From Endomicrobiaceae bacterium (lineage in GTDB: Bacteria; Elusimicrobiota; Endomicrobiia; Endomicrobiales; Endomicrobiaceae): DNA of 64,000 bases. Below, piece by piece: positions 1-64,000 of this stretch. A program made the translations under genes and the position numbers. The stretch is from the NCBI GenBank assembly GCA_028690485.1, contig JAQVBD010000001.1, forward strand, positions 1 to 64,000, read 5' to 3'. The notes beneath the pieces were generated by a model, which worked only from the letters and a program-made list of their open reading frames with translations, was not told where the DNA came from and ran no database searches. The number at the start of each line of letters is the position of its first letter. Position 1 is the stretch's first letter.

Positions 1-222
1 TGTTTTTTCAAGCTTTTCTGCATCTAAAATATTACCAAATACATTTTGAATTTTATTGTCTATTTTTAATTCATAAAACATAGAAGGATTAGTATCAGGC
101 TTTAAAGAATAACCTAAAACATTTGCACCTAAAGAATTTAGCCATAATGATAGCCACGAACCTTTAAAACCGCTTACACCAGTTATAAAAACTTTTTTAT
201 TTTCATATATATTGTTAAACAT
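1..222 (-). CDS. rfbG: CDP-glucose 4,6-dehydratase, N-terminal part (runs off the window)
   Basis: Only the first 74 codons are inside the window. The translation has the nucleotide-binding loop of extended short-chain dehydrogenases, G15-V-S-G18-F-K-G21, followed by S-W-L-S-L-W-L, which is characteristic of CDP-glucose 4,6-dehydratases. The enzyme converts CDP-glucose to CDP-4-keto-6-deoxyglucose for dideoxy- or deoxysugars of surface polysaccharide. The ATG overlaps the stop of the upstream cytidylyltransferase gene by 8 bases (ATGTTTAA), so the two are translationally coupled and act in consecutive steps. Catalytic Tyr/Lys residues lie outside the window. A related sugar-nucleotide dehydratase cannot be fully excluded, but the partner gene makes the CDP-glucose enzyme most likely. 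Confidence 0.88.
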   Translation of the reverse strand, partial: MFNNIYENKKVFITGVSGFKGSWLSLWLNSLGANVLGYSLKPDTNPSMFYELKIDNKIQNVFGNILDAEKLEKT

Positions 223-1012
223 TGGATTTCTCATTTGTTGTCCAAATTGCCCATGGGGCTTGATTCTTTAACCACATATCTGTTAAATCTTTTTTATCTT
301 TTAAGGTGTCCATTGCATGCCAGAATCCGGTGTGCTTGAATGCATTTAGTTGGTTGTCTTTTGCTATTGTTTCTAATGGACTTTTTTCGAAAATTACATT
401 ATCATTGTCATCTATATAATCAAACATTTTTGGTTCACATACAAAAAAACCGCCATTTATCCATGATTCTTCGCCTTTTGGTTTTTCCATAAATGATGTT
501 ATTACATTGTTATCTTTTATTATTAAAGCACCAAATCTGCCTGACAATTGGACTGCTGTCATTGTTACTAATTTTTTAGAATTATTATGTGATTTTATTA
601 ATTCATTTATATTAACATCTGCAACTCCATCTCCATAAGTTAACATAAATTTTTCATTACCAATATATTCCTGTGCTTTTTTTATTCTTCCGCCGGTCAT
701 AGTATCCTGACCGGTATATAATACAGTAACTTTCCAAGGTTCATGTCTTGTTTTATGAATTTCCAATGTGTTTTTAGACATATCAACAGTAATATCTGAA
801 TATCTGTTGTAATAATTAATAAAATAATCTTTTATAATATGTGATTTATATCCGGATAAAATAATGAAATCATTAAACCCATAATGAGAATAAATTTTCA
901 TTATATGCCACAAAATCGGTCTTCCTGCGATTTCAACCATAGGCTTTGGTTTTAACTCAGTTTCTTCAGATAATCTTGTTCCAAGTCCGCCTGCCAAGAT
1001 AACAACTTTCAT
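215..1012 (-). CDS. rfbF: Glucose-1-phosphate cytidylyltransferase
   Basis: The 265-residue protein is full length for the family. It begins with the nucleotidyltransferase signature G8-G-L-G-T-R-L14 and a K-P-K-P-M segment at 21-25, and has the metal and nucleotide site Y126-G-D128-G-V-A-D132. It makes CDP-glucose from CTP and glucose-1-phosphate in the cytoplasm, the first step towards CDP-linked deoxysugars for O-antigen-like polysaccharide. An AAGGA ribosome site lies just upstream of the ATG and a TTGATA-17-TATAAT promoter lies further upstream on the same strand. The next gene encodes the CDP-glucose dehydratase. RfbF differs from UDP-glucose pyrophosphorylases by the GGLGTRLSEET start. 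Confidence 0.95.
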   Translation of the reverse strand: MKVVILAGGLGTRLSEETELKPKPMVEIAGRPILWHIMKIYSHYGFNDFIILSGYKSHIIKDYFINYYNRYSDITVDMSKNTLEIHKTRHEPWKVTVLYTGQDTMTGGRIKKAQEYIGNEKFMLTYGDGVADVNINELIKSHNNSKKLVTMTAVQLSGRFGALIIKDNNVITSFMEKPKGEESWINGGFFVCEPKMFDYIDDNDNVIFEKSPLETIAKDNQLNAFKHTGFWHAMDTLKDKKDLTDMWLKNQAPWAIWTTNEKSNV

Positions 1013-1055
1013 TTATTTATCCTTGAATTAAAATTTATTATTACTATAAAATAAA

Positions 1056-1084
1056 ATTATACTTAAAAAGTAGAGATATATCAA
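1056..1084 (-). promoter_or_regulatory. Sigma-70-type promoter for rfbF-rfbG
   Basis: On the minus strand the sequence reads TTGATA, a 17-base spacer, then TATAAT. Transcription would start about 35-40 bases before the rfbF ATG, leaving room for the AAGGA ribosome site. It is divergent from the promoter of the HD/tgt/sec operon. Confidence 0.6.
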
Positions 1085-1135
1085 TATAATAAATGCAATT
1101 TTAAAATTTTTTCGCTCAAAAATTATATATTTATT

Positions 1136-1144
1136 TGCTATAAT
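1136..1144 (+). promoter_or_regulatory. Extended -10 promoter (TGCTATAAT), probable leaderless start
   Basis: TG-C-TATAAT ends only 6 bases before the ATG of the first HD-domain gene. No recognisable -35 box sits 17 bases upstream and no Shine-Dalgarno sequence lies between the box and the ATG. A start about 7 bases after the -10 box would fall on the ATG itself, so the transcript is probably leaderless. Similar TGnTATAAT boxes occur before the genes at 7183, 38563 and 44383. Confidence 0.55.
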
Positions 1145-1150
1145 AAAAAA

Positions 1151-2967
<1,817 letters not shown>

Positions 2968-2980
2968 AGGTGAGGTTATT

Positions 2981-3364
2981 ATGAGTAAAATGTTATCAAA
3001 ATTTATGTTTTTGTTTATGGTTGTTACACTTTTGAGTTCAAATGTTTTTGCTGAGGCAGCAGGAGCAGGTAGTGCATTTGGCGGTTTGATGCCATTAATA
3101 ATCATTTTTGTTTTCTTTTATTTGTTTCTTATCAGACCACAACAAAAACAAAGAAAAGAACACCAGAAAATGTTAGAAGCTCTTCAAAAAGATGATAAAA
3201 TAATAACTTCAGGCGGGTTATATGCAACAGTTGTTTCTGTTAAAGGTGATGTTGTAGAAGCTAAAATTGCAGATAATGTTAAAGTTCAGATTGTAAAATC
3301 AACTATAACAACTGTAATAGTTCCAACAAGTGAAGTTGCAGTTACACCTGAAATTATAAAATAA
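2981..3364 (+). CDS. yajC: Preprotein translocase accessory subunit YajC
   Basis: YajC is a small inner-membrane partner of SecDF. The chosen ATG is preceded by a strong AGAGGTGAGG ribosome site; an in-frame ATG at 2930 lies inside tgt and has no such site. The 127-residue product has an N-terminal hydrophobic segment ending in S-N-V-F-A (possible signal peptide), then the characteristic membrane helix with L-I-R-P-Q-Q-K-Q-R-K-E-H at its cytoplasmic end and the G-x-V-V-x-A-K-I-A-D-N core. The extra N-terminal hydrophobic segment is unlike E. coli YajC, which has a single helix. Its location between tgt and secD supports the call. Confidence 0.95.
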   Translation: MSKMLSKFMFLFMVVTLLSSNVFAEAAGAGSAFGGLMPLIIIFVFFYLFLIRPQQKQRKEHQKMLEALQKDDKIITSGGLYATVVSVKGDVVEAKIADNVKVQIVKSTITTVIVPTSEVAVTPEIIK

Positions 3365-3365
3365 A

Positions 3366-4052
3366 ATGAATATAAAAGAACTTGAATTATCAAATGTAAT
3401 GCTTGAAGATGTAAAGTCAAATGAAATAGTTGACAGTTTTATTCAAGCTGCAAATGATTATTTAGGTGCTATCGGATATACAGAACACGGGTTCAGACAT
3501 GTTAGTCTTGTTTCTTCAGTTGCAGAAAATATTCTTGCAACTCTGGAATATCCAAAAAGATTGCAAGAACTTGCTGCAATAGCAGGTTATTTGCATGATA
3601 TAGGAAATGTTGTAAACAGACAAGACCATGGGCAGTCAGCTAGTTTAATAGCTATGGATATTTTAAAACATATTGGTGTTACACCTGACGAAATAGCTTT
3701 AATAATTTCTGCAATAGGTAATCATGAAGAAGAAGTAGGAGACCCTGTAAATCCGGTTGCAGCAGCCTTAATTTTAGCAGATAAATCAGATGTGCATAAA
3801 ACAAGAGTTAGAAATCCCAGCATGATTTCTGTTGATATTCATGACAGAGTTAATTATGCCGTAGACAGGGCTTTTTTAAATGTAAATAAAACTGATAGGT
3901 TGATATCTTTAAATTTGAATGTTGACACAAAAATATCGCAGGTTATAGAATATTTTGAAATATTTATGTCAAGAATGACAATGTGCAGACGAGCAGCAAA
4001 ATTTTTAGATTGTAAGTTTGAATTAATAATAAATGAAAGGAAGTTACTCTAA
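3366..4052 (+). CDS. HD-domain phosphohydrolase-like protein, paralog 2
   Basis: The 228-residue protein keeps the HD metal-binding pattern: H45, the doublet H77-D78 in HDIGN, D87-H88, a GNHE segment and a late D-K-S-D motif. It is the second copy of the family seen at 1151, clearly alike over the full length and ending in the same EYFEIFMSR...FLDCKFEL pattern. It sits between yajC and secD and its stop overlaps the secD ATG by one base (TAATG), so expression is coupled to the secretion genes. It is a predicted soluble phosphohydrolase with unknown substrate. A link to SecDF function is suggested only by position. Confidence 0.85.
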   Translation: MNIKELELSNVMLEDVKSNEIVDSFIQAANDYLGAIGYTEHGFRHVSLVSSVAENILATLEYPKRLQELAAIAGYLHDIGNVVNRQDHGQSASLIAMDILKHIGVTPDEIALIISAIGNHEEEVGDPVNPVAAALILADKSDVHKTRVRNPSMISVDIHDRVNYAVDRAFLNVNKTDRLISLNLNVDTKISQVIEYFEIFMSRMTMCRRAAKFLDCKFELIINERKLL

Positions 4053-5473
4053 TGAACAAACTAGGTTTTAGAACAGTTGTGACAGCATTATTGGTCATAC
4101 TTTCAGGATATTTTTTATATCCTACATTTGAATGGTCAAGAATGACTGAAGATGAAAAGGCATTAGCAGAGAAAACAAAGGACCCAATTTTAGGGAAAGC
4201 TTTAAAATTAGGACTGGATCTTAAGGGTGGAACTCATCTTCTATTAGAAGTTGATGCCAGCAAGCTGGATGAAAAAGTTAGTATAAAAGATGCTGTTGAC
4301 AGAGCAGTTGAAGTTATGAGAAATCGTATAGATCAATTTGGAGTTTCAGAACCATTGATTACAAAACAAGGTGATAAATGGATAGTTATTCAACTTCCTG
4401 GTATAAAAGATCCTGCAAGGGCAAAAGAACTTATCGGTAAAACAGCATTATTAGAGTTTTGCTTAGTTGATAGTAATAACGAAAATTTGGTTGCTATATC
4501 TGAAAAAATCAGAGAGAAAAATTTAACACCTGTACAAGCTATGCAGGATCCGGAAATATCAAAATTAGTTCCGGAAGATTGTTTTATAGCTGAAAGTAAA
4601 GAAGATGGTAATTACTATATATTAAAAAATGCATCTTTAACCGGTGCATATTTGGTTAATGCTAAAGTTGAACTTACAACCGGACAATTTGGCTATCCGC
4701 ATGTATCATTAGAATTTAATAAAGAGGGTGCTAAATTATTTGCAGATATTACCGGTTCAAATATAGATAGAAATTTAGCCATTGTTTTAGATGGTGTTGT
4801 TCAGTCAGCACCTGTTATTCGTTCAAGAATACCGGATGGCAAAGCAATTATTGAAGGTAACTTTAATGCTGATGATGCAAAATTACTTGCAACAGTTTTA
4901 AGAGCCGGTGCTTTACCTGCTCCGGTAAGAATTATAGAGGAAAGAACTGTTGGTCCAAGTCTTGGTGATGATTCTATAAAAAAAGGCTTTACATCTGCTG
5001 TTTTAGGTGTTTCTTTAGTGATTTTATTTATGCTTATATATTATGGTTTTTCTGGTTTTATTGCAGATATAGCATTGTTACTTAATTTTTTCTTACTTGC
5101 GGCAATAATGTCTTATTTTCAATTTACTTTAACTTTACCTGGTATTGCAGGTATAGCACTTACACTTGCTATGGCTGTTGATGCTAATGTACTTATACTT
5201 GAAAGAATAAGAGAAGAACTTGCTATTGGTAAAACTGCAAGGGTGGCAGTTGACGCAGGCTATCAAAAGGCTTTTTCTGCAATTTTTGATTCAAACTTAA
5301 CAACACTTATAGCAGCATTATTCTTGTTCCAGTTTGGAACAGGTCCTATTAAAGGTTTTGCTGTAACTTTGACTATAGGGTTATGTATTAGTATGTTTAC
5401 TGCAATAGTAGTTACAAAATTAATTTACGATTTTCTTTTTAAAGAAAATTTTATTAGTAAAATTAAAATATAA
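4052..5473 (+). CDS. secD: Protein translocase subunit SecD
   Basis: SecD with SecF forms the proton-driven complex that helps pull exported proteins out of the SecYEG channel. The 473-residue protein has one N-terminal membrane segment, the G-L-D-L-K-G-G-T-H motif, the periplasmic P1 region, and a C-terminal bundle of membrane helices that includes A-M-A-V-D-A-N-V-L-I and E-R-I-R-E-E-L. It is shorter than E. coli SecD, as in many non-proteobacterial lineages with a reduced P1 domain. An AAAGGAAG ribosome site precedes the ATG within the upstream HD gene. secF follows after 15 bases. Confidence 0.98.
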   Translation: MNKLGFRTVVTALLVILSGYFLYPTFEWSRMTEDEKALAEKTKDPILGKALKLGLDLKGGTHLLLEVDASKLDEKVSIKDAVDRAVEVMRNRIDQFGVSEPLITKQGDKWIVIQLPGIKDPARAKELIGKTALLEFCLVDSNNENLVAISEKIREKNLTPVQAMQDPEISKLVPEDCFIAESKEDGNYYILKNASLTGAYLVNAKVELTTGQFGYPHVSLEFNKEGAKLFADITGSNIDRNLAIVLDGVVQSAPVIRSRIPDGKAIIEGNFNADDAKLLATVLRAGALPAPVRIIEERTVGPSLGDDSIKKGFTSAVLGVSLVILFMLIYYGFSGFIADIALLLNFFLLAAIMSYFQFTLTLPGIAGIALTLAMAVDANVLILERIREELAIGKTARVAVDAGYQKAFSAIFDSNLTTLIAALFLFQFGTGPIKGFAVTLTIGLCISMFTAIVVTKLIYDFLFKENFISKIKI

Positions 5474-5488
5474 GAACTGGGGGATAAC

Positions 5489-6403
5489 GTGAAGTTTTTT
5501 AAAACACCAAACATAGATTTTATTGGCAAGAGATATATAGCTTTTGCATTTTCAATAATATTAATAGTTTCTAGTATAATAGCAATTGCTGTTAAGGGAC
5601 CGAATTACGGTATAGATTTTACCGGTGGCATCTTAATGCAAATTTCTTTTGATAAAGAAATTAAACTTGATGATGTTAGAAATGGGCTTAAAGATGCTGG
5701 TAATTTATCTTTTGAATTACAATCTATAGGTGATGAAGGTATTATTATAAGAGTTAAAAAAACAGATAAATCTCAAGATGAAATGTCACAAAGCATACTA
5801 TCATTATTGCAGACTAGATTTCCAGACAACAATATTGTTGTTGATAGAACAGAATATGTTGGTCCATCCGTAGGGAAACATTTGGCAAAACAAGCAACTT
5901 ATGCATTCATATTTGTGTTTTTAGGTATCATTGTCTATGTCGCATTCAGATTTAAATCTGGTTTATGGGGTTTTACAGGAGTTTTAGCTCTTGTACATGA
6001 TGTTTTTGGAACATTTGGTTTGATGGTCATTCTTGGTAAAGAAATAGACTTAACAATGATAGCTGCTTTTTTAACAATCGCCGGTTTTTCTATTAACGAT
6101 ACAATTGTTTTATATGACAGAATAAGAGAAAATCTCAGACTTCTTGCAAAAGACAATTTTGGTTCAATAATAAATAAAAGTATCAATGATGTTTTATCAA
6201 GAACAATTATAACATCTTTAACAGTTTTTTCAGTTTCAATGATATTGTTTTTTATGGGTGGGGAAGTTATTCATGATTTTGCATTATCAATGGTAATAGG
6301 AACAACTCTTGGAGTATATTCAAGTGTATTTATTTGTGCACCTTTAACTTTTGAATGGGAACAAAAAAAGAGAGATAGATTTAAAAAAAGTCTTAAGAAA
6401 TAA
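5489..6403 (+). CDS. secF: Protein translocase subunit SecF
   Basis: The 304-residue partner of SecD has an N-terminal membrane helix, the Y-G-I-D-F-T-G-G motif of the SecD/SecF family, and five C-terminal helices containing G-F-S-I-N-D-T-I-V-L-Y-D-R-I-R-E-N. Translation starts at GTG, preceded by CTGGGGGA at suitable spacing; no better ATG exists before the conserved F-I-G-K-R-Y segment. Last gene of the HD-tgt-yajC-HD-secD-secF operon, followed by a hairpin. Confidence 0.97.
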   Translation: MKFFKTPNIDFIGKRYIAFAFSIILIVSSIIAIAVKGPNYGIDFTGGILMQISFDKEIKLDDVRNGLKDAGNLSFELQSIGDEGIIIRVKKTDKSQDEMSQSILSLLQTRFPDNNIVVDRTEYVGPSVGKHLAKQATYAFIFVFLGIIVYVAFRFKSGLWGFTGVLALVHDVFGTFGLMVILGKEIDLTMIAAFLTIAGFSINDTIVLYDRIRENLRLLAKDNFGSIINKSINDVLSRTIITSLTVFSVSMILFFMGGEVIHDFALSMVIGTTLGVYSSVFICAPLTFEWEQKKRDRFKKSLKK

Positions 6404-6410
6404 AGATTTG

Positions 6411-6450
6411 ATATGCCTGAATGAATTTAAAATTAATTCTTCAGGCATAT
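6411..6450 (+). terminator. Hairpin after secF, possible terminator
   Basis: An 11-bp perfect stem (ATATGCCTGAA with TTCAGGCATAT) encloses an 18-base loop that can itself pair through GAATT/AATTC. It lies 8 bases after the secF stop. No strong T tract follows (GTCTTATATA), so it may be a weak or attenuating terminator or an mRNA 3'-end stabiliser. Confidence 0.5.
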
Positions 6451-6467
6451 GTCTTATATAAAATAAT

Positions 6468-7043
6468 ATGAGAAAAATTAAGAATTTTAAAATTAGTATT
6501 AGACCTAGAGAAATATCAAGAATATTAAGAAAACTTCTGAATGTTCCAGAACTTAGTATAGATATAGAAGAATCTGTTCAAAGAGCTTGTTTTTTTTATG
6601 GTAAGTGTATAAAACCTGCTGTTGTTTATGATATCTTTTCAAAAGAATCAATGATATGTTCATTTGACATAGAAACACCAAATAAATGGATAGCGGTTAG
6701 TCCTTATATTCTCACAATAGGCAATTCTTTAAAAGAAGAGTTTGATAATAAACAGGATATTTTTGGAGAATATACAACTCAAATAGTGTCAGCTATTTCA
6801 GCCGATACACTTGAACAGTCTAAAAACTTTGTACAAAAACTTATTGTATCAGAAGCTAGTGATGAAAATTGTGAATTATCAAGACATGTTGAACTCCCAA
6901 ATAATTTATACCAAGATATATGCAAAGTACTTCCAATAGAAAAGATAAATGTTACATTATCTGAAGATGAAAAATTCGAGCCTACTTATTCTACAGCCGG
7001 CTTATTTTATTGGATTCCTCTCAAAAAACGATCAAAAAAATAA
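6468..7043 (+). CDS. Uncharacterised protein resembling the MetH reactivation domain
   Basis: A 191-residue soluble protein without signal peptide. The family was not securely recognised. The second half, with an alternating pattern around S-A-I-S-A-D-T-L-E-Q-S, then I-N-V-T-L-S-E-D and F-E-P-T-Y-S-T-A-G-L-F-Y-W near the C-terminus, resembles the S-adenosylmethionine-binding activation domain of cobalamin-dependent methionine synthase, where a similar G-V-T-L-T-E ... P-x-x-S-x-S-G segment occurs. If right, it would be a free-standing corrinoid-protein reactivation module. No Shine-Dalgarno sequence is obvious before the ATG. This is inference from motif shape only; a profile search against the Met_synt_B12 family would decide. 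Confidence 0.6.
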   Translation: MRKIKNFKISIRPREISRILRKLLNVPELSIDIEESVQRACFFYGKCIKPAVVYDIFSKESMICSFDIETPNKWIAVSPYILTIGNSLKEEFDNKQDIFGEYTTQIVSAISADTLEQSKNFVQKLIVSEASDENCELSRHVELPNNLYQDICKVLPIEKINVTLSEDEKFEPTYSTAGLFYWIPLKKRSKK

Positions 7044-7111
7044 AATCTATTATTTTTCTATAATTCTAACAGGTTGTGTTCACAATTAATAGAATATTTA
7101 AGTATTTCATA

Positions 7112-7140
7112 TTGCCTAAGAAGTATAAACTTGCTATAAT
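7112..7140 (+). promoter_or_regulatory. Promoter for the zinc-ribbon gene and probably rnpB
   Basis: TTGCCT, a 17-base spacer ending in TGC, then TATAAT: a good -35 combined with an extended -10. The predicted start lies about 36 bases before the ATG at 7183. A short inverted repeat TTGTG-TT-CACAA at 7074-7085 lies upstream and might be an operator, but nothing confirms that. Confidence 0.65.
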
Positions 7141-7182
7141 TGAAAAAATTGATATATATATGTAATTCATATTGGAGATATA

Positions 7183-7905
7183 ATGGAAAATCTAAGAGAA
7201 ACACTAATGTTACTGAGTGATTTACAAGAAAAAGATATTAAAATTGAAGAATTAAAAAATAAGATTGAGGAATTGCCAAAAGCTATTGAACAAAAAAAAC
7301 AAGAACTTTCAAATGTGAAAATTGAATTTGGGAATAAAAAAGCAGAATATGTGAGGCTTAATTCTTTAAAAAATGAAAAGGAAACCTTATTATCTGCTAA
7401 AGAATCTATAATTGTAAAACATACCGGTGATTTGAATAATGTTAAATCGAATGACGTTTACAAAACTTGTCTTTTAGAAATTGAAAAGGCGAAAGCTGAT
7501 AAGAGTGTAATAGAAGATGAAATTCTACAATTAATGGAAGACATAGATAAAGAAGTTGTTATTTTAAAACAACATGAAATTACTTTGAAAAACTCAGAAG
7601 TTGATATAAATAATGATATAAAAAATATGGAATCTTCTATTGGAAAAATGAAAGAAGAACTTTCTAATATGAAAAATGACAGAGAATCTTTTTCAAAGAA
7701 TATAAATGCAAATATTCTATCGCAATATGAAAGAATCAGAGAAAATAGAAAAGGGTTGGGTTTATCTTTAGTTGATGGAGATAGCTGCGGTGGATGTAAT
7801 ATGGTTATTAGACCACAATTAATTAATCAAGCTACAAAATGCCAAGAATTAGTATATTGTGATAATTGTTCTAGAATATTGTTTAATAAAAAAGATGTTA
7901 TATAA
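7183..7905 (+). CDS. Coiled-coil protein with C-terminal C4 zinc ribbon (CT398-like)
   Basis: The 240-residue product has a long charged coiled coil (about residues 10-185, rich in K, E, N and D heptads) followed by a zinc ribbon with C202-x2-C205 and C226-x2-C229. This is the CT398/DUF164 family, predicted to bind nucleic acid or act as a scaffold; the exact role is unknown. A GGAG ribosome site stands 6 bases before the ATG. Its stop lies within 2 bases of the RNase P RNA 5' end, so both are probably on one transcript. Confidence 0.85.
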   Translation: MENLRETLMLLSDLQEKDIKIEELKNKIEELPKAIEQKKQELSNVKIEFGNKKAEYVRLNSLKNEKETLLSAKESIIVKHTGDLNNVKSNDVYKTCLLEIEKAKADKSVIEDEILQLMEDIDKEVVILKQHEITLKNSEVDINNDIKNMESSIGKMKEELSNMKNDRESFSKNINANILSQYERIRENRKGLGLSLVDGDSCGGCNMVIRPQLINQATKCQELVYCDNCSRILFNKKDVI

Positions 7906-7906
7906 A

Positions 7907-8244
7907 TATGTAGATGTTGTACGGTCGCTTTACATTTTTTTGTAAAGAGGAAAGTCCGAACTTTATTCTCTTAATTGAGAAAACGGTAGTGGGTAATCCC
8001 CATCGTCCGCAAGGATAGAGGTGCGAACAGTGACGCTTTCTTTTGAAAAGAAGAAAGGTTCCTTGAAAAAGGAATAAATCTTACTATAAGTTTAACAAAG
8101 GTAAGATGTGAAACGGCTAAATCCTTACTGGAAAGCAAGATAGAAGTTTTATCGCTTGACTGTATAAAGTAATTTATACAGCAGAGAAATGACCGTAGTG
8201 TTTGTTATGCAAACATACAGAATTCGGTGTATAGACATCTATAT
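7907..8244 (+). ncRNA. rnpB: RNase P RNA (bacterial type A-like)
   Basis: Catalytic RNA of RNase P, which matures tRNA 5' ends. The conserved 5' block GAGGAAAGTCC lies at 7947-7957 and the universal 3' block ACAGAATTCGG at 8217-8227, and the two form the P4 core. The ends pair as P1 (ATGTAGATGT with ACATCTATAT). Internal conserved pieces include GTGCGAACAGTGACG, GTGAAACGGCTAAATCC and GGAAAGCAAGA. Exact ends are estimated from the P1 pairing. No separate promoter is evident; the 5' end sits directly after the zinc-ribbon stop codon, suggesting processing from a joint transcript. Confidence 0.93.
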
Positions 8245-8263
8245 ATTTATTAGGAAGTTGAAA

Positions 8264-8425
8264 ATGTATATTAATTCTATAGTTTACTGTATTTTTATAG
8301 GTTTATGTACATACTCATTAAGTGATTTAGTTGGTATCGGTGGAGGGATTGTTATGGTTCTGCTGATGCTTCTTTTATTTCCTAGTATAAAACTCAATAC
8401 CGAAGCCATAACATTAGCTGTGTAG
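8264..8425 (+). pseudogene. Truncated TauE/SafE-type permease remnant
   Basis: A 53-codon frame begins with ATG after a GGAAG ribosome site and encodes two hydrophobic stretches with L-V-G-I-G-G-G-I-V-M-V between them. That is the N-terminal signature of TauE/SafE anion exporters, which are normally about 250 residues long. The frame ends at TAG after K-L-N-T-E-A-I-T-L-A-V, and no continuation was seen in the remaining 95 bases before rsmH. It therefore looks like the 5' stub of a lost permease gene, although a small membrane protein cannot be excluded. The same frame extends upstream into rnpB, where it cannot be coding. Confidence 0.6.
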
Positions 8426-8520
8426 TGTTCCTGTTTATGTTTTAAGAATTTTTTTACAATATGTATATGTTTTTAATATCTATAAAATTATTTTTTTAAA
8501 ATAATTGGTAAGAGTATATA

Positions 8521-9411
8521 ATGGATAATATTTTTTATCATCAACCTGTTATGGTAAATGAAGTTTCTAATTACTTAATAACAGAAAAAGACGGTTATTA
8601 CATAGATTGTACATTCGGTGGTGGCGGGCATAGTCTTTATTTGTTAGAAAAATATAAAAATATTAAAATCATTGCTTTTGATCAAGATGGTGATTCTTTT
8701 AATCGTTTCAATTCAAATAACAATTTACAAAAGTTTAAAGATAAAATAATATTTTGTAAAGATAATTTCCGAAACATTTTAAAAATTTTATCCAATATAA
8801 AAATAGATAAAGTAAATGGCTTATTTGCTGATTTGGGAGTATCTTCAAAACAATTAGATGATATGGCAAGAGGCTTTTCTTTTAAGTCTGATGAAATATT
8901 AGATATGAGAATGGACCAATCACAAAAAATAACAGCTTATGATATCGTAAATACTTTCAGTAAGGAAAAACTACAAGATATATTTTTTAAATATGGGGAA
9001 GAGCCTTTTGCAAGACAAATAGCAGATAAAATTGTTGATTATAGAATAAAAGGGAGTATAAAGACTTGTAATCAATTAAGTGATATTGTTTGCAGTGTTA
9101 AATGGGTAAAAGGGAAAATAAATCCATCTACAAAAATTTTTCAAGCATTAAGAATTTATGTTAATGATGAATTGGCAAGTTTACAAGAAATGTTAGATTC
9201 TATTCCTAAAATTTTGTCAAAGAACGCTAGAGCTGTAATTTTAACATATCATTCTTTAGAAGATAGAATCGTTAAACAAAGTTTTAAATCGTTTCAAATT
9301 CAAGGTTTTAAAATTATAAACAAAAAGATTATTACTGCAGGTGAAGATGAAATAAAAAATAACCCAAGAAGCAGAAGTGCAAAAATGAGGGTTGTGGAAC
9401 AACAAAAATGA
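8521..9411 (+). CDS. rsmH: 16S rRNA (cytosine-1402-N4)-methyltransferase
   Basis: RsmH/MraW methylates N4 of C1402 in 16S rRNA and classically opens the division and cell-wall cluster. The 296-residue protein starts with the conserved H-Q-P-V-M sequence, the SAM-binding D-C-T-F-G-G-G-G-H-S motif at about 30-39, the D-L-G-V-S-S-x-Q-L-D motif, and the late A-V-I-L-T-Y-H-S-L-E-D-R-I-V-K motif. It ends with S-R-S-A-K-M-R. A GGTAAGAG ribosome site lies upstream. It overlaps ftsL by 4 bases. The usual mraZ gene is not in front of it. Confidence 0.98.
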   Translation: MDNIFYHQPVMVNEVSNYLITEKDGYYIDCTFGGGGHSLYLLEKYKNIKIIAFDQDGDSFNRFNSNNNLQKFKDKIIFCKDNFRNILKILSNIKIDKVNGLFADLGVSSKQLDDMARGFSFKSDEILDMRMDQSQKITAYDIVNTFSKEKLQDIFFKYGEEPFARQIADKIVDYRIKGSIKTCNQLSDIVCSVKWVKGKINPSTKIFQALRIYVNDELASLQEMLDSIPKILSKNARAVILTYHSLEDRIVKQSFKSFQIQGFKIINKKIITAGEDEIKNNPRSRSAKMRVVEQQK

Positions 9412-9689
9412 GTAAAAATTCTGGTGAATTTTTTGTCAAAAAACTTATTGTAACAGTATTGCTTGCTATATTGGGTTTTTCAATAGCAGCATTAGAAAGA
9501 AATAGGCTTGTTATAATGGATGCAAAAATCAGTAATTTGAAAATAGAATATGATAGAATTAAAAGTGAAAATGATTCTATCATGTATAAAATTAATTCTA
9601 TACTAGCTTTAGAAAAATTAGATAAAATTGCACAAGAAAAAAATTTTTCTGTACCAACAGAAGATGCAATTATAAATATTAAAGAATGA
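9408..9689 (+). CDS. ftsL: Cell division protein FtsL-like
   Basis: A 93-residue bitopic membrane protein: short cytoplasmic N-terminus, one hydrophobic helix at about 12-28, then a coiled-coil-like periplasmic part. FtsL sequence is poorly conserved, so the call rests on topology, size and position between rsmH and ftsI, with 4-base ATGA overlaps at both ends. It would bridge FtsB/FtsQ with FtsW/FtsI at the septum. Confidence 0.82.
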   Translation: MSKNSGEFFVKKLIVTVLLAILGFSIAALERNRLVIMDAKISNLKIEYDRIKSENDSIMYKINSILALEKLDKIAQEKNFSVPTEDAIINIKE

Positions 9690-11380
9690 AAACAAAGAAG
9701 AGAAGTGTCTATCTAAGGCAAAATTTTGTTGTAGGTTTTTTATTTTTATTATTTTTATTAATAGTGATAAAACTTTTTTATCTTCAATTTATAAAACATT
9801 CCGATACAGATAAATATGTAGATAATATTGTTAATAAAGAACTTACAGAAAAACCAAAAAGAGCATCAATTTTGGATAGAAATGGCAATATTTTGGCAAT
9901 GAGTGTTAAAAAATATACATTATTTTTAGATGCTAAAATGATTAAAAATTTATCTGAGATTGAACAAGTTTTAAAATCATTCAATATAGAAATATCACAA
10001 AAACAATACAAATCCATAGAAGAAAAAAAATCATATATTCCTATAGCATACAATATAGATGAATATATCACATTACAAATAAAATCAAAAAAATTAGCAG
10101 GTTTGGGATTAGAAAGTAAATATATACGACAATACCCGGAAGGAAGAATGGCAGCTCAAACAATAGGTATTGTTGGCTCTCATGGGAATGGATTAGAAGG
10201 AATTGAAAAATTTTGTAATAAACATTTAATAGGTGAAGAAATTAAATATAAACAATATCAAATTGGTTCAAAAAAAATATTTGCTGATAAAATTATAGAG
10301 GATAAAAAATTTGAAGGAAGTGATGTTTATTTGACTATAGATAGAAGACTTCAATTTATAGCAGAACAAGCTTTAGAGGAAGGCTTTATATCAAGTAAAT
10401 CTAAAAAAGCCGTAGCCATTATTCAAAATCCATATACCGGTGAGATTTTAGCTATGGCATCTCTTCCAAATTATAATCCCGGAGAAAAAATATCTGATAT
10501 ATCTTTGTTGAGAAATGGAGCAATAAGTTCCGTAGCAGAACCTGGTTCAACATTTAAAGTTGTAGTTCTTGCAGGAATACTAGAAGAAAAAATATTTAAA
10601 TCAACAGATAAAATAAATTGTGAAAATGGTAAATTAGAAGTAGCCGGGCAAATTATTAAGGACCATGAAAAACAGAAAATAATTACTGTTAGTCAAGTGA
10701 TAGAATATTCTTCAAATATAGGGACCGCAAAACTTGCATTAGCTTTAGGAGCTGATAACTTTTACAAATATATAAAAATGTTTGGATTTAATAGTATGAC
10801 AGGTATAGATTTAAATGGTGAAGAAAAGGGTCTTTTAAAACCTACATCACAATGGAGCAAAAGAAGTTTACACACAATATCATTTGGACAAGAAATAGCT
10901 ACTACACCGTTACAAACAATCAATGCATTTTCTGCTATTGCAAACGGTGGTGTTTTACTAAAACCTAAAATTATTAAATCTATTGGTGATAAAGATTATC
11001 AATCTAAAGAGGTTATCAGAAGAGTTATATCTGAAGATACTGCATATAAAGTAAGAGGAATTCTAAAAAATGTTGTAGAAAATGGAACTGGTAAAATAGC
11101 TAAAATAAAAGGATATACAGTAGGCGGGAAAACAGGTACAGCACAGAAAATAGATAGAAAAACAGGAAAATATTCTACAAAACATTATGTAGCATCTTTT
11201 TGTGGTATGGTCCCTGCTATTAATCCGAAAATAGTAATACTTGTGATATTTGATGAACCACAGGGAGAATATTATGCAGCTTCTGTTGCAGCACCAGTAT
11301 TTGCTAAAATAGCAGAACAAGCAATGTTATATTTAAACATTGAAAAAGATGATGAAGTTATAGGTAAGTCAAAAAGTTAG
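9686..11380 (+). CDS. ftsI: Peptidoglycan transpeptidase (penicillin-binding protein, FtsI-type)
   Basis: A 564-residue class B penicillin-binding protein that cross-links septal peptidoglycan. It has an N-terminal membrane anchor (about 14-35), a PBP dimerisation domain containing R-A-S-I-L-D-R-N-G, and a C-terminal transpeptidase domain with all three active-site motifs: S288-T-F-K291, S342-S-N344 and K482-T-G-T485. Position in the cluster between ftsL and murE supports FtsI rather than an elongation-specific PBP2. There is no C-terminal PASTA domain, unlike Gram-positive PBP2x. Confidence 0.95.
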   Translation: MKTKKRSVYLRQNFVVGFLFLLFLLIVIKLFYLQFIKHSDTDKYVDNIVNKELTEKPKRASILDRNGNILAMSVKKYTLFLDAKMIKNLSEIEQVLKSFNIEISQKQYKSIEEKKSYIPIAYNIDEYITLQIKSKKLAGLGLESKYIRQYPEGRMAAQTIGIVGSHGNGLEGIEKFCNKHLIGEEIKYKQYQIGSKKIFADKIIEDKKFEGSDVYLTIDRRLQFIAEQALEEGFISSKSKKAVAIIQNPYTGEILAMASLPNYNPGEKISDISLLRNGAISSVAEPGSTFKVVVLAGILEEKIFKSTDKINCENGKLEVAGQIIKDHEKQKIITVSQVIEYSSNIGTAKLALALGADNFYKYIKMFGFNSMTGIDLNGEEKGLLKPTSQWSKRSLHTISFGQEIATTPLQTINAFSAIANGGVLLKPKIIKSIGDKDYQSKEVIRRVISEDTAYKVRGILKNVVENGTGKIAKIKGYTVGGKTGTAQKIDRKTGKYSTKHYVASFCGMVPAINPKIVILVIFDEPQGEYYAASVAAPVFAKIAEQAMLYLNIEKDDEVIGKSKS

Positions 11381-11390
11381 GGGATAGAAT

Positions 11391-12869
11391 ATGATTTTAA
11401 AGCAATTGTTTTCTGAAGTGCAAGCTGAAATAATAGGCGATGACAGTATAGATATAAAAGGATTGTCTTATGATTCAAGAAATGTTTCAGATGGATATTT
11501 ATTTTTTGCATTAGATGGAACTCATACAAGCGGTAAAAATTTTGTTAGTCAAGCAATTTTAAATGGGGCACTCTGTATCGTCTCGAATAAAAAAATTGAT
11601 AATATAGATTGTACGAATATTATAGTTGCTGATATTTCAAAAGTTATGTCAGAAATAAGTGCAAAATTTTATGATTATCCAGATAAAAAAATGACAATTA
11701 TAGGTGTAACAGGCACAAATGGAAAAACTTCAATAACTTATATGACTGAATCAATATTTAAATCATTAAATATTGATATTGGTGTGATTGGAACAATAAA
11801 TTACAGATATGCTGATAAAATTATAGAAGCACCAAATACAACACCACAATCGTTAGATTTATATAAAATGATATTTGATATGGTTAAATCCAACATTAAA
11901 TATCTTGTTATGGAGGTTTCATCTCACTCATTAGTTTTGGGACGAGTTAACGGGATAGAATTTGATATTGTTGCTTTTACGAATTTAACACAAGATCATC
12001 TTGATTTTCATAAAGATATGCAAAGTTATTTTGAAGCAAAGAAAATGTTGTTTTCTTCTCTTAAATCAAATGTGAAAAATAATAAAAAGTTTGCTATAAT
12101 CAACTCCGATGATATATATGGCAAAAAACTCTTAGAAAGTGAAATATGTGCAGAAAAAATATCGTATTCAATAAATGATAATACTTCTAAATGCAGGGCA
12201 TGTGATGTTGTTTTAAATAAAGATAATAGTTCTTTTAATTTAAAATCTATTTTTGGTAATGCAATAATAAGTATAAAACATATTGGATTGCATAATATTT
12301 ATAATGTTTTATCAGTATTAAGTATCTGCATAGTAGCAGGATTAAAATTTACAGATGTTGTATCTAATATAAAAAATATATCAGGAGCACCAGGAAGATT
12401 GGAAAGAGTTAATTCTCAAGCAGATTTTACAGTTATAGTTGATTATGCCCATACACATGATGCTTTGCAAAATGTTCTTTCATCAATACAAAATTTACAA
12501 CCATCAAAAATTATTACAGTTTTTGGTTGTGGAGGAAATAGAGATAAAACAAAAAGACCTTTAATGGCACAGACAGCATGCAAAATGAGTGATTTTGTAT
12601 TTATAACATCTGATAATCCTAGAGATGAAAAACCAGAATTAATTGCTGAAGATGTAGAAAATGGAGCAAAGTCAATAAATAAAAATAATTATAAAGTTAT
12701 AATTGATAGAAAACAAGCAATAGAAGAAGCAATAAAGATGGCTAAAAAAGATGATATCGTTCTTATAGCTGGCAAAGGGCATGAGACTTATCAGATTATA
12801 GGTGAAAACAAAATTCATTTTGATGATAGAGAAGTTGCTTCTGATATATTAAAAAATTTAATGCAGTAA
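11391..12869 (+). CDS. murE: UDP-MurNAc-tripeptide synthetase, meso-DAP type
   Basis: Adds the third amino acid to UDP-MurNAc-L-Ala-D-Glu. The 492-residue protein has the Mur ligase ATP loop G105-V-T-G-T-N-G-K-T-S114, the lysine region E-A-K-K at 215-218, and the specificity motif D408-N-P-R411, which in characterised MurE enzymes marks meso-diaminopimelate rather than lysine. This agrees with the diaminopimelate pathway encoded at 31236-38425. A TAGGGGATAG ribosome site precedes the ATG. Confidence 0.97.
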   Translation: MILKQLFSEVQAEIIGDDSIDIKGLSYDSRNVSDGYLFFALDGTHTSGKNFVSQAILNGALCIVSNKKIDNIDCTNIIVADISKVMSEISAKFYDYPDKKMTIIGVTGTNGKTSITYMTESIFKSLNIDIGVIGTINYRYADKIIEAPNTTPQSLDLYKMIFDMVKSNIKYLVMEVSSHSLVLGRVNGIEFDIVAFTNLTQDHLDFHKDMQSYFEAKKMLFSSLKSNVKNNKKFAIINSDDIYGKKLLESEICAEKISYSINDNTSKCRACDVVLNKDNSSFNLKSIFGNAIISIKHIGLHNIYNVLSVLSICIVAGLKFTDVVSNIKNISGAPGRLERVNSQADFTVIVDYAHTHDALQNVLSSIQNLQPSKIITVFGCGGNRDKTKRPLMAQTACKMSDFVFITSDNPRDEKPELIAEDVENGAKSINKNNYKVIIDRKQAIEEAIKMAKKDDIVLIAGKGHETYQIIGENKIHFDDREVASDILKNLMQ

Positions 12870-12882
12870 TAGGTTACAAAAA

Positions 12883-14283
12883 ATGGAAAATTTTTATTTG
12901 ATGGATTTAATCAATGCAGTAAAAGGTTCTTTTATTATAGGCAACCCTCATTTACAGATAGAAGATGTTGCCATAGACACAAGAACATTGAAACAAGGTT
13001 CATTGTTCTTTGCCATACAAGGTAAAAATTTTGATGGTCATGATTTTATTAGAAGTGCTATTGAAAAACAAGTTGCTGCAATTGTTTATTCAAGAGAAGA
13101 TATAAATTTAAAATATTTTTTTCCAAATTTGCCTTCTTTAGTGAAAGTTAAAAATACATCATTAGCATTAGAACAGCTTGCAATCGCATACAGGAAAAGA
13201 CATACTGCTCTTAAATCAATTGCGATTACAGGTTCAAATGGGAAAACAACGACAAAAGAGATGTTGTCTTCCATATTAAAACGTAAATATAAGACATTAA
13301 GCAATAAAGGAAATTATAATAATAGAATAGGTGTTCCATTAACAGTATTTGATCTTACAAGTGATACAAGATATGCTGTATTTGAACTGGGGACATCTGA
13401 ATTTGGTGAAATTGAGGCTTTAACGAACATAGTTTTGCCGGATTGTGGGATTATTACAAATATTGGTTCTTCTCATCTTCAATATTTTAAAACACCTGAA
13501 AATGTGCTGCAAGAAAAGAAGAATTTAATAGAAGGGATTAAAAAAGATGGGTTTATTGCTATCAATAATGATAATCAATATTTAAAAACATATTTACCAC
13601 AAATTTCTAAAAAAGTTATAACTTTTGGGTTATATAGTGGAGCAGATATTTATGCAAAAAATATTAAATTATGGTTGGATAAACCAGTCTTTGATATGTA
13701 CATAGATGGTAAAAGTGAAACGATTGAATTGCCAATAAAAGGCAAGTTTAATATTTTTAATGCTTTGGGAGCAGCAGCAGTAGCTTATGGATTAGGATTT
13801 TCATTTAGTGAAATAAAGGAAGGTCTAGCTAATTTTACACCACCTAATATGAGAATGCAATCGTATAAATTATCAAATGAAGCAATAATTATAAATGATG
13901 CATATAATGCAAATCCTTCATCTATGAGAGAATCAATTTCAAGTTTGTCTCAATCATATCCGGATAAAGAGGTTATTCTTATTCTTGGAGATATGTTAGA
14001 GCTTGGTGAAAATGCAGCTGAATATCATTCTGAAATAGGTAAATTTATTAATACTTTACCATATGTAAAAATGGTTTGCTTATTTGGAGATTTAGTCGGA
14101 CATATTAAAAATGAAATTAAAGATAAAAAAATTAAATATTTTATGAGTAAGAGAATACTTTTAGAAGAATTAGAAAAAGAATTAAATGCCAATACTCTTG
14201 TTTTTATTAAAGCTTCAAGAGGAATGAAACTTGATGTAATATATGATGAAATGATATTAAGAGATAAAATTAAGGGGAAATAA
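12883..14283 (+). CDS. murF: UDP-MurNAc-tripeptide--D-Ala-D-Ala ligase
   Basis: Cytoplasmic ligase that adds D-Ala-D-Ala to complete the UDP-MurNAc-pentapeptide. The 466-residue protein has the Mur ligase P-loop I-T-G-S-N-G-K-T-T-T at about 115-124, the G-N-Y-N-N-R-I-G-V-P-L-T motif typical of MurF, and N-D-A-Y-N-A-N-P-S-S-M in the C-terminal domain. It follows murE and overlaps mraY by one base (TAATG). Confidence 0.97.
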   Translation: MENFYLMDLINAVKGSFIIGNPHLQIEDVAIDTRTLKQGSLFFAIQGKNFDGHDFIRSAIEKQVAAIVYSREDINLKYFFPNLPSLVKVKNTSLALEQLAIAYRKRHTALKSIAITGSNGKTTTKEMLSSILKRKYKTLSNKGNYNNRIGVPLTVFDLTSDTRYAVFELGTSEFGEIEALTNIVLPDCGIITNIGSSHLQYFKTPENVLQEKKNLIEGIKKDGFIAINNDNQYLKTYLPQISKKVITFGLYSGADIYAKNIKLWLDKPVFDMYIDGKSETIELPIKGKFNIFNALGAAAVAYGLGFSFSEIKEGLANFTPPNMRMQSYKLSNEAIIINDAYNANPSSMRESISSLSQSYPDKEVILILGDMLELGENAAEYHSEIGKFINTLPYVKMVCLFGDLVGHIKNEIKDKKIKYFMSKRILLEELEKELNANTLVFIKASRGMKLDVIYDEMILRDKIKGK

Positions 14284-15368
14284 TGTTTTACCACATATTG
14301 TATTCTTTGAGTGAAGTTTTTACACCTTTAAATGTTTTTCAATATATAACATTTAGAGCAGGTGGAGCTATCTTAACGAGTTTAATAATCACTTTTTTAA
14401 TAGCGCCATATATAATTAGGACTTTAAAAAAGTATAAAATATCACAAACAGTAAGAGATGACGGACCTTCTACCCATAAATTAAAATCAGGTACAACAAC
14501 AATGGGTGGAATAATAATTATTATATCATTACTTATATCAACTCTTTTATGGGCAAGACTTGATAATATATTTATTATCTGGCTAATACTTGCGACTGTG
14601 TTTTTTGGCTTTATTGGTTTTGCTGATGATTATTTAAAACTTATAAAGAAAAATCCAAAAGGTTTATCTGCCAGAAAGAAACTAGTTTTTCAATCAATAT
14701 TTGCTATATTTGTTATTGTTTATCTTTTCTTTTATCCAACGAATATCCAATTTGCAACAATTATAGATATACCGTATTTAAAAGATATTTTTATTGAAAT
14801 GTCGTATTTTTATTTTATTATAGTTTTTTTTGTTATAGTTGGCAGTTCAAATGCAGTTAATTTAACAGACGGGCAAGATGGACTTGCAATAGGTAATATA
14901 ATTATTGTTGCTATGGCATTAGCACTTTTTGCATATTTAATAGGGAATGTAAATATTGCAACTTATTTAAAAGTACCTTATATTAATGGAGCAGGAGAAA
15001 TATCTGTTTTCTTGATGGCATTATTTGGTGCAGGTCTTGGCTTTTTGTGGTATAACTCATATCCGGCAGAAATATTTATGGGAGATACCGGTAGTCTTTG
15101 TTTAGGTGCAGTATTAGGATTATCAGCAGTATTTATTAAACAAGAATTAATATTAGTTATATTAGGCGGAGTATTTGTTGCAGAAGCATTATCTGTAATG
15201 ATACAAGTATCTGTATTTAAAAGAACTAAAAAAAGATTTTTTAAAATGGCACCTTTGCATCATCACTTTGAGCTTGGTGGAATATCAGAAATAAAAGTTA
15301 CTATAAGATTTTGGATAGTTGGTATTGTGCTTGCTATTTTAGCAGTTTCTTCTTTAAAATTAAGGTAA
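14283..15368 (+). CDS. mraY: Phospho-MurNAc-pentapeptide transferase
   Basis: Integral membrane enzyme that transfers phospho-MurNAc-pentapeptide to undecaprenyl phosphate, forming lipid I. The 361-residue protein has about ten hydrophobic helices and all signature regions: K-S-G-T-T-T-M-G-G, G-F-A-D-D-Y-L-K with the catalytic aspartate pair, N-L-T-D-G-Q-D-G-L-A, M-G-D-T-G-S-L and the P-L-H-H-H-F-E motif. The family usually reads NLTDGLDGLA; L is replaced here by Q. A strong AAGGGGAAA ribosome site precedes the ATG. Confidence 0.98.
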   Translation: MFYHILYSLSEVFTPLNVFQYITFRAGGAILTSLIITFLIAPYIIRTLKKYKISQTVRDDGPSTHKLKSGTTTMGGIIIIISLLISTLLWARLDNIFIIWLILATVFFGFIGFADDYLKLIKKNPKGLSARKKLVFQSIFAIFVIVYLFFYPTNIQFATIIDIPYLKDIFIEMSYFYFIIVFFVIVGSSNAVNLTDGQDGLAIGNIIIVAMALALFAYLIGNVNIATYLKVPYINGAGEISVFLMALFGAGLGFLWYNSYPAEIFMGDTGSLCLGAVLGLSAVFIKQELILVILGGVFVAEALSVMIQVSVFKRTKKRFFKMAPLHHHFELGGISEIKVTIRFWIVGIVLAILAVSSLKLR

Positions 15369-15374
15369 TTATAT

Positions 15375-16709
15375 ATGAAAAATATTAAAATAAACATAGC
15401 TGTTATTGGCTTAGGAAAATCTGGGATTGCATGTTCTAATCTAGCATGTAGCAAAGGATATAATGTTTTTGCAAGTGATAGTGGAAACTTCAAAACACAT
15501 TCATCAATGAAATTAAATAAAAAAGTTTCTGCTGAATTTGGGAAACATTCAGAAAAAATTCTTGATAGTGATATCATTATTAAAAGTCCGGGGATAAATG
15601 CAGATTTGCCAATTTTCAAATTAGCAGAAAAAAGGAATATTCCTGTAATTAGTGAATTTGATTTTGCATTGAATTTTATAAAGCCTAAAAAAATTATAGC
15701 AATAACAGGAACAAATGGTAAAACAACTACAACTACTCTTATTTACAAAATAATAAAAAAAGCATATAAAAATACAGTAGTTGCCGGTAATATAGGATAT
15801 CCTTTATCATCAGTTGTAAAAAAAATAAATAATGAAACAATATTAGTATTAGAAATGTCGTCATATCAGCTTGAAGATTCTCCAAATTTTAGACCGGATA
15901 TAAGTGTCAGTTTAAATATTACTCCAGACCATCTTAAGCATCATAAGACTATGAAAAATTATATAAAAGCAAAGTCAAATGTTTTTGTAAATCAAACTAG
16001 TAAGAATTTTGCAATTTATAATTATCAAGATAAAATTTTAAGAAATATTACATCAAATATAAAAGCTGTTACATTTTCTTTTAATACAAATTTAAAAAAG
16101 ACAAATACTATTTATTATGATAACGGTAGTATTTATATAAAATATAAAAATAAACAAATAATATTTTCCCCAAAGATTAGAATACCAGGTAAACATAATA
16201 TAGATAATATATTATCATCAATAGCAGCAGCATATTTGTTGGGTATAAAAAAAGATATTGTTGAAAGAGTAATTTCTTCTTTTAAAGGTGTTGAACATAG
16301 AATAGAATTTGTCAGAAGTATAAATAATGTATCATATTATAATGATTCAAAAGCAACAAATGTTGACTCAACAAAAGTTGCTTTAGAATCGTTTGATAAT
16401 AATATACAATTAATATTGGGAGGACAAGACAAAGGCAGTTCATACAAACCAATATATAATTTAATTAAGAAAAAAGTTAAAAATATATTTTTAATAGGAG
16501 AAGCAACTCCTATTATAAAAAAAGAACTTGATGGTTCAGCAACAATTTATGAGTGTAAAACATTACTAAATGCAGTTAAACAGATTAGAACACTTGTAAA
16601 AGAAAAAGATATAGTTTTGTTTTCTCCGGCCTGTGCTTCTTTTGACCAATTTGAAAACTTTGAACATAGAGGTCAAGAATTTAAGAATATAGTTTTATCT
16701 TTAAAGTAA
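15375..16709 (+). CDS. murD: UDP-MurNAc-L-alanine--D-glutamate ligase
   Basis: Cytoplasmic ligase adding D-glutamate to UDP-MurNAc-L-Ala. It opens with V-I-G-L-G-K-S-G, typical of MurD, and carries the ATP loop I-T-G-T-N-G-K-T-T-T at 110-119, the E-M-S-S-Y-Q-L-E motif, and F-S-P-A-C-A-S-F-D-Q-F near the C-terminus. At 444 residues the length is normal. Codon use is very AT-rich with many Lys/Asn residues, like the rest of the cluster. Confidence 0.96.
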   Translation: MKNIKINIAVIGLGKSGIACSNLACSKGYNVFASDSGNFKTHSSMKLNKKVSAEFGKHSEKILDSDIIIKSPGINADLPIFKLAEKRNIPVISEFDFALNFIKPKKIIAITGTNGKTTTTTLIYKIIKKAYKNTVVAGNIGYPLSSVVKKINNETILVLEMSSYQLEDSPNFRPDISVSLNITPDHLKHHKTMKNYIKAKSNVFVNQTSKNFAIYNYQDKILRNITSNIKAVTFSFNTNLKKTNTIYYDNGSIYIKYKNKQIIFSPKIRIPGKHNIDNILSSIAAAYLLGIKKDIVERVISSFKGVEHRIEFVRSINNVSYYNDSKATNVDSTKVALESFDNNIQLILGGQDKGSSYKPIYNLIKKKVKNIFLIGEATPIIKKELDGSATIYECKTLLNAVKQIRTLVKEKDIVLFSPACASFDQFENFEHRGQEFKNIVLSLK

Positions 16710-16710
16710 T

Positions 16711-17856
16711 ATGGCAAAGTTATTCACATCAATTAAAAAATATATAGACAAACCTATTAAAAAAAATAGAAATGGTAAACAATATCACATATTTTTATTA
16801 ATAATAATTATATCGTTGGTATTAATTGGGATACATTTTATTTTATCTGTTACACCAGTTATGGCTCAAATGAGATTTTCAAATGAGTACATGTTTATAA
16901 TAAGACATTTGTTATATGTTAGTATTGGAATTTGTTTATTTTTTATTACAGGATTTATGATTGATTATAAAAAATATCAAAAATGGAGTAAATATATTTA
17001 TATACTAGCTATATTTCTGTTAATATTAGTTATTTTTTTAGGACAAGCTAGAAAAGGTGCTGCAAGATGGATAAATTTAGGTTTTATTACTTTCCAGCCG
17101 TCTGAATTTGCAAAAATTGCACTCGCAATAGTTATGTCTGATTTTTTAGCTAGAAAACAAAGATTAATAAATTTATGGGAAAATAATATAAAAGCAATAG
17201 CTTATTTAGCTAGTTTTATAGTATTGATAATAATGCAAAAAGATTTCGGAACAAGTTTTCTTTTAGCATCTGTATGGTTAGCAATGATGTTTATTGCCGG
17301 TGTTGGACAAAAAAGATTTTGGATAACTTTAGGATGTATGGTTTGTGTCTTTTCTGTATTTATACTGATGCAACAATATCGAGTTAAAAGATTTTTGGAT
17401 TATATAAATTCATTTTTTGATATTTCTTTAGCGCAATATAATATAAAGCATGCTTTAATTGCTTTTGGTTCTGGTGGATGTTTTGGAAAAGGGCCAGGAC
17501 AAAGTGAGATGAAATTATTGCATTTACCGGAAATGCATACTGACTTTATTTTTGCGATTATTGGTGAAGAATATGGTTTTATAGGTGTAGCTTTTATTAT
17601 TTGTTTATTTATATGTTTTTTATCGTTAGGTATTTTTATAAGTCGTAACAGTGAAAATGATTTTGGTAAATATTTGGCTTTTTCTTTAACATTAATGTTT
17701 ACAATACAAGCACTTGTAAATATGGCAACTACGACAGGAGTTTTTCCTGCAAAAGGTATGCCTTTACCGTTTATATCTTATGGTGGAACTTCTATGCTTG
17801 TGAGTATGTTAATGGCAGGAATATTGTTTAATATAGCAAGGAATGGTAAAAGATAA
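16711..17856 (+). CDS. ftsW: Peptidoglycan glycosyltransferase FtsW
   Basis: A SEDS-family integral membrane protein (381 residues, about ten helices) that polymerises septal glycan strands together with FtsI. It contains R-K-G-A-A-R-W-I-N-L-G, F-Q-P-S-E-F-A-K, D-F-G-T-S, G-K-G-P-G-Q-S-x-x-K-L-L-H-L-P-E-x-H-T-D-F-I-F and the late P-L-P-F-I-S-Y-G-G-T-S. Position between murD and murG identifies it as FtsW rather than RodA. No Shine-Dalgarno sequence is evident; the ATG follows the murD stop after one base. Confidence 0.95.
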   Translation: MAKLFTSIKKYIDKPIKKNRNGKQYHIFLLIIIISLVLIGIHFILSVTPVMAQMRFSNEYMFIIRHLLYVSIGICLFFITGFMIDYKKYQKWSKYIYILAIFLLILVIFLGQARKGAARWINLGFITFQPSEFAKIALAIVMSDFLARKQRLINLWENNIKAIAYLASFIVLIIMQKDFGTSFLLASVWLAMMFIAGVGQKRFWITLGCMVCVFSVFILMQQYRVKRFLDYINSFFDISLAQYNIKHALIAFGSGGCFGKGPGQSEMKLLHLPEMHTDFIFAIIGEEYGFIGVAFIICLFICFLSLGIFISRNSENDFGKYLAFSLTLMFTIQALVNMATTTGVFPAKGMPLPFISYGGTSMLVSMLMAGILFNIARNGKR

Positions 17857-17858
17857 TT

Positions 17859-18944
17859 ATGACAAATATAATGATTGTAGTAAGCGGTACAGGGGGACAT
17901 GTATATCCTGGTATAGCTCTTGCTCATGAATTAAAACAAATTGGTTTTGAACCTGTTTTTGTAGTTAATAATAATGTTAATGCTGTATCTGTGAAAATTG
18001 TTACAAATTCCGGATTTAATTATGAACTTTTAAATTTTTCCGCTCCATCTAGAAAAATATCTTTGAACTTGTTTTTATTTCCTTTTACATTATTAAAAAG
18101 TTTATTTTTATCAAATAGACTTCTTAATAAAATATCTCCGAAAGTTGTTGTTGGTATGGGAGCCTACTTATCATTTCCTGTATTATTTGTTGCAAAATTA
18201 AAAAATATTCCGACTTTGATACATGAACAAAATTCTTTTCCGGGTCTTGCAAATAGAATTTTATCTAAATTTGTTGATAAGGTTGCCATAAGTTTTATTG
18301 AATCATTAAAATATTTCAATAAATCAAAAGTAATAGATACATCAAATCCAGTTAGAAAAGATATTTTTAATATATCAAGGCAGGATGCTAGTGAAAAATT
18401 AAACTTAGATAGTGAAGTTTTTACAGTATTTGTTTTTGGTGGAAGTTTAGGGGCTACAAAACTAAATAATATTATGATTGATGTTGCAGATAAACTATAT
18501 CAAAAGTATCAAAACAAAATACAGTTTATTCATATAGTAGGTAATAAAGATTTTGACAATATAAATCGGAAATATAAGAATATCAAATATAAAAAATATA
18601 TAGCTGAATATATGAATGATATAGGTAATGCTTATGCTTGTTCAGATATTCTTGTATGCAGGGCAGGTGCAGGAACAGTAAAAGAAGTTGAGATGTATGG
18701 CTTATCAGCTATTTTTATACCATATCCTTATGCCACAGATAATCATCAATATTTTAATGCAAAAAGTATAGAAGAAAAAGGTTTTAGAGAGATTATAGAA
18801 GAAAAAGATTTAACTGAAAAAACAATTATAGAGTTTATTGAAAAGAATATAAATAATACAATAATAGATAAAAAGAGAGTAATATTGCCACAAGTCTATC
18901 CTCAAGAAAAACTTGCTCAAGAGGTTATAAAATTAATTAAATGA
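17859..18944 (+). CDS. murG: UDP-GlcNAc--lipid I GlcNAc transferase
   Basis: Peripheral membrane GT-B glycosyltransferase making lipid II. The 361-residue protein has the N-terminal glycine loop S9-G-T-G-G-H-V-Y-P-G18, G-M-G-A-Y-L-S-F-P, H-E-Q-N-S-F-P-G, the second-domain F-G-G-S-L-G-A-x-x-L-N motif, and the donor-site R-A-G-A-G-T-V-x-E pattern ending in P-x-x-x-A-T-D-N-H-Q-x-x-N-A. It overlaps surE by 4 bases. Confidence 0.97.
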   Translation: MTNIMIVVSGTGGHVYPGIALAHELKQIGFEPVFVVNNNVNAVSVKIVTNSGFNYELLNFSAPSRKISLNLFLFPFTLLKSLFLSNRLLNKISPKVVVGMGAYLSFPVLFVAKLKNIPTLIHEQNSFPGLANRILSKFVDKVAISFIESLKYFNKSKVIDTSNPVRKDIFNISRQDASEKLNLDSEVFTVFVFGGSLGATKLNNIMIDVADKLYQKYQNKIQFIHIVGNKDFDNINRKYKNIKYKKYIAEYMNDIGNAYACSDILVCRAGAGTVKEVEMYGLSAIFIPYPYATDNHQYFNAKSIEEKGFREIIEEKDLTEKTIIEFIEKNINNTIIDKKRVILPQVYPQEKLAQEVIKLIK

Positions 18945-19699
18945 AAAAAATGAATATTCTAATATCAAATGATGATGGTATTTATGGTGCAGGACTTAAG
19001 CCTTTAGTAAATGAAATGTCAAAGTTGGGTAAAGTTTATGTCATAGTTCCGGAACAAGAAATGTCAGGAACTAGTCAGTCAATAACTTTAAATGAATATA
19101 AACAGATAATAAAATACAAAAATAATGTCTATACTCTTGTAGGTGGAACTCCAACCGATTGTATTAAATATGGATTATATTCATTTTTAAAAAACAAAAT
19201 AGATTTAGTCGTTTCCGGTATAAATACGTGTTCAAATTTAGGGCAAGATGTGGTTTACTCGGGAACAGTTGCTTGTGCAAGAGAAGGAGCATATCTCGGT
19301 ATTCCTTCAATGGCAGTTTCTGCTACAGATTGTAAAGAACCTTGCTATGAAAATGCTGCTAAGATTGCAGTTCAGATAGCTAAGAAATTTCTTGATAAAA
19401 CATCTAAAAATAGACCCGCATTATGTTTAAATATTAACATTCCTAAAAAACCTAAAGGAATAAAAATAGTTCCATTAGGTATTAGATGTTATGATGAAAA
19501 TATCGTTAAAAAGAAGACTTCCGAGGGAACATTTTATAAACTTGCAGGAAGATCTGTTTCAGGTAAGAAAAATAAAAAATCAGATATAGATGCAGTGGAA
19601 CAATCGTATGTTTCCATTACTCCTCTTCAATTAAATCAAACACATTTTGATGATATAACAAAATATAAATTTATGGAAGAAAAATTTGAGCCAAAATAA
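18941..19699 (+). CDS. surE: 5'/3'-nucleotidase SurE
   Basis: Metal-dependent nucleotidase that releases phosphate from nucleoside monophosphates (survival protein SurE family). The 252-residue protein starts with I-L-I-S-N-D-D-G-I, where the D-D pair binds metal, and has V-V-P-E-x-E-x-S-G-T-S-Q-S-I-T and V-V-S-G-I-N-x-x-x-N-L-G-x-D-V-x-Y-S-G-T-V-A-x-A. The start overlaps murG by 4 bases; a second ATG three codons later is a possible alternative. The next gene, uvrB, begins inside its 3' end. Confidence 0.95.
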   Translation: MKKMNILISNDDGIYGAGLKPLVNEMSKLGKVYVIVPEQEMSGTSQSITLNEYKQIIKYKNNVYTLVGGTPTDCIKYGLYSFLKNKIDLVVSGINTCSNLGQDVVYSGTVACAREGAYLGIPSMAVSATDCKEPCYENAAKIAVQIAKKFLDKTSKNRPALCLNINIPKKPKGIKIVPLGIRCYDENIVKKKTSEGTFYKLAGRSVSGKKNKKSDIDAVEQSYVSITPLQLNQTHFDDITKYKFMEEKFEPK

Positions 19700-21716
19700 A
19701 TTTGAACTTGTATCACAATTTAAACCGGCAGGTGAACAACCACAGGCAATAGAACAATTGTATACAAACTTATCAAATGGTCAAAATTCACAAGTTTTGC
19801 TTGGAGTTACCGGTTCAGGTAAGACTTTTGTGATGGCAAATGTAATTGAAAAAATACAAAAGCCTGTACTGATAATATCACCAAATAAAATTTTAGCAGC
19901 ACAATTATATGCTGAATTTAAAACTTTTTTTCCAAAAAATGCAGTAGAATATTTTATTTCGTATTATGATTATTATCAGCCTGAAGCATATATACCATCA
20001 ACAGATACATATATAGAAAAAGACTCATCAGTAAATGATCATATAGATAGATTACGGCTTAAAGCAACTACATCATTACTCGAAAGAAAAGATGTTATAG
20101 TTGTTGCTTCTGTTTCTAGTATTTATAATTTAGGTGCTCCTGAAGATTATCAAAATATGTGTGTTAAAATTATTGTAGGAGAAAAAATTAGCAGAGAAAA
20201 ACTTATTAAAAATTTAATATCAATTCATTATGAAAGAAATGAAATAGATTTTTTTAGAGGTAAATTTAGAGTTAAAGGTGATACTGTAGAAATTTTCCCT
20301 GCCTATCTTGAAACAGCATTAAGAGTAGAATTTTTTGGTAATGAAATAGATAATATAAAAGAGTTTAATCCATTAACCGGACAGATATTAAATAAGAAAG
20401 AAAAAACATATATTTATCCTGCTAAACATTTTGTTACAACAACAGACAAGATAGAACAATCGTTGAAATCGATAGAAACAGAGTTAAATGAAAGAGTTTC
20501 TGCTTTAAAATCAGAAGGAAAAATCCTTGAAGCTCAAAGATTGTTACAAAGAACTAAATACGATATGGAAATGTTGAAAGAAACTGGTTTTTGTAGTGGA
20601 GTTGAAAATTATTCCAGACATTTATCACAGAGATCTAGCGGTTCAAGACCAACAACATTGATAGATTATTTTTTATCTAATAATTTAACATCTGATTTTC
20701 TTTTAATTGTTGATGAATCTCATATTACATTACCTCAAATAAGAGGAATGTACGAAGGAGACAGAAGCAGAAAACAGACTTTAGTAGATTTTGGTTTCAG
20801 ACTTCCGTCAGCATTAGATAACAGACCATTAAAATTTAATGAATTTGAATCTATAATAAAACAAAATGTTATGGTATCAGCGACCCCTGGAAAATATGAG
20901 TTGGAAAAATCAAAAAACAATATAGTTGAACTAGTTATAAGACCTACAGGCCTTATTGATCCTGAAATTATTATTAAGCCAATAGATGGACAGATTCAGG
21001 ATATGATGAAGGAAATACAAAAAACTATTGATAAAAAAGAAAGGGTTCTTATTACAACTTTAACAAAAAGAATGTCTGAAGATTTAACAATATATCTAAA
21101 AGAAAAAGGTTTTCTTGTAGAATATATGCATTCTGAAATTGATTCTTTAAAAAGAATTGAAATTATTAGAGATTTAAGATTAGGGAAATTTGATATCTTA
21201 GTAGGTATTAATCTTTTAAGAGAAGGATTAGATTTACCTGAAGTAGCATTAGTCGTTATACTTGATGCTGATAAAGAAGGATTTTTAAGATCAGAGCAGA
21301 CGCTTATCCAAACTTGTGGCAGAACAGCAAGAAATGTCGATGGTAGAGTAATCTTTTATGCAGATAAAATGACAGGTTCAATGTCTCGTGCAATAAACGA
21401 GATGGAAAGAAGAAGAAAAAAACAAATTGCATATAATAAAAAGCATAAAATAACACCAAAAACAATAATAAAAGCAGTTAGCCGGTTGGATGAATTCCAA
21501 GTCAAAGCAAAAAATGATAGTTTAAGTTTATTTACGGCAGAATTAAATGAAGATTATATTTCATCAAAAAATATTAATGATGTAATCAAATCTCTTGAAA
21601 AACAAATGAAAGCATCAGCAGATAATTTAGATTTTGAAACAGCTGTAATATTGAGAGATAAAATAAAAGAAATAAAAGATATGTCGTCACAGAAAAGCAA
21701 AAGAAAAAAAATCTAA
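19686..21716 (+). CDS. uvrB: Excinuclease ABC subunit B
   Basis: Damage-verifying helicase-like subunit of UvrABC nucleotide excision repair. The 676-residue protein has the Walker A G40-V-T-G-S-G-K-T47, the Y-Y-D-Y-Y-Q-P-E-A-Y hairpin that clamps DNA, a V-D-E-S-H box, the G-I-N-L-L-R-E-G-L-D-L-P-E motif, Q-x-x-G-R-x-A-R-N, and a C-terminal UVR domain for UvrA/UvrC contact. The start is TTG with GGAAG about 7 bases upstream, overlapping surE by 14 bases. Confidence 0.97.
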   Translation: MSQNKFELVSQFKPAGEQPQAIEQLYTNLSNGQNSQVLLGVTGSGKTFVMANVIEKIQKPVLIISPNKILAAQLYAEFKTFFPKNAVEYFISYYDYYQPEAYIPSTDTYIEKDSSVNDHIDRLRLKATTSLLERKDVIVVASVSSIYNLGAPEDYQNMCVKIIVGEKISREKLIKNLISIHYERNEIDFFRGKFRVKGDTVEIFPAYLETALRVEFFGNEIDNIKEFNPLTGQILNKKEKTYIYPAKHFVTTTDKIEQSLKSIETELNERVSALKSEGKILEAQRLLQRTKYDMEMLKETGFCSGVENYSRHLSQRSSGSRPTTLIDYFLSNNLTSDFLLIVDESHITLPQIRGMYEGDRSRKQTLVDFGFRLPSALDNRPLKFNEFESIIKQNVMVSATPGKYELEKSKNNIVELVIRPTGLIDPEIIIKPIDGQIQDMMKEIQKTIDKKERVLITTLTKRMSEDLTIYLKEKGFLVEYMHSEIDSLKRIEIIRDLRLGKFDILVGINLLREGLDLPEVALVVILDADKEGFLRSEQTLIQTCGRTARNVDGRVIFYADKMTGSMSRAINEMERRRKKQIAYNKKHKITPKTIIKAVSRLDEFQVKAKNDSLSLFTAELNEDYISSKNINDVIKSLEKQMKASADNLDFETAVILRDKIKEIKDMSSQKSKRKKI

Positions 21717-21734
21717 TAATAAAAGGAGTTGTTT

Positions 21735-22082
21735 ATGCATGAACATGGAATAGGCAGAGAATTGTGGAAAGTTATTGAAGAACAAGCAAAACAAAATAAT
21801 TTAATGAAGATTACTAAAATAAGTATTGTAGTAGGTAAAGCAAGCGGAATAGAAAAAGAATTATTAGTTCATACAATGAAAGATCATATAATTCCCGGTA
21901 CTTTTGCAAGTTATGCTGAATTAGAATTTATAAATGAAGATTTAACTGCACAATGTAATGCTTGTAAAAAAAATATTGATGTGTCTAAAATGGAAACAAT
22001 GTTTTGCCCTGAATGTGGTTCCAGTGATATTGTTATATTATCTGGCAATGATTGTTTTGTTAAATCTATAGAAGGTGAATAA
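21735..22082 (+). CDS. hypA: Hydrogenase nickel-insertion protein HypA
   Basis: HypA delivers nickel to [NiFe] hydrogenase precursors. The ATG chosen gives the diagnostic N-terminus M-H-E, with the nickel ligand H2, and is preceded by AAGGAG; an upstream in-frame TTG would destroy that terminus. The 115-residue product has the zinc site C74-x2-C77 and C91-x2-C94. HypF follows, so these are hydrogenase maturation genes, although the hydrogenase and HypB, C, D and E are not in this window. Confidence 0.95.
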   Translation: MHEHGIGRELWKVIEEQAKQNNLMKITKISIVVGKASGIEKELLVHTMKDHIIPGTFASYAELEFINEDLTAQCNACKKNIDVSKMETMFCPECGSSDIVILSGNDCFVKSIEGE

Positions 22083-22105
22083 TATTAAATTCCAGGACTA
22101 TTTCT

Positions 22106-24403
22106 TTGAATATAAATAAATCAGCCTTAATTTTAGAAATATATGGTACTGTACAGGGAGTTGGTTTTAGACCATATGTATTTATCCTTGCGAAAAAATA
22201 TCAATTGAATGGTTTTGTTGCTAATACTAGTTATGGCGTAGAAATTTTAGTTGAAGGAATGTTGGACAATATTAATAAGTTTATTTCTGATATAAAAAAG
22301 AACACAACCCAAATTATATCTGTTTCACATATAAAAAAAATTAAAAAAACACTATCAAATTATACAGATTTTACTATAAAACAAAGTTCTAAAAAATCTC
22401 AAATTGTATCTGATTTTCCATCTGATATTGCAATATGTGGTAATTGTAAAAAAGAACTTTTATCTTGTAATGATAGACGATATCATTATCCATTTACAAA
22501 TTGTACTCAATGTGGACCTAGATACTCTATCGTAAAAAAATTACCTTATGATAGAGAAAACACAACGATGAAAACATTTAAAATGTGTTTTGATTGTGGA
22601 AAAGAATATAATCAAATTGAAAACAGAAGATTTCATGCACAACCAAATGCTTGTCATATGTGTGGACCTAAAGTAGAACTTTATATTAATAGTAAACCTT
22701 TAAGCAGTAGTAAATTAGCTTTGTCAAAGACAGCACAAATGTTAGATGCAGGCAAAATTATTGCTATAAAAAGTATAGGCGGATATCATTTAGCTTGTGA
22801 TGCTTATAATGAAAAAGCAGTTTTAAAACTTAGAAAAATTAAATCAAGGGAAAAGAAACCTTTTGCAATCATGGTAAAAAATATTAGTATAGCAAAGGCT
22901 TTAACTCATATCAGTTCTTATGAAAAAAAAGAACTTTTATCACCTGTTTCTCCAATAGTATTATTAAATAAGAAAGATGATATAAATAAAAATTTTAATG
23001 ATATTATTGCAAAAAATAACAGATATCTTGGTGTAATGTTACCATATACACCAATACATTATATTTTATTTGATTTGTTAAAAACTAATACTTTAATAAT
23101 GACATCTGCTAATAAAAATGATGAACCAATAATATATACTGAAACAGATATTTTTAAAGAATTTTCTTCTAAAATAGATGGGATATTAACGAATAACAGA
23201 GAAATATATAATCCGGTAGATGATTCAATCGTTTTGTGTATTAATAAAATAAATAAAAAAATAGTTTTAAGACGAAGCAGAGGTTATGTGCCAAATGTTG
23301 TAAATACAAATGTAAAAGAAAATATTTTAGCAATCGGGGCAGATATAAAAAATTCTTTTTGTATTACAAGAAAAAAAGCAGCATATTTATCTGCTTATTG
23401 TGGAGATATGTTTAATTATAATAATTTATCTTTCTTAGATAAATCAATTAGAAAATATATGAAATTTTTAGATGTTATTCCTAAAAATATAGTTTACGAT
23501 TTACATCCACAATATAATACATCAAATTATGTTAAAGAAAAATTTAGGAATAAGTCTTTAATTTTAAATCCGGTACAACATCATTATGCACATGTTGCAT
23601 CAGTAATTGCTGAACATAATGTAAAAGGTGATGTAATTGGTTTTGCCTATGACGGTACCGGGTTCGGATATGACAGCAAAATATGGGGGAGTGAGTGTTT
23701 ATTGTTTACTGAAAAAAATATAAGCAGATTAGCACATTTTGAGTATTTTAATTTAGTTGGTGGGGATATTGCAATTAAAGAAATATGGCGGATATCATTA
23801 TCTATAATGCATAAATATAATAGAGTAAAAAATATACCAAAACATATAAAGCAAGAGAAATTTTACAAAAATGTTTTATCGTTATTGCAAAACAAAAATA
23901 ATGATATACAAACTTGTAGTGTTGGTAGGTTCTTAGATGCTATAACATCTCTTATTGGTCTTACTAATTATGTTGAATATGAAGGACAGGGTGCAATACA
24001 TTTGGAATCTATTTTAAAAAATAAAACATATAAACCATATAAGTTTGATTTAGAATTTAATGAAGATAAACCGGCAATTATAAAATTAAATCAAATTATT
24101 GAAGGTGTAATAAAAGATTTAAAAAATAAGATTGACGTATCTGTTATTAGTGGAAAAATTCATGAAACAATATGCCAATTAATTTGTTATCAGTCAAAAA
24201 TATATTCAAAAATATACAAAACTGATAAAATAGCTCTTAGTGGCGGAGTTTTTCAAAATAAATATATTTTATCAAGAAGTATTAATCTTTTAGAAAAATC
24301 ACAGTTCAAAGTTTATTTCAATTCTTTGGTTCCTGTCAACGACGGCGGTATTTCTCTCGGTCAATCGTATATTTGTTCTAATTATAAAAAATTATTTGTA
24401 TAA
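22106..24403 (+). CDS. hypF: Carbamoyltransferase HypF
   Basis: HypF makes the carbamoyl group that becomes the CN ligands of [NiFe] hydrogenases. All domains are present in the 765 residues: an acylphosphatase domain (about 8-95, with G-x-V-Q-G-V-G-F-R22), paired zinc fingers (C111-x2-C114, C133-x2-C136, C161-x2-C164, C183-x2-C186), a YrdC-like domain (about 205-385) and a Kae1-like carbamoyltransferase domain with H-H-Y-A-H and A-L-S-G-G-V-F-Q-N. Translation appears to start at TTG with AGGA 8 bases upstream. Its 3' end overlaps the convergent SulP gene by 12 bases. Confidence 0.96.
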   Translation: MNINKSALILEIYGTVQGVGFRPYVFILAKKYQLNGFVANTSYGVEILVEGMLDNINKFISDIKKNTTQIISVSHIKKIKKTLSNYTDFTIKQSSKKSQIVSDFPSDIAICGNCKKELLSCNDRRYHYPFTNCTQCGPRYSIVKKLPYDRENTTMKTFKMCFDCGKEYNQIENRRFHAQPNACHMCGPKVELYINSKPLSSSKLALSKTAQMLDAGKIIAIKSIGGYHLACDAYNEKAVLKLRKIKSREKKPFAIMVKNISIAKALTHISSYEKKELLSPVSPIVLLNKKDDINKNFNDIIAKNNRYLGVMLPYTPIHYILFDLLKTNTLIMTSANKNDEPIIYTETDIFKEFSSKIDGILTNNREIYNPVDDSIVLCINKINKKIVLRRSRGYVPNVVNTNVKENILAIGADIKNSFCITRKKAAYLSAYCGDMFNYNNLSFLDKSIRKYMKFLDVIPKNIVYDLHPQYNTSNYVKEKFRNKSLILNPVQHHYAHVASVIAEHNVKGDVIGFAYDGTGFGYDSKIWGSECLLFTEKNISRLAHFEYFNLVGGDIAIKEIWRISLSIMHKYNRVKNIPKHIKQEKFYKNVLSLLQNKNNDIQTCSVGRFLDAITSLIGLTNYVEYEGQGAIHLESILKNKTYKPYKFDLEFNEDKPAIIKLNQIIEGVIKDLKNKIDVSVISGKIHETICQLICYQSKIYSKIYKTDKIALSGGVFQNKYILSRSINLLEKSQFKVYFNSLVPVNDGGISLGQSYICSNYKKLFV

Positions 24404-26065
24404 CATTTGCAAAAATTTATCAGCTTTTACTAAAGCAGTATTTAAATTAACACAAATGTTTTCTCTCCCTAATTCAGAGATAAAATCATATTTTATTAAT
24501 AAATTTAATGGTTGTTTTTCAAGATCACAAAGCATAAGTCTTGTATTCGTTTTTAGACATCTTTTGTGTATTTTGTATAGTGCATGATAAGCTGTTGCAT
24601 CCATTACAGGAACTTTTCTCATTCTTATAATCATTATCTTACATTTTTTCATATTTTCCATATATTCAACAAATGTGTTTGCTGCACCAAAAAAGAATGC
24701 TCCTGTAATTTCATGTACAATAATATCTTTCATTAAAGTTTTCTTATCAATGCCATCAACATCATCAATTTCATCTTCTAATTCACTATTTTGGTCCATA
24801 ACAGATATATTTGTCATGTCAGACATTCTTTTCATAAATAACAAAGAGGCTAAAATAATACCAACTTCAATAGCATAAATTAAGTTTACAAATATAGTTA
24901 AAAAGAAAGTTATAAGTAAAACTAAACTATCGCTTTTAGGAGCTTTTGTTATTTCAGAAAAAGCTTTTGTATCTAACATTTTATAAGCAACTGTAAATAA
25001 AATTGTAGCTAAAACTACCATTGGTATCAGCTGAACATATTTCATAAAAAGCATCATAGCAATAAAAATAAAAACAGCATTTGCTATACCTGTAATAGGT
25101 GTTCTTGCTCCGTTACTTATACCGGCTGAAGTTCTTGCAATTGCTCCTGTAGCGGGTATTCCACCAAAAATAGATGAACCGAAATTGGCAATTCCTTGAG
25201 CAATAATCTCTGTGTTTGATCTGTGTTTTTTTTCTATCATACCATCTGCAACAACAGCAGAAAGTAAAGATTCTATAGCAGCAAGAAAAGCTATTGTACA
25301 AGCAGCAGGCAGTAAATCAAATATCATATTCATGTTAGTAGAAGGTATTTTTGGCATAAAAGATGCAGTTTTTGAGATATCCCCAAAATGAGTATATATG
25401 GTATCAACATTCAAATTTAAAACTTTAACCAAAATAGTAGACAAAAAGATTATAGCTAGAGTACCCGGAAAAAATTTGAATTTTTTTGGATAAAATATAA
25501 TAAATAATAATGAAAAAATTCCTAATCCTAATGTCTGAAAATTTATATTCGCAAAATTTGATATATACAATTTCCATTGAGGAAGAAAACTACTTGGAAT
25601 ATTTGTTAGACCAAGCCCAAAAAAATCATTTATTTGGGTTGAAAATAATACGATAGCAATACCGCTTGTAAAGCCGATAATTAATGGATCTGGAATATAT
25701 TTTAAAACACTTCCAAATTTTAAAAACCCCATAACTATTAATATAACACCTGCCATAGCTGTAGCTACAATGAGTCCATCTACACCAAATTTTTGAACGA
25801 TACCGTATACAATAACAACAAAAGCACCTGTAGGTCCGCCAATCTGTACTCTGCTTCCACCAAATATAGATACTAGAAGACCTGCTATTACCCCTGTTAT
25901 AAGACCTTTTTCAAGACTTACACCTGATGCTATTGCTAAAGCAATAGATAATGGGATTGATATGAAAGATACTATAAGTCCAACAAGAATTTCTTTTGTT
26001 ATATTATGAAAAGTAAATTCTTCAGGTCTGTTTTTTAATAGTGTAAATAATTTTGGTCTAAACAT
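24392..26065 (-). CDS. SulP-family anion transporter with STAS domain
   Basis: A 557-residue inner-membrane protein of the SLC26/SulP family. The first 400 residues are mostly hydrophobic helices and include S-I-P-L-S-I-A-L-A-I-A-S-G-V and the family pattern G-G-S-R-V-Q-I-G-G-P-T-G-A-F. The C-terminal 110 residues form a cytoplasmic STAS domain with R-M-R-K-V-P-V-M-D-A-T-A. Substrates in this family include sulfate, bicarbonate and dicarboxylates; the sequence does not decide which. An AAGGA ribosome site lies upstream of the ATG. It is transcribed against all its neighbours. Confidence 0.92.
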   Translation of the reverse strand: MFRPKLFTLLKNRPEEFTFHNITKEILVGLIVSFISIPLSIALAIASGVSLEKGLITGVIAGLLVSIFGGSRVQIGGPTGAFVVIVYGIVQKFGVDGLIVATAMAGVILIVMGFLKFGSVLKYIPDPLIIGFTSGIAIVLFSTQINDFFGLGLTNIPSSFLPQWKLYISNFANINFQTLGLGIFSLLFIIFYPKKFKFFPGTLAIIFLSTILVKVLNLNVDTIYTHFGDISKTASFMPKIPSTNMNMIFDLLPAACTIAFLAAIESLLSAVVADGMIEKKHRSNTEIIAQGIANFGSSIFGGIPATGAIARTSAGISNGARTPITGIANAVFIFIAMMLFMKYVQLIPMVVLATILFTVAYKMLDTKAFSEITKAPKSDSLVLLITFFLTIFVNLIYAIEVGIILASLLFMKRMSDMTNISVMDQNSELEDEIDDVDGIDKKTLMKDIIVHEITGAFFFGAANTFVEYMENMKKCKIMIIRMRKVPVMDATAYHALYKIHKRCLKTNTRLMLCDLEKQPLNLLIKYDFISELGRENICVNLNTALVKADKFLQMLYK

Positions 26066-26138
26066 TTTTCTATGATCCTTTTTATTCTAAATATCTTAAT
26101 TTTATAAAATTTTATATATGTTCAAAAACAATAAACCT

Positions 26139-26185
26139 GATAATAAAAAAAACCCCCATACAATATAAGAGGCTTTTTTATTATC
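26139..26185. terminator. Inverted repeat with A and T tracts, possible bidirectional terminator
   Basis: A GATAATAAAAAA arm pairs with a TTTTTTATTATC arm about 20 bases away, with CC/GG closing the inner stem. The shape resembles a factor-independent terminator on either strand. Its place between two divergent genes is unusual, so it may end a short unrecognised transcript or insulate the two promoters. Confidence 0.4.
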
Positions 26186-26234
26186 AAGTCTGATTTTAGT
26201 ATAGAATAAAGAAATTATAATGTCAATAATTAGT

Positions 26235-26263
26235 TTGACTAGCTTTTGTTCATTTGGTAAAAT
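26235..26263 (+). promoter_or_regulatory. Sigma-70-type promoter for the aroE operon
   Basis: TTGACT, a 17-base spacer, then TAAAAT. The predicted start lies about 25-30 bases before the aroE ATG. It would drive aroE, the PIN-TRAM gene, ispD, ispF, cysS and rlmB, which are joined by short gaps or 4-10 base overlaps. Confidence 0.65.
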
Positions 26264-26296
26264 ATAAAAAGTGAAAAGTTTTAAGTGTAATTATTT

Positions 26297-27130
26297 ATGC
26301 AAAATATAACATCAAATACTAGAATTATTCCTATTTTTGGAAATCCTATCAAACATTCATTATCACCAATAATGCAAAATGCTTGGTTAATAGAAAACAA
26401 ATTAGATTTTATCTATTTAGCATTTGAGATAAAAACGAAAGATCTAGGACAAGCAGTACAATCAATTAAAATTTTAAATATGGTTGGTGCAAATATAACT
26501 GTACCACATAAAAATGATGTTATTAAATATCTGGATTCTGTTGATAAATCTGCAAAAATTATAGGCAGTGTTAATACAATCGTTAATAAAAAAGGTAAAT
26601 TAATTGGTTATAACACCGATGGTAATGGTCTTATCTCTGATTTAAATTCAAAAAAAATAGAGTTAAAAAATAAAATAGTTCTTGTTGTTGGAGCAGGTGG
26701 GGCATCAAAAGCCGTATTATTTGCATTAAATAAATTAAAAGTTAAGAAAATATATTTAACTTCAAGAACATATACAACTGCTAAAAATATTTCTAAATTA
26801 TATAGAAATATTAATCCAATAGAAATTAATAAAATTTCAGGTGATTTACTTCAACAAGTAGATTGTATTATAAATTCTTCAACATGTGGAATGAATTTAA
26901 ATGATAAATTGCCATTTGAAATAAAAAAATATAAAAACAATATTATTTTGTATGATTTAATTTATAATAAATTAACACCATTTAAAAAATTTGCAGTCAA
27001 ACATAATTTAAAATATTTTTCCGGTGAGGGAATGTTGATACATCAAGGATCTATTGCTTTTGAAATGTGGACAAACATAAAACCAAATACAAAAAAAACT
27101 TTGACATTACTTAAAAATTTTATGAGGTAA
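26297..27130 (+). CDS. aroE: Shikimate dehydrogenase
   Basis: Reduces 3-dehydroshikimate to shikimate with NADPH in aromatic amino acid synthesis. The 277-residue protein has the substrate-site P-I-x-H-S-L-S-P near 17-24, N-I-T-V-P-H-K72 with the catalytic lysine, N-T-D-G-x-G, the nucleotide loop V-G-A-G-G-A-S-K-A, and the late G-E-G-M-L-I-H-Q-G motif. First gene of an operon with isoprenoid and cysteinyl-tRNA genes. Confidence 0.96.
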   Translation: MQNITSNTRIIPIFGNPIKHSLSPIMQNAWLIENKLDFIYLAFEIKTKDLGQAVQSIKILNMVGANITVPHKNDVIKYLDSVDKSAKIIGSVNTIVNKKGKLIGYNTDGNGLISDLNSKKIELKNKIVLVVGAGGASKAVLFALNKLKVKKIYLTSRTYTTAKNISKLYRNINPIEINKISGDLLQQVDCIINSSTCGMNLNDKLPFEIKKYKNNIILYDLIYNKLTPFKKFAVKHNLKYFSGEGMLIHQGSIAFEMWTNIKPNTKKTLTLLKNFMR

Positions 27131-27135
27131 AATAG

Positions 27136-27885
27136 TTGTTAAGAATTTATATAAAAATATTTTTGTTTATTTTTTATCCATTAGTAACTTATTTTTTAAT
27201 CATTAGAAATATTACTTCTGTTGTTATAGGGTTAAGCCTATCTGTTTTTACAATTTTTATCATTTATTGCATTGAAAAAAAACAAAAATCACAAGTAGCA
27301 ATTCTTGATATTAGCTCTATTTCCGATGAAAGAATAACAGATTTTATAAATTACAGCTTTTTCCCAAAAATTATTTTACCTAAATTCATTATTGATGAGT
27401 CTGAAAAACTTTTAAAAACTGGTAATAATAGAAGTTTAGATAATAATATAAAAAAATTAAAAGAAAACAATAAAGTTATAATATCTTATAAAAATTATAT
27501 AGATATCAAAGAACCTGATTTTAAAATAATTAGATTAGCTAGAAGTTTAAAAGCTAAAATTATAACTACGGATTTTAATTTAAAAAAGATTGCAACTATA
27601 CATGGCATAAAAGTTGTCAATATAAATGATTTATATGAATGTTTAAAACCAATAATTTTACCCGGGTATAAAATTTCTGTTTTTTTAGCAAAAGAAGGTA
27701 AAGAAAAAAATCAAGCTGTTGGTTTTTTTGATGATGGTACAACTGTAGTTGCTGAAAATGGCAGAACTTTTATTGGTAAAAAGGTTAATTTGACAATAAC
27801 ATCTATATTACAAACATCTTCCAATAAAATGTTATTTGGACAGATTTCACAAGATGATTTTATAGAGGATAATATAAAAAAATGA
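27136..27885 (+). CDS. Membrane-anchored PIN-TRAM domain protein (YacL-like)
   Basis: The 249-residue protein has two N-terminal hydrophobic helices (about 5-45), a PIN nuclease-like domain starting L-D-I-S-S-I-S-D-E-R-I-T-D with a later I-I-T-T-D-F-N-L motif carrying conserved acidic residues, and a C-terminal TRAM domain starting at L-P-G-Y. This matches the YacL family, except that typical members have four helices and about 350 residues. PIN domains cleave RNA; the substrate here is unknown. Placement directly before ispD with a 4-base overlap is also known in other bacteria. Start is TTG with GAGGT upstream. Confidence 0.82.
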   Translation: MLRIYIKIFLFIFYPLVTYFLIIRNITSVVIGLSLSVFTIFIIYCIEKKQKSQVAILDISSISDERITDFINYSFFPKIILPKFIIDESEKLLKTGNNRSLDNNIKKLKENNKVIISYKNYIDIKEPDFKIIRLARSLKAKIITTDFNLKKIATIHGIKVVNINDLYECLKPIILPGYKISVFLAKEGKEKNQAVGFFDDGTTVVAENGRTFIGKKVNLTITSILQTSSNKMLFGQISQDDFIEDNIKK

Positions 27886-28562
27886 ATTTAGCTGCTATAA
27901 TTGTTGCCGGTGGTTCAGGGAAAAGATTTGGTTCAAAACAACCAAAGCAATTTTTATTTTTAAATAAAAAACCTATGTTTTTGTGGAGTATTTTAGCTTT
28001 TAAAAAAGCTAAAGGATGTAAACAAATTATTTTAGTAGTTCCAAAAGATAAAATTTCAGAAATAACAAAGTATAATAAATTATACAACATAGATATTGTT
28101 TGTGGCGGTAAAGAAAGATTTAATTCTGTTAAAAATGGATTAGATATTGTTAGAGATGATATAGATATCGTTGCTGTACATGATGCGGCAAGACCTTTGA
28201 TTACAGAAAAAATAATAAATGAAGTTATGTTGGCTGCTGAAAAAAGCGGTGGAGCTATTGCCGCAACAAATTCAAAAGATTCTGTGAAATTATCTAAAAA
28301 TGGCAAAACTATAACTACTTCTATAGACAGAAAAAATATTTGGCAGGCTCAAACTCCACAAATATTTAAAAAAGATATATTGAAAAAAGTGTATTCTAAA
28401 AAGATTTCATTGTATACTACAGATGATTCTCAGTTAGTTGAAAAAATTGGTAAAAAAATTGCTTTAGTTAGCAGTAGTTATGAAAATTTTAAAGTAACAG
28501 AACCTTTAGATTTTAAATTAGCAGAATTTATTTTAAAAAAGAGGAATACAAAATGTTTGTAG
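27882..28562 (+). CDS. ispD: 2-C-methyl-D-erythritol 4-phosphate cytidylyltransferase
   Basis: Third step of the MEP isoprenoid pathway, making CDP-methylerythritol. The 226-residue protein begins with the CTP-binding [11 protein letters not shown] and K-Q-F elements and has V-H-D-A-A-R-P and T-D-D-S-Q-L-V-E. It overlaps the PIN-TRAM gene by 4 bases and ispF by 10 bases, fitting the common ispD-ispF pair. Confidence 0.96.
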
Positions 28563-29035
28563 GTTTTGGATATGATGTTCACAGATTTAAAAAATCAAGA
28601 AAGTTGTTTTTGGGTGGAGTAGAAATCTCATCTAAAAATGGTTTAGACGGGCATAGTGATGCTGATGTTTTGATTCATGCATTGATGGATGCTTTACTTG
28701 GTGCCAGCGGACAAAACGATATTGGACATTTGTTCCCAAATACTGATGATAAATATAAAAATATACCAAGTGTTGAATTATTAAAAATAGTGGTTAATAC
28801 ATTGAAAGAAAAAAAATGTAAATTGATAAATACAGATATGACAATAGTTGCTGAGAAACCTAAAATTTATCCATATATAGATGAAATGAAAAATATTTTA
28901 TCAAAAATTTTAGGAATTAAAAGAGATTATATTGCTATAAAAGCGACAACAAATGAAAAGATGGGTTTTATTGGCAGAGCAGAAGGAATAGCTGCTATGG
29001 CTGTAGTATCTTTAGAAAGGAAAATAAGAAAATGA
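28553..29035 (+). CDS. ispF: 2-C-methyl-D-erythritol 2,4-cyclodiphosphate synthase
   Basis: Fifth step of the MEP pathway. The 160-residue protein has the zinc ligands D8-x-H10 in G-Y-D-V-H-R and H42 in S-D-A-D-V-L-I-H-A, plus [11 protein letters not shown]-x-E-G-I at the C-terminus. Length is typical. It overlaps cysS by 4 bases. Confidence 0.97.
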
Positions 29036-30423
29036 CTATAAAATTTCATAATACATTAACTAATAAAGTAGAAGAATTTGTACCAATAGAAAAAAATAAG
29101 ATTTCTATGTATATTTGTGGAGTGACACCTTATGATGTTGTTCATTTAGGACATGCTAGAGCTTATGTAACTTTTGATGTTATTAAAAGACATTTTATAA
29201 GAAGCGGTTATATAGTTAATCATGTTCAAAATTTTACAGATGTTGATGACAAAATTATAAACAGATCAATTGAAAAACAAATTTCTCCGTTAGAACTTGC
29301 TAAAACTTATATAGATGATTATTTCGTGCAAATGGACAAATTGAATGTTTTAAAAGCAAATATATATCCTCAGGTTACAGCAATGATTCCTCAAATTATT
29401 TCATTTATAGAAAAACTTGTGGAAAAAGGATTTGCTTATGATGTTGATGGCGATGTTTATTTTTCAGTTGATAAATTTGCTCAATATGGGAAACTTTCAA
29501 AAAGAAAACTTGAAGATATGAGAATCGGCGCAAGAGTAGATGCAGATTCAAAAAAGAAAAATCCTTATGATTTTATACTTTGGAAAAAGACAAAAGAGAA
29601 TGAACCTAAAAGTGTATCATGGACTAGTAAATGGGCAAATGGAAGACCTGGTTGGCATATAGAATGTTCTGTTATGGCAACTACATTATTAGGGGATACC
29701 ATTGATATACATGGTGGTGGGCAAGATTTAATTTTTCCTCATCATGAAAATGAAATAGCTCAAAGTGAAGCTTGCACAGGTAAAGATTTTGCTAAATATT
29801 GGATACATAATGGTTTTGTGACTGTTAATAAAGAAAAAATGTCGAAGTCTCTTGGTAATTTTTTTACACTTAAAGATATTTTTAATACTTATGACCCTAG
29901 AGTAGTAAGATATTATTTGCTTACCCAACATTACAGAACGCCATTAGATTTTTCTAATGATAATCTTACTGCTGCTCAAAAAACTTTGCAAGGACTTGAT
30001 GAAGCATACTCAAGGTTGGTTTCAATTACTTCTGAAAGTGACAGTAAATTAACAAACGAAGACTTAATAAAAATTCAACAACTTGTAAAAGAATCTTTGG
30101 ATGATGATTTTAATTTTGAAAAAGCTTTATCATATTTGCATGAATTAAAAAACATAATTCTAAACAATCTTTTTGCAAATAAGATAGATTATCTTAGGCA
30201 AGCTAAATGGCTTTTTGAAGATATTTTAGAAGGTGATTTAGGGATAAAATTATTAAAAAATGAATTAGATAATGAGCTTTTAGAATTATTAGAAAAAAGA
30301 AATTCAGCTAGAAAAAACAAAGATTGGAAACAAGCAGATTTGTTCAGAGATGAGATAACAAAAAGAGGATATAAAATTAATGATAATCCGGATGGGACAT
30401 CTTCTCTAACTAAAAAAATATAA
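29032..30423 (+). CDS. cysS: Cysteinyl-tRNA synthetase
   Basis: Class I aminoacyl-tRNA synthetase (463 residues). It has the zinc cysteine C29 in Y-I-C-G-V-T-P-Y, the HIGH-type motif H38-L-G-H41, the G-W-H-I-E-C-S motif with further zinc ligands, H-G-G-G-x-D-L-I-F-P-H-H, and the E-K-M-S-K-S-L-G-N loop. It is commonly next to ispF and the rlmB-type methyltransferase, as here. Confidence 0.98.
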
Positions 30424-30440
30424 GTGACCTAAGAGGTGAA

Positions 30441-31172
30441 ATGAGCGACAAAATTTACGGCAGAAATGCAGTGCTAGAAGCAATTAAATCTGGAAATAGA
30501 ACAATTAATAAAATATTTATTTCAAAAACAGCACATGGCAGCAATATTGCTGAGATTATAAAACTCGCTAAAACTAACGGAATACTTACTAACAGTGTTC
30601 CACCTGAAAAATTAGACAAATTTGAAGAAGAAAATACTCAGGGTGTAGTTGCTGAAGTTTCTGCAACTGAATATGTAGAATTAGAAACATTAATAGAACA
30701 ATTAAAAGACAAGAAAGATACTTTACTATTACTTCTTGATTCAATAGAAGATCCTCATAATATGGGAGCGATTATCAGAAATGCCGTAGCTTTTGGTGTT
30801 GATGGCGTTATTATTCCTAAGTGGAGATCTGCAACTGTTAATGAAACTGTTTTTAGAACTTCCGCAGGGGCTATAGAACACATAAAAATAGCAAGAGTAA
30901 CAAATACGTCTCAAGCTATATTAGAATTGAAGAAACATAATTTTTGGGTACTTGGAGCAGAAAATGGTAATGAAAGTATAGCAGAAGCAAAAATACCTTT
31001 TCCTGCAGTTTTAATAGTTGGGAGTGAAGGGTTTGGAATTCATCAAAAAATTAAAGAAAAATGTGACTTAATAATTACTGTTCCACAAAAGAATCTAATT
31101 TCATCATTAAATGTTTCATGTGCAAGTGCTATCATTTTGTATGAAATATTTAAGCAACGAATACAAGCTTAA
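30441..31172 (+). CDS. rlmB: 23S rRNA 2'-O-methyltransferase, SpoU/RlmB family
   Basis: The 243-residue protein is a SPOUT methyltransferase with an N-terminal substrate-binding domain (I-Y-G-R-N-A-V-x-E-A) and the three SpoU motifs: D-P-H-N-M-G-A-I-I-R-N-A, I-V-G-S-E-G-F-G-I, and I-S-S-L-N-V-S-C-A-S-A-I. The best match is RlmB, which methylates G2251 in 23S rRNA; a TrmH-type relative is possible. An AGAGGTG ribosome site precedes the ATG. Last gene of the aroE operon. Confidence 0.92.
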   Translation: MSDKIYGRNAVLEAIKSGNRTINKIFISKTAHGSNIAEIIKLAKTNGILTNSVPPEKLDKFEEENTQGVVAEVSATEYVELETLIEQLKDKKDTLLLLLDSIEDPHNMGAIIRNAVAFGVDGVIIPKWRSATVNETVFRTSAGAIEHIKIARVTNTSQAILELKKHNFWVLGAENGNESIAEAKIPFPAVLIVGSEGFGIHQKIKEKCDLIITVPQKNLISSLNVSCASAIILYEIFKQRIQA

Positions 31173-31180
31173 TTGTTATG

Positions 31181-31210
31181 TTGACACATAAGTTCCATTT
31201 TTGATATGAT
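31181..31210 (+). promoter_or_regulatory. Sigma-70-type promoter for the lysine/DAP operon
   Basis: A consensus TTGACA, an 18-base spacer and TATGAT lie in the 63-base gap between rlmB and lysA. A GGGGGG ribosome site follows before the lysA ATG. It would drive lysA, dapF, dapA and dapB. Confidence 0.7.
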
Positions 31211-31235
31211 TTTCAGACGATATACTGGGGGGTAA

Positions 31236-32477
31236 ATGAGTATTAAATATATAAACAATGAACTATTTGTTGAGAATATATCTGTATCAAAATTAGCTGA
31301 CAAGTATGGAACACCGATATACATATATTCCAGAAAAATATTAGAATCGAATTTTAATTCATATAAGAAGGGTTTTAGCGATATTAATAGCATTATTTGC
31401 TATGCTGCTAAAGCAAATTCTAATCAAAATATTATGAGACTTCTTGCAAAATTAGGATCTGGTGCAGATATCGTTTCCGGTGGAGAATTATACAGATCTT
31501 TACTTGCAGGAATAAAACCAAATAGAATTGTTTATTCCGGTGTTGGAAAAACTGTTGAAGAAATAAAATATGCCCTTAAAAGTGATATTTTAATGTTTAA
31601 TGTTGAATCTTTTGAAGAGCTTCAACAGATAAATATTATTGCAAAAAAACTTCATAAAAAAGCTAGGATATCTTTTAGAGTAAATCCGGATGTAGATCCT
31701 CATACGCATAAACATATTACTACAGGCAAACATGGCAGTAAGTTCGGTATTATGTATGAAGATGCATTAGAATTATATATTACAGCATCAAAAATGAGTA
31801 ATATAGAAATAGTTGGTATTGACAGTCATATTGGTTCACAGATTTTAGAAGTAATTCCGTATAAATTAGCAGCAGTGAAGCTTTCTAAATTAATAGATAA
31901 TTTGGAAAAAGCAAAAATATTTATTAAATATATAGATATTGGTGGCGGGCTTGGTGTTAAATATCAAAAAACAGATAGACCTCCTACTCCAGAAGATTTA
32001 AAAAAAGAAGTAATGTCTGTATATTCAAAATATAAAGATAAAACTATTATTGTTGAACCTGGAAGATCCATAGTTGCGAATGCAGGCATAATGGTAGGTA
32101 AAATTTTATATAGAAAAATTACAGGTAATAAAAAATTTATTATTGTTGATATTGGAATGAATGACTTAATAAGACCTACTTTATATGATGCATATCATAA
32201 TATTATCCCTGTTAAAAAAACTACAAAAAAGCCAACAATTGTAGATATCGTTGGTCCTATTTGTGAAACAGGTGATTTTCTTGCAAAAGATAGAAGGTTT
32301 CCTATGTTATTGCAAGGAGAGCTTATAGCTGTTGAATGTATTGGTGCTTATGGTTCTGCTATGGCATCTCAATACAATTCAAGACTTAGAGCACAAGGAA
32401 TCGTAGTTGATGGTAATAAAGTAACAGGCATAAGAAAAAGGGAAGAACTAAAAGATTTGATAGCAAAAGAAATATAA
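31236..32477 (+). CDS. lysA: Diaminopimelate decarboxylase
   Basis: PLP enzyme that converts meso-diaminopimelate to L-lysine. The 413-residue protein has the PLP lysine K59 in Y-A-A-K-A-N, H-x-G-S-Q, the glycine-rich D-I-G-G-G-L-G, E-P-G-R-S-I-V, and the active-site cysteine motif G-P-I-C-E-T-G-D near the C-terminus. First gene of the operon lysA-dapF-dapA-dapB. Confidence 0.97.
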   Translation: MSIKYINNELFVENISVSKLADKYGTPIYIYSRKILESNFNSYKKGFSDINSIICYAAKANSNQNIMRLLAKLGSGADIVSGGELYRSLLAGIKPNRIVYSGVGKTVEEIKYALKSDILMFNVESFEELQQINIIAKKLHKKARISFRVNPDVDPHTHKHITTGKHGSKFGIMYEDALELYITASKMSNIEIVGIDSHIGSQILEVIPYKLAAVKLSKLIDNLEKAKIFIKYIDIGGGLGVKYQKTDRPPTPEDLKKEVMSVYSKYKDKTIIVEPGRSIVANAGIMVGKILYRKITGNKKFIIVDIGMNDLIRPTLYDAYHNIIPVKKTTKKPTIVDIVGPICETGDFLAKDRRFPMLLQGELIAVECIGAYGSAMASQYNSRLRAQGIVVDGNKVTGIRKREELKDLIAKEI

Positions 32478-32494
32478 TTAAGGAATACCAAAAT

Positions 32495-33319
32495 ATGTCA
32501 CAAAATAATATACATTTTTATAAATTAACAGCAGCAGGAAACGATTTTGTATTGATAGATAACAGAGAAAATATAATATCTGAAAATAATCATTCATCTT
32601 TGGCAGCAAAACTTTGTGATAGAAGATATTCAATCGGTGGTGATGGATTAATACTTCTTGAGAAAAGTGATAAAGCAGATTTTAGAATGAGATATTATAA
32701 TTCAGATGGTTCTCATGCAAGTATGTGCGGAAATGGAGGCAGATCAATAGCAAAATTTGCTTATGAGCTTGGTGTAGTTAAAAAAAATATGAAATTTGAA
32801 ACAGATGCAGGTTTAATAACTGCAGAGATAAAATCGGATACAGTTGTTAATTTGGCTTTATATGCTCCAAAAGATTTGAAACTTGATGTACAGCTCAAAA
32901 TTGATGACATAATATTTGAAGTTTCTTGTTTAAATACGGGTGTTCCTCATGCTGTGATTTTTGTTGAAGATATTGAAAAAATTGATGTCGTAAAATATGG
33001 AAGACTTATAAGATTTCATAAAGAGTTTTTACCAAACGGTACAAATGTTAATTTTGTACAAGTTGCAGAAGACAATACAATACTTGTAAGAACTTATGAA
33101 AGAGGTGTAGAAAATGAAACTTTAGCATGTGGAACTGGTGTTACTGCTTCATCAATAATATCTGTAATTAAGAAAAAAGTTGTTTCGCCGGTGCATATTG
33201 TCACTAGAGGAAAAGACAATCTTTTTGTTTCATGTTCATTAGATAATTTAAAAATATCAGATGTTTATTTAGAAGGACCAGCGATAGTATCATTTGTAGG
33301 GGAAGTAAAAGTAGGATAA
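32495..33319 (+). CDS. dapF: Diaminopimelate epimerase
   Basis: Cofactor-independent racemase converting LL- to meso-diaminopimelate. The 274-residue protein has both catalytic cysteines, C78 in A-S-M-C-G-N-G-G-R and C212 in E-T-L-A-C-G-T-G. AAGGAA precedes the ATG. It links dapL (LL-product) to lysA and MurE (meso-substrate). Confidence 0.97.
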   Translation: MSQNNIHFYKLTAAGNDFVLIDNRENIISENNHSSLAAKLCDRRYSIGGDGLILLEKSDKADFRMRYYNSDGSHASMCGNGGRSIAKFAYELGVVKKNMKFETDAGLITAEIKSDTVVNLALYAPKDLKLDVQLKIDDIIFEVSCLNTGVPHAVIFVEDIEKIDVVKYGRLIRFHKEFLPNGTNVNFVQVAEDNTILVRTYERGVENETLACGTGVTASSIISVIKKKVVSPVHIVTRGKDNLFVSCSLDNLKISDVYLEGPAIVSFVGEVKVG

Positions 33320-33338
33320 AAAAAGAATAGGAGAATTT

Positions 33339-34214
33339 ATGTTTTCAGGTTCGTATACAGCAATTGTAACACCATTTAAGAACGGAAAAGTTGATTTTGA
33401 TACTTTTGGAAAACTTATTGAACTACAATATGAAGCTGGTATTACAGGGATAGTTCCTTGTGGAACAACAGGTGAATCAGCAACTTTATCACATAAAGAA
33501 CATGATGAAGTTATTGAATCAGCAGTAAAATTTTCAAATGGTAGAATAAAAGTTTTTGCAGGAACAGGTTCTAATTCAACAGTTGAGGCAATAAGACTTT
33601 CAAAACATGCGGAAGAAGTTGGATGCGATGGCGTTTTATTGGTATCTCCATATTATAATAAACCAACTCAACAAGGACTATATTTACACTATAAAGAAAT
33701 TGCAAATTCTATTAAAATACCAGTTATTTTATATAATATACAGGGGAGAACTTCTGTTAATATAGAGCCTAAAACGATTGCAAGGCTTACAAAAGATTGC
33801 AAAAATATTATGTCAGTAAAAGAGGCATCAGGTTCATTAGATCAAATGTCTCAAATAAAACTTTTATCACCGGATATTTATTTATTATCAGGAGATGATA
33901 CTCTTACTGTGCCGGTAATGTCAATTGGTGGATGTGGAGTTATATCTGTATTGTCAAATATATTGCCAAAAGAAGTTGCAGAACTTGTTAATTCATTTTT
34001 GAAAGGTGATTTGAAAAAGGCTATACAGATGCATTATAAATTACTTCCTTTAGTTAAAGCAATGTTTATAGAAACAAATCCTATACCTGTAAAAACTGCT
34101 ATGGAAATGATGGGATTATGTTCGGGAGAGTTAAGACTCCCAATGTGTGAAATGACGAATGAAAATAAAGAAATTTTAAGAAAAGCTTTACAGAATTATG
34201 GGTTGATAAAGTAG
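33339..34214 (+). CDS. dapA: 4-hydroxy-tetrahydrodipicolinate synthase
   Basis: Condenses pyruvate with aspartate semialdehyde, the entry step of DAP synthesis. The 291-residue protein has the Schiff-base lysine K161 in V-K-E-A-S-G, Y132 in L-Y-N, and G-T-T-G-E-S near residue 42. The usual L-Y-N-V-P-G-R-T reads L-Y-N-I-Q-G-R-T, an uncommon Pro-to-Gln change beside the active site. An AGGAG ribosome site stands before the ATG. Confidence 0.97.
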   Translation: MFSGSYTAIVTPFKNGKVDFDTFGKLIELQYEAGITGIVPCGTTGESATLSHKEHDEVIESAVKFSNGRIKVFAGTGSNSTVEAIRLSKHAEEVGCDGVLLVSPYYNKPTQQGLYLHYKEIANSIKIPVILYNIQGRTSVNIEPKTIARLTKDCKNIMSVKEASGSLDQMSQIKLLSPDIYLLSGDDTLTVPVMSIGGCGVISVLSNILPKEVAELVNSFLKGDLKKAIQMHYKLLPLVKAMFIETNPIPVKTAMEMMGLCSGELRLPMCEMTNENKEILRKALQNYGLIK

Positions 34215-34226
34215 AAAGGAGCTTGT

Positions 34227-35003
34227 ATGGCGAATATAATTGTTTGTGGTGCTGATGGAAGAATGGGAAGAACAATAATACAATTAGCAAATGCAGATTC
34301 TGACATCAATGTTGTTGGTGCTGTTGAAATTGATTCTAGTCCTGCAATTGGCATGGGAAAACCTATAATAACAAAATCATCTGAAATGGAAAGAATTGTA
34401 AATAAGGGCGATATTATCGTTGATTTTACTGTAGCTTCAAATACTATTAAGAATTTAGAAATAGCAGTAAAAAAAGGTGCCTTGATGGTAATAGGGACAA
34501 CCGGTTTAAATAATGAACATAAAGATATTTTACAAAATGCTTCTAAAAAAATTCCTATAGTTACATCTCCAAATATGTCAATAGGAATTAATATTTTAAT
34601 TGATTTAGTAGAAAATCTCGCAAAAAAAATGTCTGGGTATGATGTTGAGATAGTAGAATTACATCATAATAAAAAGAAAGATGCTCCTTCCGGTACTGCT
34701 ATTCGTTTGGCAGAAGCAGCTGCCAAAGGTATGGAAAAGGATTTAAAAAAAGATGGAGTTTACGGAAGACATGGGACCGATGCTCTTAGAACTCCTGGGG
34801 AAATAGGAGTTCATGCTGTTAGAGGTGGAGATATTGTTGGCGAACATACCATTTATTTCATAGGTATTGGTGAGAGAATAGAAATTTCGCATAAGGCAAG
34901 TTCAAGAGAAAATCTTGCTTCTGGAGCATTGAAAGCTTCAAAATGGATAGCCGATAAACCAGCAGGTTTATATGACATGAGAGATGTTTTAGGCTTGAAA
35001 TAG
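34227..35003 (+). CDS. dapB: 4-hydroxy-tetrahydrodipicolinate reductase
   Basis: Second committed step of the DAP pathway. The 258-residue protein has the Rossmann loop G-A-D-G-R-M-G-R, D-F-T-V-A, G-T-T-G-L, S-P-N-M-S-I-G-I-N, and the catalytic E-L-H-H-N-K-K-K-D-A-P-S-G-T segment. AAAGGAG lies upstream. It follows dapA by 12 bases. Confidence 0.98.
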   Translation: MANIIVCGADGRMGRTIIQLANADSDINVVGAVEIDSSPAIGMGKPIITKSSEMERIVNKGDIIVDFTVASNTIKNLEIAVKKGALMVIGTTGLNNEHKDILQNASKKIPIVTSPNMSIGINILIDLVENLAKKMSGYDVEIVELHHNKKKDAPSGTAIRLAEAAAKGMEKDLKKDGVYGRHGTDALRTPGEIGVHAVRGGDIVGEHTIYFIGIGERIEISHKASSRENLASGALKASKWIADKPAGLYDMRDVLGLK

Positions 35004-35052
35004 AAATCAAACAAAAATCCTAATCCTTAAAAAATTTAAATTTAGGTTTATT

Positions 35053-37185
35053 ATGCCTGAGCACACATTTCAAAGAATTTTAAAATCTTGTATATTTTCA
35101 TTAATATGTACATCATTAATCCTATTATGGGAAATTATAACAATAGGATACTGTTTTACAATTTCTTCTTTTTGTTATACCTTAAATTATTTAATTTCCT
35201 CTAATATAGGTTTAATCTTTATATGTATTTTTATTTTGAACAGTCTATTTATATATATTTATCTTAAAAATATTTCTGTAATTAATAAATTTATATATTT
35301 AAATAGATGGTATATAGCAATATTTATTCTGTTTTTATGTATAACATTTAAAATATCAGGTTCTTCATTAGGCAGTTGGAAATACCTTTGTCAAAATGGA
35401 ATAGATAGTGGACTTATTATCGGAGTTAATAAATCTGTACATGCAGATGAATATTGTGTTTATACTCCAATGTTGATTTCTCAGTTTTATAATAAAATAA
35501 GTTTTTTGCCGTATTTTGGTGATGTTTTGAGAGGAACATTTACAGATATGTTTATTGTTTATGGCCAACCAGTAAACGATATTGCGGCTATTTTCCGTCC
35601 ATTTCAATTAGGCTATTTGTTTTTAGGTTTAGAAAGAGGTTTATCTTTTTTTTGGTGTTCACGTTTAATATTATTGTTTATGTTAACATTTGAATTTGCA
35701 ATGATTTTTACAAAGAAAAATAAAATTTTATCATTAGCTTGTTCTTTGTTAATTACTTTTTCTCCAGTTGTTCAATGGTGGTTTTCAATTAATTCTTTAA
35801 TAGAAATGTTGATATTTGGGGAATTGTTAGTGTTGATGACAATGTGTTATCTGAAAAGTACAAGTTATTTTAAAAAAATAATATTAGCCTTTTTTATGAG
35901 TATATGTACATGTGGCTATATTTTTACATTTTATCCTGCATGGCAAATACCATTAGCTTATATGTTTGTCACAATTATAATATGCTTGATTATTGATAAT
36001 AGAGCAGATATTCATTTTAATTTTAAAAAAGATTTTTTTGTATTATGTTTTTATTTCATTTGTGTACTTACCTTTTTATCATATATTTATTTAAAATCAG
36101 AAAACGCTATTTTAAGTCTAATTAATACAATATATCCTGGACATCGTTTCTCAAATGGAGGGGGAAGTTGCTTGGATTTATTCCACTATCCATTTACACT
36201 AATTTTAGGCTTAACTGATATTGGCATTAAAATGAAAATTAATTTATGGTCTATTTTTACTTCTATTTTTGATTTTTTCCCTATAGGATTTCTTATGTTA
36301 TTCGTTTTAATATTTAAAGAAAAAAAACGAAATGCATTTTTAATCGGATTACTTGTTGTTTGGGCTTTTATATTTTTTTATTGTAGTATCGGGTTTACAC
36401 CTTTATTATCAAAAATAACATTAATGAACCATGTTATTTCAAACAGAGCTTTTATTGTAATTGGAATTGTTAATGTTATTTTATTAATTTATTCAATGTC
36501 TTTTATTAAAACTAAATTTAATTTATCTTTATCAATAATTATATCTACAGCTTTTACTTATATTTTAACTATTCTTTCAGCTAATAAAAATATTGATTAC
36601 TATAATCATTACATGCTTTTAATTATTGTTCCTATTCTGTTTCTTTCATTTTTCATGATTTTACGAAATATGCAAATTCATTTCACAATATTATGTGTTG
36701 TGATTTCTTTTTTTACAGGAGTTTTAGCGAATCCTATTAGAATCGGTGCAGATGTAATTTTAAAAAATAAACTTATAGTTGCCATTAATGACATTGCCAA
36801 AAATAATGAAGGGTCATGGTTTGTAGAAGGACTTCTTTTTCCTATGAATAACATACCGATAATGGCTGGAGCTCCAACAATTAATTCAACTAATGTGTAT
36901 CCTAATTTGAAATTATGGGAAAAGATAGATCCTGAAAAAAAACATGATAATATTTATAACAGATATGGCAGTTTTGCAATTTTAATAACAAATGACAATA
37001 CTAACTATGCTGTTTTAAATCAAGATTATTTTGTTGTATATTTAAATAAAAATGATGTAAAAAAACTTGGTGCAAAATATATTCTATCATCAAGAGATTT
37101 ATCTCAGTTCAATGATAGCTCTATTAATTTTAAAATTGTAAATAAAATTGATGAATATAAAATTTTTGAAATAATACAAATATAA
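35053..37185 (+). CDS. Large polytopic membrane protein, possible surface-glycan glycosyltransferase (GT-C-like)
   Basis: A 710-residue protein with about 14-16 predicted membrane helices and a C-terminal soluble segment of about 130 residues. Between helices it has H-A-D-E-Y-C-V-Y-T-P (around 134-143), F-R-P-F-Q-L-G and W-W-F-S-I-N-S. This layout, with an acidic loop after the early helices, recalls GT-C glycosyltransferases or the DUF7657-like proteins of surface polysaccharide loci. I do not recognise the family securely. It sits between dapB and dapL but has no visible role in lysine synthesis. The ribosome site is weak (TAGG). Confidence 0.7.
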   Translation: MPEHTFQRILKSCIFSLICTSLILLWEIITIGYCFTISSFCYTLNYLISSNIGLIFICIFILNSLFIYIYLKNISVINKFIYLNRWYIAIFILFLCITFKISGSSLGSWKYLCQNGIDSGLIIGVNKSVHADEYCVYTPMLISQFYNKISFLPYFGDVLRGTFTDMFIVYGQPVNDIAAIFRPFQLGYLFLGLERGLSFFWCSRLILLFMLTFEFAMIFTKKNKILSLACSLLITFSPVVQWWFSINSLIEMLIFGELLVLMTMCYLKSTSYFKKIILAFFMSICTCGYIFTFYPAWQIPLAYMFVTIIICLIIDNRADIHFNFKKDFFVLCFYFICVLTFLSYIYLKSENAILSLINTIYPGHRFSNGGGSCLDLFHYPFTLILGLTDIGIKMKINLWSIFTSIFDFFPIGFLMLFVLIFKEKKRNAFLIGLLVVWAFIFFYCSIGFTPLLSKITLMNHVISNRAFIVIGIVNVILLIYSMSFIKTKFNLSLSIIISTAFTYILTILSANKNIDYYNHYMLLIIVPILFLSFFMILRNMQIHFTILCVVISFFTGVLANPIRIGADVILKNKLIVAINDIAKNNEGSWFVEGLLFPMNNIPIMAGAPTINSTNVYPNLKLWEKIDPEKKHDNIYNRYGSFAILITNDNTNYAVLNQDYFVVYLNKNDVKKLGAKYILSSRDLSQFNDSSINFKIVNKIDEYKIFEIIQI

Positions 37186-37255
37186 CAATTTTATTTTTTT
37201 TAATATATAATATAAAGCTAAATATTAATGTTTATATAAACAAAAAGGAGTTTCT

Positions 37256-38425
37256 ATGCAAATTAAATACAATGATAAATTAGGTAAATTACCTCCATAT
37301 CTTTTTATTGAAATAGATAGAAAGAAAAAAGAGGCAATAAAAAGAGGTGCAGACATAATATCTTTAGGTGTTGGTGATCCTGATATGCCTACTCCAGATC
37401 ATATAATAAAAGCCGGACAACAAGCTCTTGCTAAACATGCAAATCATCAGTATCCTTTTGGTGCAGGTATGATTTCTTTTAGAAAAGCAGTTTCTGATTG
37501 GTATAAAGCAAGATTTAATGTCGATTTGAATGCAGAAGATGAAGTTTGTGCTTTAATAGGTTCTAAAGAAGGGATAGGTCATATGCACTTGGCATTTATA
37601 AATCCAGGAGATGTTGTTTTAATTCCAGAACCAGGATATCCAGTGTATAATACAGGTACAATATTTACAGATGGTCAGCCATATTTTATGCCATTGTTAG
37701 AAAAGAATGGATTTCTGCCGGATTTGGATGCTATTCCATCAGATATTTTGAAAAAATCAAAAATTATATTTATTAATTATCCGAATAATCCTACAGCAGC
37801 TGTTGCTCCTAAAGAATTTTATGTGAAGCTTGTAGAATTTGCGAAAAAAAATAACATTATTGTTGCACATGACAGTGCATATTCTGAAATTTATTATGAT
37901 GAAAATGAAAAGCCTATGAGTTTTCTTGAAGTTGAAGGGGCAAAAGAAGTTGGTGTTGAATTTCATTCATTATCAAAAACTTATAATATGACTGGATGGA
38001 GAATTGGGTGGGTTTGTGGTAATAAAGAAGTTGTTTCAGCAATTGCAAAAGTTAAAGATAATTATGATTCTGGTGTTTTTCAAGCAGTTCAAGAGGCAGG
38101 TATTACTGCACTTACATTTTCACAAGATTGTGTGGAAGAAATAAGAAAAATATATAAAGAAAGAAGAGATGCTCTTTGTAATGGTTTAATTGAATTAGGG
38201 TGGAATGTCACAAAACCAAAAGCAACATTCTATGTATGGGCAAAAATCCCTAAAGGATATACATCTTCACAGATTGTCGGAAAACTTTTAGATGAATGTG
38301 CAATTGTATGTACTCCGGGTAATGGTTTAGGAAAATCTGGTGAAGGATATGTTAGATTTGCATTGACTGTTGGTGTTCCAAGAATTAAAGAAGCTTTAGC
38401 AAGAATAGCTAAGATTAAGTGGTAA
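37256..38425 (+). CDS. dapL: LL-diaminopimelate aminotransferase
   Basis: PLP aminotransferase that makes LL-diaminopimelate directly from tetrahydrodipicolinate, bypassing the succinylase and acetylase routes. The 389-residue protein has S-L-G-V-G-D-P-D-M-P-T-P near the N-terminus, N-Y-P-N-N-P-T, the PLP lysine K241 in S-L-S-K-T-Y-N-M-T-G-W-R, and R-F-A-L near the end. Presence of dapA, dapB, dapF and lysA but no dapC, D or E in this region supports DapL. AAGGAG precedes the ATG and a strong terminator follows. Confidence 0.93.
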   Translation: MQIKYNDKLGKLPPYLFIEIDRKKKEAIKRGADIISLGVGDPDMPTPDHIIKAGQQALAKHANHQYPFGAGMISFRKAVSDWYKARFNVDLNAEDEVCALIGSKEGIGHMHLAFINPGDVVLIPEPGYPVYNTGTIFTDGQPYFMPLLEKNGFLPDLDAIPSDILKKSKIIFINYPNNPTAAVAPKEFYVKLVEFAKKNNIIVAHDSAYSEIYYDENEKPMSFLEVEGAKEVGVEFHSLSKTYNMTGWRIGWVCGNKEVVSAIAKVKDNYDSGVFQAVQEAGITALTFSQDCVEEIRKIYKERRDALCNGLIELGWNVTKPKATFYVWAKIPKGYTSSQIVGKLLDECAIVCTPGNGLGKSGEGYVRFALTVGVPRIKEALARIAKIKW

Positions 38426-38456
38426 TATAATACATAAATTTTTAAGTTATAGTTTG

Positions 38457-38494
38457 ATATCGCAAGTATTTATAAATACTTGCGATATTTTTTT
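38457..38494 (+). terminator. Factor-independent terminator after dapL
   Basis: A perfect stem of about 15 bp (ATATCGCAAGTATTT and its complement) with a minimal loop is followed by a T run (38488-38494). It ends the dapL transcript. Confidence 0.9.
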
Positions 38495-38514
38495 CTCAAA
38501 AAATTATTAGATTT

Positions 38515-38523
38515 TGATATAAT
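38515..38523 (+). promoter_or_regulatory. Extended -10 promoter for folK (TGATATAAT)
   Basis: TG-A-TATAAT lies 39 bases before the folK ATG and just after the dapL terminator. No good -35 box is visible. An AGAGAAG ribosome site lies between. Confidence 0.45.
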
Positions 38524-38562
38524 CGTTGTGTATTAAAATAATATGTTAAAAGAGAAGTATTG

Positions 38563-39039
38563 ATGAATATATATTTATCATTCGGTTCAAATGTCGGTAA
38601 TAGACAAAAACATATAGAAGATGCCATATCGGAACTATCTAAAAACAATATTAAACAAATCAAGAAATCATCTTTGTATGAAACTTTTCCAATTGGCCCA
38701 CAACAACGAAAATTTTATAATTTAGTTGGAAAATTTGAAACTAATTTGTCAGCTGAAGAGTTACTTAAAGTGCTAAAAGATATAGAAAAAAAAATAGGTA
38801 GAATAAAAACTTTTAGATGGGGACCGAGAGTTATAGACATAGATATTTTATTTTATGGGAATAAAATTGTTAATTTAAAAAAATTAGTTATTCCACATAA
38901 AGAAATTATAAATAGATTATTTGTTCTTTATCCTATGAATGAAATATCTTCAAACTTCGTACATCCAAGCATCAAGAAAACAATAAAAACAATTCTAAAA
39001 GAATTTTTAAAAAATACTGATAAAATTTGTAAATCATAA
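38563..39039 (+). CDS. folK: 2-amino-4-hydroxy-6-hydroxymethyldihydropteridine pyrophosphokinase
   Basis: Folate-pathway kinase (158 residues). It starts with I-Y-L-S-F-G-S-N-V-G-N-R, has the Y-E-T-x-P-x-G segment, R-W-G-P-R-V-I-D-I-D-I-L-F-Y-G with the metal aspartates, and I-P-H-K-E-I. The ATG is chosen over the TTG directly before it because AGAGAAG is better spaced. No other folate genes are adjacent. Confidence 0.95.
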   Translation: MNIYLSFGSNVGNRQKHIEDAISELSKNNIKQIKKSSLYETFPIGPQQRKFYNLVGKFETNLSAEELLKVLKDIEKKIGRIKTFRWGPRVIDIDILFYGNKIVNLKKLVIPHKEIINRLFVLYPMNEISSNFVHPSIKKTIKTILKEFLKNTDKICKS

Positions 39040-39051
39040 ATTGAATTCATA

Positions 39052-39078
39052 TTGTTTTTATTCATATTTTTGTATAAT
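39052..39078 (+). promoter_or_regulatory. Possible promoter for the malic enzyme gene
   Basis: TTGTTT, a short 15-base spacer and a perfect TATAAT lie 34 bases before the malic enzyme ATG. The short spacer makes it a weaker candidate. Confidence 0.4.
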
Positions 39079-39111
39079 TACAAATATTATAAAAAAGGGA
39101 AAAGAGCGAAG

Positions 39112-40449
39112 ATGAAAAAAACAGATATAAAAAAACTTTTAAAATCAGCAGAAAAACCGGCACAAGATGCAAGAAGATTGCATCCGTTCTATAGAGGGAA
39201 AATAGAGGTTGTTCCAAAGTGCAGAGTAAGAGATTTTAATGATTTTGCAATTTGGTATAGTCCGGGAGTTGCGTCTGTATGTCTCGATATTAATAAAAAT
39301 TTAGAGTTAGCTTATGAATATACGAATAAATGGAATACTGTTGCTGTTGTAAGTGATGGGACAAGAGTTCTTGGCCTTGGAGATATAGGACCTGAAGCTT
39401 CAATGCCTGTAATGGAAGGGAAAGCTTTATTATACAAATACTTAGGTGGAGTTGATGCTTTTCCTATATGTCTTGGAACAAAAGATCAACAAGAAATTAT
39501 AAATACAGTTAAAATTTTGCAACCTTCTTTCGGCGGAGTAAATCTTGAGGATATTGCACAGCCAAAATGTTTTCCAATATTAAATACACTTAGGAAGGAA
39601 TGTCATATTCCTGTTTGGCATGATGATCAGCAGGGGACGGCTTTAGTTACTTTAGCAGGACTTATAAATGCATTAAAAGTTGTAAATAAAAAAATATCAA
39701 AAATCAAAATAGCTCTTATAGGAGCTGGTGCTGCTAATATGTGCATTGCAAGGATTATAATGTTGTATGGTGCAAATCCTGCTAATATTATAATGACAGA
39801 TTTAGGAGGTACATTACATAAGGGAAGAACTGAATTTAAAATTGCACAGCCTGAAAAATGGGATATGTGTGTTCAAACAAATGCTCAGGGAGTTCTTGGC
39901 GGAATCAAAGAAACTATGGAAAATGCTGATGTTGTTATTTCTTTAGCAGCCCCTGGACCAAATGTAATAAAAAAAGAATGGATAAAAGGTATGGCAAAAA
40001 ATCCTATAGTTTTTGCATGTGCTAACCCTGTCCCTGAAATATGGCCTTGGGAAGCAATAGAAGCTGGAGCAGCTGTTGTTGCTACAGGAAGAAGTGATTT
40101 CGAAAATCAGGTAAATAATTCTTTGGGATTTCCAGGTGTTTTTAGAGGGACTTTAGATGCTAGAGCAAAAACAATAACGGATAATATGTGTATTACAGCT
40201 GCAGAAGAACTTGCATCATGTATTCCTAATAATAAAATAAAACCTAATAAAATACTTCCTACAATGGATGATTGGCAATTATATCCGAGAGTTGCAGCTG
40301 CAGTTGGAGTAAAAGCAATAAAAGAAAAAGTTGCAGATAAAAAAATGACATATGATCAGTTTTATGACCAAGCTGTGAAAATGATAAAAAGAAGCAGAGC
40401 AATTACATCAAACATGATGCAGGAAGGATTGATAAAATCTTCAAAATAA
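39112..40449 (+). CDS. Malate dehydrogenase (oxaloacetate-decarboxylating), malic enzyme
   Basis: A 445-residue single-domain bacterial malic enzyme that converts malate to pyruvate and CO2 with NAD(P). It shows [23 protein letters not shown][12 protein letters not shown], [20 protein letters not shown] and the nucleotide-binding G-A-G-A-A-N. The ATG was chosen because the longer upstream frame includes the promoter -10 box. It precedes the fumarase genes, so it may connect pyruvate, malate and fumarate metabolism. Confidence 0.95.
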
Positions 40450-40466
40450 GAGGAGAGAAAAATCTT

Positions 40467-41438
40467 ATGAAAAAGTATAGTCTTTTGTTGTTTTGCACAC
40501 TTTTTATTGGATCAATGTTTTTTGTTTCTTGTAGAGATTTACAAAATTCATCAAATGATATTTCTAAAGAGTATCTTAGCAAGTTGAAAGTAGAAATAAG
40601 TAATTATACAAACGCAATTAAAGAAAACCCTAAAGATGAAAGTGCTTATGTAAATAGGGCTAATGTTAAAAAAATAATAGGTGATTATAAAGGTGCAGTT
40701 GAAGATTTTACAAAAGCTATAGAATTAAATCCTACAAATTATTCTTTATATTATAATAGAGCATGGTTGCACGAGTATTTTAGATCTTTTGTTAATGCAA
40801 TAAAAGATTTAGATAAAGTCGCCGAATTAACTCCTAAAAATGATAGGGTGTATATTGATAGAGGTGAATTTAAAGAAAAAATAGGTGATTATCAAGGAGC
40901 AATATACGATTATACAATTGCTATAGATTTGAACCAAAATAATGATAGACCATATGAAAAAAGAGGGCATATAAGAAGTATGCTTGGTGATAAAGCGGGT
41001 GCAATTGCAGATTTTACTAGAGCTATAAAAATTAATCCTATTAATACAAATGCTTATAAAGGCAGAGGATATAGTATAGATATAAAATCAGATTATAAAA
41101 AAGCAATTGCAGATTTTGAAAAAATTGTTAAATTAACACCAAATGATGCAGATGCTTATGATAATTTAGCAAATGCAAAAAGAAATTTTGGGGATTTAAA
41201 AGGAGCAGTTGAATCGTATAATAAAGCTATAGAATTAAATCCAAATCATATGCATGCATATTCTAATATAGCTATGGCAAAAAAAGAAGAAGGTAATTTA
41301 GATGGAGCATTATTAGATTTGCAAAAAGCTATTCAATTGGATCCTGCAAATAAAAATATTCAAAATGATATAAATAAATTAAAAAAAGAAATTGAAAAAC
41401 AAGCTAAGGAAATTACTTTAACATTACAGAAACCGTAA
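40467..41438 (+). CDS. TPR-repeat lipoprotein
   Basis: The 323-residue protein has a lipoprotein signal peptide ending in F-V-S-C22 and about seven tetratricopeptide repeats from residue 40 to 300, each with the Y-x-x-R/N-x-A...G-D/N-x-x-G-A-I-x-D/D-Y-x-x-A-I-x-L-N-P pattern. TPR domains form protein-binding superhelices. It is probably periplasmic and membrane-tethered. The function is unknown. The next gene's ATG directly follows its stop, hence coupling to fumarase, which is odd for an envelope protein. Confidence 0.9.
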   Translation: MKKYSLLLFCTLFIGSMFFVSCRDLQNSSNDISKEYLSKLKVEISNYTNAIKENPKDESAYVNRANVKKIIGDYKGAVEDFTKAIELNPTNYSLYYNRAWLHEYFRSFVNAIKDLDKVAELTPKNDRVYIDRGEFKEKIGDYQGAIYDYTIAIDLNQNNDRPYEKRGHIRSMLGDKAGAIADFTRAIKINPINTNAYKGRGYSIDIKSDYKKAIADFEKIVKLTPNDADAYDNLANAKRNFGDLKGAVESYNKAIELNPNHMHAYSNIAMAKKEEGNLDGALLDLQKAIQLDPANKNIQNDINKLKKEIEKQAKEITLTLQKP

Positions 41439-42278
41439 ATGAGAGAAATAAATAGTAAAGATATTATATTGCAAGTAGAAAAAATGTGTGCAGATATAAA
41501 TTATAATCTGCCAAGTGATGTTACTGCTTGTATAGAAGCTATAGTAAAAAATGATAAAACAATATCTGATAATATTTTACAAGAGATTTTGCAGAATGTT
41601 AAAATAGCACAAAAAGAAGCTGTTGCATTATGTCAAGATACAGGTACTGCTAATTTTTTTATTAAAATAGGTAAAGATGTTAATATCATTGGAGATGATA
41701 TAAATATATCAATAAATAAAGGTGTTGAAAGAGGCTATAAAAAATATTTTTTAAGAAAATCTATAGTTTCAGATCCAATTGATAGAATAAATACGCAAAC
41801 TAATACACCTTCAAATATTTATTTTGATTTTGTTGACGGCGATAAAATAGAAATTACAATGCTTGCAAAAGGCGGAGGAAGTGAAAATGCAAGTGCATTA
41901 AAAATGTTAGTGCCTTCTGAAGGTTGGAAAGGTATAAAACAATTTGTTATTGAAGCAATAAAGCAGAAGGGAGCAAATGCTTGTCCTCCATTAATAGTTG
42001 GAGTTGGGATAGGTGGTGATTTTGCTTCTGTTGGATTACTTGCAAAAAAAGCACTTCTTAGGGAAATTGGATCTAATAATATATCTAAAGATTATAGTGA
42101 CAGGGAAAACGAATTATTAGAAGAAATAAATAAACTTGGAATTGGACCTATGGGATTGGGAGGAAAAATAACAGCACTTGCTGCTTTTATTGAAACAAAA
42201 CCTTGTCATATAGCATCTCTTCCGGTAGCAGTTAATATTCAATGTCATTCGTGTAGAAGAAAAACAATAATTTTATGA
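41439..42278 (+). CDS. fumA: Fumarate hydratase class I, alpha subunit
   Basis: Oxygen-sensitive [4Fe-4S] hydratase interconverting fumarate and malate, in the two-subunit form. The 279-residue alpha part has three candidate cluster cysteines: C65 in A-L-C-Q-D-T-G-T-A, C182 in N-A-C-P-P and C269 in Q-C-H-S-C-R-R. It also has K-G-G-G-S-E-N. It could be an L(+)-tartrate dehydratase alpha subunit, but the neighbouring malic enzyme favours fumarase. There is no Shine-Dalgarno sequence; translation is coupled to the TPR gene. Confidence 0.9.
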   Translation: MREINSKDIILQVEKMCADINYNLPSDVTACIEAIVKNDKTISDNILQEILQNVKIAQKEAVALCQDTGTANFFIKIGKDVNIIGDDINISINKGVERGYKKYFLRKSIVSDPIDRINTQTNTPSNIYFDFVDGDKIEITMLAKGGGSENASALKMLVPSEGWKGIKQFVIEAIKQKGANACPPLIVGVGIGGDFASVGLLAKKALLREIGSNNISKDYSDRENELLEEINKLGIGPMGLGGKITALAAFIETKPCHIASLPVAVNIQCHSCRRKTIIL

Positions 42279-42811
42279 AAATTACAATAGAAACATTAAT
42301 AAGAAATATCAAAGATTATAAGATTGGTACCAAAATAGAATTGTCAGGAATAATTTATACTGCTAGAGACCAAGCACATAAAAGACTTGTTAGTTTAATT
42401 GATAATTCTAAGCAATTACCTATTAATTTACAAAACGCTTGTATATATTATTGTGGACCTTGTCCAAGAAGTAGTGACAAGGTTATAGGTTCATGCGGAC
42501 CAACAACATCTTCAAGAATGGATATATATACTCCCAAAATGTTATCTAATGGTGTTAAATTGTTAGTAGGTAAAGGGAACAGAAGTAAAGCTGTTGTAGA
42601 AGCAATAAAGCAAAATAAAGCGATATATCTTCTTGCTACAGGAGGAGTTGGGGCATTAATATCACAAAAAGTTAAAAAAGCAAAATTAATTGCATTTGAA
42701 GATTTAGGTCCGGAAGCAATATACGAATTAGTAGTTGAAGATTTCCCATTGACTGTTGGTATTGATTGTTTTGGTAATAATTTATTTGATGAGAGAGAAA
42801 AATGTTTTTAG
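42275..42811 (+). CDS. fumB: Fumarate hydratase class I, beta subunit
   Basis: The 178-residue C-terminal-type subunit of class I fumarase. It has the L-S-G-x-I-Y-T-A-R-D-x-A-H-K-R motif, Y-Y-C-G-P-C-P, G-S-C-G-P-T-T-S-x-R-M-D and G-K-G. The ATG overlaps the alpha gene by 4 bases and coaX by 10, showing tight coupling. Confidence 0.92.
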   Translation: MKITIETLIRNIKDYKIGTKIELSGIIYTARDQAHKRLVSLIDNSKQLPINLQNACIYYCGPCPRSSDKVIGSCGPTTSSRMDIYTPKMLSNGVKLLVGKGNRSKAVVEAIKQNKAIYLLATGGVGALISQKVKKAKLIAFEDLGPEAIYELVVEDFPLTVGIDCFGNNLFDEREKCF

Positions 42812-43593
42812 CTATAGATATTGGTAATACAAATATTACATTAGGTTTGTTCAAGTTTAAAGAGAATATAGTTGAAAAAAATCCAATAAGAATTTGGAGA
42901 ATTGCTACTTCGAAAAAGAAAACAGTTGATGAATATGCAACTACAATTTTAGACATTTTTCATTATTCGGATATGGATGAAAAAAAACTTAAAGCAATTG
43001 CAATCGCAAGTGTAGTTCCTTCATTAGATAATGTGTTTTTAGAATTAACAGATTTATATTTCAAAAAAAGAGCATTTTTTGTAACAACTAAAAAATCCGG
43101 GGGCTTAAAGGTTTCTTATGGTAATCCGGAAGAAGTCGGGGCTGATAGAATTGCAGATGCTGTTGCTGTTTACAAAATGTATGGGGGACCTGCAATTGTT
43201 ATAGATTTTGGTACAGCAACAACTTTTGATTGTATAGATGCAAAAGGGAATTATTTAGGTGGAGCTATTGCTCCGGGACCAGCTATATCAGCAGAATCTT
43301 TAACACAAAAAACAGCAAAGTTACCATCTGTTCATATTGAATTACCACAACATCCTATTGGAAGATCCACAGTCGAGTGTATTCAGTCTGGTTTATATTA
43401 TGGGTATATAGGACTTGTAAAAGAGATTTTATTAAGGTTAAGACAAAAAATGCAGCCTAATGTGAAAATTATTGCAACAGGTGGTTTAGCTAATCTTATA
43501 TCAAAGGAAATTCAAGAAATAAAAAATATTGTTCCGGAGCTTACTTTAGAGGGTATAAGGATTATTTGGCAAAAAGAAAATGGGAAGAAATAA
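42802..43593 (+). CDS. coaX: Type III pantothenate kinase
   Basis: First step of coenzyme A synthesis (pantothenate phosphorylation). The 263-residue ASKHA-fold protein has the phosphate loop D-I-G-N-T-N-I-T-L-G at 5-14, G-A-D-R-I-A-D-A-V-A, D-F-G-T-A-T-T-F-D and the G-G-A-I-A-P-G motif, followed by A-T-G-G-L-A. Length is typical. It overlaps the fumarase beta gene by 10 bases. Confidence 0.96.
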   Translation: MFLAIDIGNTNITLGLFKFKENIVEKNPIRIWRIATSKKKTVDEYATTILDIFHYSDMDEKKLKAIAIASVVPSLDNVFLELTDLYFKKRAFFVTTKKSGGLKVSYGNPEEVGADRIADAVAVYKMYGGPAIVIDFGTATTFDCIDAKGNYLGGAIAPGPAISAESLTQKTAKLPSVHIELPQHPIGRSTVECIQSGLYYGYIGLVKEILLRLRQKMQPNVKIIATGGLANLISKEIQEIKNIVPELTLEGIRIIWQKENGKK

Positions 43594-43608
43594 AATATTG
43601 GAGAGATT

Positions 43609-44346
43609 ATGAAAAAAGTTTTTTTAATTTTTGGTTTTGTTTGTTTTATGGGAGCTTCTGCTTTTGCAGGTCCGTTTGATAAGTTTAATTCTGTTTTGGA
43701 TGGAGCAACAACTGATAAACAGGCACAGAAATATTTAGATAATCTTGCATCAGATTTAGGCTCTGTTATGACAGGCGGCAGTTTCGGAGTTTCCAGTAGT
43801 TTAGGCCTTGCAAATTTTAATTTAAATGTAAGACTTGCAAACACAAATGTTTCAAATGAGATAATGGATGCTGAAGGTACAACTGTTTTGTATATGCCGA
43901 TTTTACAGGCAGAGTTTGGGTTACCTTATGATATAGATTTGATTGGAAGATATTCTTATTCTTATGATTCAAGTTTGTATGGACTTGGAGCAAGATATAC
44001 CGTATATGATAGTTCTGTAATGTTTATTCCTTCAGTTTCAGTTCAAGGTATTTATAGTATATTAAAAACGAATGCCGGTGATAATAAATTAGATACAGAT
44101 AATATTGCTTTGGCAACTGTTGCAACATTTGGTATTCCTTTTGTAACACCTTATGTAGGTATTGGATGGGATACGACAACTGTTAAACCGCAATCTTCAA
44201 ATAAACAATATTTGTCAGGAACAGCATCTAATGTCGGATATTCAGCAGGTGTTGCTATTTCTGTTTTAATGATAAATGGGAATGTAGGCGTTACAATTTA
44301 TGATGGTGAACCAAATTACAATTTTGGTATTAGCGCAGGATTTTAA
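43609..44346 (+). CDS. Predicted outer-membrane beta-barrel protein
   Basis: A 245-residue exported protein with a signal peptide ending in A-S-A-F-A (cleavage after about residue 20). The mature part alternates hydrophobic and polar residues in strand-like stretches rich in Gly, Tyr, Ser and Asn, and ends in a strand with terminal Phe (N-Y-N-F-G-I-S-A-G-F), as in many outer-membrane proteins recognised by BamA. The family was not recognised. TTGGAGAG precedes the ATG. Confidence 0.72.
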   Translation: MKKVFLIFGFVCFMGASAFAGPFDKFNSVLDGATTDKQAQKYLDNLASDLGSVMTGGSFGVSSSLGLANFNLNVRLANTNVSNEIMDAEGTTVLYMPILQAEFGLPYDIDLIGRYSYSYDSSLYGLGARYTVYDSSVMFIPSVSVQGIYSILKTNAGDNKLDTDNIALATVATFGIPFVTPYVGIGWDTTTVKPQSSNKQYLSGTASNVGYSAGVAISVLMINGNVGVTIYDGEPNYNFGISAGF

Positions 44347-44365
44347 TATGGATATAAAATAAAAT

Positions 44366-44374
44366 TGCTATAAT
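44366..44374 (+). promoter_or_regulatory. Extended -10 promoter (TGCTATAAT), probable leaderless start
   Basis: TG-C-TATAAT ends 8 bases before the ATG at 44383, with AAACAACA between and no Shine-Dalgarno sequence. A normal initiation distance would place the RNA start at or within 2 bases of the ATG. Same arrangement as at 1136. Confidence 0.55.
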
Positions 44375-44382
44375 AAACAACA

Positions 44383-45069
44383 ATGAAAATCTTAAGAGTC
44401 ATTATATCAATTTTAATGTTACCGTTACTTGCAGTTTTAATGTATCATTTTGTACAGCTATTTTTCGTTTTTGCTAGTAAAACAAGTACACAATTTGCTC
44501 CTTTTTGGATTGGAATAATTGCATATTTTTTATTTCAAATTATATTTTTTAAACCAATGAGTAGTTATGTTTTTGGTCATGAATTAACTCATGCGATAAC
44601 AGGACTTCTTAGTGGGGCACAAATTAAAAAATTTAAAGTATCACAAAATAAAGGGAGTATTTCTCTTACAAAAGATAATGTTTTAATTACATTATCTCCT
44701 TATTTTCTCCCATTATATTCAATAATAATTATTATAATATATTTAAGTTTAGCATGGTTTATTGATACTAAACCATTTTATCCGTATTATTTGTTTTTAT
44801 CAGGAATGGCTTTGTCTTTCCATTATGCACTAACTTTTTATGCAATAAAAGTTGGGCAGGAAGATATGAAAGTATATGGAAAATTTTTCTCTTTAGTTTT
44901 TGTATGTTTTGTGAATACAATAATAGTTATTTTTGTTTTAGCTTTAATCTTCCCTTATAGTATAAATATAAAAGATTTTTTCATTGATGTTTTTTATAAT
45001 GCAATTTATGTATATAAATATATTTTTGTAGGAGTTTATCAATGCTTTGGTTCCCTGAAGATGAAATAA
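44383..45069 (+). CDS. Membrane protein with HExxH motif, M50-like predicted metalloprotease
   Basis: A 228-residue protein with about six hydrophobic helices. H66-E-L-T-H70 (G-H-E-L-T-H-A) near the end of the second helix fits the zinc site of intramembrane metalloproteases, and G-L-L-S-G-A-Q follows. A second conserved motif such as N-P-x-D-G, seen in classical site-2 proteases, was not found, so activity is uncertain. The next gene begins inside its last 28 bases. Confidence 0.65.
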   Translation: MKILRVIISILMLPLLAVLMYHFVQLFFVFASKTSTQFAPFWIGIIAYFLFQIIFFKPMSSYVFGHELTHAITGLLSGAQIKKFKVSQNKGSISLTKDNVLITLSPYFLPLYSIIIIIIYLSLAWFIDTKPFYPYYLFLSGMALSFHYALTFYAIKVGQEDMKVYGKFFSLVFVCFVNTIIVIFVLALIFPYSINIKDFFIDVFYNAIYVYKYIFVGVYQCFGSLKMK

Positions 45070-45626
45070 AAAGAAAAGTTTTTCATATTTTAACATTAAT
45101 TTATGTGCTGGCTTTTTGGTATTTGCCAAAGACATTTGTGTTAACATGTCTTTTTATAGCAATAATAATAGTTTTAATTGCTGAAATTATAAGATCTAAA
45201 AATGAAAAATTTAATATTTTTATTTTAAAAATATTAGGTGGTGTTCATAGAAAATCAGAAGAACATAAAATCAGTGGGCTTCCATGGACATTATCAGGTG
45301 CATTTCTAACAATATTCTTATTTGAAGATAAAACATTTGTTTTAGTAAGTTTTCTATATTTAGCTTTTGGTGATGCAGTTGCAGCTCTTTTTGGAAAAGC
45401 TTTTGGGAAACATAAAATATATGCAGGTAAATCTTTAGAGGGAAGTGTAGCTTGTTTTATAGCTTGTTTTATTGTTGGATTATTTGTATTATCATCATGG
45501 CAGTTTGCTTTAGCAGGAGCAGTAATTGCAGCATTTATAGAAACTATTCCATGGCCGCTTAGTGATAATTTTTGGATGCAAATATTAAATGCAGGAATAT
45601 TAACTTATATAGCGAGATTTTTTTAA
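45042..45626 (+). CDS. Dolichol/polyprenol kinase-like or CDP-diglyceride-type membrane enzyme
   Basis: A 194-residue protein with about five membrane helices and the segment G-D-A-V-A-A-L-F-G-K-A-F-G followed by G-K-S-L-E-G-S, which is typical of the CTP-dependent dolichol/phytol/diacylglycerol kinase family. It starts with the family's R-K-V-F-H. The substrate is probably a lipid alcohol but cannot be assigned. AGGAG lies 8 bases before the ATG, inside the preceding M50-like gene. Confidence 0.8.
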   Translation: MLWFPEDEIKRKVFHILTLIYVLAFWYLPKTFVLTCLFIAIIIVLIAEIIRSKNEKFNIFILKILGGVHRKSEEHKISGLPWTLSGAFLTIFLFEDKTFVLVSFLYLAFGDAVAALFGKAFGKHKIYAGKSLEGSVACFIACFIVGLFVLSSWQFALAGAVIAAFIETIPWPLSDNFWMQILNAGILTYIARFF

Positions 45627-45630
45627 AAAA

Positions 45631-46302
45631 ATGAAAAAAATATTTTTAATTTTATGTTGTTTACATTTCGTATCTTTTCTTTATGCTAGTAATGTTTTCT
45701 ATGCTAATGGAGAATCAACTAAAAAACAAATAGCATTAACTTTTGATGACGGACCTGGGGCAGCTACAGAAGAAATACTAAAAATATTGAAAGATAAAGA
45801 TGTGAAAGCTACATTCTTTTTGCTGGGTGTTTCAATACAACCTAAAAAACAATTAGTAAAAGATATTTATGAACAAGGACATCAAATTGCAAATCATACA
45901 TATAATCATTTTAATTTTTATAAATATAAAAAAGATGATATACATGAAAAAATGCAAGAAGAATTATTGAAATGTGAACAGCTAATAAATAAAATTATTG
46001 ATTATAAAACTAAGATAGTAAGATTTCCACATGGTTTTTCAAGAAATTTGGCAAAACAAATTGCTAAAGAAAATGAATATATAATTGTGACTTGGTCTTT
46101 TGGATGTGATTGGCAAACAAAATTATCACGAGATGAAATGTATGAACAATATAAAAAAAATATTAAATCAGGAGCAATATTCTTAATGCATGATCTTGGG
46201 AAAAATAAAAAAGTTGTTAGCTTTTTACCTCAATTGATTGATGATATAAAAAAAGAAGGTTATGAATTAGTCACTATCAATGAACTTTTAAATATAAAAT
46301 AG
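45631..46302 (+). CDS. Exported polysaccharide deacetylase
   Basis: A 223-residue carbohydrate esterase family 4 protein with an N-terminal signal peptide (about 1-19). The NodB domain has A-L-T-F-D38-D39-G-P-G, A-T-F-F-L, the metal histidines H88 and H92 in N-H-T-Y-N-H, an R-F-P-H-G variant of the usual R-P-P-Y-G motif, and L-M-H-D near the C-terminus. It likely removes N-acetyl groups from peptidoglycan or another periplasmic glycan. Confidence 0.9.
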   Translation: MKKIFLILCCLHFVSFLYASNVFYANGESTKKQIALTFDDGPGAATEEILKILKDKDVKATFFLLGVSIQPKKQLVKDIYEQGHQIANHTYNHFNFYKYKKDDIHEKMQEELLKCEQLINKIIDYKTKIVRFPHGFSRNLAKQIAKENEYIIVTWSFGCDWQTKLSRDEMYEQYKKNIKSGAIFLMHDLGKNKKVVSFLPQLIDDIKKEGYELVTINELLNIK

Positions 46303-46315
46303 TTTGGGGGGAAGA

Positions 46316-46561
46316 ATGAAAAATATCATTATTATTTCAGTTCAAAAAAGGCAAACAGTGTCAATAAAAGTGCAGGAAATATTAGCAGAATTCGGTTGTT
46401 TAATTAAAACAAGATTAGGAATACATGACAGCTCTGTCAATAATTGTTCTGAAAATGGACTTATTATATTAGAATGTATTGGAACAAAAAAAGATATTAG
46501 TAGTTTGAATAAGAAATTAACATCTATAAAGGGTGTTAAATCAAAATTGGTAACAATATAA
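46316..46561 (+). CDS. TM1266-family putative iron-only hydrogenase system regulator
   Basis: An 81-residue ACT-like/NikR-C-like protein: I-I-I-I-S-V-Q-K-R followed by V-Q-E-I-L-A-E-F-G-x-L-I-K-T-R-L-G-I-H and N-G-L-I-I-L-E-C-I-G. Members are found beside [FeFe] hydrogenase maturation genes and are named after that context; biochemical function is unproven. The ATG follows a GGGGGGAAG ribosome site; the longer frame from a TTG would include the site itself. No hydrogenase gene is in this window. Confidence 0.85.
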   Translation: MKNIIIISVQKRQTVSIKVQEILAEFGCLIKTRLGIHDSSVNNCSENGLIILECIGTKKDISSLNKKLTSIKGVKSKLVTI

Positions 46562-46824
46562 TTTTTAGTATGTTTTTACTATTTCATTACAATTTTAAAA
46601 TTTAAATTATATATAGTTAACTTTTCTTTTATCTTATTAGGTCTTATTAAAAAAATCTTTAATTTACTTAATATCTTAAATAGATAATATCAATAATAAA
46701 TCAAAATTTCTAACAAAAATATATCTTTTAAATATATGATAAATACTTTTTTATTAAAAAATGGTAAAATATCAAAATTGTAATTTATTAATCGCAAAAA
46801 CTGAATAAAATTTGGAGTCTAAAA

Positions 46825-48546
46825 ATGTATTTTTCAAAAGCTTTTATACCAACATTAAAAGAAGCACCATCAGATTTAGATAATATATCAGCAAAGTTAA
46901 TGGCAAGATCCGGTATGACAAGAAAGTTAGGCAGTGGGCTTTTTGAACTGTTACCATTAGGTTTAAAAACATTAATGAATGTTATGAAAATTATAAGGGA
47001 AGAAATGGAATCAATAGATGGGCAAGAAGTCAGATTACCTCTTCTTTTACCAAAAGATTTATGGATAGAAACAGGCAGATGGGATGTATATGGTAAGGAA
47101 TTATTTAGACTTAAAGATAGAAAAGATGCAGAATTTTGTTTGGCACCAACACATGAAGAAGCCATTACTGATTTAGTAAGAAGTCATGTGAGATCGTATA
47201 GACAACTTCCAATTATGTTGTATCAATTTGGAATAAAATTTAGAGATGAAATAAGACCAAGATTTGGTGTTATGAGAGCCAGAGAATTTTTAATGAAAGA
47301 TGCTTATTCTTTTCATATAGATGAGGCAGATTTAGAAAAATATTATAAAAGAGTTTATGAAGCATATGAAAGAATTTGTCAAAGATGTGGTTTTAAATAT
47401 AGAGTAGTTGAAGCTGCTTCAGGTGCAATAGGTGGTAATTTTTCACATGAATTTATGGTTCTTGCCGATACGGGGGAAGAAGAAATAGCATGGTGTAATT
47501 GTGGATACGGAGCTAATTCTGAAAAAGCAGAATGTTTACAAACAGAAAAAATAGATTTATCTCCAATGTTAGCAACTGAGGAAGTTTTAACTCCAAACAT
47601 TGGTTCTGTTGAAGATGTTGCAAGTTTTTTGTCATCGACAAAAGAAAAATTTATTAAAACAATGATATATGTTGCAGATGGTAAACCAACAGCAGTTTTA
47701 GTCAGAGGTGACCATGATGTTAACGAAATAAAACTGCAAACATTATTAGGTTGTAATGAGTTAGAACTTGCAAGTCCTAACATTATTGAAGAAGTTACTG
47801 GTGCAAAGGTAGGTTTTGCAGGACCGGTAAATTTAAAAAAACAAATAAAAATATATGCAGATTTTTCAGTGCCAAATATTTCTAATGCTGTAATTGGTGC
47901 AAATAAAGATGATAAACATATAAAAAATATAAATTATGGCAGAGATTATAAAGCTGATATTGTAGCTGATTTAAAAAAAGTTTCAAAAGGTGATATTTGT
48001 CCAAGATGTAAAAAAGAAAAATTACAGTTTTCAAGGGGTATAGAAATAGGTCATGTATTTAAGTTAGGAACAAAATATTCTAAATCAATGAAAGCTACAT
48101 ATTTAGATGCACAAGGTAAAGAAAACTTAATGGTAATGGGTTGTTATGGAATAGGAGTAACAAGAATATTAGCAGCAACAATAGAACAGTCTTATGATGA
48201 AAACGGTATTGTATGGCCATTTTCATTAGCACCATATAAAGTAAGTATTATTCCTGTTGATTTTAAAAATCAAGAAATTAAAGAAGTTGCAGAAAAGATA
48301 TATAATGAATTAAAAGAAAATAAAATAGAAGTTTTATTAGATGATAGGGATGAAAGAATTGGTATTAAATTTAAAGATGCAGATTTAATGGGTACACCTT
48401 TTAGAATTACAATAGGGGAAAAGAATTTAAAAGATGGGAATGTAGAATTCAAAGCAAGAAAAGATGACAAGTCAAAAACAGAAATTATAAAAGTTACAAA
48501 TATTGTAGGCTATATAAAATCAAAAATTCAAGAAAAATTCAAATAA
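46825..48546 (+). CDS. proS: Prolyl-tRNA synthetase (bacterial type)
   Basis: Class II synthetase of 573 residues, including the bacterial-type editing insertion. It has motif 1 (M-x-R-x-G-M-T-R-K-L-G-S-G), T-H-E-E-A-I-T-D, the motif 2 region F-R-D-E-I-R-P-R-F-G-V-M-R-A-R-E-F-x-M-K-D-A-Y-S-F, and motif 3 G-C-Y-G-I-G-V-T-R. A TTGGAG ribosome site precedes the ATG. The 263-base gap upstream is AT-rich and shows no other clear element. Confidence 0.98.
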   Translation: MYFSKAFIPTLKEAPSDLDNISAKLMARSGMTRKLGSGLFELLPLGLKTLMNVMKIIREEMESIDGQEVRLPLLLPKDLWIETGRWDVYGKELFRLKDRKDAEFCLAPTHEEAITDLVRSHVRSYRQLPIMLYQFGIKFRDEIRPRFGVMRAREFLMKDAYSFHIDEADLEKYYKRVYEAYERICQRCGFKYRVVEAASGAIGGNFSHEFMVLADTGEEEIAWCNCGYGANSEKAECLQTEKIDLSPMLATEEVLTPNIGSVEDVASFLSSTKEKFIKTMIYVADGKPTAVLVRGDHDVNEIKLQTLLGCNELELASPNIIEEVTGAKVGFAGPVNLKKQIKIYADFSVPNISNAVIGANKDDKHIKNINYGRDYKADIVADLKKVSKGDICPRCKKEKLQFSRGIEIGHVFKLGTKYSKSMKATYLDAQGKENLMVMGCYGIGVTRILAATIEQSYDENGIVWPFSLAPYKVSIIPVDFKNQEIKEVAEKIYNELKENKIEVLLDDRDERIGIKFKDADLMGTPFRITIGEKNLKDGNVEFKARKDDKSKTEIIKVTNIVGYIKSKIQEKFK

Positions 48547-48570
48547 TAATAAATTTTTTGGAGAAAGAAA

Positions 48571-48948
48571 ACGAAACAAATATTAGCAACTTTACTTATT
48601 TTATCAGTAACTATTACAGGTTGTTCAATGTTTGCTAGTTCTAGACAAACGATTTCTATTATGTCAAATGTACCAGAAACTGAAATATATGTAAATGGCT
48701 TATTAGTTGGTCAAGGATTTGCTGTCACAACTAGCGTACAAAGGAACAAAAATGTTCAAATAATGGCAAAGGCAAATGGCTATTACTCTTCATATTATAA
48801 TATTAATACAGAGATGAGTACGACAGGTATTTTAGATATAATAGGTGGTGTATGTTGGTTGATACCATTTATTGGATTAGCTTTTCCTGGTTCTAAAACT
48901 TTAAGCATGAACAATGTAGCAATGAATTTAGTTCCTGATAAAAAATAA
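48571..48948 (+). CDS. Small PEGA-like lipoprotein with apparent ACG start
   Basis: The reading frame from ACG encodes K-Q-I-L-A-T-L-L-I-L-S-V-T-I-T-G-C18, a complete lipoprotein signal peptide with lipobox, and then a PEGA-like domain (N-V-P-E-T-E-I-Y-V-N-G-L-L-V-G ... A-N-G-Y-Y). GGAG at 48560-48563 is 7 bases before the ACG, ideal for a start there. The first ATG, 20 codons into the frame, would remove the signal peptide and lipobox cysteine and lacks a ribosome site. So either ACG is used or an ATG was recently mutated. The C-terminal half is hydrophobic, then polar. Total 125 codons plus stop. Confidence 0.72.
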   Translation, partial: TKQILATLLILSVTITGCSMFASSRQTISIMSNVPETEIYVNGLLVGQGFAVTTSVQRNKNVQIMAKANGYYSSYYNINTEMSTTGILDIIGGVCWLIPFIGLAFPGSKTLSMNNVAMNLVPDKK

Positions 48949-48975
48949 ATTGATTTTGAAATTATTAAGGGTATT

Positions 48976-50313
48976 ATGTGCAAATATGATGTTGCAATTA
49001 TTGGTGCGGGTCCAGCCGGATATACTTCTGCTGTCAGATTTGCACAACTTGGTCTAAAAGTTGCTATTATTGAAAAGGATAAATTGGGTGGAACTTGTTT
49101 AAATTCAGGTTGTATTCCAACTAAATTTTTATGGCAAGCAGCAAAGACTAAACAAAAAATTCTAAAATCTTTAGAGTACGGTATTAAATCAACAATAGAA
49201 CCTATAAATTTTCAAGATATTATCAACAGAAAAAACAAAATTGTTGAGAATTTATCTAAGGGTGTACAAAAACTTCTTGAGAGTTATAATATTGAGATTG
49301 TTAAAGGAAAAGCTTCTTTTAAATCTTCTAACCAACTTGTTATAAAAACAGATAATGAAGAATTTGAAATAACTGCAGATAAAATAATAGTTGCAACCGG
49401 TTCCATTTCAAAATCTATTCCAAATGTTCAGTTTGACCATATCAAATATATTGACTCTACAGATGCTTTAAATCTAACAGTAATACCCAAAAATATGCTT
49501 GTTATTGGCGGCGGAGCAATAGGTATAGAACTTAGTTCAATATTTGCAACTTTTGGTTGTGATATTACTTTAAGAGAAATTTTTCCTCAGCTTTTGCCAA
49601 ATGAAGATTTAGAACTTGCACAAGAAATTGCAAAAGGTTTATCAAGGCAAGGTATTAAAGTTGAAGTTGGTTGTAGTGATGCTCTGCAAGATGAAAATAA
49701 ATTTGAAAAGATATTGATAGTTGCAGGAAGACAGGCATCTATAGATGAATTAAATGTTTCAAATATTAATTTGCAAACAGATAAAAGAAATTATCTAGTA
49801 TCAGATGATTATTCAACAAATATCAAAAATATTTTTGCGATAGGTGATATAACAGGTAAATGTTTTTTGGCATATACAGCAGGGCAAGATGGAATTAATA
49901 TTGTAGAAAAACTTATCAATCACAAAATAGAAAAATCAAATGACCCAATACCAAAAGTAGTATTTTCTTTTCCACCTGTTGCATCAGTTAAAGATTGTGA
50001 ATTCGATAATTATCAAAATATTGTATATGGTAAATTTCTGTTTTCTGCTAATGCAAGAGCACAAATTGAATTTGAAAGAACAGGCTGGGTAAAAGTTGCA
50101 GTTGATAAAGATAGTGAAAAAATTTTAGGTGTGTGGATTATTGGTGCAAATGCAGATGAATTGATTAATATTGCATCGGTAATGATAAAAGCGAATATGA
50201 CAGTCTGTGATTTGTCTAAAAATATTTTCTTTCATCCTAGTCTTGCTGAAATGATTTTAGGTTCATGTGAACAGGCATTGAATAAATGCCCGGATTTACC
50301 AAAAAGTATTTAA
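48976..50313 (+). CDS. lpdA: Dihydrolipoamide dehydrogenase
   Basis: FAD-dependent E3 enzyme that reoxidises lipoyl groups of 2-oxoacid dehydrogenases or the glycine cleavage system. The 445-residue protein has the FAD loop I-G-A-G-P-A-G at 9-15, the redox cysteines C41-L-N-S-G-C46, the NAD loop G-G-G-A-I-G-I-E, the A-I-G-D-I-T-G motif and a C-terminal H-P-S-L-A-E. It lies directly before gcvT, so a glycine cleavage role is likely. Confidence 0.93.
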   Translation: MCKYDVAIIGAGPAGYTSAVRFAQLGLKVAIIEKDKLGGTCLNSGCIPTKFLWQAAKTKQKILKSLEYGIKSTIEPINFQDIINRKNKIVENLSKGVQKLLESYNIEIVKGKASFKSSNQLVIKTDNEEFEITADKIIVATGSISKSIPNVQFDHIKYIDSTDALNLTVIPKNMLVIGGGAIGIELSSIFATFGCDITLREIFPQLLPNEDLELAQEIAKGLSRQGIKVEVGCSDALQDENKFEKILIVAGRQASIDELNVSNINLQTDKRNYLVSDDYSTNIKNIFAIGDITGKCFLAYTAGQDGINIVEKLINHKIEKSNDPIPKVVFSFPPVASVKDCEFDNYQNIVYGKFLFSANARAQIEFERTGWVKVAVDKDSEKILGVWIIGANADELINIASVMIKANMTVCDLSKNIFFHPSLAEMILGSCEQALNKCPDLPKSI

Positions 50314-50340
50314 TTTTAAAAAAAATATAAGAGGGAAAAG

Positions 50341-51411
50341 ATGCTAAAAGAAACTTTTTTAAACAAAAAACATAAAGAGTTGAGTGCTAAATTTACTGAA
50401 TTTGGCGGGTGGAATATGCCGGTTATGTATACCTCAATAATTGAAGAACATAATGCTGTTAGAACAGCAGCAGGCATTTTTGATACTTCTCATATGGGAA
50501 CATTTATTATTACAGGATCTAATGCAGGTAAATTTTTAGATTTTATAACAATATCTGATATGTCTAAATTGCCTTTATATAAAGCCAGATATTCGATGCT
50601 TTTAAATGAAGAAGGTGGAATTAAGGATGATATCATAGTTTATAAATTTGAAGATTATTATATGATGGTTGTAAATGCTGGTAACTTAGATAAAGATTTT
50701 AAATGGTTAAATGATAATAAAATTGATAATGTTGAAATAAGCAATATAAGCTCTGAAATTTGTTTAATTGCATTACAAGGTCCAAAAGCAATTGAGATAA
50801 TGCAAAATATTGTTGAAGAAAATATTCTCTTTATGAAATATTTTACAGGTAAAGATGTTAAGTTTAAAGGATTAAATTCAAAATTTGCAAAAATTGCAAG
50901 AACAGGTTATACAGGTGAAGATGGCTTTGAAATTTTTGTTTCAAATAACTGTGCGGAGAAGGTATGGTCTAAGTTACTTGAATTAGGAGCAAAACCTTGT
51001 GGTCTTGGGTGTAGAGATACTTTGAGATTAGAAGCATGCATGCCTTTACATGGTCATGAAATTTCTGAAGAAATTACTCCAATAGATGCAGGTTTTGAAA
51101 AAACTGTATTTTGGCAAAAAGAGTTTATAGGAAAATCAGTTATAGAAAAAGCCAGAAACAATCCGTTAAAAAAACTTATAGCTTTTTTTTGTGAAGGTTC
51201 AATAGCAAGAAATGGTTCAGAACTTTTTTTAAATGACAAAAGAATTGGTTATGTTACAAGTGGAACATTTTCACCGACATTAAAAAAAGCGATAGGCCTT
51301 GCTTTAATAGATTATAATACAAACGAAACATCTGAAATTAAAGTAAAAGTTCATAACAATTTAAGAAATATAAAAATCGTTTCAAAACCATTTTACAAAA
51401 GAACGAAATGA
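50341..51411 (+). CDS. gcvT: Glycine cleavage system T protein (aminomethyltransferase)
   Basis: Transfers the methylene group of glycine to tetrahydrofolate. The 356-residue protein has F-G-G-W-N-M-P-V-M-Y, D-T-S-H-M-G, G-G-I-K-D-D, R-T-G-Y-T-G-E-D-G-F-E, C-G-L-G-x-R-D-T-L-R-L-E-A and a C-terminal G-x-V-T-S-G-T-x-S-P-T. It follows lpdA in the same direction with GAGGGAAAAG before its ATG. The other glycine cleavage genes (gcvH, gcvP) are not in this window. It overlaps the following pilus gene by 4 bases. Confidence 0.95.
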   Translation: MLKETFLNKKHKELSAKFTEFGGWNMPVMYTSIIEEHNAVRTAAGIFDTSHMGTFIITGSNAGKFLDFITISDMSKLPLYKARYSMLLNEEGGIKDDIIVYKFEDYYMMVVNAGNLDKDFKWLNDNKIDNVEISNISSEICLIALQGPKAIEIMQNIVEENILFMKYFTGKDVKFKGLNSKFAKIARTGYTGEDGFEIFVSNNCAEKVWSKLLELGAKPCGLGCRDTLRLEACMPLHGHEISEEITPIDAGFEKTVFWQKEFIGKSVIEKARNNPLKKLIAFFCEGSIARNGSELFLNDKRIGYVTSGTFSPTLKKAIGLALIDYNTNETSEIKVKVHNNLRNIKIVSKPFYKRTK

Positions 51412-52139
51412 TGAAATTTAGCTTAGTTATAATTTTTATATTTTCTTGCTTTAATTTTTTGTTTGCAGAACAGTTGATAGAAATATCTGTAGAAATTACA
51501 GAAATAAATAATAATAAAGCAAAAGAGTATGGCATTAAATGGGTTGATGAAATATCTGCCGGTGAGTTATTGATCGAAAATGCAAGTGGTTCAACAGCTT
51601 TTCCATCATTAGTTGATTTTAATGATTGGGTAAGATATACTCCTCTTAGTGCTAAATTGAAATTATTACAAGAAAATGGTTCAGCACAAGTTTTATCAAA
51701 CCCAAAATTGGTTACTAAGTCAGGATCCAAAGCCAGATTTTTAGTAGGAGGAGAATTCCCTATTTCTGTTTCAGGTGTTTCAGGTGGAACTGTTGAATGG
51801 AAAGAATATGGAATTATAACTGAAATTTTGCCAAAAATATTACCGGATAATAAAATAGATCTTTCTATTGAAGCAGAGCTTTCGAGACTCGATTGGTCAA
51901 ATGCAGTCCAAGGTTTTCCAAATATTGCAAAAAGACAAGCAAAATCAAATGTCATAGTAAAAAATAAACAAACTATAGTAATTGCAGGTTTAATAGAAAA
52001 TTATAAAGATAAAAGTACTTCAGGGTTACCATTATTGTCGGATATACCAATATTAGGTGTTTTATTTAAAAAAACAAAAACAGTGGAAAATAAAACAAAT
52101 GTTTTAATATTTGTTACATCAAAAATTATAGAACAATGA
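51408..52139 (+). CDS. Short secretin-domain protein (GspD/CpaC C-terminal type)
   Basis: A 243-residue exported protein: signal peptide of about 20 residues ending in L-F-A, then the secretin core with E-I-S-V-E-I-T-E-I-N, Q-V-L-S-N-P-K-L-V-T, G-G-x-F-P-I-S and G-L-P-L-L-S-D-I-P-I-L-G-x-L-F. Secretins form outer-membrane gates for type II secretion or pili and are usually 400-600 residues because of N-terminal N-domains. These are absent here, so it may be a minimal secretin or a truncated paralog. The two adjacent ATGs (51408, 51411) are both possible starts. Context with pilin-like genes suggests a Tad-like system. Confidence 0.82.
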   Translation: MMKFSLVIIFIFSCFNFLFAEQLIEISVEITEINNNKAKEYGIKWVDEISAGELLIENASGSTAFPSLVDFNDWVRYTPLSAKLKLLQENGSAQVLSNPKLVTKSGSKARFLVGGEFPISVSGVSGGTVEWKEYGIITEILPKILPDNKIDLSIEAELSRLDWSNAVQGFPNIAKRQAKSNVIVKNKQTIVIAGLIENYKDKSTSGLPLLSDIPILGVLFKKTKTVENKTNVLIFVTSKIIEQ

Positions 52140-52315
52140 AGTATATTATAAATCAATTAAAAAATAATTTTGCTCAAACAACAGTTGAATATATTTTATT
52201 TATAGTAATTATGTTTATTGCAAGTTATGGAATGCTTAAACTCTTTTCTTTAGTTTGGAAATATAAATTTAATCTTATTTCTCTTTCAGTTGGAACATTT
52301 AATGCAATTTTTTAA
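52136..52315 (+). CDS. Flp-type pilin-like small membrane protein
   Basis: A 59-residue protein with a class III prepilin pattern: short positively charged leader, F-A then Q-T-T-V-E-Y with glutamate at +5 of the likely cleavage site, followed by a hydrophobic helix I-L-F-I-V-I-M-F-I-A. Flp pilins are about 50-70 residues and normally have Gly at -1; here it is Ala. It overlaps the secretin-like gene by 4 bases (ATGA) and the next TadE-like gene starts inside it. Its tight packing in the operon supports it being real. Confidence 0.78.
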   Translation: MKYIINQLKNNFAQTTVEYILFIVIMFIASYGMLKLFSLVWKYKFNLISLSVGTFNAIF

Positions 52316-52805
52316 AATAATTAACACTAATAGAGGACAATCTTTCTTAGAGGGACTTGTTATTAGCATTATAATAACAATTTTTATGTTTGCAGCAGTA
52401 CAAGTTTGTATTATGTGTATTGATGATATGTTTTTAAATTTTGCTAGTTTTAGTGCTACTAGAAAAATTTCTGTAAGTAAAAGAAAAGAAATAGAAAATG
52501 TGGCTAAAAAATCCGTATCTGATATATTGTCTGTATATAGTTTAAATTCAGCAAGTATAATAAATTATAAAACTACCCATTGGGATGAACCAATATTAGG
52601 CAACAAAGTTAAAGATCATAATAATAACAATATAAATAAACATAATGTTAAGATTGGATATGACATGAAAATTATGTTTAGTAAATTATTTAATTCAACA
52701 GCATACAGACATCAGTCATCAAGAGCCAGAATGGTAAAATCGCCGGATGAAGAATATTATAATAAGGCATATCCAGATGCAAAAGAATTCCCATCATTTA
52801 AATAA
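52302..52805 (+). CDS. TadE-like pseudopilin
   Basis: A 167-residue protein with a G/Q-S-F-L-E prepilin-like cleavage motif near residue 12 (glutamate at +5) and a membrane helix at about 16-38, then a soluble part. This fits the TadE/TadF minor pseudopilins of the tight-adherence (Tad) pilus. The ATG chosen follows GGAA at 6 bases and overlaps the pilin-like gene by 14 bases; a TTG four codons earlier is an alternative. The partner TadG-like gene follows. Confidence 0.72.
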   Translation: MQFFKIINTNRGQSFLEGLVISIIITIFMFAAVQVCIMCIDDMFLNFASFSATRKISVSKRKEIENVAKKSVSDILSVYSLNSASIINYKTTHWDEPILGNKVKDHNNNNINKHNVKIGYDMKIMFSKLFNSTAYRHQSSRARMVKSPDEEYYNKAYPDAKEFPSFK

Positions 52806-53955
52806 ATTTTACATTAATAAGAAAGGTCAAGTATTACCATATTTTCTTGTTATGGCTATGATTTTATTACTAAGTTGGGCTATGATGTTAAATATTGCAA
52901 AATTACTTAGAGATAGAATGATTTTGCAAAATTCTGTTGACAATGTTGCTTTATCAATAGGAACTTTGCAAGCAAGAACATTAAATTTGCTTGGTGCAAC
53001 AAATCACCTTATGGCAACAATTTTGTCAACAGCATCATATCCAAAAATTGCTATGTTTCCAACATTTTCTACAGATAGAATTGGTGGTTCTATGATACCG
53101 GGACCATTTTGCGATTATAAATGTAGTGGCTGTTCAGGATTTACAATGACAGAAAGTTATACAGGTGTATTAAGAATGAAAAAAGCGATTAATAAAATAC
53201 AAAAATTTCAAGATACAGTCATAAATATGTATATGATTAATCATTTTGGGATTATTAAAAGTATTGCAGCAGAATATAATACTGTTGTAGTTATACCATC
53301 AAGATTTGCAAAGAATCTAAATTCTATAAATATAACTCTAACAGATCCAAAAGTCTTATTAGGAATTAAACGGAATAATAAAGGAATAACTTATTATAAA
53401 ACTATAAATTATTGTGGTGATTTTAAGGCAAAACATTACCATTTAGTTAATGCAAAGAAATATACACAAGATAAAGTTTCATGGTATATACAAGATAAAG
53501 ATTTTTATGATAAAAAGTTAATTGCAGTTGGTACAAAACTTTCAACAGCTAAATCAAATGAAAATTATCCATTATTTGCAAATATGGTAGGTATTAAATA
53601 TCCAACAATGTATGCTGTTAGTGCGGTTGGTATATACAATACAAAAGGGGCAATGTTCCCTGATAAAGAAAGTGATGAAATAGGTCTATCATATATTACC
53701 GCAGCAGTTTTATCTCCAATGATAATAAAACAATTAAAAGTTTTTTATGATGCAAGTGAAGCTCTTAGTCTTATACCTGTTGTTGGCCCAATTTTAGGCG
53801 GAACGGTGCTTATATCCGGTGGAATTTATGCTGCTGTTGCAGTAGATAAAATTATTTCAGAACCTAATAATAAAAATACACCGATTTATCAATATAATAA
53901 TGCTGAACTTGGCGGATGGGATGCTCATTTTGTTCCTGTTGTTAATAAAAAATAG
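52777..53955 (+). CDS. TadG-like Flp pilus assembly protein
   Basis: A 392-residue protein with the K-K-G-Q-V-L-P-Y-F sequence and an N-terminal helix (about 18-40), then a soluble periplasmic region. The N-terminal pattern matches TadG-type proteins, which carry a G-Q-A/V-x-P motif before their membrane anchor. A late hydrophobic segment lies at about 325-350. No von Willebrand domain was recognised, unlike many TadG proteins. The chosen ATG has AAGG upstream; an in-frame ATG at 52747 would add ten residues. Tad ATPase and platform genes are not in this window. Confidence 0.62.
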   Translation: MQKNSHHLNKFYINKKGQVLPYFLVMAMILLLSWAMMLNIAKLLRDRMILQNSVDNVALSIGTLQARTLNLLGATNHLMATILSTASYPKIAMFPTFSTDRIGGSMIPGPFCDYKCSGCSGFTMTESYTGVLRMKKAINKIQKFQDTVINMYMINHFGIIKSIAAEYNTVVVIPSRFAKNLNSINITLTDPKVLLGIKRNNKGITYYKTINYCGDFKAKHYHLVNAKKYTQDKVSWYIQDKDFYDKKLIAVGTKLSTAKSNENYPLFANMVGIKYPTMYAVSAVGIYNTKGAMFPDKESDEIGLSYITAAVLSPMIIKQLKVFYDASEALSLIPVVGPILGGTVLISGGIYAAVAVDKIISEPNNKNTPIYQYNNAELGGWDAHFVPVVNKK

Positions 53956-53976
53956 CTGATAAAATTTTTTATTTGA

Positions 53977-54005
53977 TTGATAGAATCATTTTCTTTTTAT
54001 ATAAT
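53977..54005 (+). promoter_or_regulatory. Sigma-70-type promoter for the thioredoxin operon
   Basis: TTGATA, a 17-base spacer and a perfect TATAAT lie between the TadG-like gene and trxA. The predicted RNA start is about 20 bases before the trxA ATG, with TTGGGGGCT as ribosome site. Confidence 0.72.
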
Positions 54006-54032
54006 TTAGAAAATAGTTTATTGGGGGCTAAA

Positions 54033-54353
54033 ATGGCAGAATTAAATATTACAGAACAAAATTTCGATCAGGAAGTTTTAAAGTCAAGTATTCCGGTGTT
54101 AATTGATTTTTGGGCACCTTGGTGCGGACCATGTAAGATGTTATCTCCAGTTATTGAAGAATTAGCAAAAGATTATGAAGGGAAAGTAAAAATTTGTAAA
54201 CTCAATACCGATGATAATATGGCTTTGTCTTCAAAATTTCAAATCACATCTATACCATGTTTGATTATTTTTAAAGGTGGGAAACCTATACATAAAATTG
54301 TTGGGTTTAGACCTAAAAATGATATAAAAAAGGAGATAGATAATGTTATTTAA
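54033..54353 (+). CDS. trxA: Thioredoxin
   Basis: The 106-residue cytoplasmic thioredoxin has W30-C31-G-P-C34-K and the cis-proline segment S-I-P-C-L-I-I-F. It reduces disulfides, including those of many metabolic enzymes, and is itself reduced by TrxB encoded two genes downstream. The ATG used is directly after the GGGGG site; the longer frame upstream contains the promoter. An unusual extra Cys follows the cis-proline. Confidence 0.96.
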   Translation: MAELNITEQNFDQEVLKSSIPVLIDFWAPWCGPCKMLSPVIEELAKDYEGKVKICKLNTDDNMALSSKFQITSIPCLIIFKGGKPIHKIVGFRPKNDIKKEIDNVI

Positions 54354-54822
54354 AAAAATATTATTATTTTTAGTAGTATGTATTTGTTTTACTACTTTTT
54401 CATTTGCAGCTTCTGCTCCAGATTTTACATTACAAGATTTAAACGGACAACAAGTTTCGTTGTCTGATTATAAAGGTAAAGTTATATTTATAGATTTTTG
54501 GGCAACTTGGTGTCCTCCTTGCAGACAATCCATACCATCTGTTGAAAAATTATATGATGAATATAAAGACAATGGAAGTTTTGTAATTTTAGGTATCAAT
54601 TTAAATGAAGAAAAATCAACTATTTTAAAATTCATGGAAAAACAAAAAATAAATTATAAGGTTTTGATGAGTGATAAGAAAGTTGTATCAAATTATAAAA
54701 TTAGTGGAATTCCAGCATTTTTCTTAATAGACCAGAATGGTGATATATATAATAAATATGTTGGATATTCACCAGCCAATGAAAATAAATGGAAAGAAGA
54801 TATAAAAAAATTAATAAATTAA
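54343..54822 (+). CDS. Exported TlpA/ResA-like thiol-disulfide oxidoreductase
   Basis: A 159-residue periplasmic or membrane-anchored thioredoxin-fold protein. It has a signal peptide (about 1-22), the AhpC/TSA-like start A-P-D-F-T-L-Q-D-L-N-G, the W-C57-P-P-C60 active site and the cis-proline segment G-I-P-A-F-F-L-I-D. Such proteins reduce cysteines in cytochrome c maturation or envelope proteins. It overlaps trxA by 11 bases. Confidence 0.93.
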   Translation: MLFKKILLFLVVCICFTTFSFAASAPDFTLQDLNGQQVSLSDYKGKVIFIDFWATWCPPCRQSIPSVEKLYDEYKDNGSFVILGINLNEEKSTILKFMEKQKINYKVLMSDKKVVSNYKISGIPAFFLIDQNGDIYNKYVGYSPANENKWKEDIKKLIN

Positions 54823-54837
54823 AAAAGAGACTATTTT

Positions 54838-55758
54838 ATGATATATGATGTAATTATTATTGGCGGAGGACCTGCAGGTTTATCTGCTGGGATATATTCT
54901 TCAAGATCAAGACTTAAAACTTTACTTATTGAGAAAGCTGGTTGTGGTGGACAGATTGCTATTACTGATAATCTTGAAAATTATCCTGGTTTTGAAGAAG
55001 GGATTAATGGCTTTGATATTGCTGTTAAAATGGAAAAACAAGCAAAAAATTTCGGTACAGAAATTATTTATGGTGAAGTTTTATCAATAGATACAGAAGA
55101 AAATTTAAAAAAAGTTATATTGTCTGACAAAACATATATAACAAAAACAATTATTATTGCCAGCGGAGCTAATTTTAAAAAGTTAAATGTTAAAGGCGAA
55201 AAAGAGTTTATTGGCAGAGGTGTTTCATATTGTGCAACTTGTGACGGTCCTTTTTTTAGAAATAAAGAAATTGCAGTTGTTGGAGGAGGAGATTCTTCAT
55301 TACAAGAAGCTTTATATTTAACAAAATTTGCAAGTAAAGTTAATTTAATACATAGAAGAGATGAATTTAGAGCGGCTAAGATTTTACAGGAAAGAGTTGT
55401 AAATGACTTAAAGATTAATGTATTTTTAAATACAACAATTGAAGAAATATATGGCTTAGAAACAATAGAGAAAGTAAAGCTTAAAAATGTTAAATCACAA
55501 GAAATTACAGAATTAAATGTAAATGGTGTTTTTATTTTCGTTGGTTGGACCCCAAATACAAATTTTTTAACACAGTCAAAAATATCTTTAAATGAAAATG
55601 GATATATTATTACAAATGACAATATGCAGACTTCTATATCTGGAATTTTTGCTTGTGGTGATATTAGAAAAAAACTTTTAAGACAGGTTGTCACTGCAGT
55701 GGGTGATGGGGCTACGGCTTCAGTAGCAGCACAGCATTATATAGAAGAAAATATATAA
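54838..55758 (+). CDS. trxB: Thioredoxin reductase
   Basis: FAD/NADPH enzyme that reduces thioredoxin. The 306-residue protein has the FAD loop G9-G-G-P-A-G14, redox pair C132-A-T-C135 in Y-C-A-T-C-D-G, NADPH loop G-G-G-D-S-S-L-Q-E-A and the late A-C-G-D-I-R motif with R-Q-V-V-T-A-x-G-D-G. It completes the trxA-tlpA-trxB unit. Confidence 0.97.
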   Translation: MIYDVIIIGGGPAGLSAGIYSSRSRLKTLLIEKAGCGGQIAITDNLENYPGFEEGINGFDIAVKMEKQAKNFGTEIIYGEVLSIDTEENLKKVILSDKTYITKTIIIASGANFKKLNVKGEKEFIGRGVSYCATCDGPFFRNKEIAVVGGGDSSLQEALYLTKFASKVNLIHRRDEFRAAKILQERVVNDLKINVFLNTTIEEIYGLETIEKVKLKNVKSQEITELNVNGVFIFVGWTPNTNFLTQSKISLNENGYIITNDNMQTSISGIFACGDIRKKLLRQVVTAVGDGATASVAAQHYIEENI

Positions 55759-55902
55759 TCTAATTTTATTATTGATGTGATATTCTGACACAAAATGTAA
55801 AGTTTTAACAATTCTTCGATAATCCGGCAAAAAATCTTAAAAATTAATAATAATTAAATAAACTTATACTTTTTTGATATCTTTCTGTTTTGTTATAAAA
55901 TT

Positions 55903-58900
55903 TTAAGCTGAAGATAGTAAGGATTTAACATTTATTATATTTACAGTTTCATTATATATAGAAGAATTTTTATTTTCCCTATTAAATATTTGGGGGATAA
56001 TGATAGAAGCAGAAATTATAATAGAAGTACTGATTGTAATTAAAGTATTCCCATTTATTCCTATGGATAATAAACCACTTATTGATATTTGAGTGATACT
56101 GGCAACAATTGTTCCAAACATAGATTTAAATGCGAGCCATTTAGATTTCATATTATCATCTATTATTTCATATACTGCAGATATTTCTGTTAAAGAGGAA
56201 GTTCCTTGCCAAAAATTCATTGAAACATATAAAGTAATTAAAAATATAGGATGTCCAGTAAAAGCAAACAGTCCTACAAGTACTCCCATAGATATAAAGA
56301 AAATATTTCTATTTATTTGTTTTTCAACTATATAACTAAACTTCTTAATAAAATGTGATGCTAATGACTGGAACATGTTTGCAGCAAAATATATCGGTGC
56401 AAGAGCACCAATGGTTAATCCTGTACTAATTAATAATGGTTGTAAAAAGAAACATAAACTTACAAAGAAAATATTATTTATTACAATATTTATAAGCACA
56501 ATTGATAATGTTTTTTTGTTAGAAGACAATTTTATAATAGGTATAAATAAATTTTTAAAATATGTTTTTATTTTTTTTGATTCTTTTATGATTTTTTTAA
56601 GTTCTTTGTCGCTTTTTCGATTTTGTTTATGAGTTTCCTTATATGTAAATATAAAACTTCCAGATAAAACAACTATATCCAATATTGCTGCAATTGTGAT
56701 TACAATCATTTGATTTGTAAAGAAAGCAATTGTTCCGCCAAGAAGAGATGATACAGACATTATTATCCAGAATAACGCTAAATTTGCACCATAGATTTCC
56801 TGAAATGATTCTTTTTCACCAATCTTTTCAAGAGATTTAAAAAGAAAAGGACTGAGACTTACAGATAACCCGGATATTCCTATTGTTGGCAAAATCTGAG
56901 AAGCTAATAATAAAATTGGAGATAATCCTGATACAGTAAAACATATAGTTCCTAATGTATGGATAAATAATGATACAACAACTAAAGTTCTCTTTGAAAT
57001 TTTGTCACCAATTAAACCTGCAATCCCAGAACTAAAAAAACTAATAGGAGCTAATAATGAAAACACTATTGCAATAAATTCTAAGCTATATCCATTTGAC
57101 TGCATAAAAATAGTTGAAAAAGATGAATATAAATCAAATCCCAACATCAGTTGAATGAAAGGAAAAAATTTGATATTTGATTCCATTTTTTTTAATGTTT
57201 TTACATCTAAAATTTTTTTATTATTGCCATGGTATCTGTAAATAAAAGGTTGTTTAAATTTATTTAAATATTGTTTAACAATTTTCTTTACTTTTATAAA
57301 CCATCCTTTTAAACTTAATGAATTACTAGTTAAAATAATATCAGATAAATCTATTGTTTTTTGATTAATAGAAAACTCAGAATCTTTTATACCGGATTTT
57401 CCTAATCCCCAAAAATTTTTATGTATATTTGCCCACTTGTTTATAATTTCAATAATTTCCTTGTCTTTAAAACCGCTGCTTCTTAGTTCTTTTATCCATG
57501 TTAATAAAAATTGTTTTTGTTTGTATTTTGATAATCCTAAAACTAATAAACCATCTGAAAGAGCATCAGATGAAGTTTTTATATCCAACAATATCTGTTT
57601 ATAATGTCCTGTATCAATTTCTTCTGCATTTGGCATTATAACAGCATATTTTATTTTTTCATGCTCAAATATCCTAATAATATCATTATGAAATCCTCCT
57701 ACAATCAATATGTCTGTTTTTTTTGTGTTTTTTCTTTTTTTTATAACATCAACAAAAATACTATTCCTTTCAATATTGTTTTTATAATAAGTAGATATTA
57801 AATCATTATTTAATATTTTTATAATTTCTTTTTTATTAGTAATTTTACTTGTTCCGATTGTATTTTTAAATTTTTTTATATTTGCATTAAACTGTTTCAA
57901 ATCTTCAAATTGTATATGTAAACTGACATATTCTTTTAATAACATTATCATTTGGCTTATAAAAGCTGTCTCTTTCGTTTTTCTTGTTGTGAAAGTTCTA
58001 TCAAATATATCTTGTCTTAAAATAGTTTCTTCAATTAAAAATTTTTTAATATCAAAAGATTTAATTAGCTCATATTTCTTTTTTAATGTTTCAATATACT
58101 TATATTTTTGAAATTCTTGATTTTTTAAAAATGGTTTAGCATTTGTATAGAGTAAAATTAAATTTTCTTCAGCTGTTTTGTTTTTTTGTTTGTTTATAAT
58201 TTGTGTATATAGTGCAAAAGAAATTTTATCTTTTAGTATTTTTAAAAAGAAATTTCTATCTTTACTGACATTACTGTTTTTTATATTTATTTGTGGATTT
58301 TTTATAATATCAATAAATTTTTTTACATTTTTATATGAAGAACTAATATTTATATTGGAATAAATACATAAATTATTTAATTTATTAAAAAAAATACTAT
58401 CTTTTTTAATATTTGTACTGTTATATAGTTCATCATATATAAACATTTTTTTATTATAAAATAGTTTTTTTAATGCTTTTAGATTTTGTTCGGTTATTTC
58501 TATATTATTTAAAAAATATTTTTCTTTTTTTTGTATATTTTGAAATATTTTTATAGTGTTTATATATAAATTCCAAGATTCTATGCCATATAAATGGGTG
58601 TTTTTATTAATTGCTGCATAATATTCAAGTCCACTTAATAAACCTTGTTCAATCATTTTATTTAAAATTTTTATTTTTATTTTTTCTGGATATATCTCAT
58701 TTAATGGTGATAAATTAATTTTACCAATAGGTGCTCCTTCTGTAAAAAAATAACCAATAGACATTTTTTTATCAAGATAATCTATAATATTGAAAATATT
58801 TTTTTGTACTTTTGGTTGGCAATGAAAATCTTGGATAACTACTATATCAAGTTTTTCATTTTTTGCTGTATTAGTTTCAAAAATTCTGCCGTATGATATA

Positions 58901-59037
58901 GGTATTTTTTTTAAAATTTCTATATTACTATTATTAAAGACAGCATTATTAGTTATAGATTCAGCTGTAATCCCGTTAGGAATTAATATAGAAATTAAAT
59001 ATGTAATTAATGTAATTATTGATATTAATTTATTCAT
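55903..59037 (-). CDS. ChaN/TIKI-like domain fused to a major-facilitator permease
   Basis: A predicted protein of 1044 residues. An N-terminal hydrophobic segment (about 2-25) suggests export or anchoring. Residues about 60-470 form one domain containing V-V-I-Q-D-F-H (66-72), T-E-G-A (99-102) and I-V-G-G-F-H (445-450). A QDxH, Glu and GxxH pattern like this recalls the TraB/TIKI, ChaN and erythromycin-esterase superfamily; I infer this and have not proved it. Residues about 625-1025 are a major-facilitator-like permease with 10-12 helices and the G-D-K-I-S-K-R signature after helix 2. The ATG lies 2 bases after the nrdG stop; an in-frame ATG at 59061 would overlap nrdG. It is thus the third gene of the riboswitch-controlled operon. 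Substrate unknown. Confidence 0.75.
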   Translation of the reverse strand: MNKLISIITLITYLISILIPNGITAESITNNAVFNNSNIEILKKIPISYGRIFETNTAKNEKLDIVVIQDFHCQPKVQKNIFNIIDYLDKKMSIGYFFTEGAPIGKINLSPLNEIYPEKIKIKILNKMIEQGLLSGLEYYAAINKNTHLYGIESWNLYINTIKIFQNIQKKEKYFLNNIEITEQNLKALKKLFYNKKMFIYDELYNSTNIKKDSIFFNKLNNLCIYSNINISSSYKNVKKFIDIIKNPQINIKNSNVSKDRNFFLKILKDKISFALYTQIINKQKNKTAEENLILLYTNAKPFLKNQEFQKYKYIETLKKKYELIKSFDIKKFLIEETILRQDIFDRTFTTRKTKETAFISQMIMLLKEYVSLHIQFEDLKQFNANIKKFKNTIGTSKITNKKEIIKILNNDLISTYYKNNIERNSIFVDVIKKRKNTKKTDILIVGGFHNDIIRIFEHEKIKYAVIMPNAEEIDTGHYKQILLDIKTSSDALSDGLLVLGLSKYKQKQFLLTWIKELRSSGFKDKEIIEIINKWANIHKNFWGLGKSGIKDSEFSINQKTIDLSDIILTSNSLSLKGWFIKVKKIVKQYLNKFKQPFIYRYHGNNKKILDVKTLKKMESNIKFFPFIQLMLGFDLYSSFSTIFMQSNGYSLEFIAIVFSLLAPISFFSSGIAGLIGDKISKRTLVVVSLFIHTLGTICFTVSGLSPILLLASQILPTIGISGLSVSLSPFLFKSLEKIGEKESFQEIYGANLALFWIIMSVSSLLGGTIAFFTNQMIVITIAAILDIVVLSGSFIFTYKETHKQNRKSDKELKKIIKESKKIKTYFKNLFIPIIKLSSNKKTLSIVLINIVINNIFFVSLCFFLQPLLISTGLTIGALAPIYFAANMFQSLASHFIKKFSYIVEKQINRNIFFISMGVLVGLFAFTGHPIFLITLYVSMNFWQGTSSLTEISAVYEIIDDNMKSKWLAFKSMFGTIVASITQISISGLLSIGINGNTLITISTSIIISASIIIPQIFNRENKNSSIYNETVNIINVKSLLSSA

Positions 59038-59039
59038 TT

Positions 59040-59630
59040 TTAATGTTTTATTGTGTTGCAATGTTGAATTCGATAATTGATATCTTGTGTAAAAAATTCT
59101 TTCATTTTTTCAATATCAGTCGATAATAATTTTGTTCTATCATAAGTTGTTCTAAATTCGAATTTTATGTGAGAATTTTTAATAATCTCAATACTTGTTT
59201 TAATTTTTTCGATATCAACAGGAACACAAGATACATAACTGTATTTATCAAAAGTAGCTTTTATATCCATAGCAATAAAATCTATTAACTGTTCATCAAT
59301 TATTTTTTTTATTATTTCAGGATTTGATCCATTTGTATCAAGTTTTATAAGGTATTTCATAGATTTAATTTTTTTAATAAAATCTATTAAATCAGGTTGA
59401 TAAGTTGGTTCCCCTCCAGTAATTACTACTGCATCCAATTGTTTTGTTCTAGTCTCTAAAAAAGAAAAGATTTGTTCAACAGGTATAGGAATTTTAAATA
59501 AATTATAATATACAAGTTCCGGGTTATGACAATATTCACATCTAAAATTACATCCTTGAGTAAATATAATGGCAGAGCTTTTTTGTGGGAAATCAATGAG
59601 AGAAAATTTTTGCAATCCTCCTATTTTCAT
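59040..59630 (-). CDS. nrdG: Anaerobic ribonucleotide reductase activating protein
   Basis: Radical-SAM activase that installs the glycyl radical in NrdD. The 196-residue protein has C27-x3-C31-x2-C34 in G-C-N-F-R-C-E-Y-C-H-N-P-E, the T-G-G-E-P-T segment for SAM binding and the N-terminal F-S-L-I-D-F-P of the class III activases. It overlaps nrdD by 4 bases and continues into the large fusion gene. Confidence 0.95.
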   Translation of the reverse strand: MKIGGLQKFSLIDFPQKSSAIIFTQGCNFRCEYCHNPELVYYNLFKIPIPVEQIFSFLETRTKQLDAVVITGGEPTYQPDLIDFIKKIKSMKYLIKLDTNGSNPEIIKKIIDEQLIDFIAMDIKATFDKYSYVSCVPVDIEKIKTSIEIIKNSHIKFEFRTTYDRTKLLSTDIEKMKEFFTQDINYRIQHCNTIKH

Positions 59631-61732
59631 AGATTTACCACCTTTCTGATTTTATATTCTTCTTGTTTGCCTTCATTCCATTGAGAAACAGGTCTTAAAT
59701 AACCTACAACTCTAGAATAAACTTCACAGGCTTGTCCGCAAGTTGGACATATTTTGACTTCTCCATTTTGATAACCGCAAGAAGGACACACACTAAATGT
59801 TGGTGTTATAGACATATATGGTAATTTATATTTTGTGAAAGCTTTTTTAATAAATTCTTTCAGAGCAACTGTATCAGTAATTCGTTCGCCAATAAACATA
59901 TGTTGTACAGTTCCACCAGTATAAAGAGATTGTATTTCGTGTTGTAATTCCAGAACTTCAAATAAATCATCAGTATAATTTACCGGTAATTGTGTAGAAT
60001 TTGTATAAAATGGAGGCTTATTTTGTTTTACAGCTTCCATGTTAGCAAAAATAATATCTGAATATTTTTTTCTATCAATTTTTGCCAATCTGTAAGATGT
60101 TCCCTCTGCAGGTGTTGCTTCTAAATTATAGATATTTCCTGTTTCTTGTTGATATTTTTCAAGTTTTGCTCTCATAAAGTTAAGAACTTTAATAGAAAAA
60201 TCTTTGCCTTTTTGGCTTGCAATATTTTCTTTTAAGAAATTTATGCAACATTCATTCATTCCAACAATACCAATAGTTGAAAAATGATTTTTCCAATAAC
60301 AATTAAATCTCTCTTTTACATTTCTTAAATAATAACTCATATATGGGTATAAGTTTTGGTTAGTAAGTTTTTCAAGGATTTTTCTTTTTATTTCTAAGCT
60401 TTCTTTTGATAGATTCATTAAAGTTTCAAGTTTATAAAAAAACTCTTCTTCATTTTTAGAAGTATATCCAATTCTTCCCATATTTAAAGTAACAACACCA
60501 ATTGAACCTGTCAAAGGAGAAGCACCAAATAATCCACCACCTCTTCTTCTAAGTTCTCTGTTATCTATTCTAAGTCTGCAACACATACTTCTTGCATCAT
60601 CTGGATCCATTTCTGAATTTATAAAATTTGCGAAGTAAGGAATACCGTATTTGGCTGTTATTTCCCAAAGTAATTTTAATGATGGGTTATCCCAATCAAA
60701 GTTTTTACCTATATTGTATGTTGGTATAGGGAATGTAAAAACTCTTCCTTTTGCATCACCTTCTAGCATAACATCAAGAAAAGCTTGGTTCAACATATCC
60801 ATTTCATTTTGAAAATCTTTATATTTTTTGTCTAGAATTTTGCCACCTATAACAATATTTTCATCTAAATAATATTTTGGAACTTTTACATCAAATGTGA
60901 GATTTGTAAAAGGTGATTGAAAGCCCACTCTTGTAGGAACATTTAAATTAAATAGGAATTCTTGTAATGCTTGTTTTACATCTTTGTATTGTAATTTGTC
61001 ATAAGCAATAAAAGGAGCAAGTAAAGTATCAAAACTTGAAAAAGCCTGTGCTCCTGCTGCTTCGCCCTGTAAAGTATAAAAAAAATTTACAATCTGACCT
61101 AAAGCAGTTCTAAAATGTCGAGCCGGGATAGATTCAACTTTGCCGGAAACCCCTTTAAATCCGGTAAGCAACAAATCATATAAATCCCAACCAACACAAT
61201 AAACGCCTAAAATACCTAAATCATGGATATGTAAGTCGCCATCTATGTGAAATTGTTTTATTTGAGGAGTGTATATCTTATTTAACCAATATATTTTACT
61301 TATTTCTGATGAAACATAATTGTTTAGTCCTTGCAAAGAATATGACATATTGCTATTTTCATTAACTTGCCAATCTTTTTTTGATAAGTATTGATCAACT
61401 AAATCAACATTAAAATTAGATATTATGTCTCTAATTTTTGAATGTTGTTCTCTGTATAAAATATATGCTTTTGCGGATGTTTTGTATGGAGATGTTATTA
61501 ATACTTCTTCGACGATATCTTGAATTTCTTCTACAGAAGGATTTTTGTCAGCAAATATTTGCTGAACAATATTAACGACTTTAAAAGTTAACTTTAAAGC
61601 TGTTTGTTCATCAAATTCACGAGTAGCTTGGCTTGCCTTATAAATTGCTGATTTTATTTTTTCAGGATTGAACTTCTCTGTTGTACCATCTCTTTTTACG
61701 ACATTTTTAAAAATTGATATTACATTTTTCAT
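59627..61732 (-). CDS. nrdD: Anaerobic (class III) ribonucleoside-triphosphate reductase
   Basis: Oxygen-sensitive glycyl-radical enzyme making dNTPs for DNA synthesis. The 701-residue protein has an N-terminal ATP-cone (about 5-95, V-V-K-R-D-G-T), the catalytic barrel, a zinc site C649-x2-C652 and C662-x2-C665, and the glycyl-radical site R-V-V-G677-Y-L near the C-terminus. NrdG is encoded immediately downstream. Upstream lies a cobalamin riboswitch leader of about 315 bases with a consensus promoter. GGGG lies 6 bases before the ATG, at the edge of a hairpin. Confidence 0.97.
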   Translation of the reverse strand: MKNVISIFKNVVKRDGTTEKFNPEKIKSAIYKASQATREFDEQTALKLTFKVVNIVQQIFADKNPSVEEIQDIVEEVLITSPYKTSAKAYILYREQHSKIRDIISNFNVDLVDQYLSKKDWQVNENSNMSYSLQGLNNYVSSEISKIYWLNKIYTPQIKQFHIDGDLHIHDLGILGVYCVGWDLYDLLLTGFKGVSGKVESIPARHFRTALGQIVNFFYTLQGEAAGAQAFSSFDTLLAPFIAYDKLQYKDVKQALQEFLFNLNVPTRVGFQSPFTNLTFDVKVPKYYLDENIVIGGKILDKKYKDFQNEMDMLNQAFLDVMLEGDAKGRVFTFPIPTYNIGKNFDWDNPSLKLLWEITAKYGIPYFANFINSEMDPDDARSMCCRLRIDNRELRRRGGGLFGASPLTGSIGVVTLNMGRIGYTSKNEEEFFYKLETLMNLSKESLEIKRKILEKLTNQNLYPYMSYYLRNVKERFNCYWKNHFSTIGIVGMNECCINFLKENIASQKGKDFSIKVLNFMRAKLEKYQQETGNIYNLEATPAEGTSYRLAKIDRKKYSDIIFANMEAVKQNKPPFYTNSTQLPVNYTDDLFEVLELQHEIQSLYTGGTVQHMFIGERITDTVALKEFIKKAFTKYKLPYMSITPTFSVCPSCGYQNGEVKICPTCGQACEVYSRVVGYLRPVSQWNEGKQEEYKIRKVVNL

Positions 61733-61741
61733 TGCATTCCC

Positions 61742-61798
61742 CTATTTGTTATTTTGTTTACAAATAGTGGAAATGCACCCTGATTTTCTTAATTCCAC
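61742..61798 (-). promoter_or_regulatory. Two tandem hairpins before nrdD, possible riboswitch expression platform
   Basis: On the minus strand GTGG-A-A pairs with T-T-CCAC (61767-61798), and next CTATTTGT pairs with ACAAATAG (61742-61767). The second stem ends in the GGGG ribosome site of nrdD. No T tract follows, so control would be at translation initiation rather than by termination. TCAGGG in the first loop can also pair with CCCTGA beside the B12 box, which could be the alternative structure. Confidence 0.5.
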
Positions 61799-61810
61799 AA
61801 ATAATATATC

Positions 61811-62045
61811 CAAGTTATTCCGCGACAACTTGTAACTACATATATTACTTAGTGGCAGGTCTTCTGACTCAGGGCAAAAATACCTACTTGACTTACCTTC
61901 CCACTTGAAATATGAACAAGCAGTGGTTTTTTCAACTTTTTTGTTGAAAGTCTTTCGATTCCCTTTACAGCACCGGGAGTGTTTTCGATTTTAACGAAAT
62001 TTCCTATTAAGCTAGTTAAAGCACCAATAAGTTTGTTTTTAAAAC
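61811..62045 (-). ncRNA. Cobalamin (B12) riboswitch
   Basis: The B12-box reads AGTCAGAAGACCTGCC on the minus strand at 61854-61869, matching the consensus AGCCAGGAGACCTGCC. Other conserved pieces appear in order 5' of it: GGTGC near 62021-62025, TTAATAGGAAAT, GAAAACAC, and the GCTGTAAAGGGAA block. A hairpin (CAAGTT...AACTTG, 61811-61832) 3' of the box fits P13, whose loop normally kisses L5. The element sits between a consensus promoter and nrdD. The exact ends are estimates. Binding of adenosylcobalamin would be expected to repress the operon. Confidence 0.9.
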
Positions 62046-62054
62046 TCTAATTGA

Positions 62055-62083
62055 ATTATAAATCTTAAATTTTTATTTGTCAA
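62055..62083 (-). promoter_or_regulatory. Consensus sigma-70 promoter of the riboswitch-nrdD operon
   Basis: On the minus strand: TTGACA, exactly 17 bases, TATAAT, a perfect match to the consensus. Initiation would be near 62048, just before the riboswitch, giving a leader of about 315 bases. This fills most of the 553-base stretch without a protein gene between nrdD and polA; the rest is AT-rich with the polA promoter. Confidence 0.85.
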
Positions 62084-62199
62084 ATAAAAACACAATATGC
62101 AGTATTTGTATGTTAATAAATATCAATATATTGTATAAGATTTAAATTTTAATTCTATAATTATAAATATCTTTTAAAAAATATAAAATAGTTATATCT

Positions 62200-62228
62200 T
62201 TGTATTTTACACATAAACTTTATATAAT
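62200..62228 (+). promoter_or_regulatory. Promoter for polA
   Basis: TTGTAT, a 17-base spacer and TATAAT lie about 58 bases before the polA ATG. An AAGAGG ribosome site precedes the ATG at suitable spacing. It is divergent from the nrdD promoter. Confidence 0.6.
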
Positions 62229-62285
62229 CTCATTAGTATTTTTATCGTTTAAAAATAAAAAACAGATTTATATAAAGAGGTTTTA

Positions 62286-64000
62286 ATGGGAGTTTTATAT
62301 ATAATAGATGCTAGTGCCTATATTCATAGAGCCTACCATGCAATAAGACCGCTTACGACATCAACAGGTGTACCTACAAATGCTGTATATGGCTTTATTA
62401 AATTAATAAATAAAATAAAAAATGAAAAGAAACCAGATTATATAGCAATATGTTTTGATCATCCATCAAAGAATTTTAGACACACATTGTTGCCTGAATA
62501 TAAAGCTAATAGAAAAGAAATAGAAACAGATTTAATTAAGCAGATGCCTATAGCAAGAGAAGCAGTAGATGCTATGCATTTATGTTTATTAGAAAAAAGT
62601 GGTTACGAAGCTGATGATATTATTGGAACTGTTGCAAAAAAAGCAGAGAAAGAAAATATTAAAGCAGTGATTGTTACTGGTGATAAAGATTTATTTCAGT
62701 TAGTTAATGAAAATATCAGTATATGGAATGAATCAAAAAATATTATGTTTGATACTGAAAAAGTTTATGAAAAATATGAAATTTATCCTAATCAGATTGT
62801 AGATATGTTGGCACTTATGGGGGATGCTTGTGATAATATTACAGGTATTAAAGGTATTGGTGAAAAAACAGCTGTAAAACTAATACAAACTTATGGAAAT
62901 GTTGAAAATATTATAGCGAATGCTTCTTCTCTGAAAGGCAAGCTTTCTGAAATTGTAAAAAATGGTGCAGAAAGTGCAGTATTAAGTAAGCAATTAGTAC
63001 AGCTGGATTTGAATGTTCCTCTTGGTTGTTCTATAGAAGACATGAAATTTAATGATAATCTTTTTTGTAATGCAACAGATTTCTTAAAAAAATATGAATT
63101 AAATAGTTTTATATGTAAGACAAGTAATGTTTTTGTTAAACAAGATATTAAGCCGGATATAGGATTTGTTCAATGTAAAGCTGAAAATACAGAAATTGCG
63201 ACGATTATTAATAATAATGTAAAAATAATTAATAATATTGCTTCAGCAAAAGAGCTTCAAAGTAAATTGCTGTTCCGTCAGGAAATAATTATTAATTTGG
63301 AAACAACAGGATATGATATTATAAAAGATTTTATTGTCGGTATATCTTTTTGCTTTGGTGATAATGACAATTATTATTTACCAATAAATCATAATGATTT
63401 TACAGTGCAACAAATATCACAAGAAGATTTTGTTACGATTTTTAAATCTATATTTGAATCAGATAAAATTAAGTTTATTGGTTATGATTTAAAATTTATA
63501 AAACATATGTTAAAAAAAATAAATATCAATTTAAGTAATATTTATTTTGATGTTATGATGGCTTCTTATTGTATAGATCCTTCAAGCGAACATACAGTAC
63601 AATATCTTTCAAATAAATTATTGAATTATAATATTGATAATATAGATAATGTTTTAGGTAAAGGTTCAAAAAAAGTTCAGTTGGATTCCTTAAACTTAGA
63701 TGTATTGTCTAAATATTCTTGTTCAAAGACTATTGCAATATATAAATTAAAAAATATATTACTAAACAAATTTAAAGATAATAATCTCATAGATTTGTTT
63801 TTTAATATAGAGATGCCAATAGTATCAATTTTATTTGAAATGGAAACAATTGGCATAAGAATAGATGAAAATTTTGTAAAAGAGTTTGATAAAAAAATTA
63901 CAGAAGAAATATCTGTTTTGGAAAATAAAATTTTTGAGTTAGCACAAGAAAGTTTTAATATAAATTCGCCTAAACAGTTAGCAGTAATATTGTTTGAAAA
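62286..64000 (+). CDS. polA: DNA polymerase I, N-terminal part (runs off the window)
   Basis: 571 full codons are inside the window. The 5'-3' exonuclease domain (about 1-290) starts L-Y-I-I-D-A-S and contains F-R-H, Y-K-A-N-R, G-Y-E-A-D-D, V-T-G-D-K-D-L-F-Q-L and the helix-hairpin-helix G-I-K-G-I-G-E-K-T-A. A 3'-5' exonuclease-like domain follows (about 310-480), but its usual metal-binding acidic residues look largely lost: the D-x-E motif reads N-L-E-T-T-G-Y-D and the later Asp positions are K-F-I and a Ser/Lys stretch. The polymerase domain begins at the window's edge. It likely repairs DNA and removes RNA primers without proofreading, as in Taq-like enzymes. Confidence 0.95.
   Translation, partial: MGVLYIIDASAYIHRAYHAIRPLTTSTGVPTNAVYGFIKLINKIKNEKKPDYIAICFDHPSKNFRHTLLPEYKANRKEIETDLIKQMPIAREAVDAMHLCLLEKSGYEADDIIGTVAKKAEKENIKAVIVTGDKDLFQLVNENISIWNESKNIMFDTEKVYEKYEIYPNQIVDMLALMGDACDNITGIKGIGEKTAVKLIQTYGNVENIIANASSLKGKLSEIVKNGAESAVLSKQLVQLDLNVPLGCSIEDMKFNDNLFCNATDFLKKYELNSFICKTSNVFVKQDIKPDIGFVQCKAENTEIATIINNNVKIINNIASAKELQSKLLFRQEIIINLETTGYDIIKDFIVGISFCFGDNDNYYLPINHNDFTVQQISQEDFVTIFKSIFESDKIKFIGYDLKFIKHMLKKININLSNIYFDVMMASYCIDPSSEHTVQYLSNKLLNYNIDNIDNVLGKGSKKVQLDSLNLDVLSKYSCSKTIAIYKLKNILLNKFKDNNLIDLFFNIEMPIVSILFEMETIGIRIDENFVKEFDKKITEEISVLENKIFELAQESFNINSPKQLAVILFE

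Follow-up and report, generated by a model that had tools for sequence, protein, structure and literature searches.

Giant proteins have already been reported for the Elusimicrobiota and Omnitrophota, and these accounts give length statistics or general roles (PMC11573180, PMC12057145). The Elusimicrobiota rank with the bacteria that have the most giants, and very few of these proteins have an assigned function. Phages and plasmids also encode very long multi-enzyme proteins, known as polyvalent proteins. A further point of comparison is the TIKI superfamily, in which the reference site consists of E-x-H, a Glu about 28 residues downstream and a second His; in RRSP (H3902-E3930) and in BcR135 (H85-E113) the His-Glu spacing is 28 residues (PMC6254334).

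The window analysed here is a stretch of 64,000 nucleotides from an Endomicrobiaceae genome. An ORF on its minus strand (55903-59037, ATG at 59037 and stop at 55903; the ORF lister favours an alternative start, TTG at 59061) encodes a two-part protein of 1044 aa. The first-pass annotation had described this protein as a hydrolase-like or ligand-binding domain joined to an MFS permease, and its frame, its strand, its motifs (VVIQDFH at residues 66-72, TEGA at 99-102 and IVGGFH at 445-450) and its MFS half were all recovered in place. The features of the protein and its upstream neighbours are listed in Table 1.

Table 1. Features of the fusion gene and of the genes upstream of it, in window coordinates.
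Feature	Position	Strand	Basis
N-terminal hydrophobic segment, Sec-signal-like, residues 1-28 (MNKLISIITLITYLISILIPNGITAESI)	58954..59037	-	family-wide flank charges, small-x-small site
TIKI-superfamily-like N-terminal domain, residues 29-480	57598..58953	-	AF2 model, invariant residues
QDFH motif (residues 69-72), carrying the first acid and the first His of a site of the 2His/2Glu type	58822..58833	-	alignment
E100-G101, second acid, 28 residues past H72	58735..58740	-	spacing of 28 in 102/109 members
GGFH motif, residues 447-450, second His	57688..57699	-	GGFH in 97/109, GGYH in 12/109
Long all-helical insert splitting the core halves, residues 155-435	57733..58575	-	AF2 secondary structure
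Linker, helical, K-rich, without transmembrane segment, residues 485-611	57205..57585	-	AF2 model, TM prediction
MFS permease domain, 12 TM helices, residues 612-1019	55981..57204	-	Pfam, AF2, Foldseek
C-terminal tail VKSLLSSA-COOH, residues 1037-1044	55906..55929	-	consensus of 67 family C-termini
nrdG2, activase of the anaerobic ribonucleotide reductase, immediately upstream	59040..59630	-	TIGR02495, 203.8 bits (cutoff 131)
nrdD, anaerobic ribonucleotide reductase	59627..61732	-	TIGR02487, 580.7 bits (cutoff 326)

The fusion was found in 12 of the 60 genomes examined, counting this one, from seven genera, at 22-62% identity and always in ORFs of at least 600 aa, which indicates that it is not a chance frame. 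No stand-alone version of the permease was found among the 60 genomes, and the C-terminal tail is kept on the fusion even at 22% identity. In this genome the gene has nrdG and trxB as neighbours. In five genomes it comes immediately after nrdD and nrdG, an adjacency that suggests co-transcription, and in two genomes a paralogous MFS fusion adjoins feoB and a porin gene. Elsewhere in the window, 2 kb from the fusion gene, lies a region (51408-52139 (+) and 52290-53955 (+)) with a secretin domain (PF00263, E 3.7e-45) followed by two ORFs without a Pfam match that resemble pilus or envelope proteins; this region is possibly a secretion or pilus locus.

No Pfam family covers the N-terminal half of the 1044-aa protein. 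Neither PF04187 (ChaN / Cofac_haem_bdg) nor PF05139 (erythromycin esterase, absent from the genome) matched the protein, and PF01963 (TraB/PrgY/GumN) matched neither the protein nor anything else in the genome; PDB sequence searches with the protein gave no useful match. The AF2 model of residues 1-550, built from 56 homologs, has a pLDDT of 85.8 and a pTM of 0.82, with beta strands at residues 65-70, 94-106, 148-153, 441-447 and 464-469. Foldseek with the domain model returned nothing below E 0.001, the search being swamped by the helical insert, and its best PDB match, BcR135 (3b55), was weak (E 0.36, prob 0.35). Ten residues are invariant in the 56 sequences (D70, H72, E100, G132, N421, R424, G447, G448, H450 and P469). 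They include residues that match the TIKI 2His/2Glu pattern (D70-x-H72, E100, H450), with a single conservative change, Asp replacing the first Glu, and the H72-to-E100 type of spacing is exactly that of the reference proteins in nearly all family members (Table 1).

Head domains of giants from other Elusimicrobiota classes match the Endomicrobial profile with a probability of 100 and an E of 7e-43. One of them (L236) exceeds the Pfam cut-off for ChaN (29.3 vs 27.7 bits), and six more fall under it with E 7e-4 or better. These giants (L236-L242) carry a different version of the head, 'LHIQDAHxNxEAQxNI', and different tails that often end in Ala. When its profile was compared directly with ChaN, EreA and TraB sets, the Endomicrobial domain gave no significant match, either whole or with the helical insert removed, and for this reason kinship with the superfamily is claimed here and not membership of one of its families. 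That kinship (ChaN, TraB, erythromycin esterase) is supported on several grounds: the residue pattern, the spacing, the ChaN-matching relatives and the weak fold match to BcR135 all point to the group that the first-pass annotation had guessed. The domain has in common with BcR135 (3B55), ChaN, TraB/PrgY and RRSP the acid-x-His, the Glu 28 residues later and the last His borne on GGFH, together with a conserved Asn/Arg on the helix preceding the last His strand. It differs from them by the Asp in the first pair, the helical insert of about 280 residues and the variable fused cargo.

This genome (1.63 Mb in 122 contigs) has at least 13 genes headed by the same domain, including the permease fusion, a count in which some genes are split at contig ends and the joins C72/C79 and C77/C82 are putative. 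The fusion of such a domain to a permease, which had been called unusual, is unusual in general but routine within this family. The cargo in this genome includes two MFS domains, a metallophosphatase, a deaminase and a glycolytic multi-enzyme giant. The giant, of at least 4434 aa, carries ADK-PGM-PGM-PGK-PGI, that is adenylate kinase, two phosphoglucomutases, phosphoglycerate kinase and glucose-6-phosphate isomerase. The second MFS fusion, on contig C73 (L009:4186-7389), is interrupted at codon 54 by an in-frame TAA, and its relative in genome G001 is open. No toxin domain was detected above threshold in the members of this genome; one member has a MafB19-like deaminase match under the cut-off (18.3 vs 27). 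When giants that bear the tail but have their front parts on other contigs are added, the family occupies about 7% of the assembly (summed ORFs).

An ordinary PGK is also present as a 419-codon frame on contig C65, so that the giant-borne glycolytic enzymes are second copies. Moreover, the PGKs carried by giants in two genera share 86% identity and group in a separate clade with full support in the tree, which indicates that they are being kept and are not decaying. The stand-alone PGKs of this genus and of genome G019 (L361, L363, L365) fall in a long-branched clade apart from those of the other Endomicrobiaceae and may represent a replacement. Some structural details of the giants were also observed. 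In L014 (G000:C97) two near-identical phosphoglucomutase units of about 700 residues stand in tandem (residues ~1800-2500 and ~2520-3220), as a result of either a recent duplication or an assembly artefact. The giant L350 (G000:C29:1-8100) contains many near-identical repeats of about 66 residues (VNALVDGLMSYFGISKATAMGIIFPEWKDADG...) and apparently continues from contigs C77 and C82. Three family giants lie in tandem on G000:C29 (L160/L347/L348), and the same order is found in a second species, in G001:C8:4000-36000 (L351/L352).

Across the phylum the domain was found in 70 of 341 Elusimicrobiota genomes, covering every sampled family of the Endomicrobiales and several distant ones. Homologs with a named source assign the group studied here to the order Endomicrobiales. 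The richest genome among the Endomicrobiales relatives has at least 25 members, and the ORFs reach 11,814 residues. In these relatives the cargo includes PPDK, phosphofructokinase, glycogen phosphorylase, debranching enzyme, GH77, GH94 and others; HD and deaminase domains, phosphorylases and one LPD3 domain (Pfam) also occur in the family. In the genus g8 the family is absent or sparse, and one g8 genome has a copy of the N-terminal domain gene with several stop codons. The small genomes of this genus match the description of Endomicrobiellum (PMC11257099), and g8 probably comprises flagellate endosymbionts.

The members also share their other end. Nearly all of those from the Endomicrobiales terminate in an eight-residue tail with the consensus Φ-[RK]-x-[IMLV]-L-x-A-A, and the cargo domains that precede it are unrelated to one another. 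In 67 distinct family C-termini, Leu occupies position -4 in 61, Ala positions -2 and -1 in 54 and 55, Ile, Met, Leu or Val position -5 in 66 and Arg or Lys position -7 in 48; these fractions are somewhat flattered because the set was drawn from family ORFs and from continuations that were recognised partly via the tail itself. The unbiased frequency, from closed family ORFs of the first set of loci, is 28 of 34. A loose form of the tail was seen in 10 of 459 other closed ORFs, all of which are truncated or frame-broken family members (ORFs cut at contig or locus ends, or overlapping the ends of broken family ORFs), and among the proteins examined the tail was found on no unrelated one. Genome-wide statistics come from a DNA pattern search together with the ORFs of the loci examined. 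The pattern [IM]-L-x-A-A-stop gave 14 matches in this genome, whereas the reversed control gave none, and every large ORF among the 14 is a family member or a family-like giant. In other genomes the control often equals the signal, and the pattern count alone is thus modest evidence. Distant Elusimicrobiota members have other endings, frequently Ala. A tmRNA tag was considered as the origin of the tail and rejected, since no tmRNA was found in this assembly and several of the tags predicted for relatives are doubtful.

With regard to the permease half, Pfam MFS_1 matches residues 631-981 above the gathering score (E 2.6e-10), and AF2 models residues 565-1044 as an MFS fold of 12 helices (pLDDT 77, pTM 0.76) whose Foldseek matches are VMAT2, NorA, MdfA and LmrP (E about 3e-8 to 5e-7). 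These results bear out the earlier view that the MFS domain is complete. The NCBIfam model Tet(42) gave an E of 1.2e-4, but its score was 21 bits where the cutoff is 850. As judged by the resemblance of the modelled fold, the cargo would be a permease of the drug/H+-antiporter type; like the DHA-type exporters (VMAT, NorA, MdfA, LmrP) it has the 12-TM MFS fold and a GDKISKR-type loop 2-3, and unlike them it has a TIKI-like fusion partner, with at most 17% identity to them.

The topology is more difficult to interpret. An export segment had been proposed as a feature that could place the first domain outside the membrane, and a segment of this kind was indeed found: family-wide its n-flank has on average 3.0 K+R vs 0.45 D+E and its c-flank 0.78 vs 0.90, a small-x-small cleavage-like site is present in 106 of 108 members and a conserved CF in 68 of 108. 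The charges of the MFS loops conflict with that placement. In 13 MFS members the even loops contain 293 K/R per 1525 residues (19.2%) and the odd loops 5 per 1395 (0.4%), so that by the positive-inside rule the start of the permease is cytoplasmic, and a search for a transmembrane segment in the linker between the two parts found none. The Sec-like segment and the loop charges thus appear to contradict each other, and either one of them has been misread or the topology is unusual.

The reading that we favour, with a probability of about 0.6, is that the permease protein belongs to a modular family in which the N-terminal domain plays a generic role that is not specific to the cargo. What the sequences show is the anatomy of this family: its common ends, the variety of its cargo, its conservation and how the permease half folds. 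All members start with a segment resembling a Sec signal, followed by a domain of the TIKI superfamily whose active site appears to be intact. This domain would be a hydrolase, most likely a peptidase, having one family-wide job, which may be the processing of the members or their anchoring at the envelope. The tail could be the common signal by which that machinery, or a protease that processes C-termini, recognises the members, and the permease itself would export a small molecule and be co-expressed with NrdD-NrdG. The mechanism of peptidase and tail, taken alone, is put forward tentatively. Rather doubtful is its extension to a general delivery or assembly system of the Elusimicrobiota built on the TIKI-like hydrolase head and the tail, in which the head acts as the processing peptidase of the family and multi-enzyme giants, including a second glycolytic set and membrane pumps, are sent or tethered outside the ordinary cytosol.

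The generic role is preferred to the one first suggested, in which the domain binds or processes the permease's ligand, for example by binding or hydrolysing haem, a corrinoid or an ester outside the membrane and handing it to the MFS part. The ChaN-like superfamily, the signal-like segment and the position of the MFS paralog beside feoB and a porin gene would fit such a role. However, 12 other genes of this genome begin with the same domain and have mostly unrelated cargo, so that the domain is not specific to the permease, which leaves the ligand-processing idea unsupported; with the cytoplasmic start indicated by the MFS charges and the resemblance of the permease to exporters (VMAT, NorA, MdfA), we regard it as very unlikely. 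The signal-like N-terminus, along with the giant modular architecture, could also indicate effectors, exported proteins displayed on the surface or released for cell contact that inject or display housekeeping enzymes by the logic of multi-effector toxins. Such toxins do contain TIKI domains (PMC6254334), and the giants of these phyla have been interpreted as weapons on the cell surface or as structures resembling cellulosomes (PMC12057145). Nevertheless the lack of a toxin domain above threshold in the members of this genome, a cargo drawn largely from central carbon metabolism, the oddity of an MFS permease as effector and the absence or scarcity of the family in g8, presumably endosymbiotic, make this quite unlikely.

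The MFS topology would be accommodated if the N-terminal segment served to anchor the protein in the membrane instead of exporting it, and if the enzymes and permease formed metabolic complexes tethered to the cytoplasmic face of the inner membrane. ATP-using cargo, which is hard to reconcile with export, and its conservation (as in the giant-borne PGK of two genera) would agree with this arrangement, as would the numerous tight TM hairpins. The N-terminal segment, however, shows the standard inside-to-outside bias in its charges, and the hairpin flanks were dropped as topology evidence, their charges being near bulk composition and hence uninformative; we consider this arrangement unlikely. 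Compatible with any of these explanations is the idea that the tail is an ssrA-type degradation tag, by which ClpXP destroys cytoplasmic leftovers or a Prc/CtpA-type protease trims exported ones. The tail ends in Ala-Ala and the tmRNA tags predicted for relatives end in IAA or LAA, but the tail has Leu at -4 and a small or variable residue at -3 whereas the tags have Leu or Ile at -3, the [RK] at -7 and the hydrophobic residue at -8 exceed what a degron needs, and several tag predictions are, as mentioned, doubtful. This role for the tail is improbable as well.

In the open-licence PMC literature (preprints aside) nothing was found on the head domain or the tail, and no description of a family sharing both, whereas giant Elusimicrobiota proteins as such are known; the Endomicrobia genome paper is silent on hypothetical, multidomain and large proteins and on secretion. 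The head, with its intact predicted catalytic site, and the tail provide two short signatures by which many giants can be grouped, tested and mined. The second glycolytic copies in signal-bearing proteins raise the question of where these enzymes act, and a permease of the same protein type carries topology signals that contradict each other internally. Compared with the polyvalent proteins, the family is similar in its long multi-enzyme members and in one LPD3 domain, and differs in being signal-bearing and conserved between genera and in having a shared N-terminal domain and tail. The giants described previously belong to the same phylum and size range (to more than 11,000 aa), whereas the portions of those accounts considered here contain no shared N-terminal domain, tail or second glycolytic copies (PMC11573180, PMC12057145). 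Polymorphic toxins (PMC3482391) likewise have an N-terminal part for export that stays constant while the C-terminal cargo varies; the present family differs from them in having no toxin domain above threshold, a mostly metabolic cargo and a C-terminus that is constant too.
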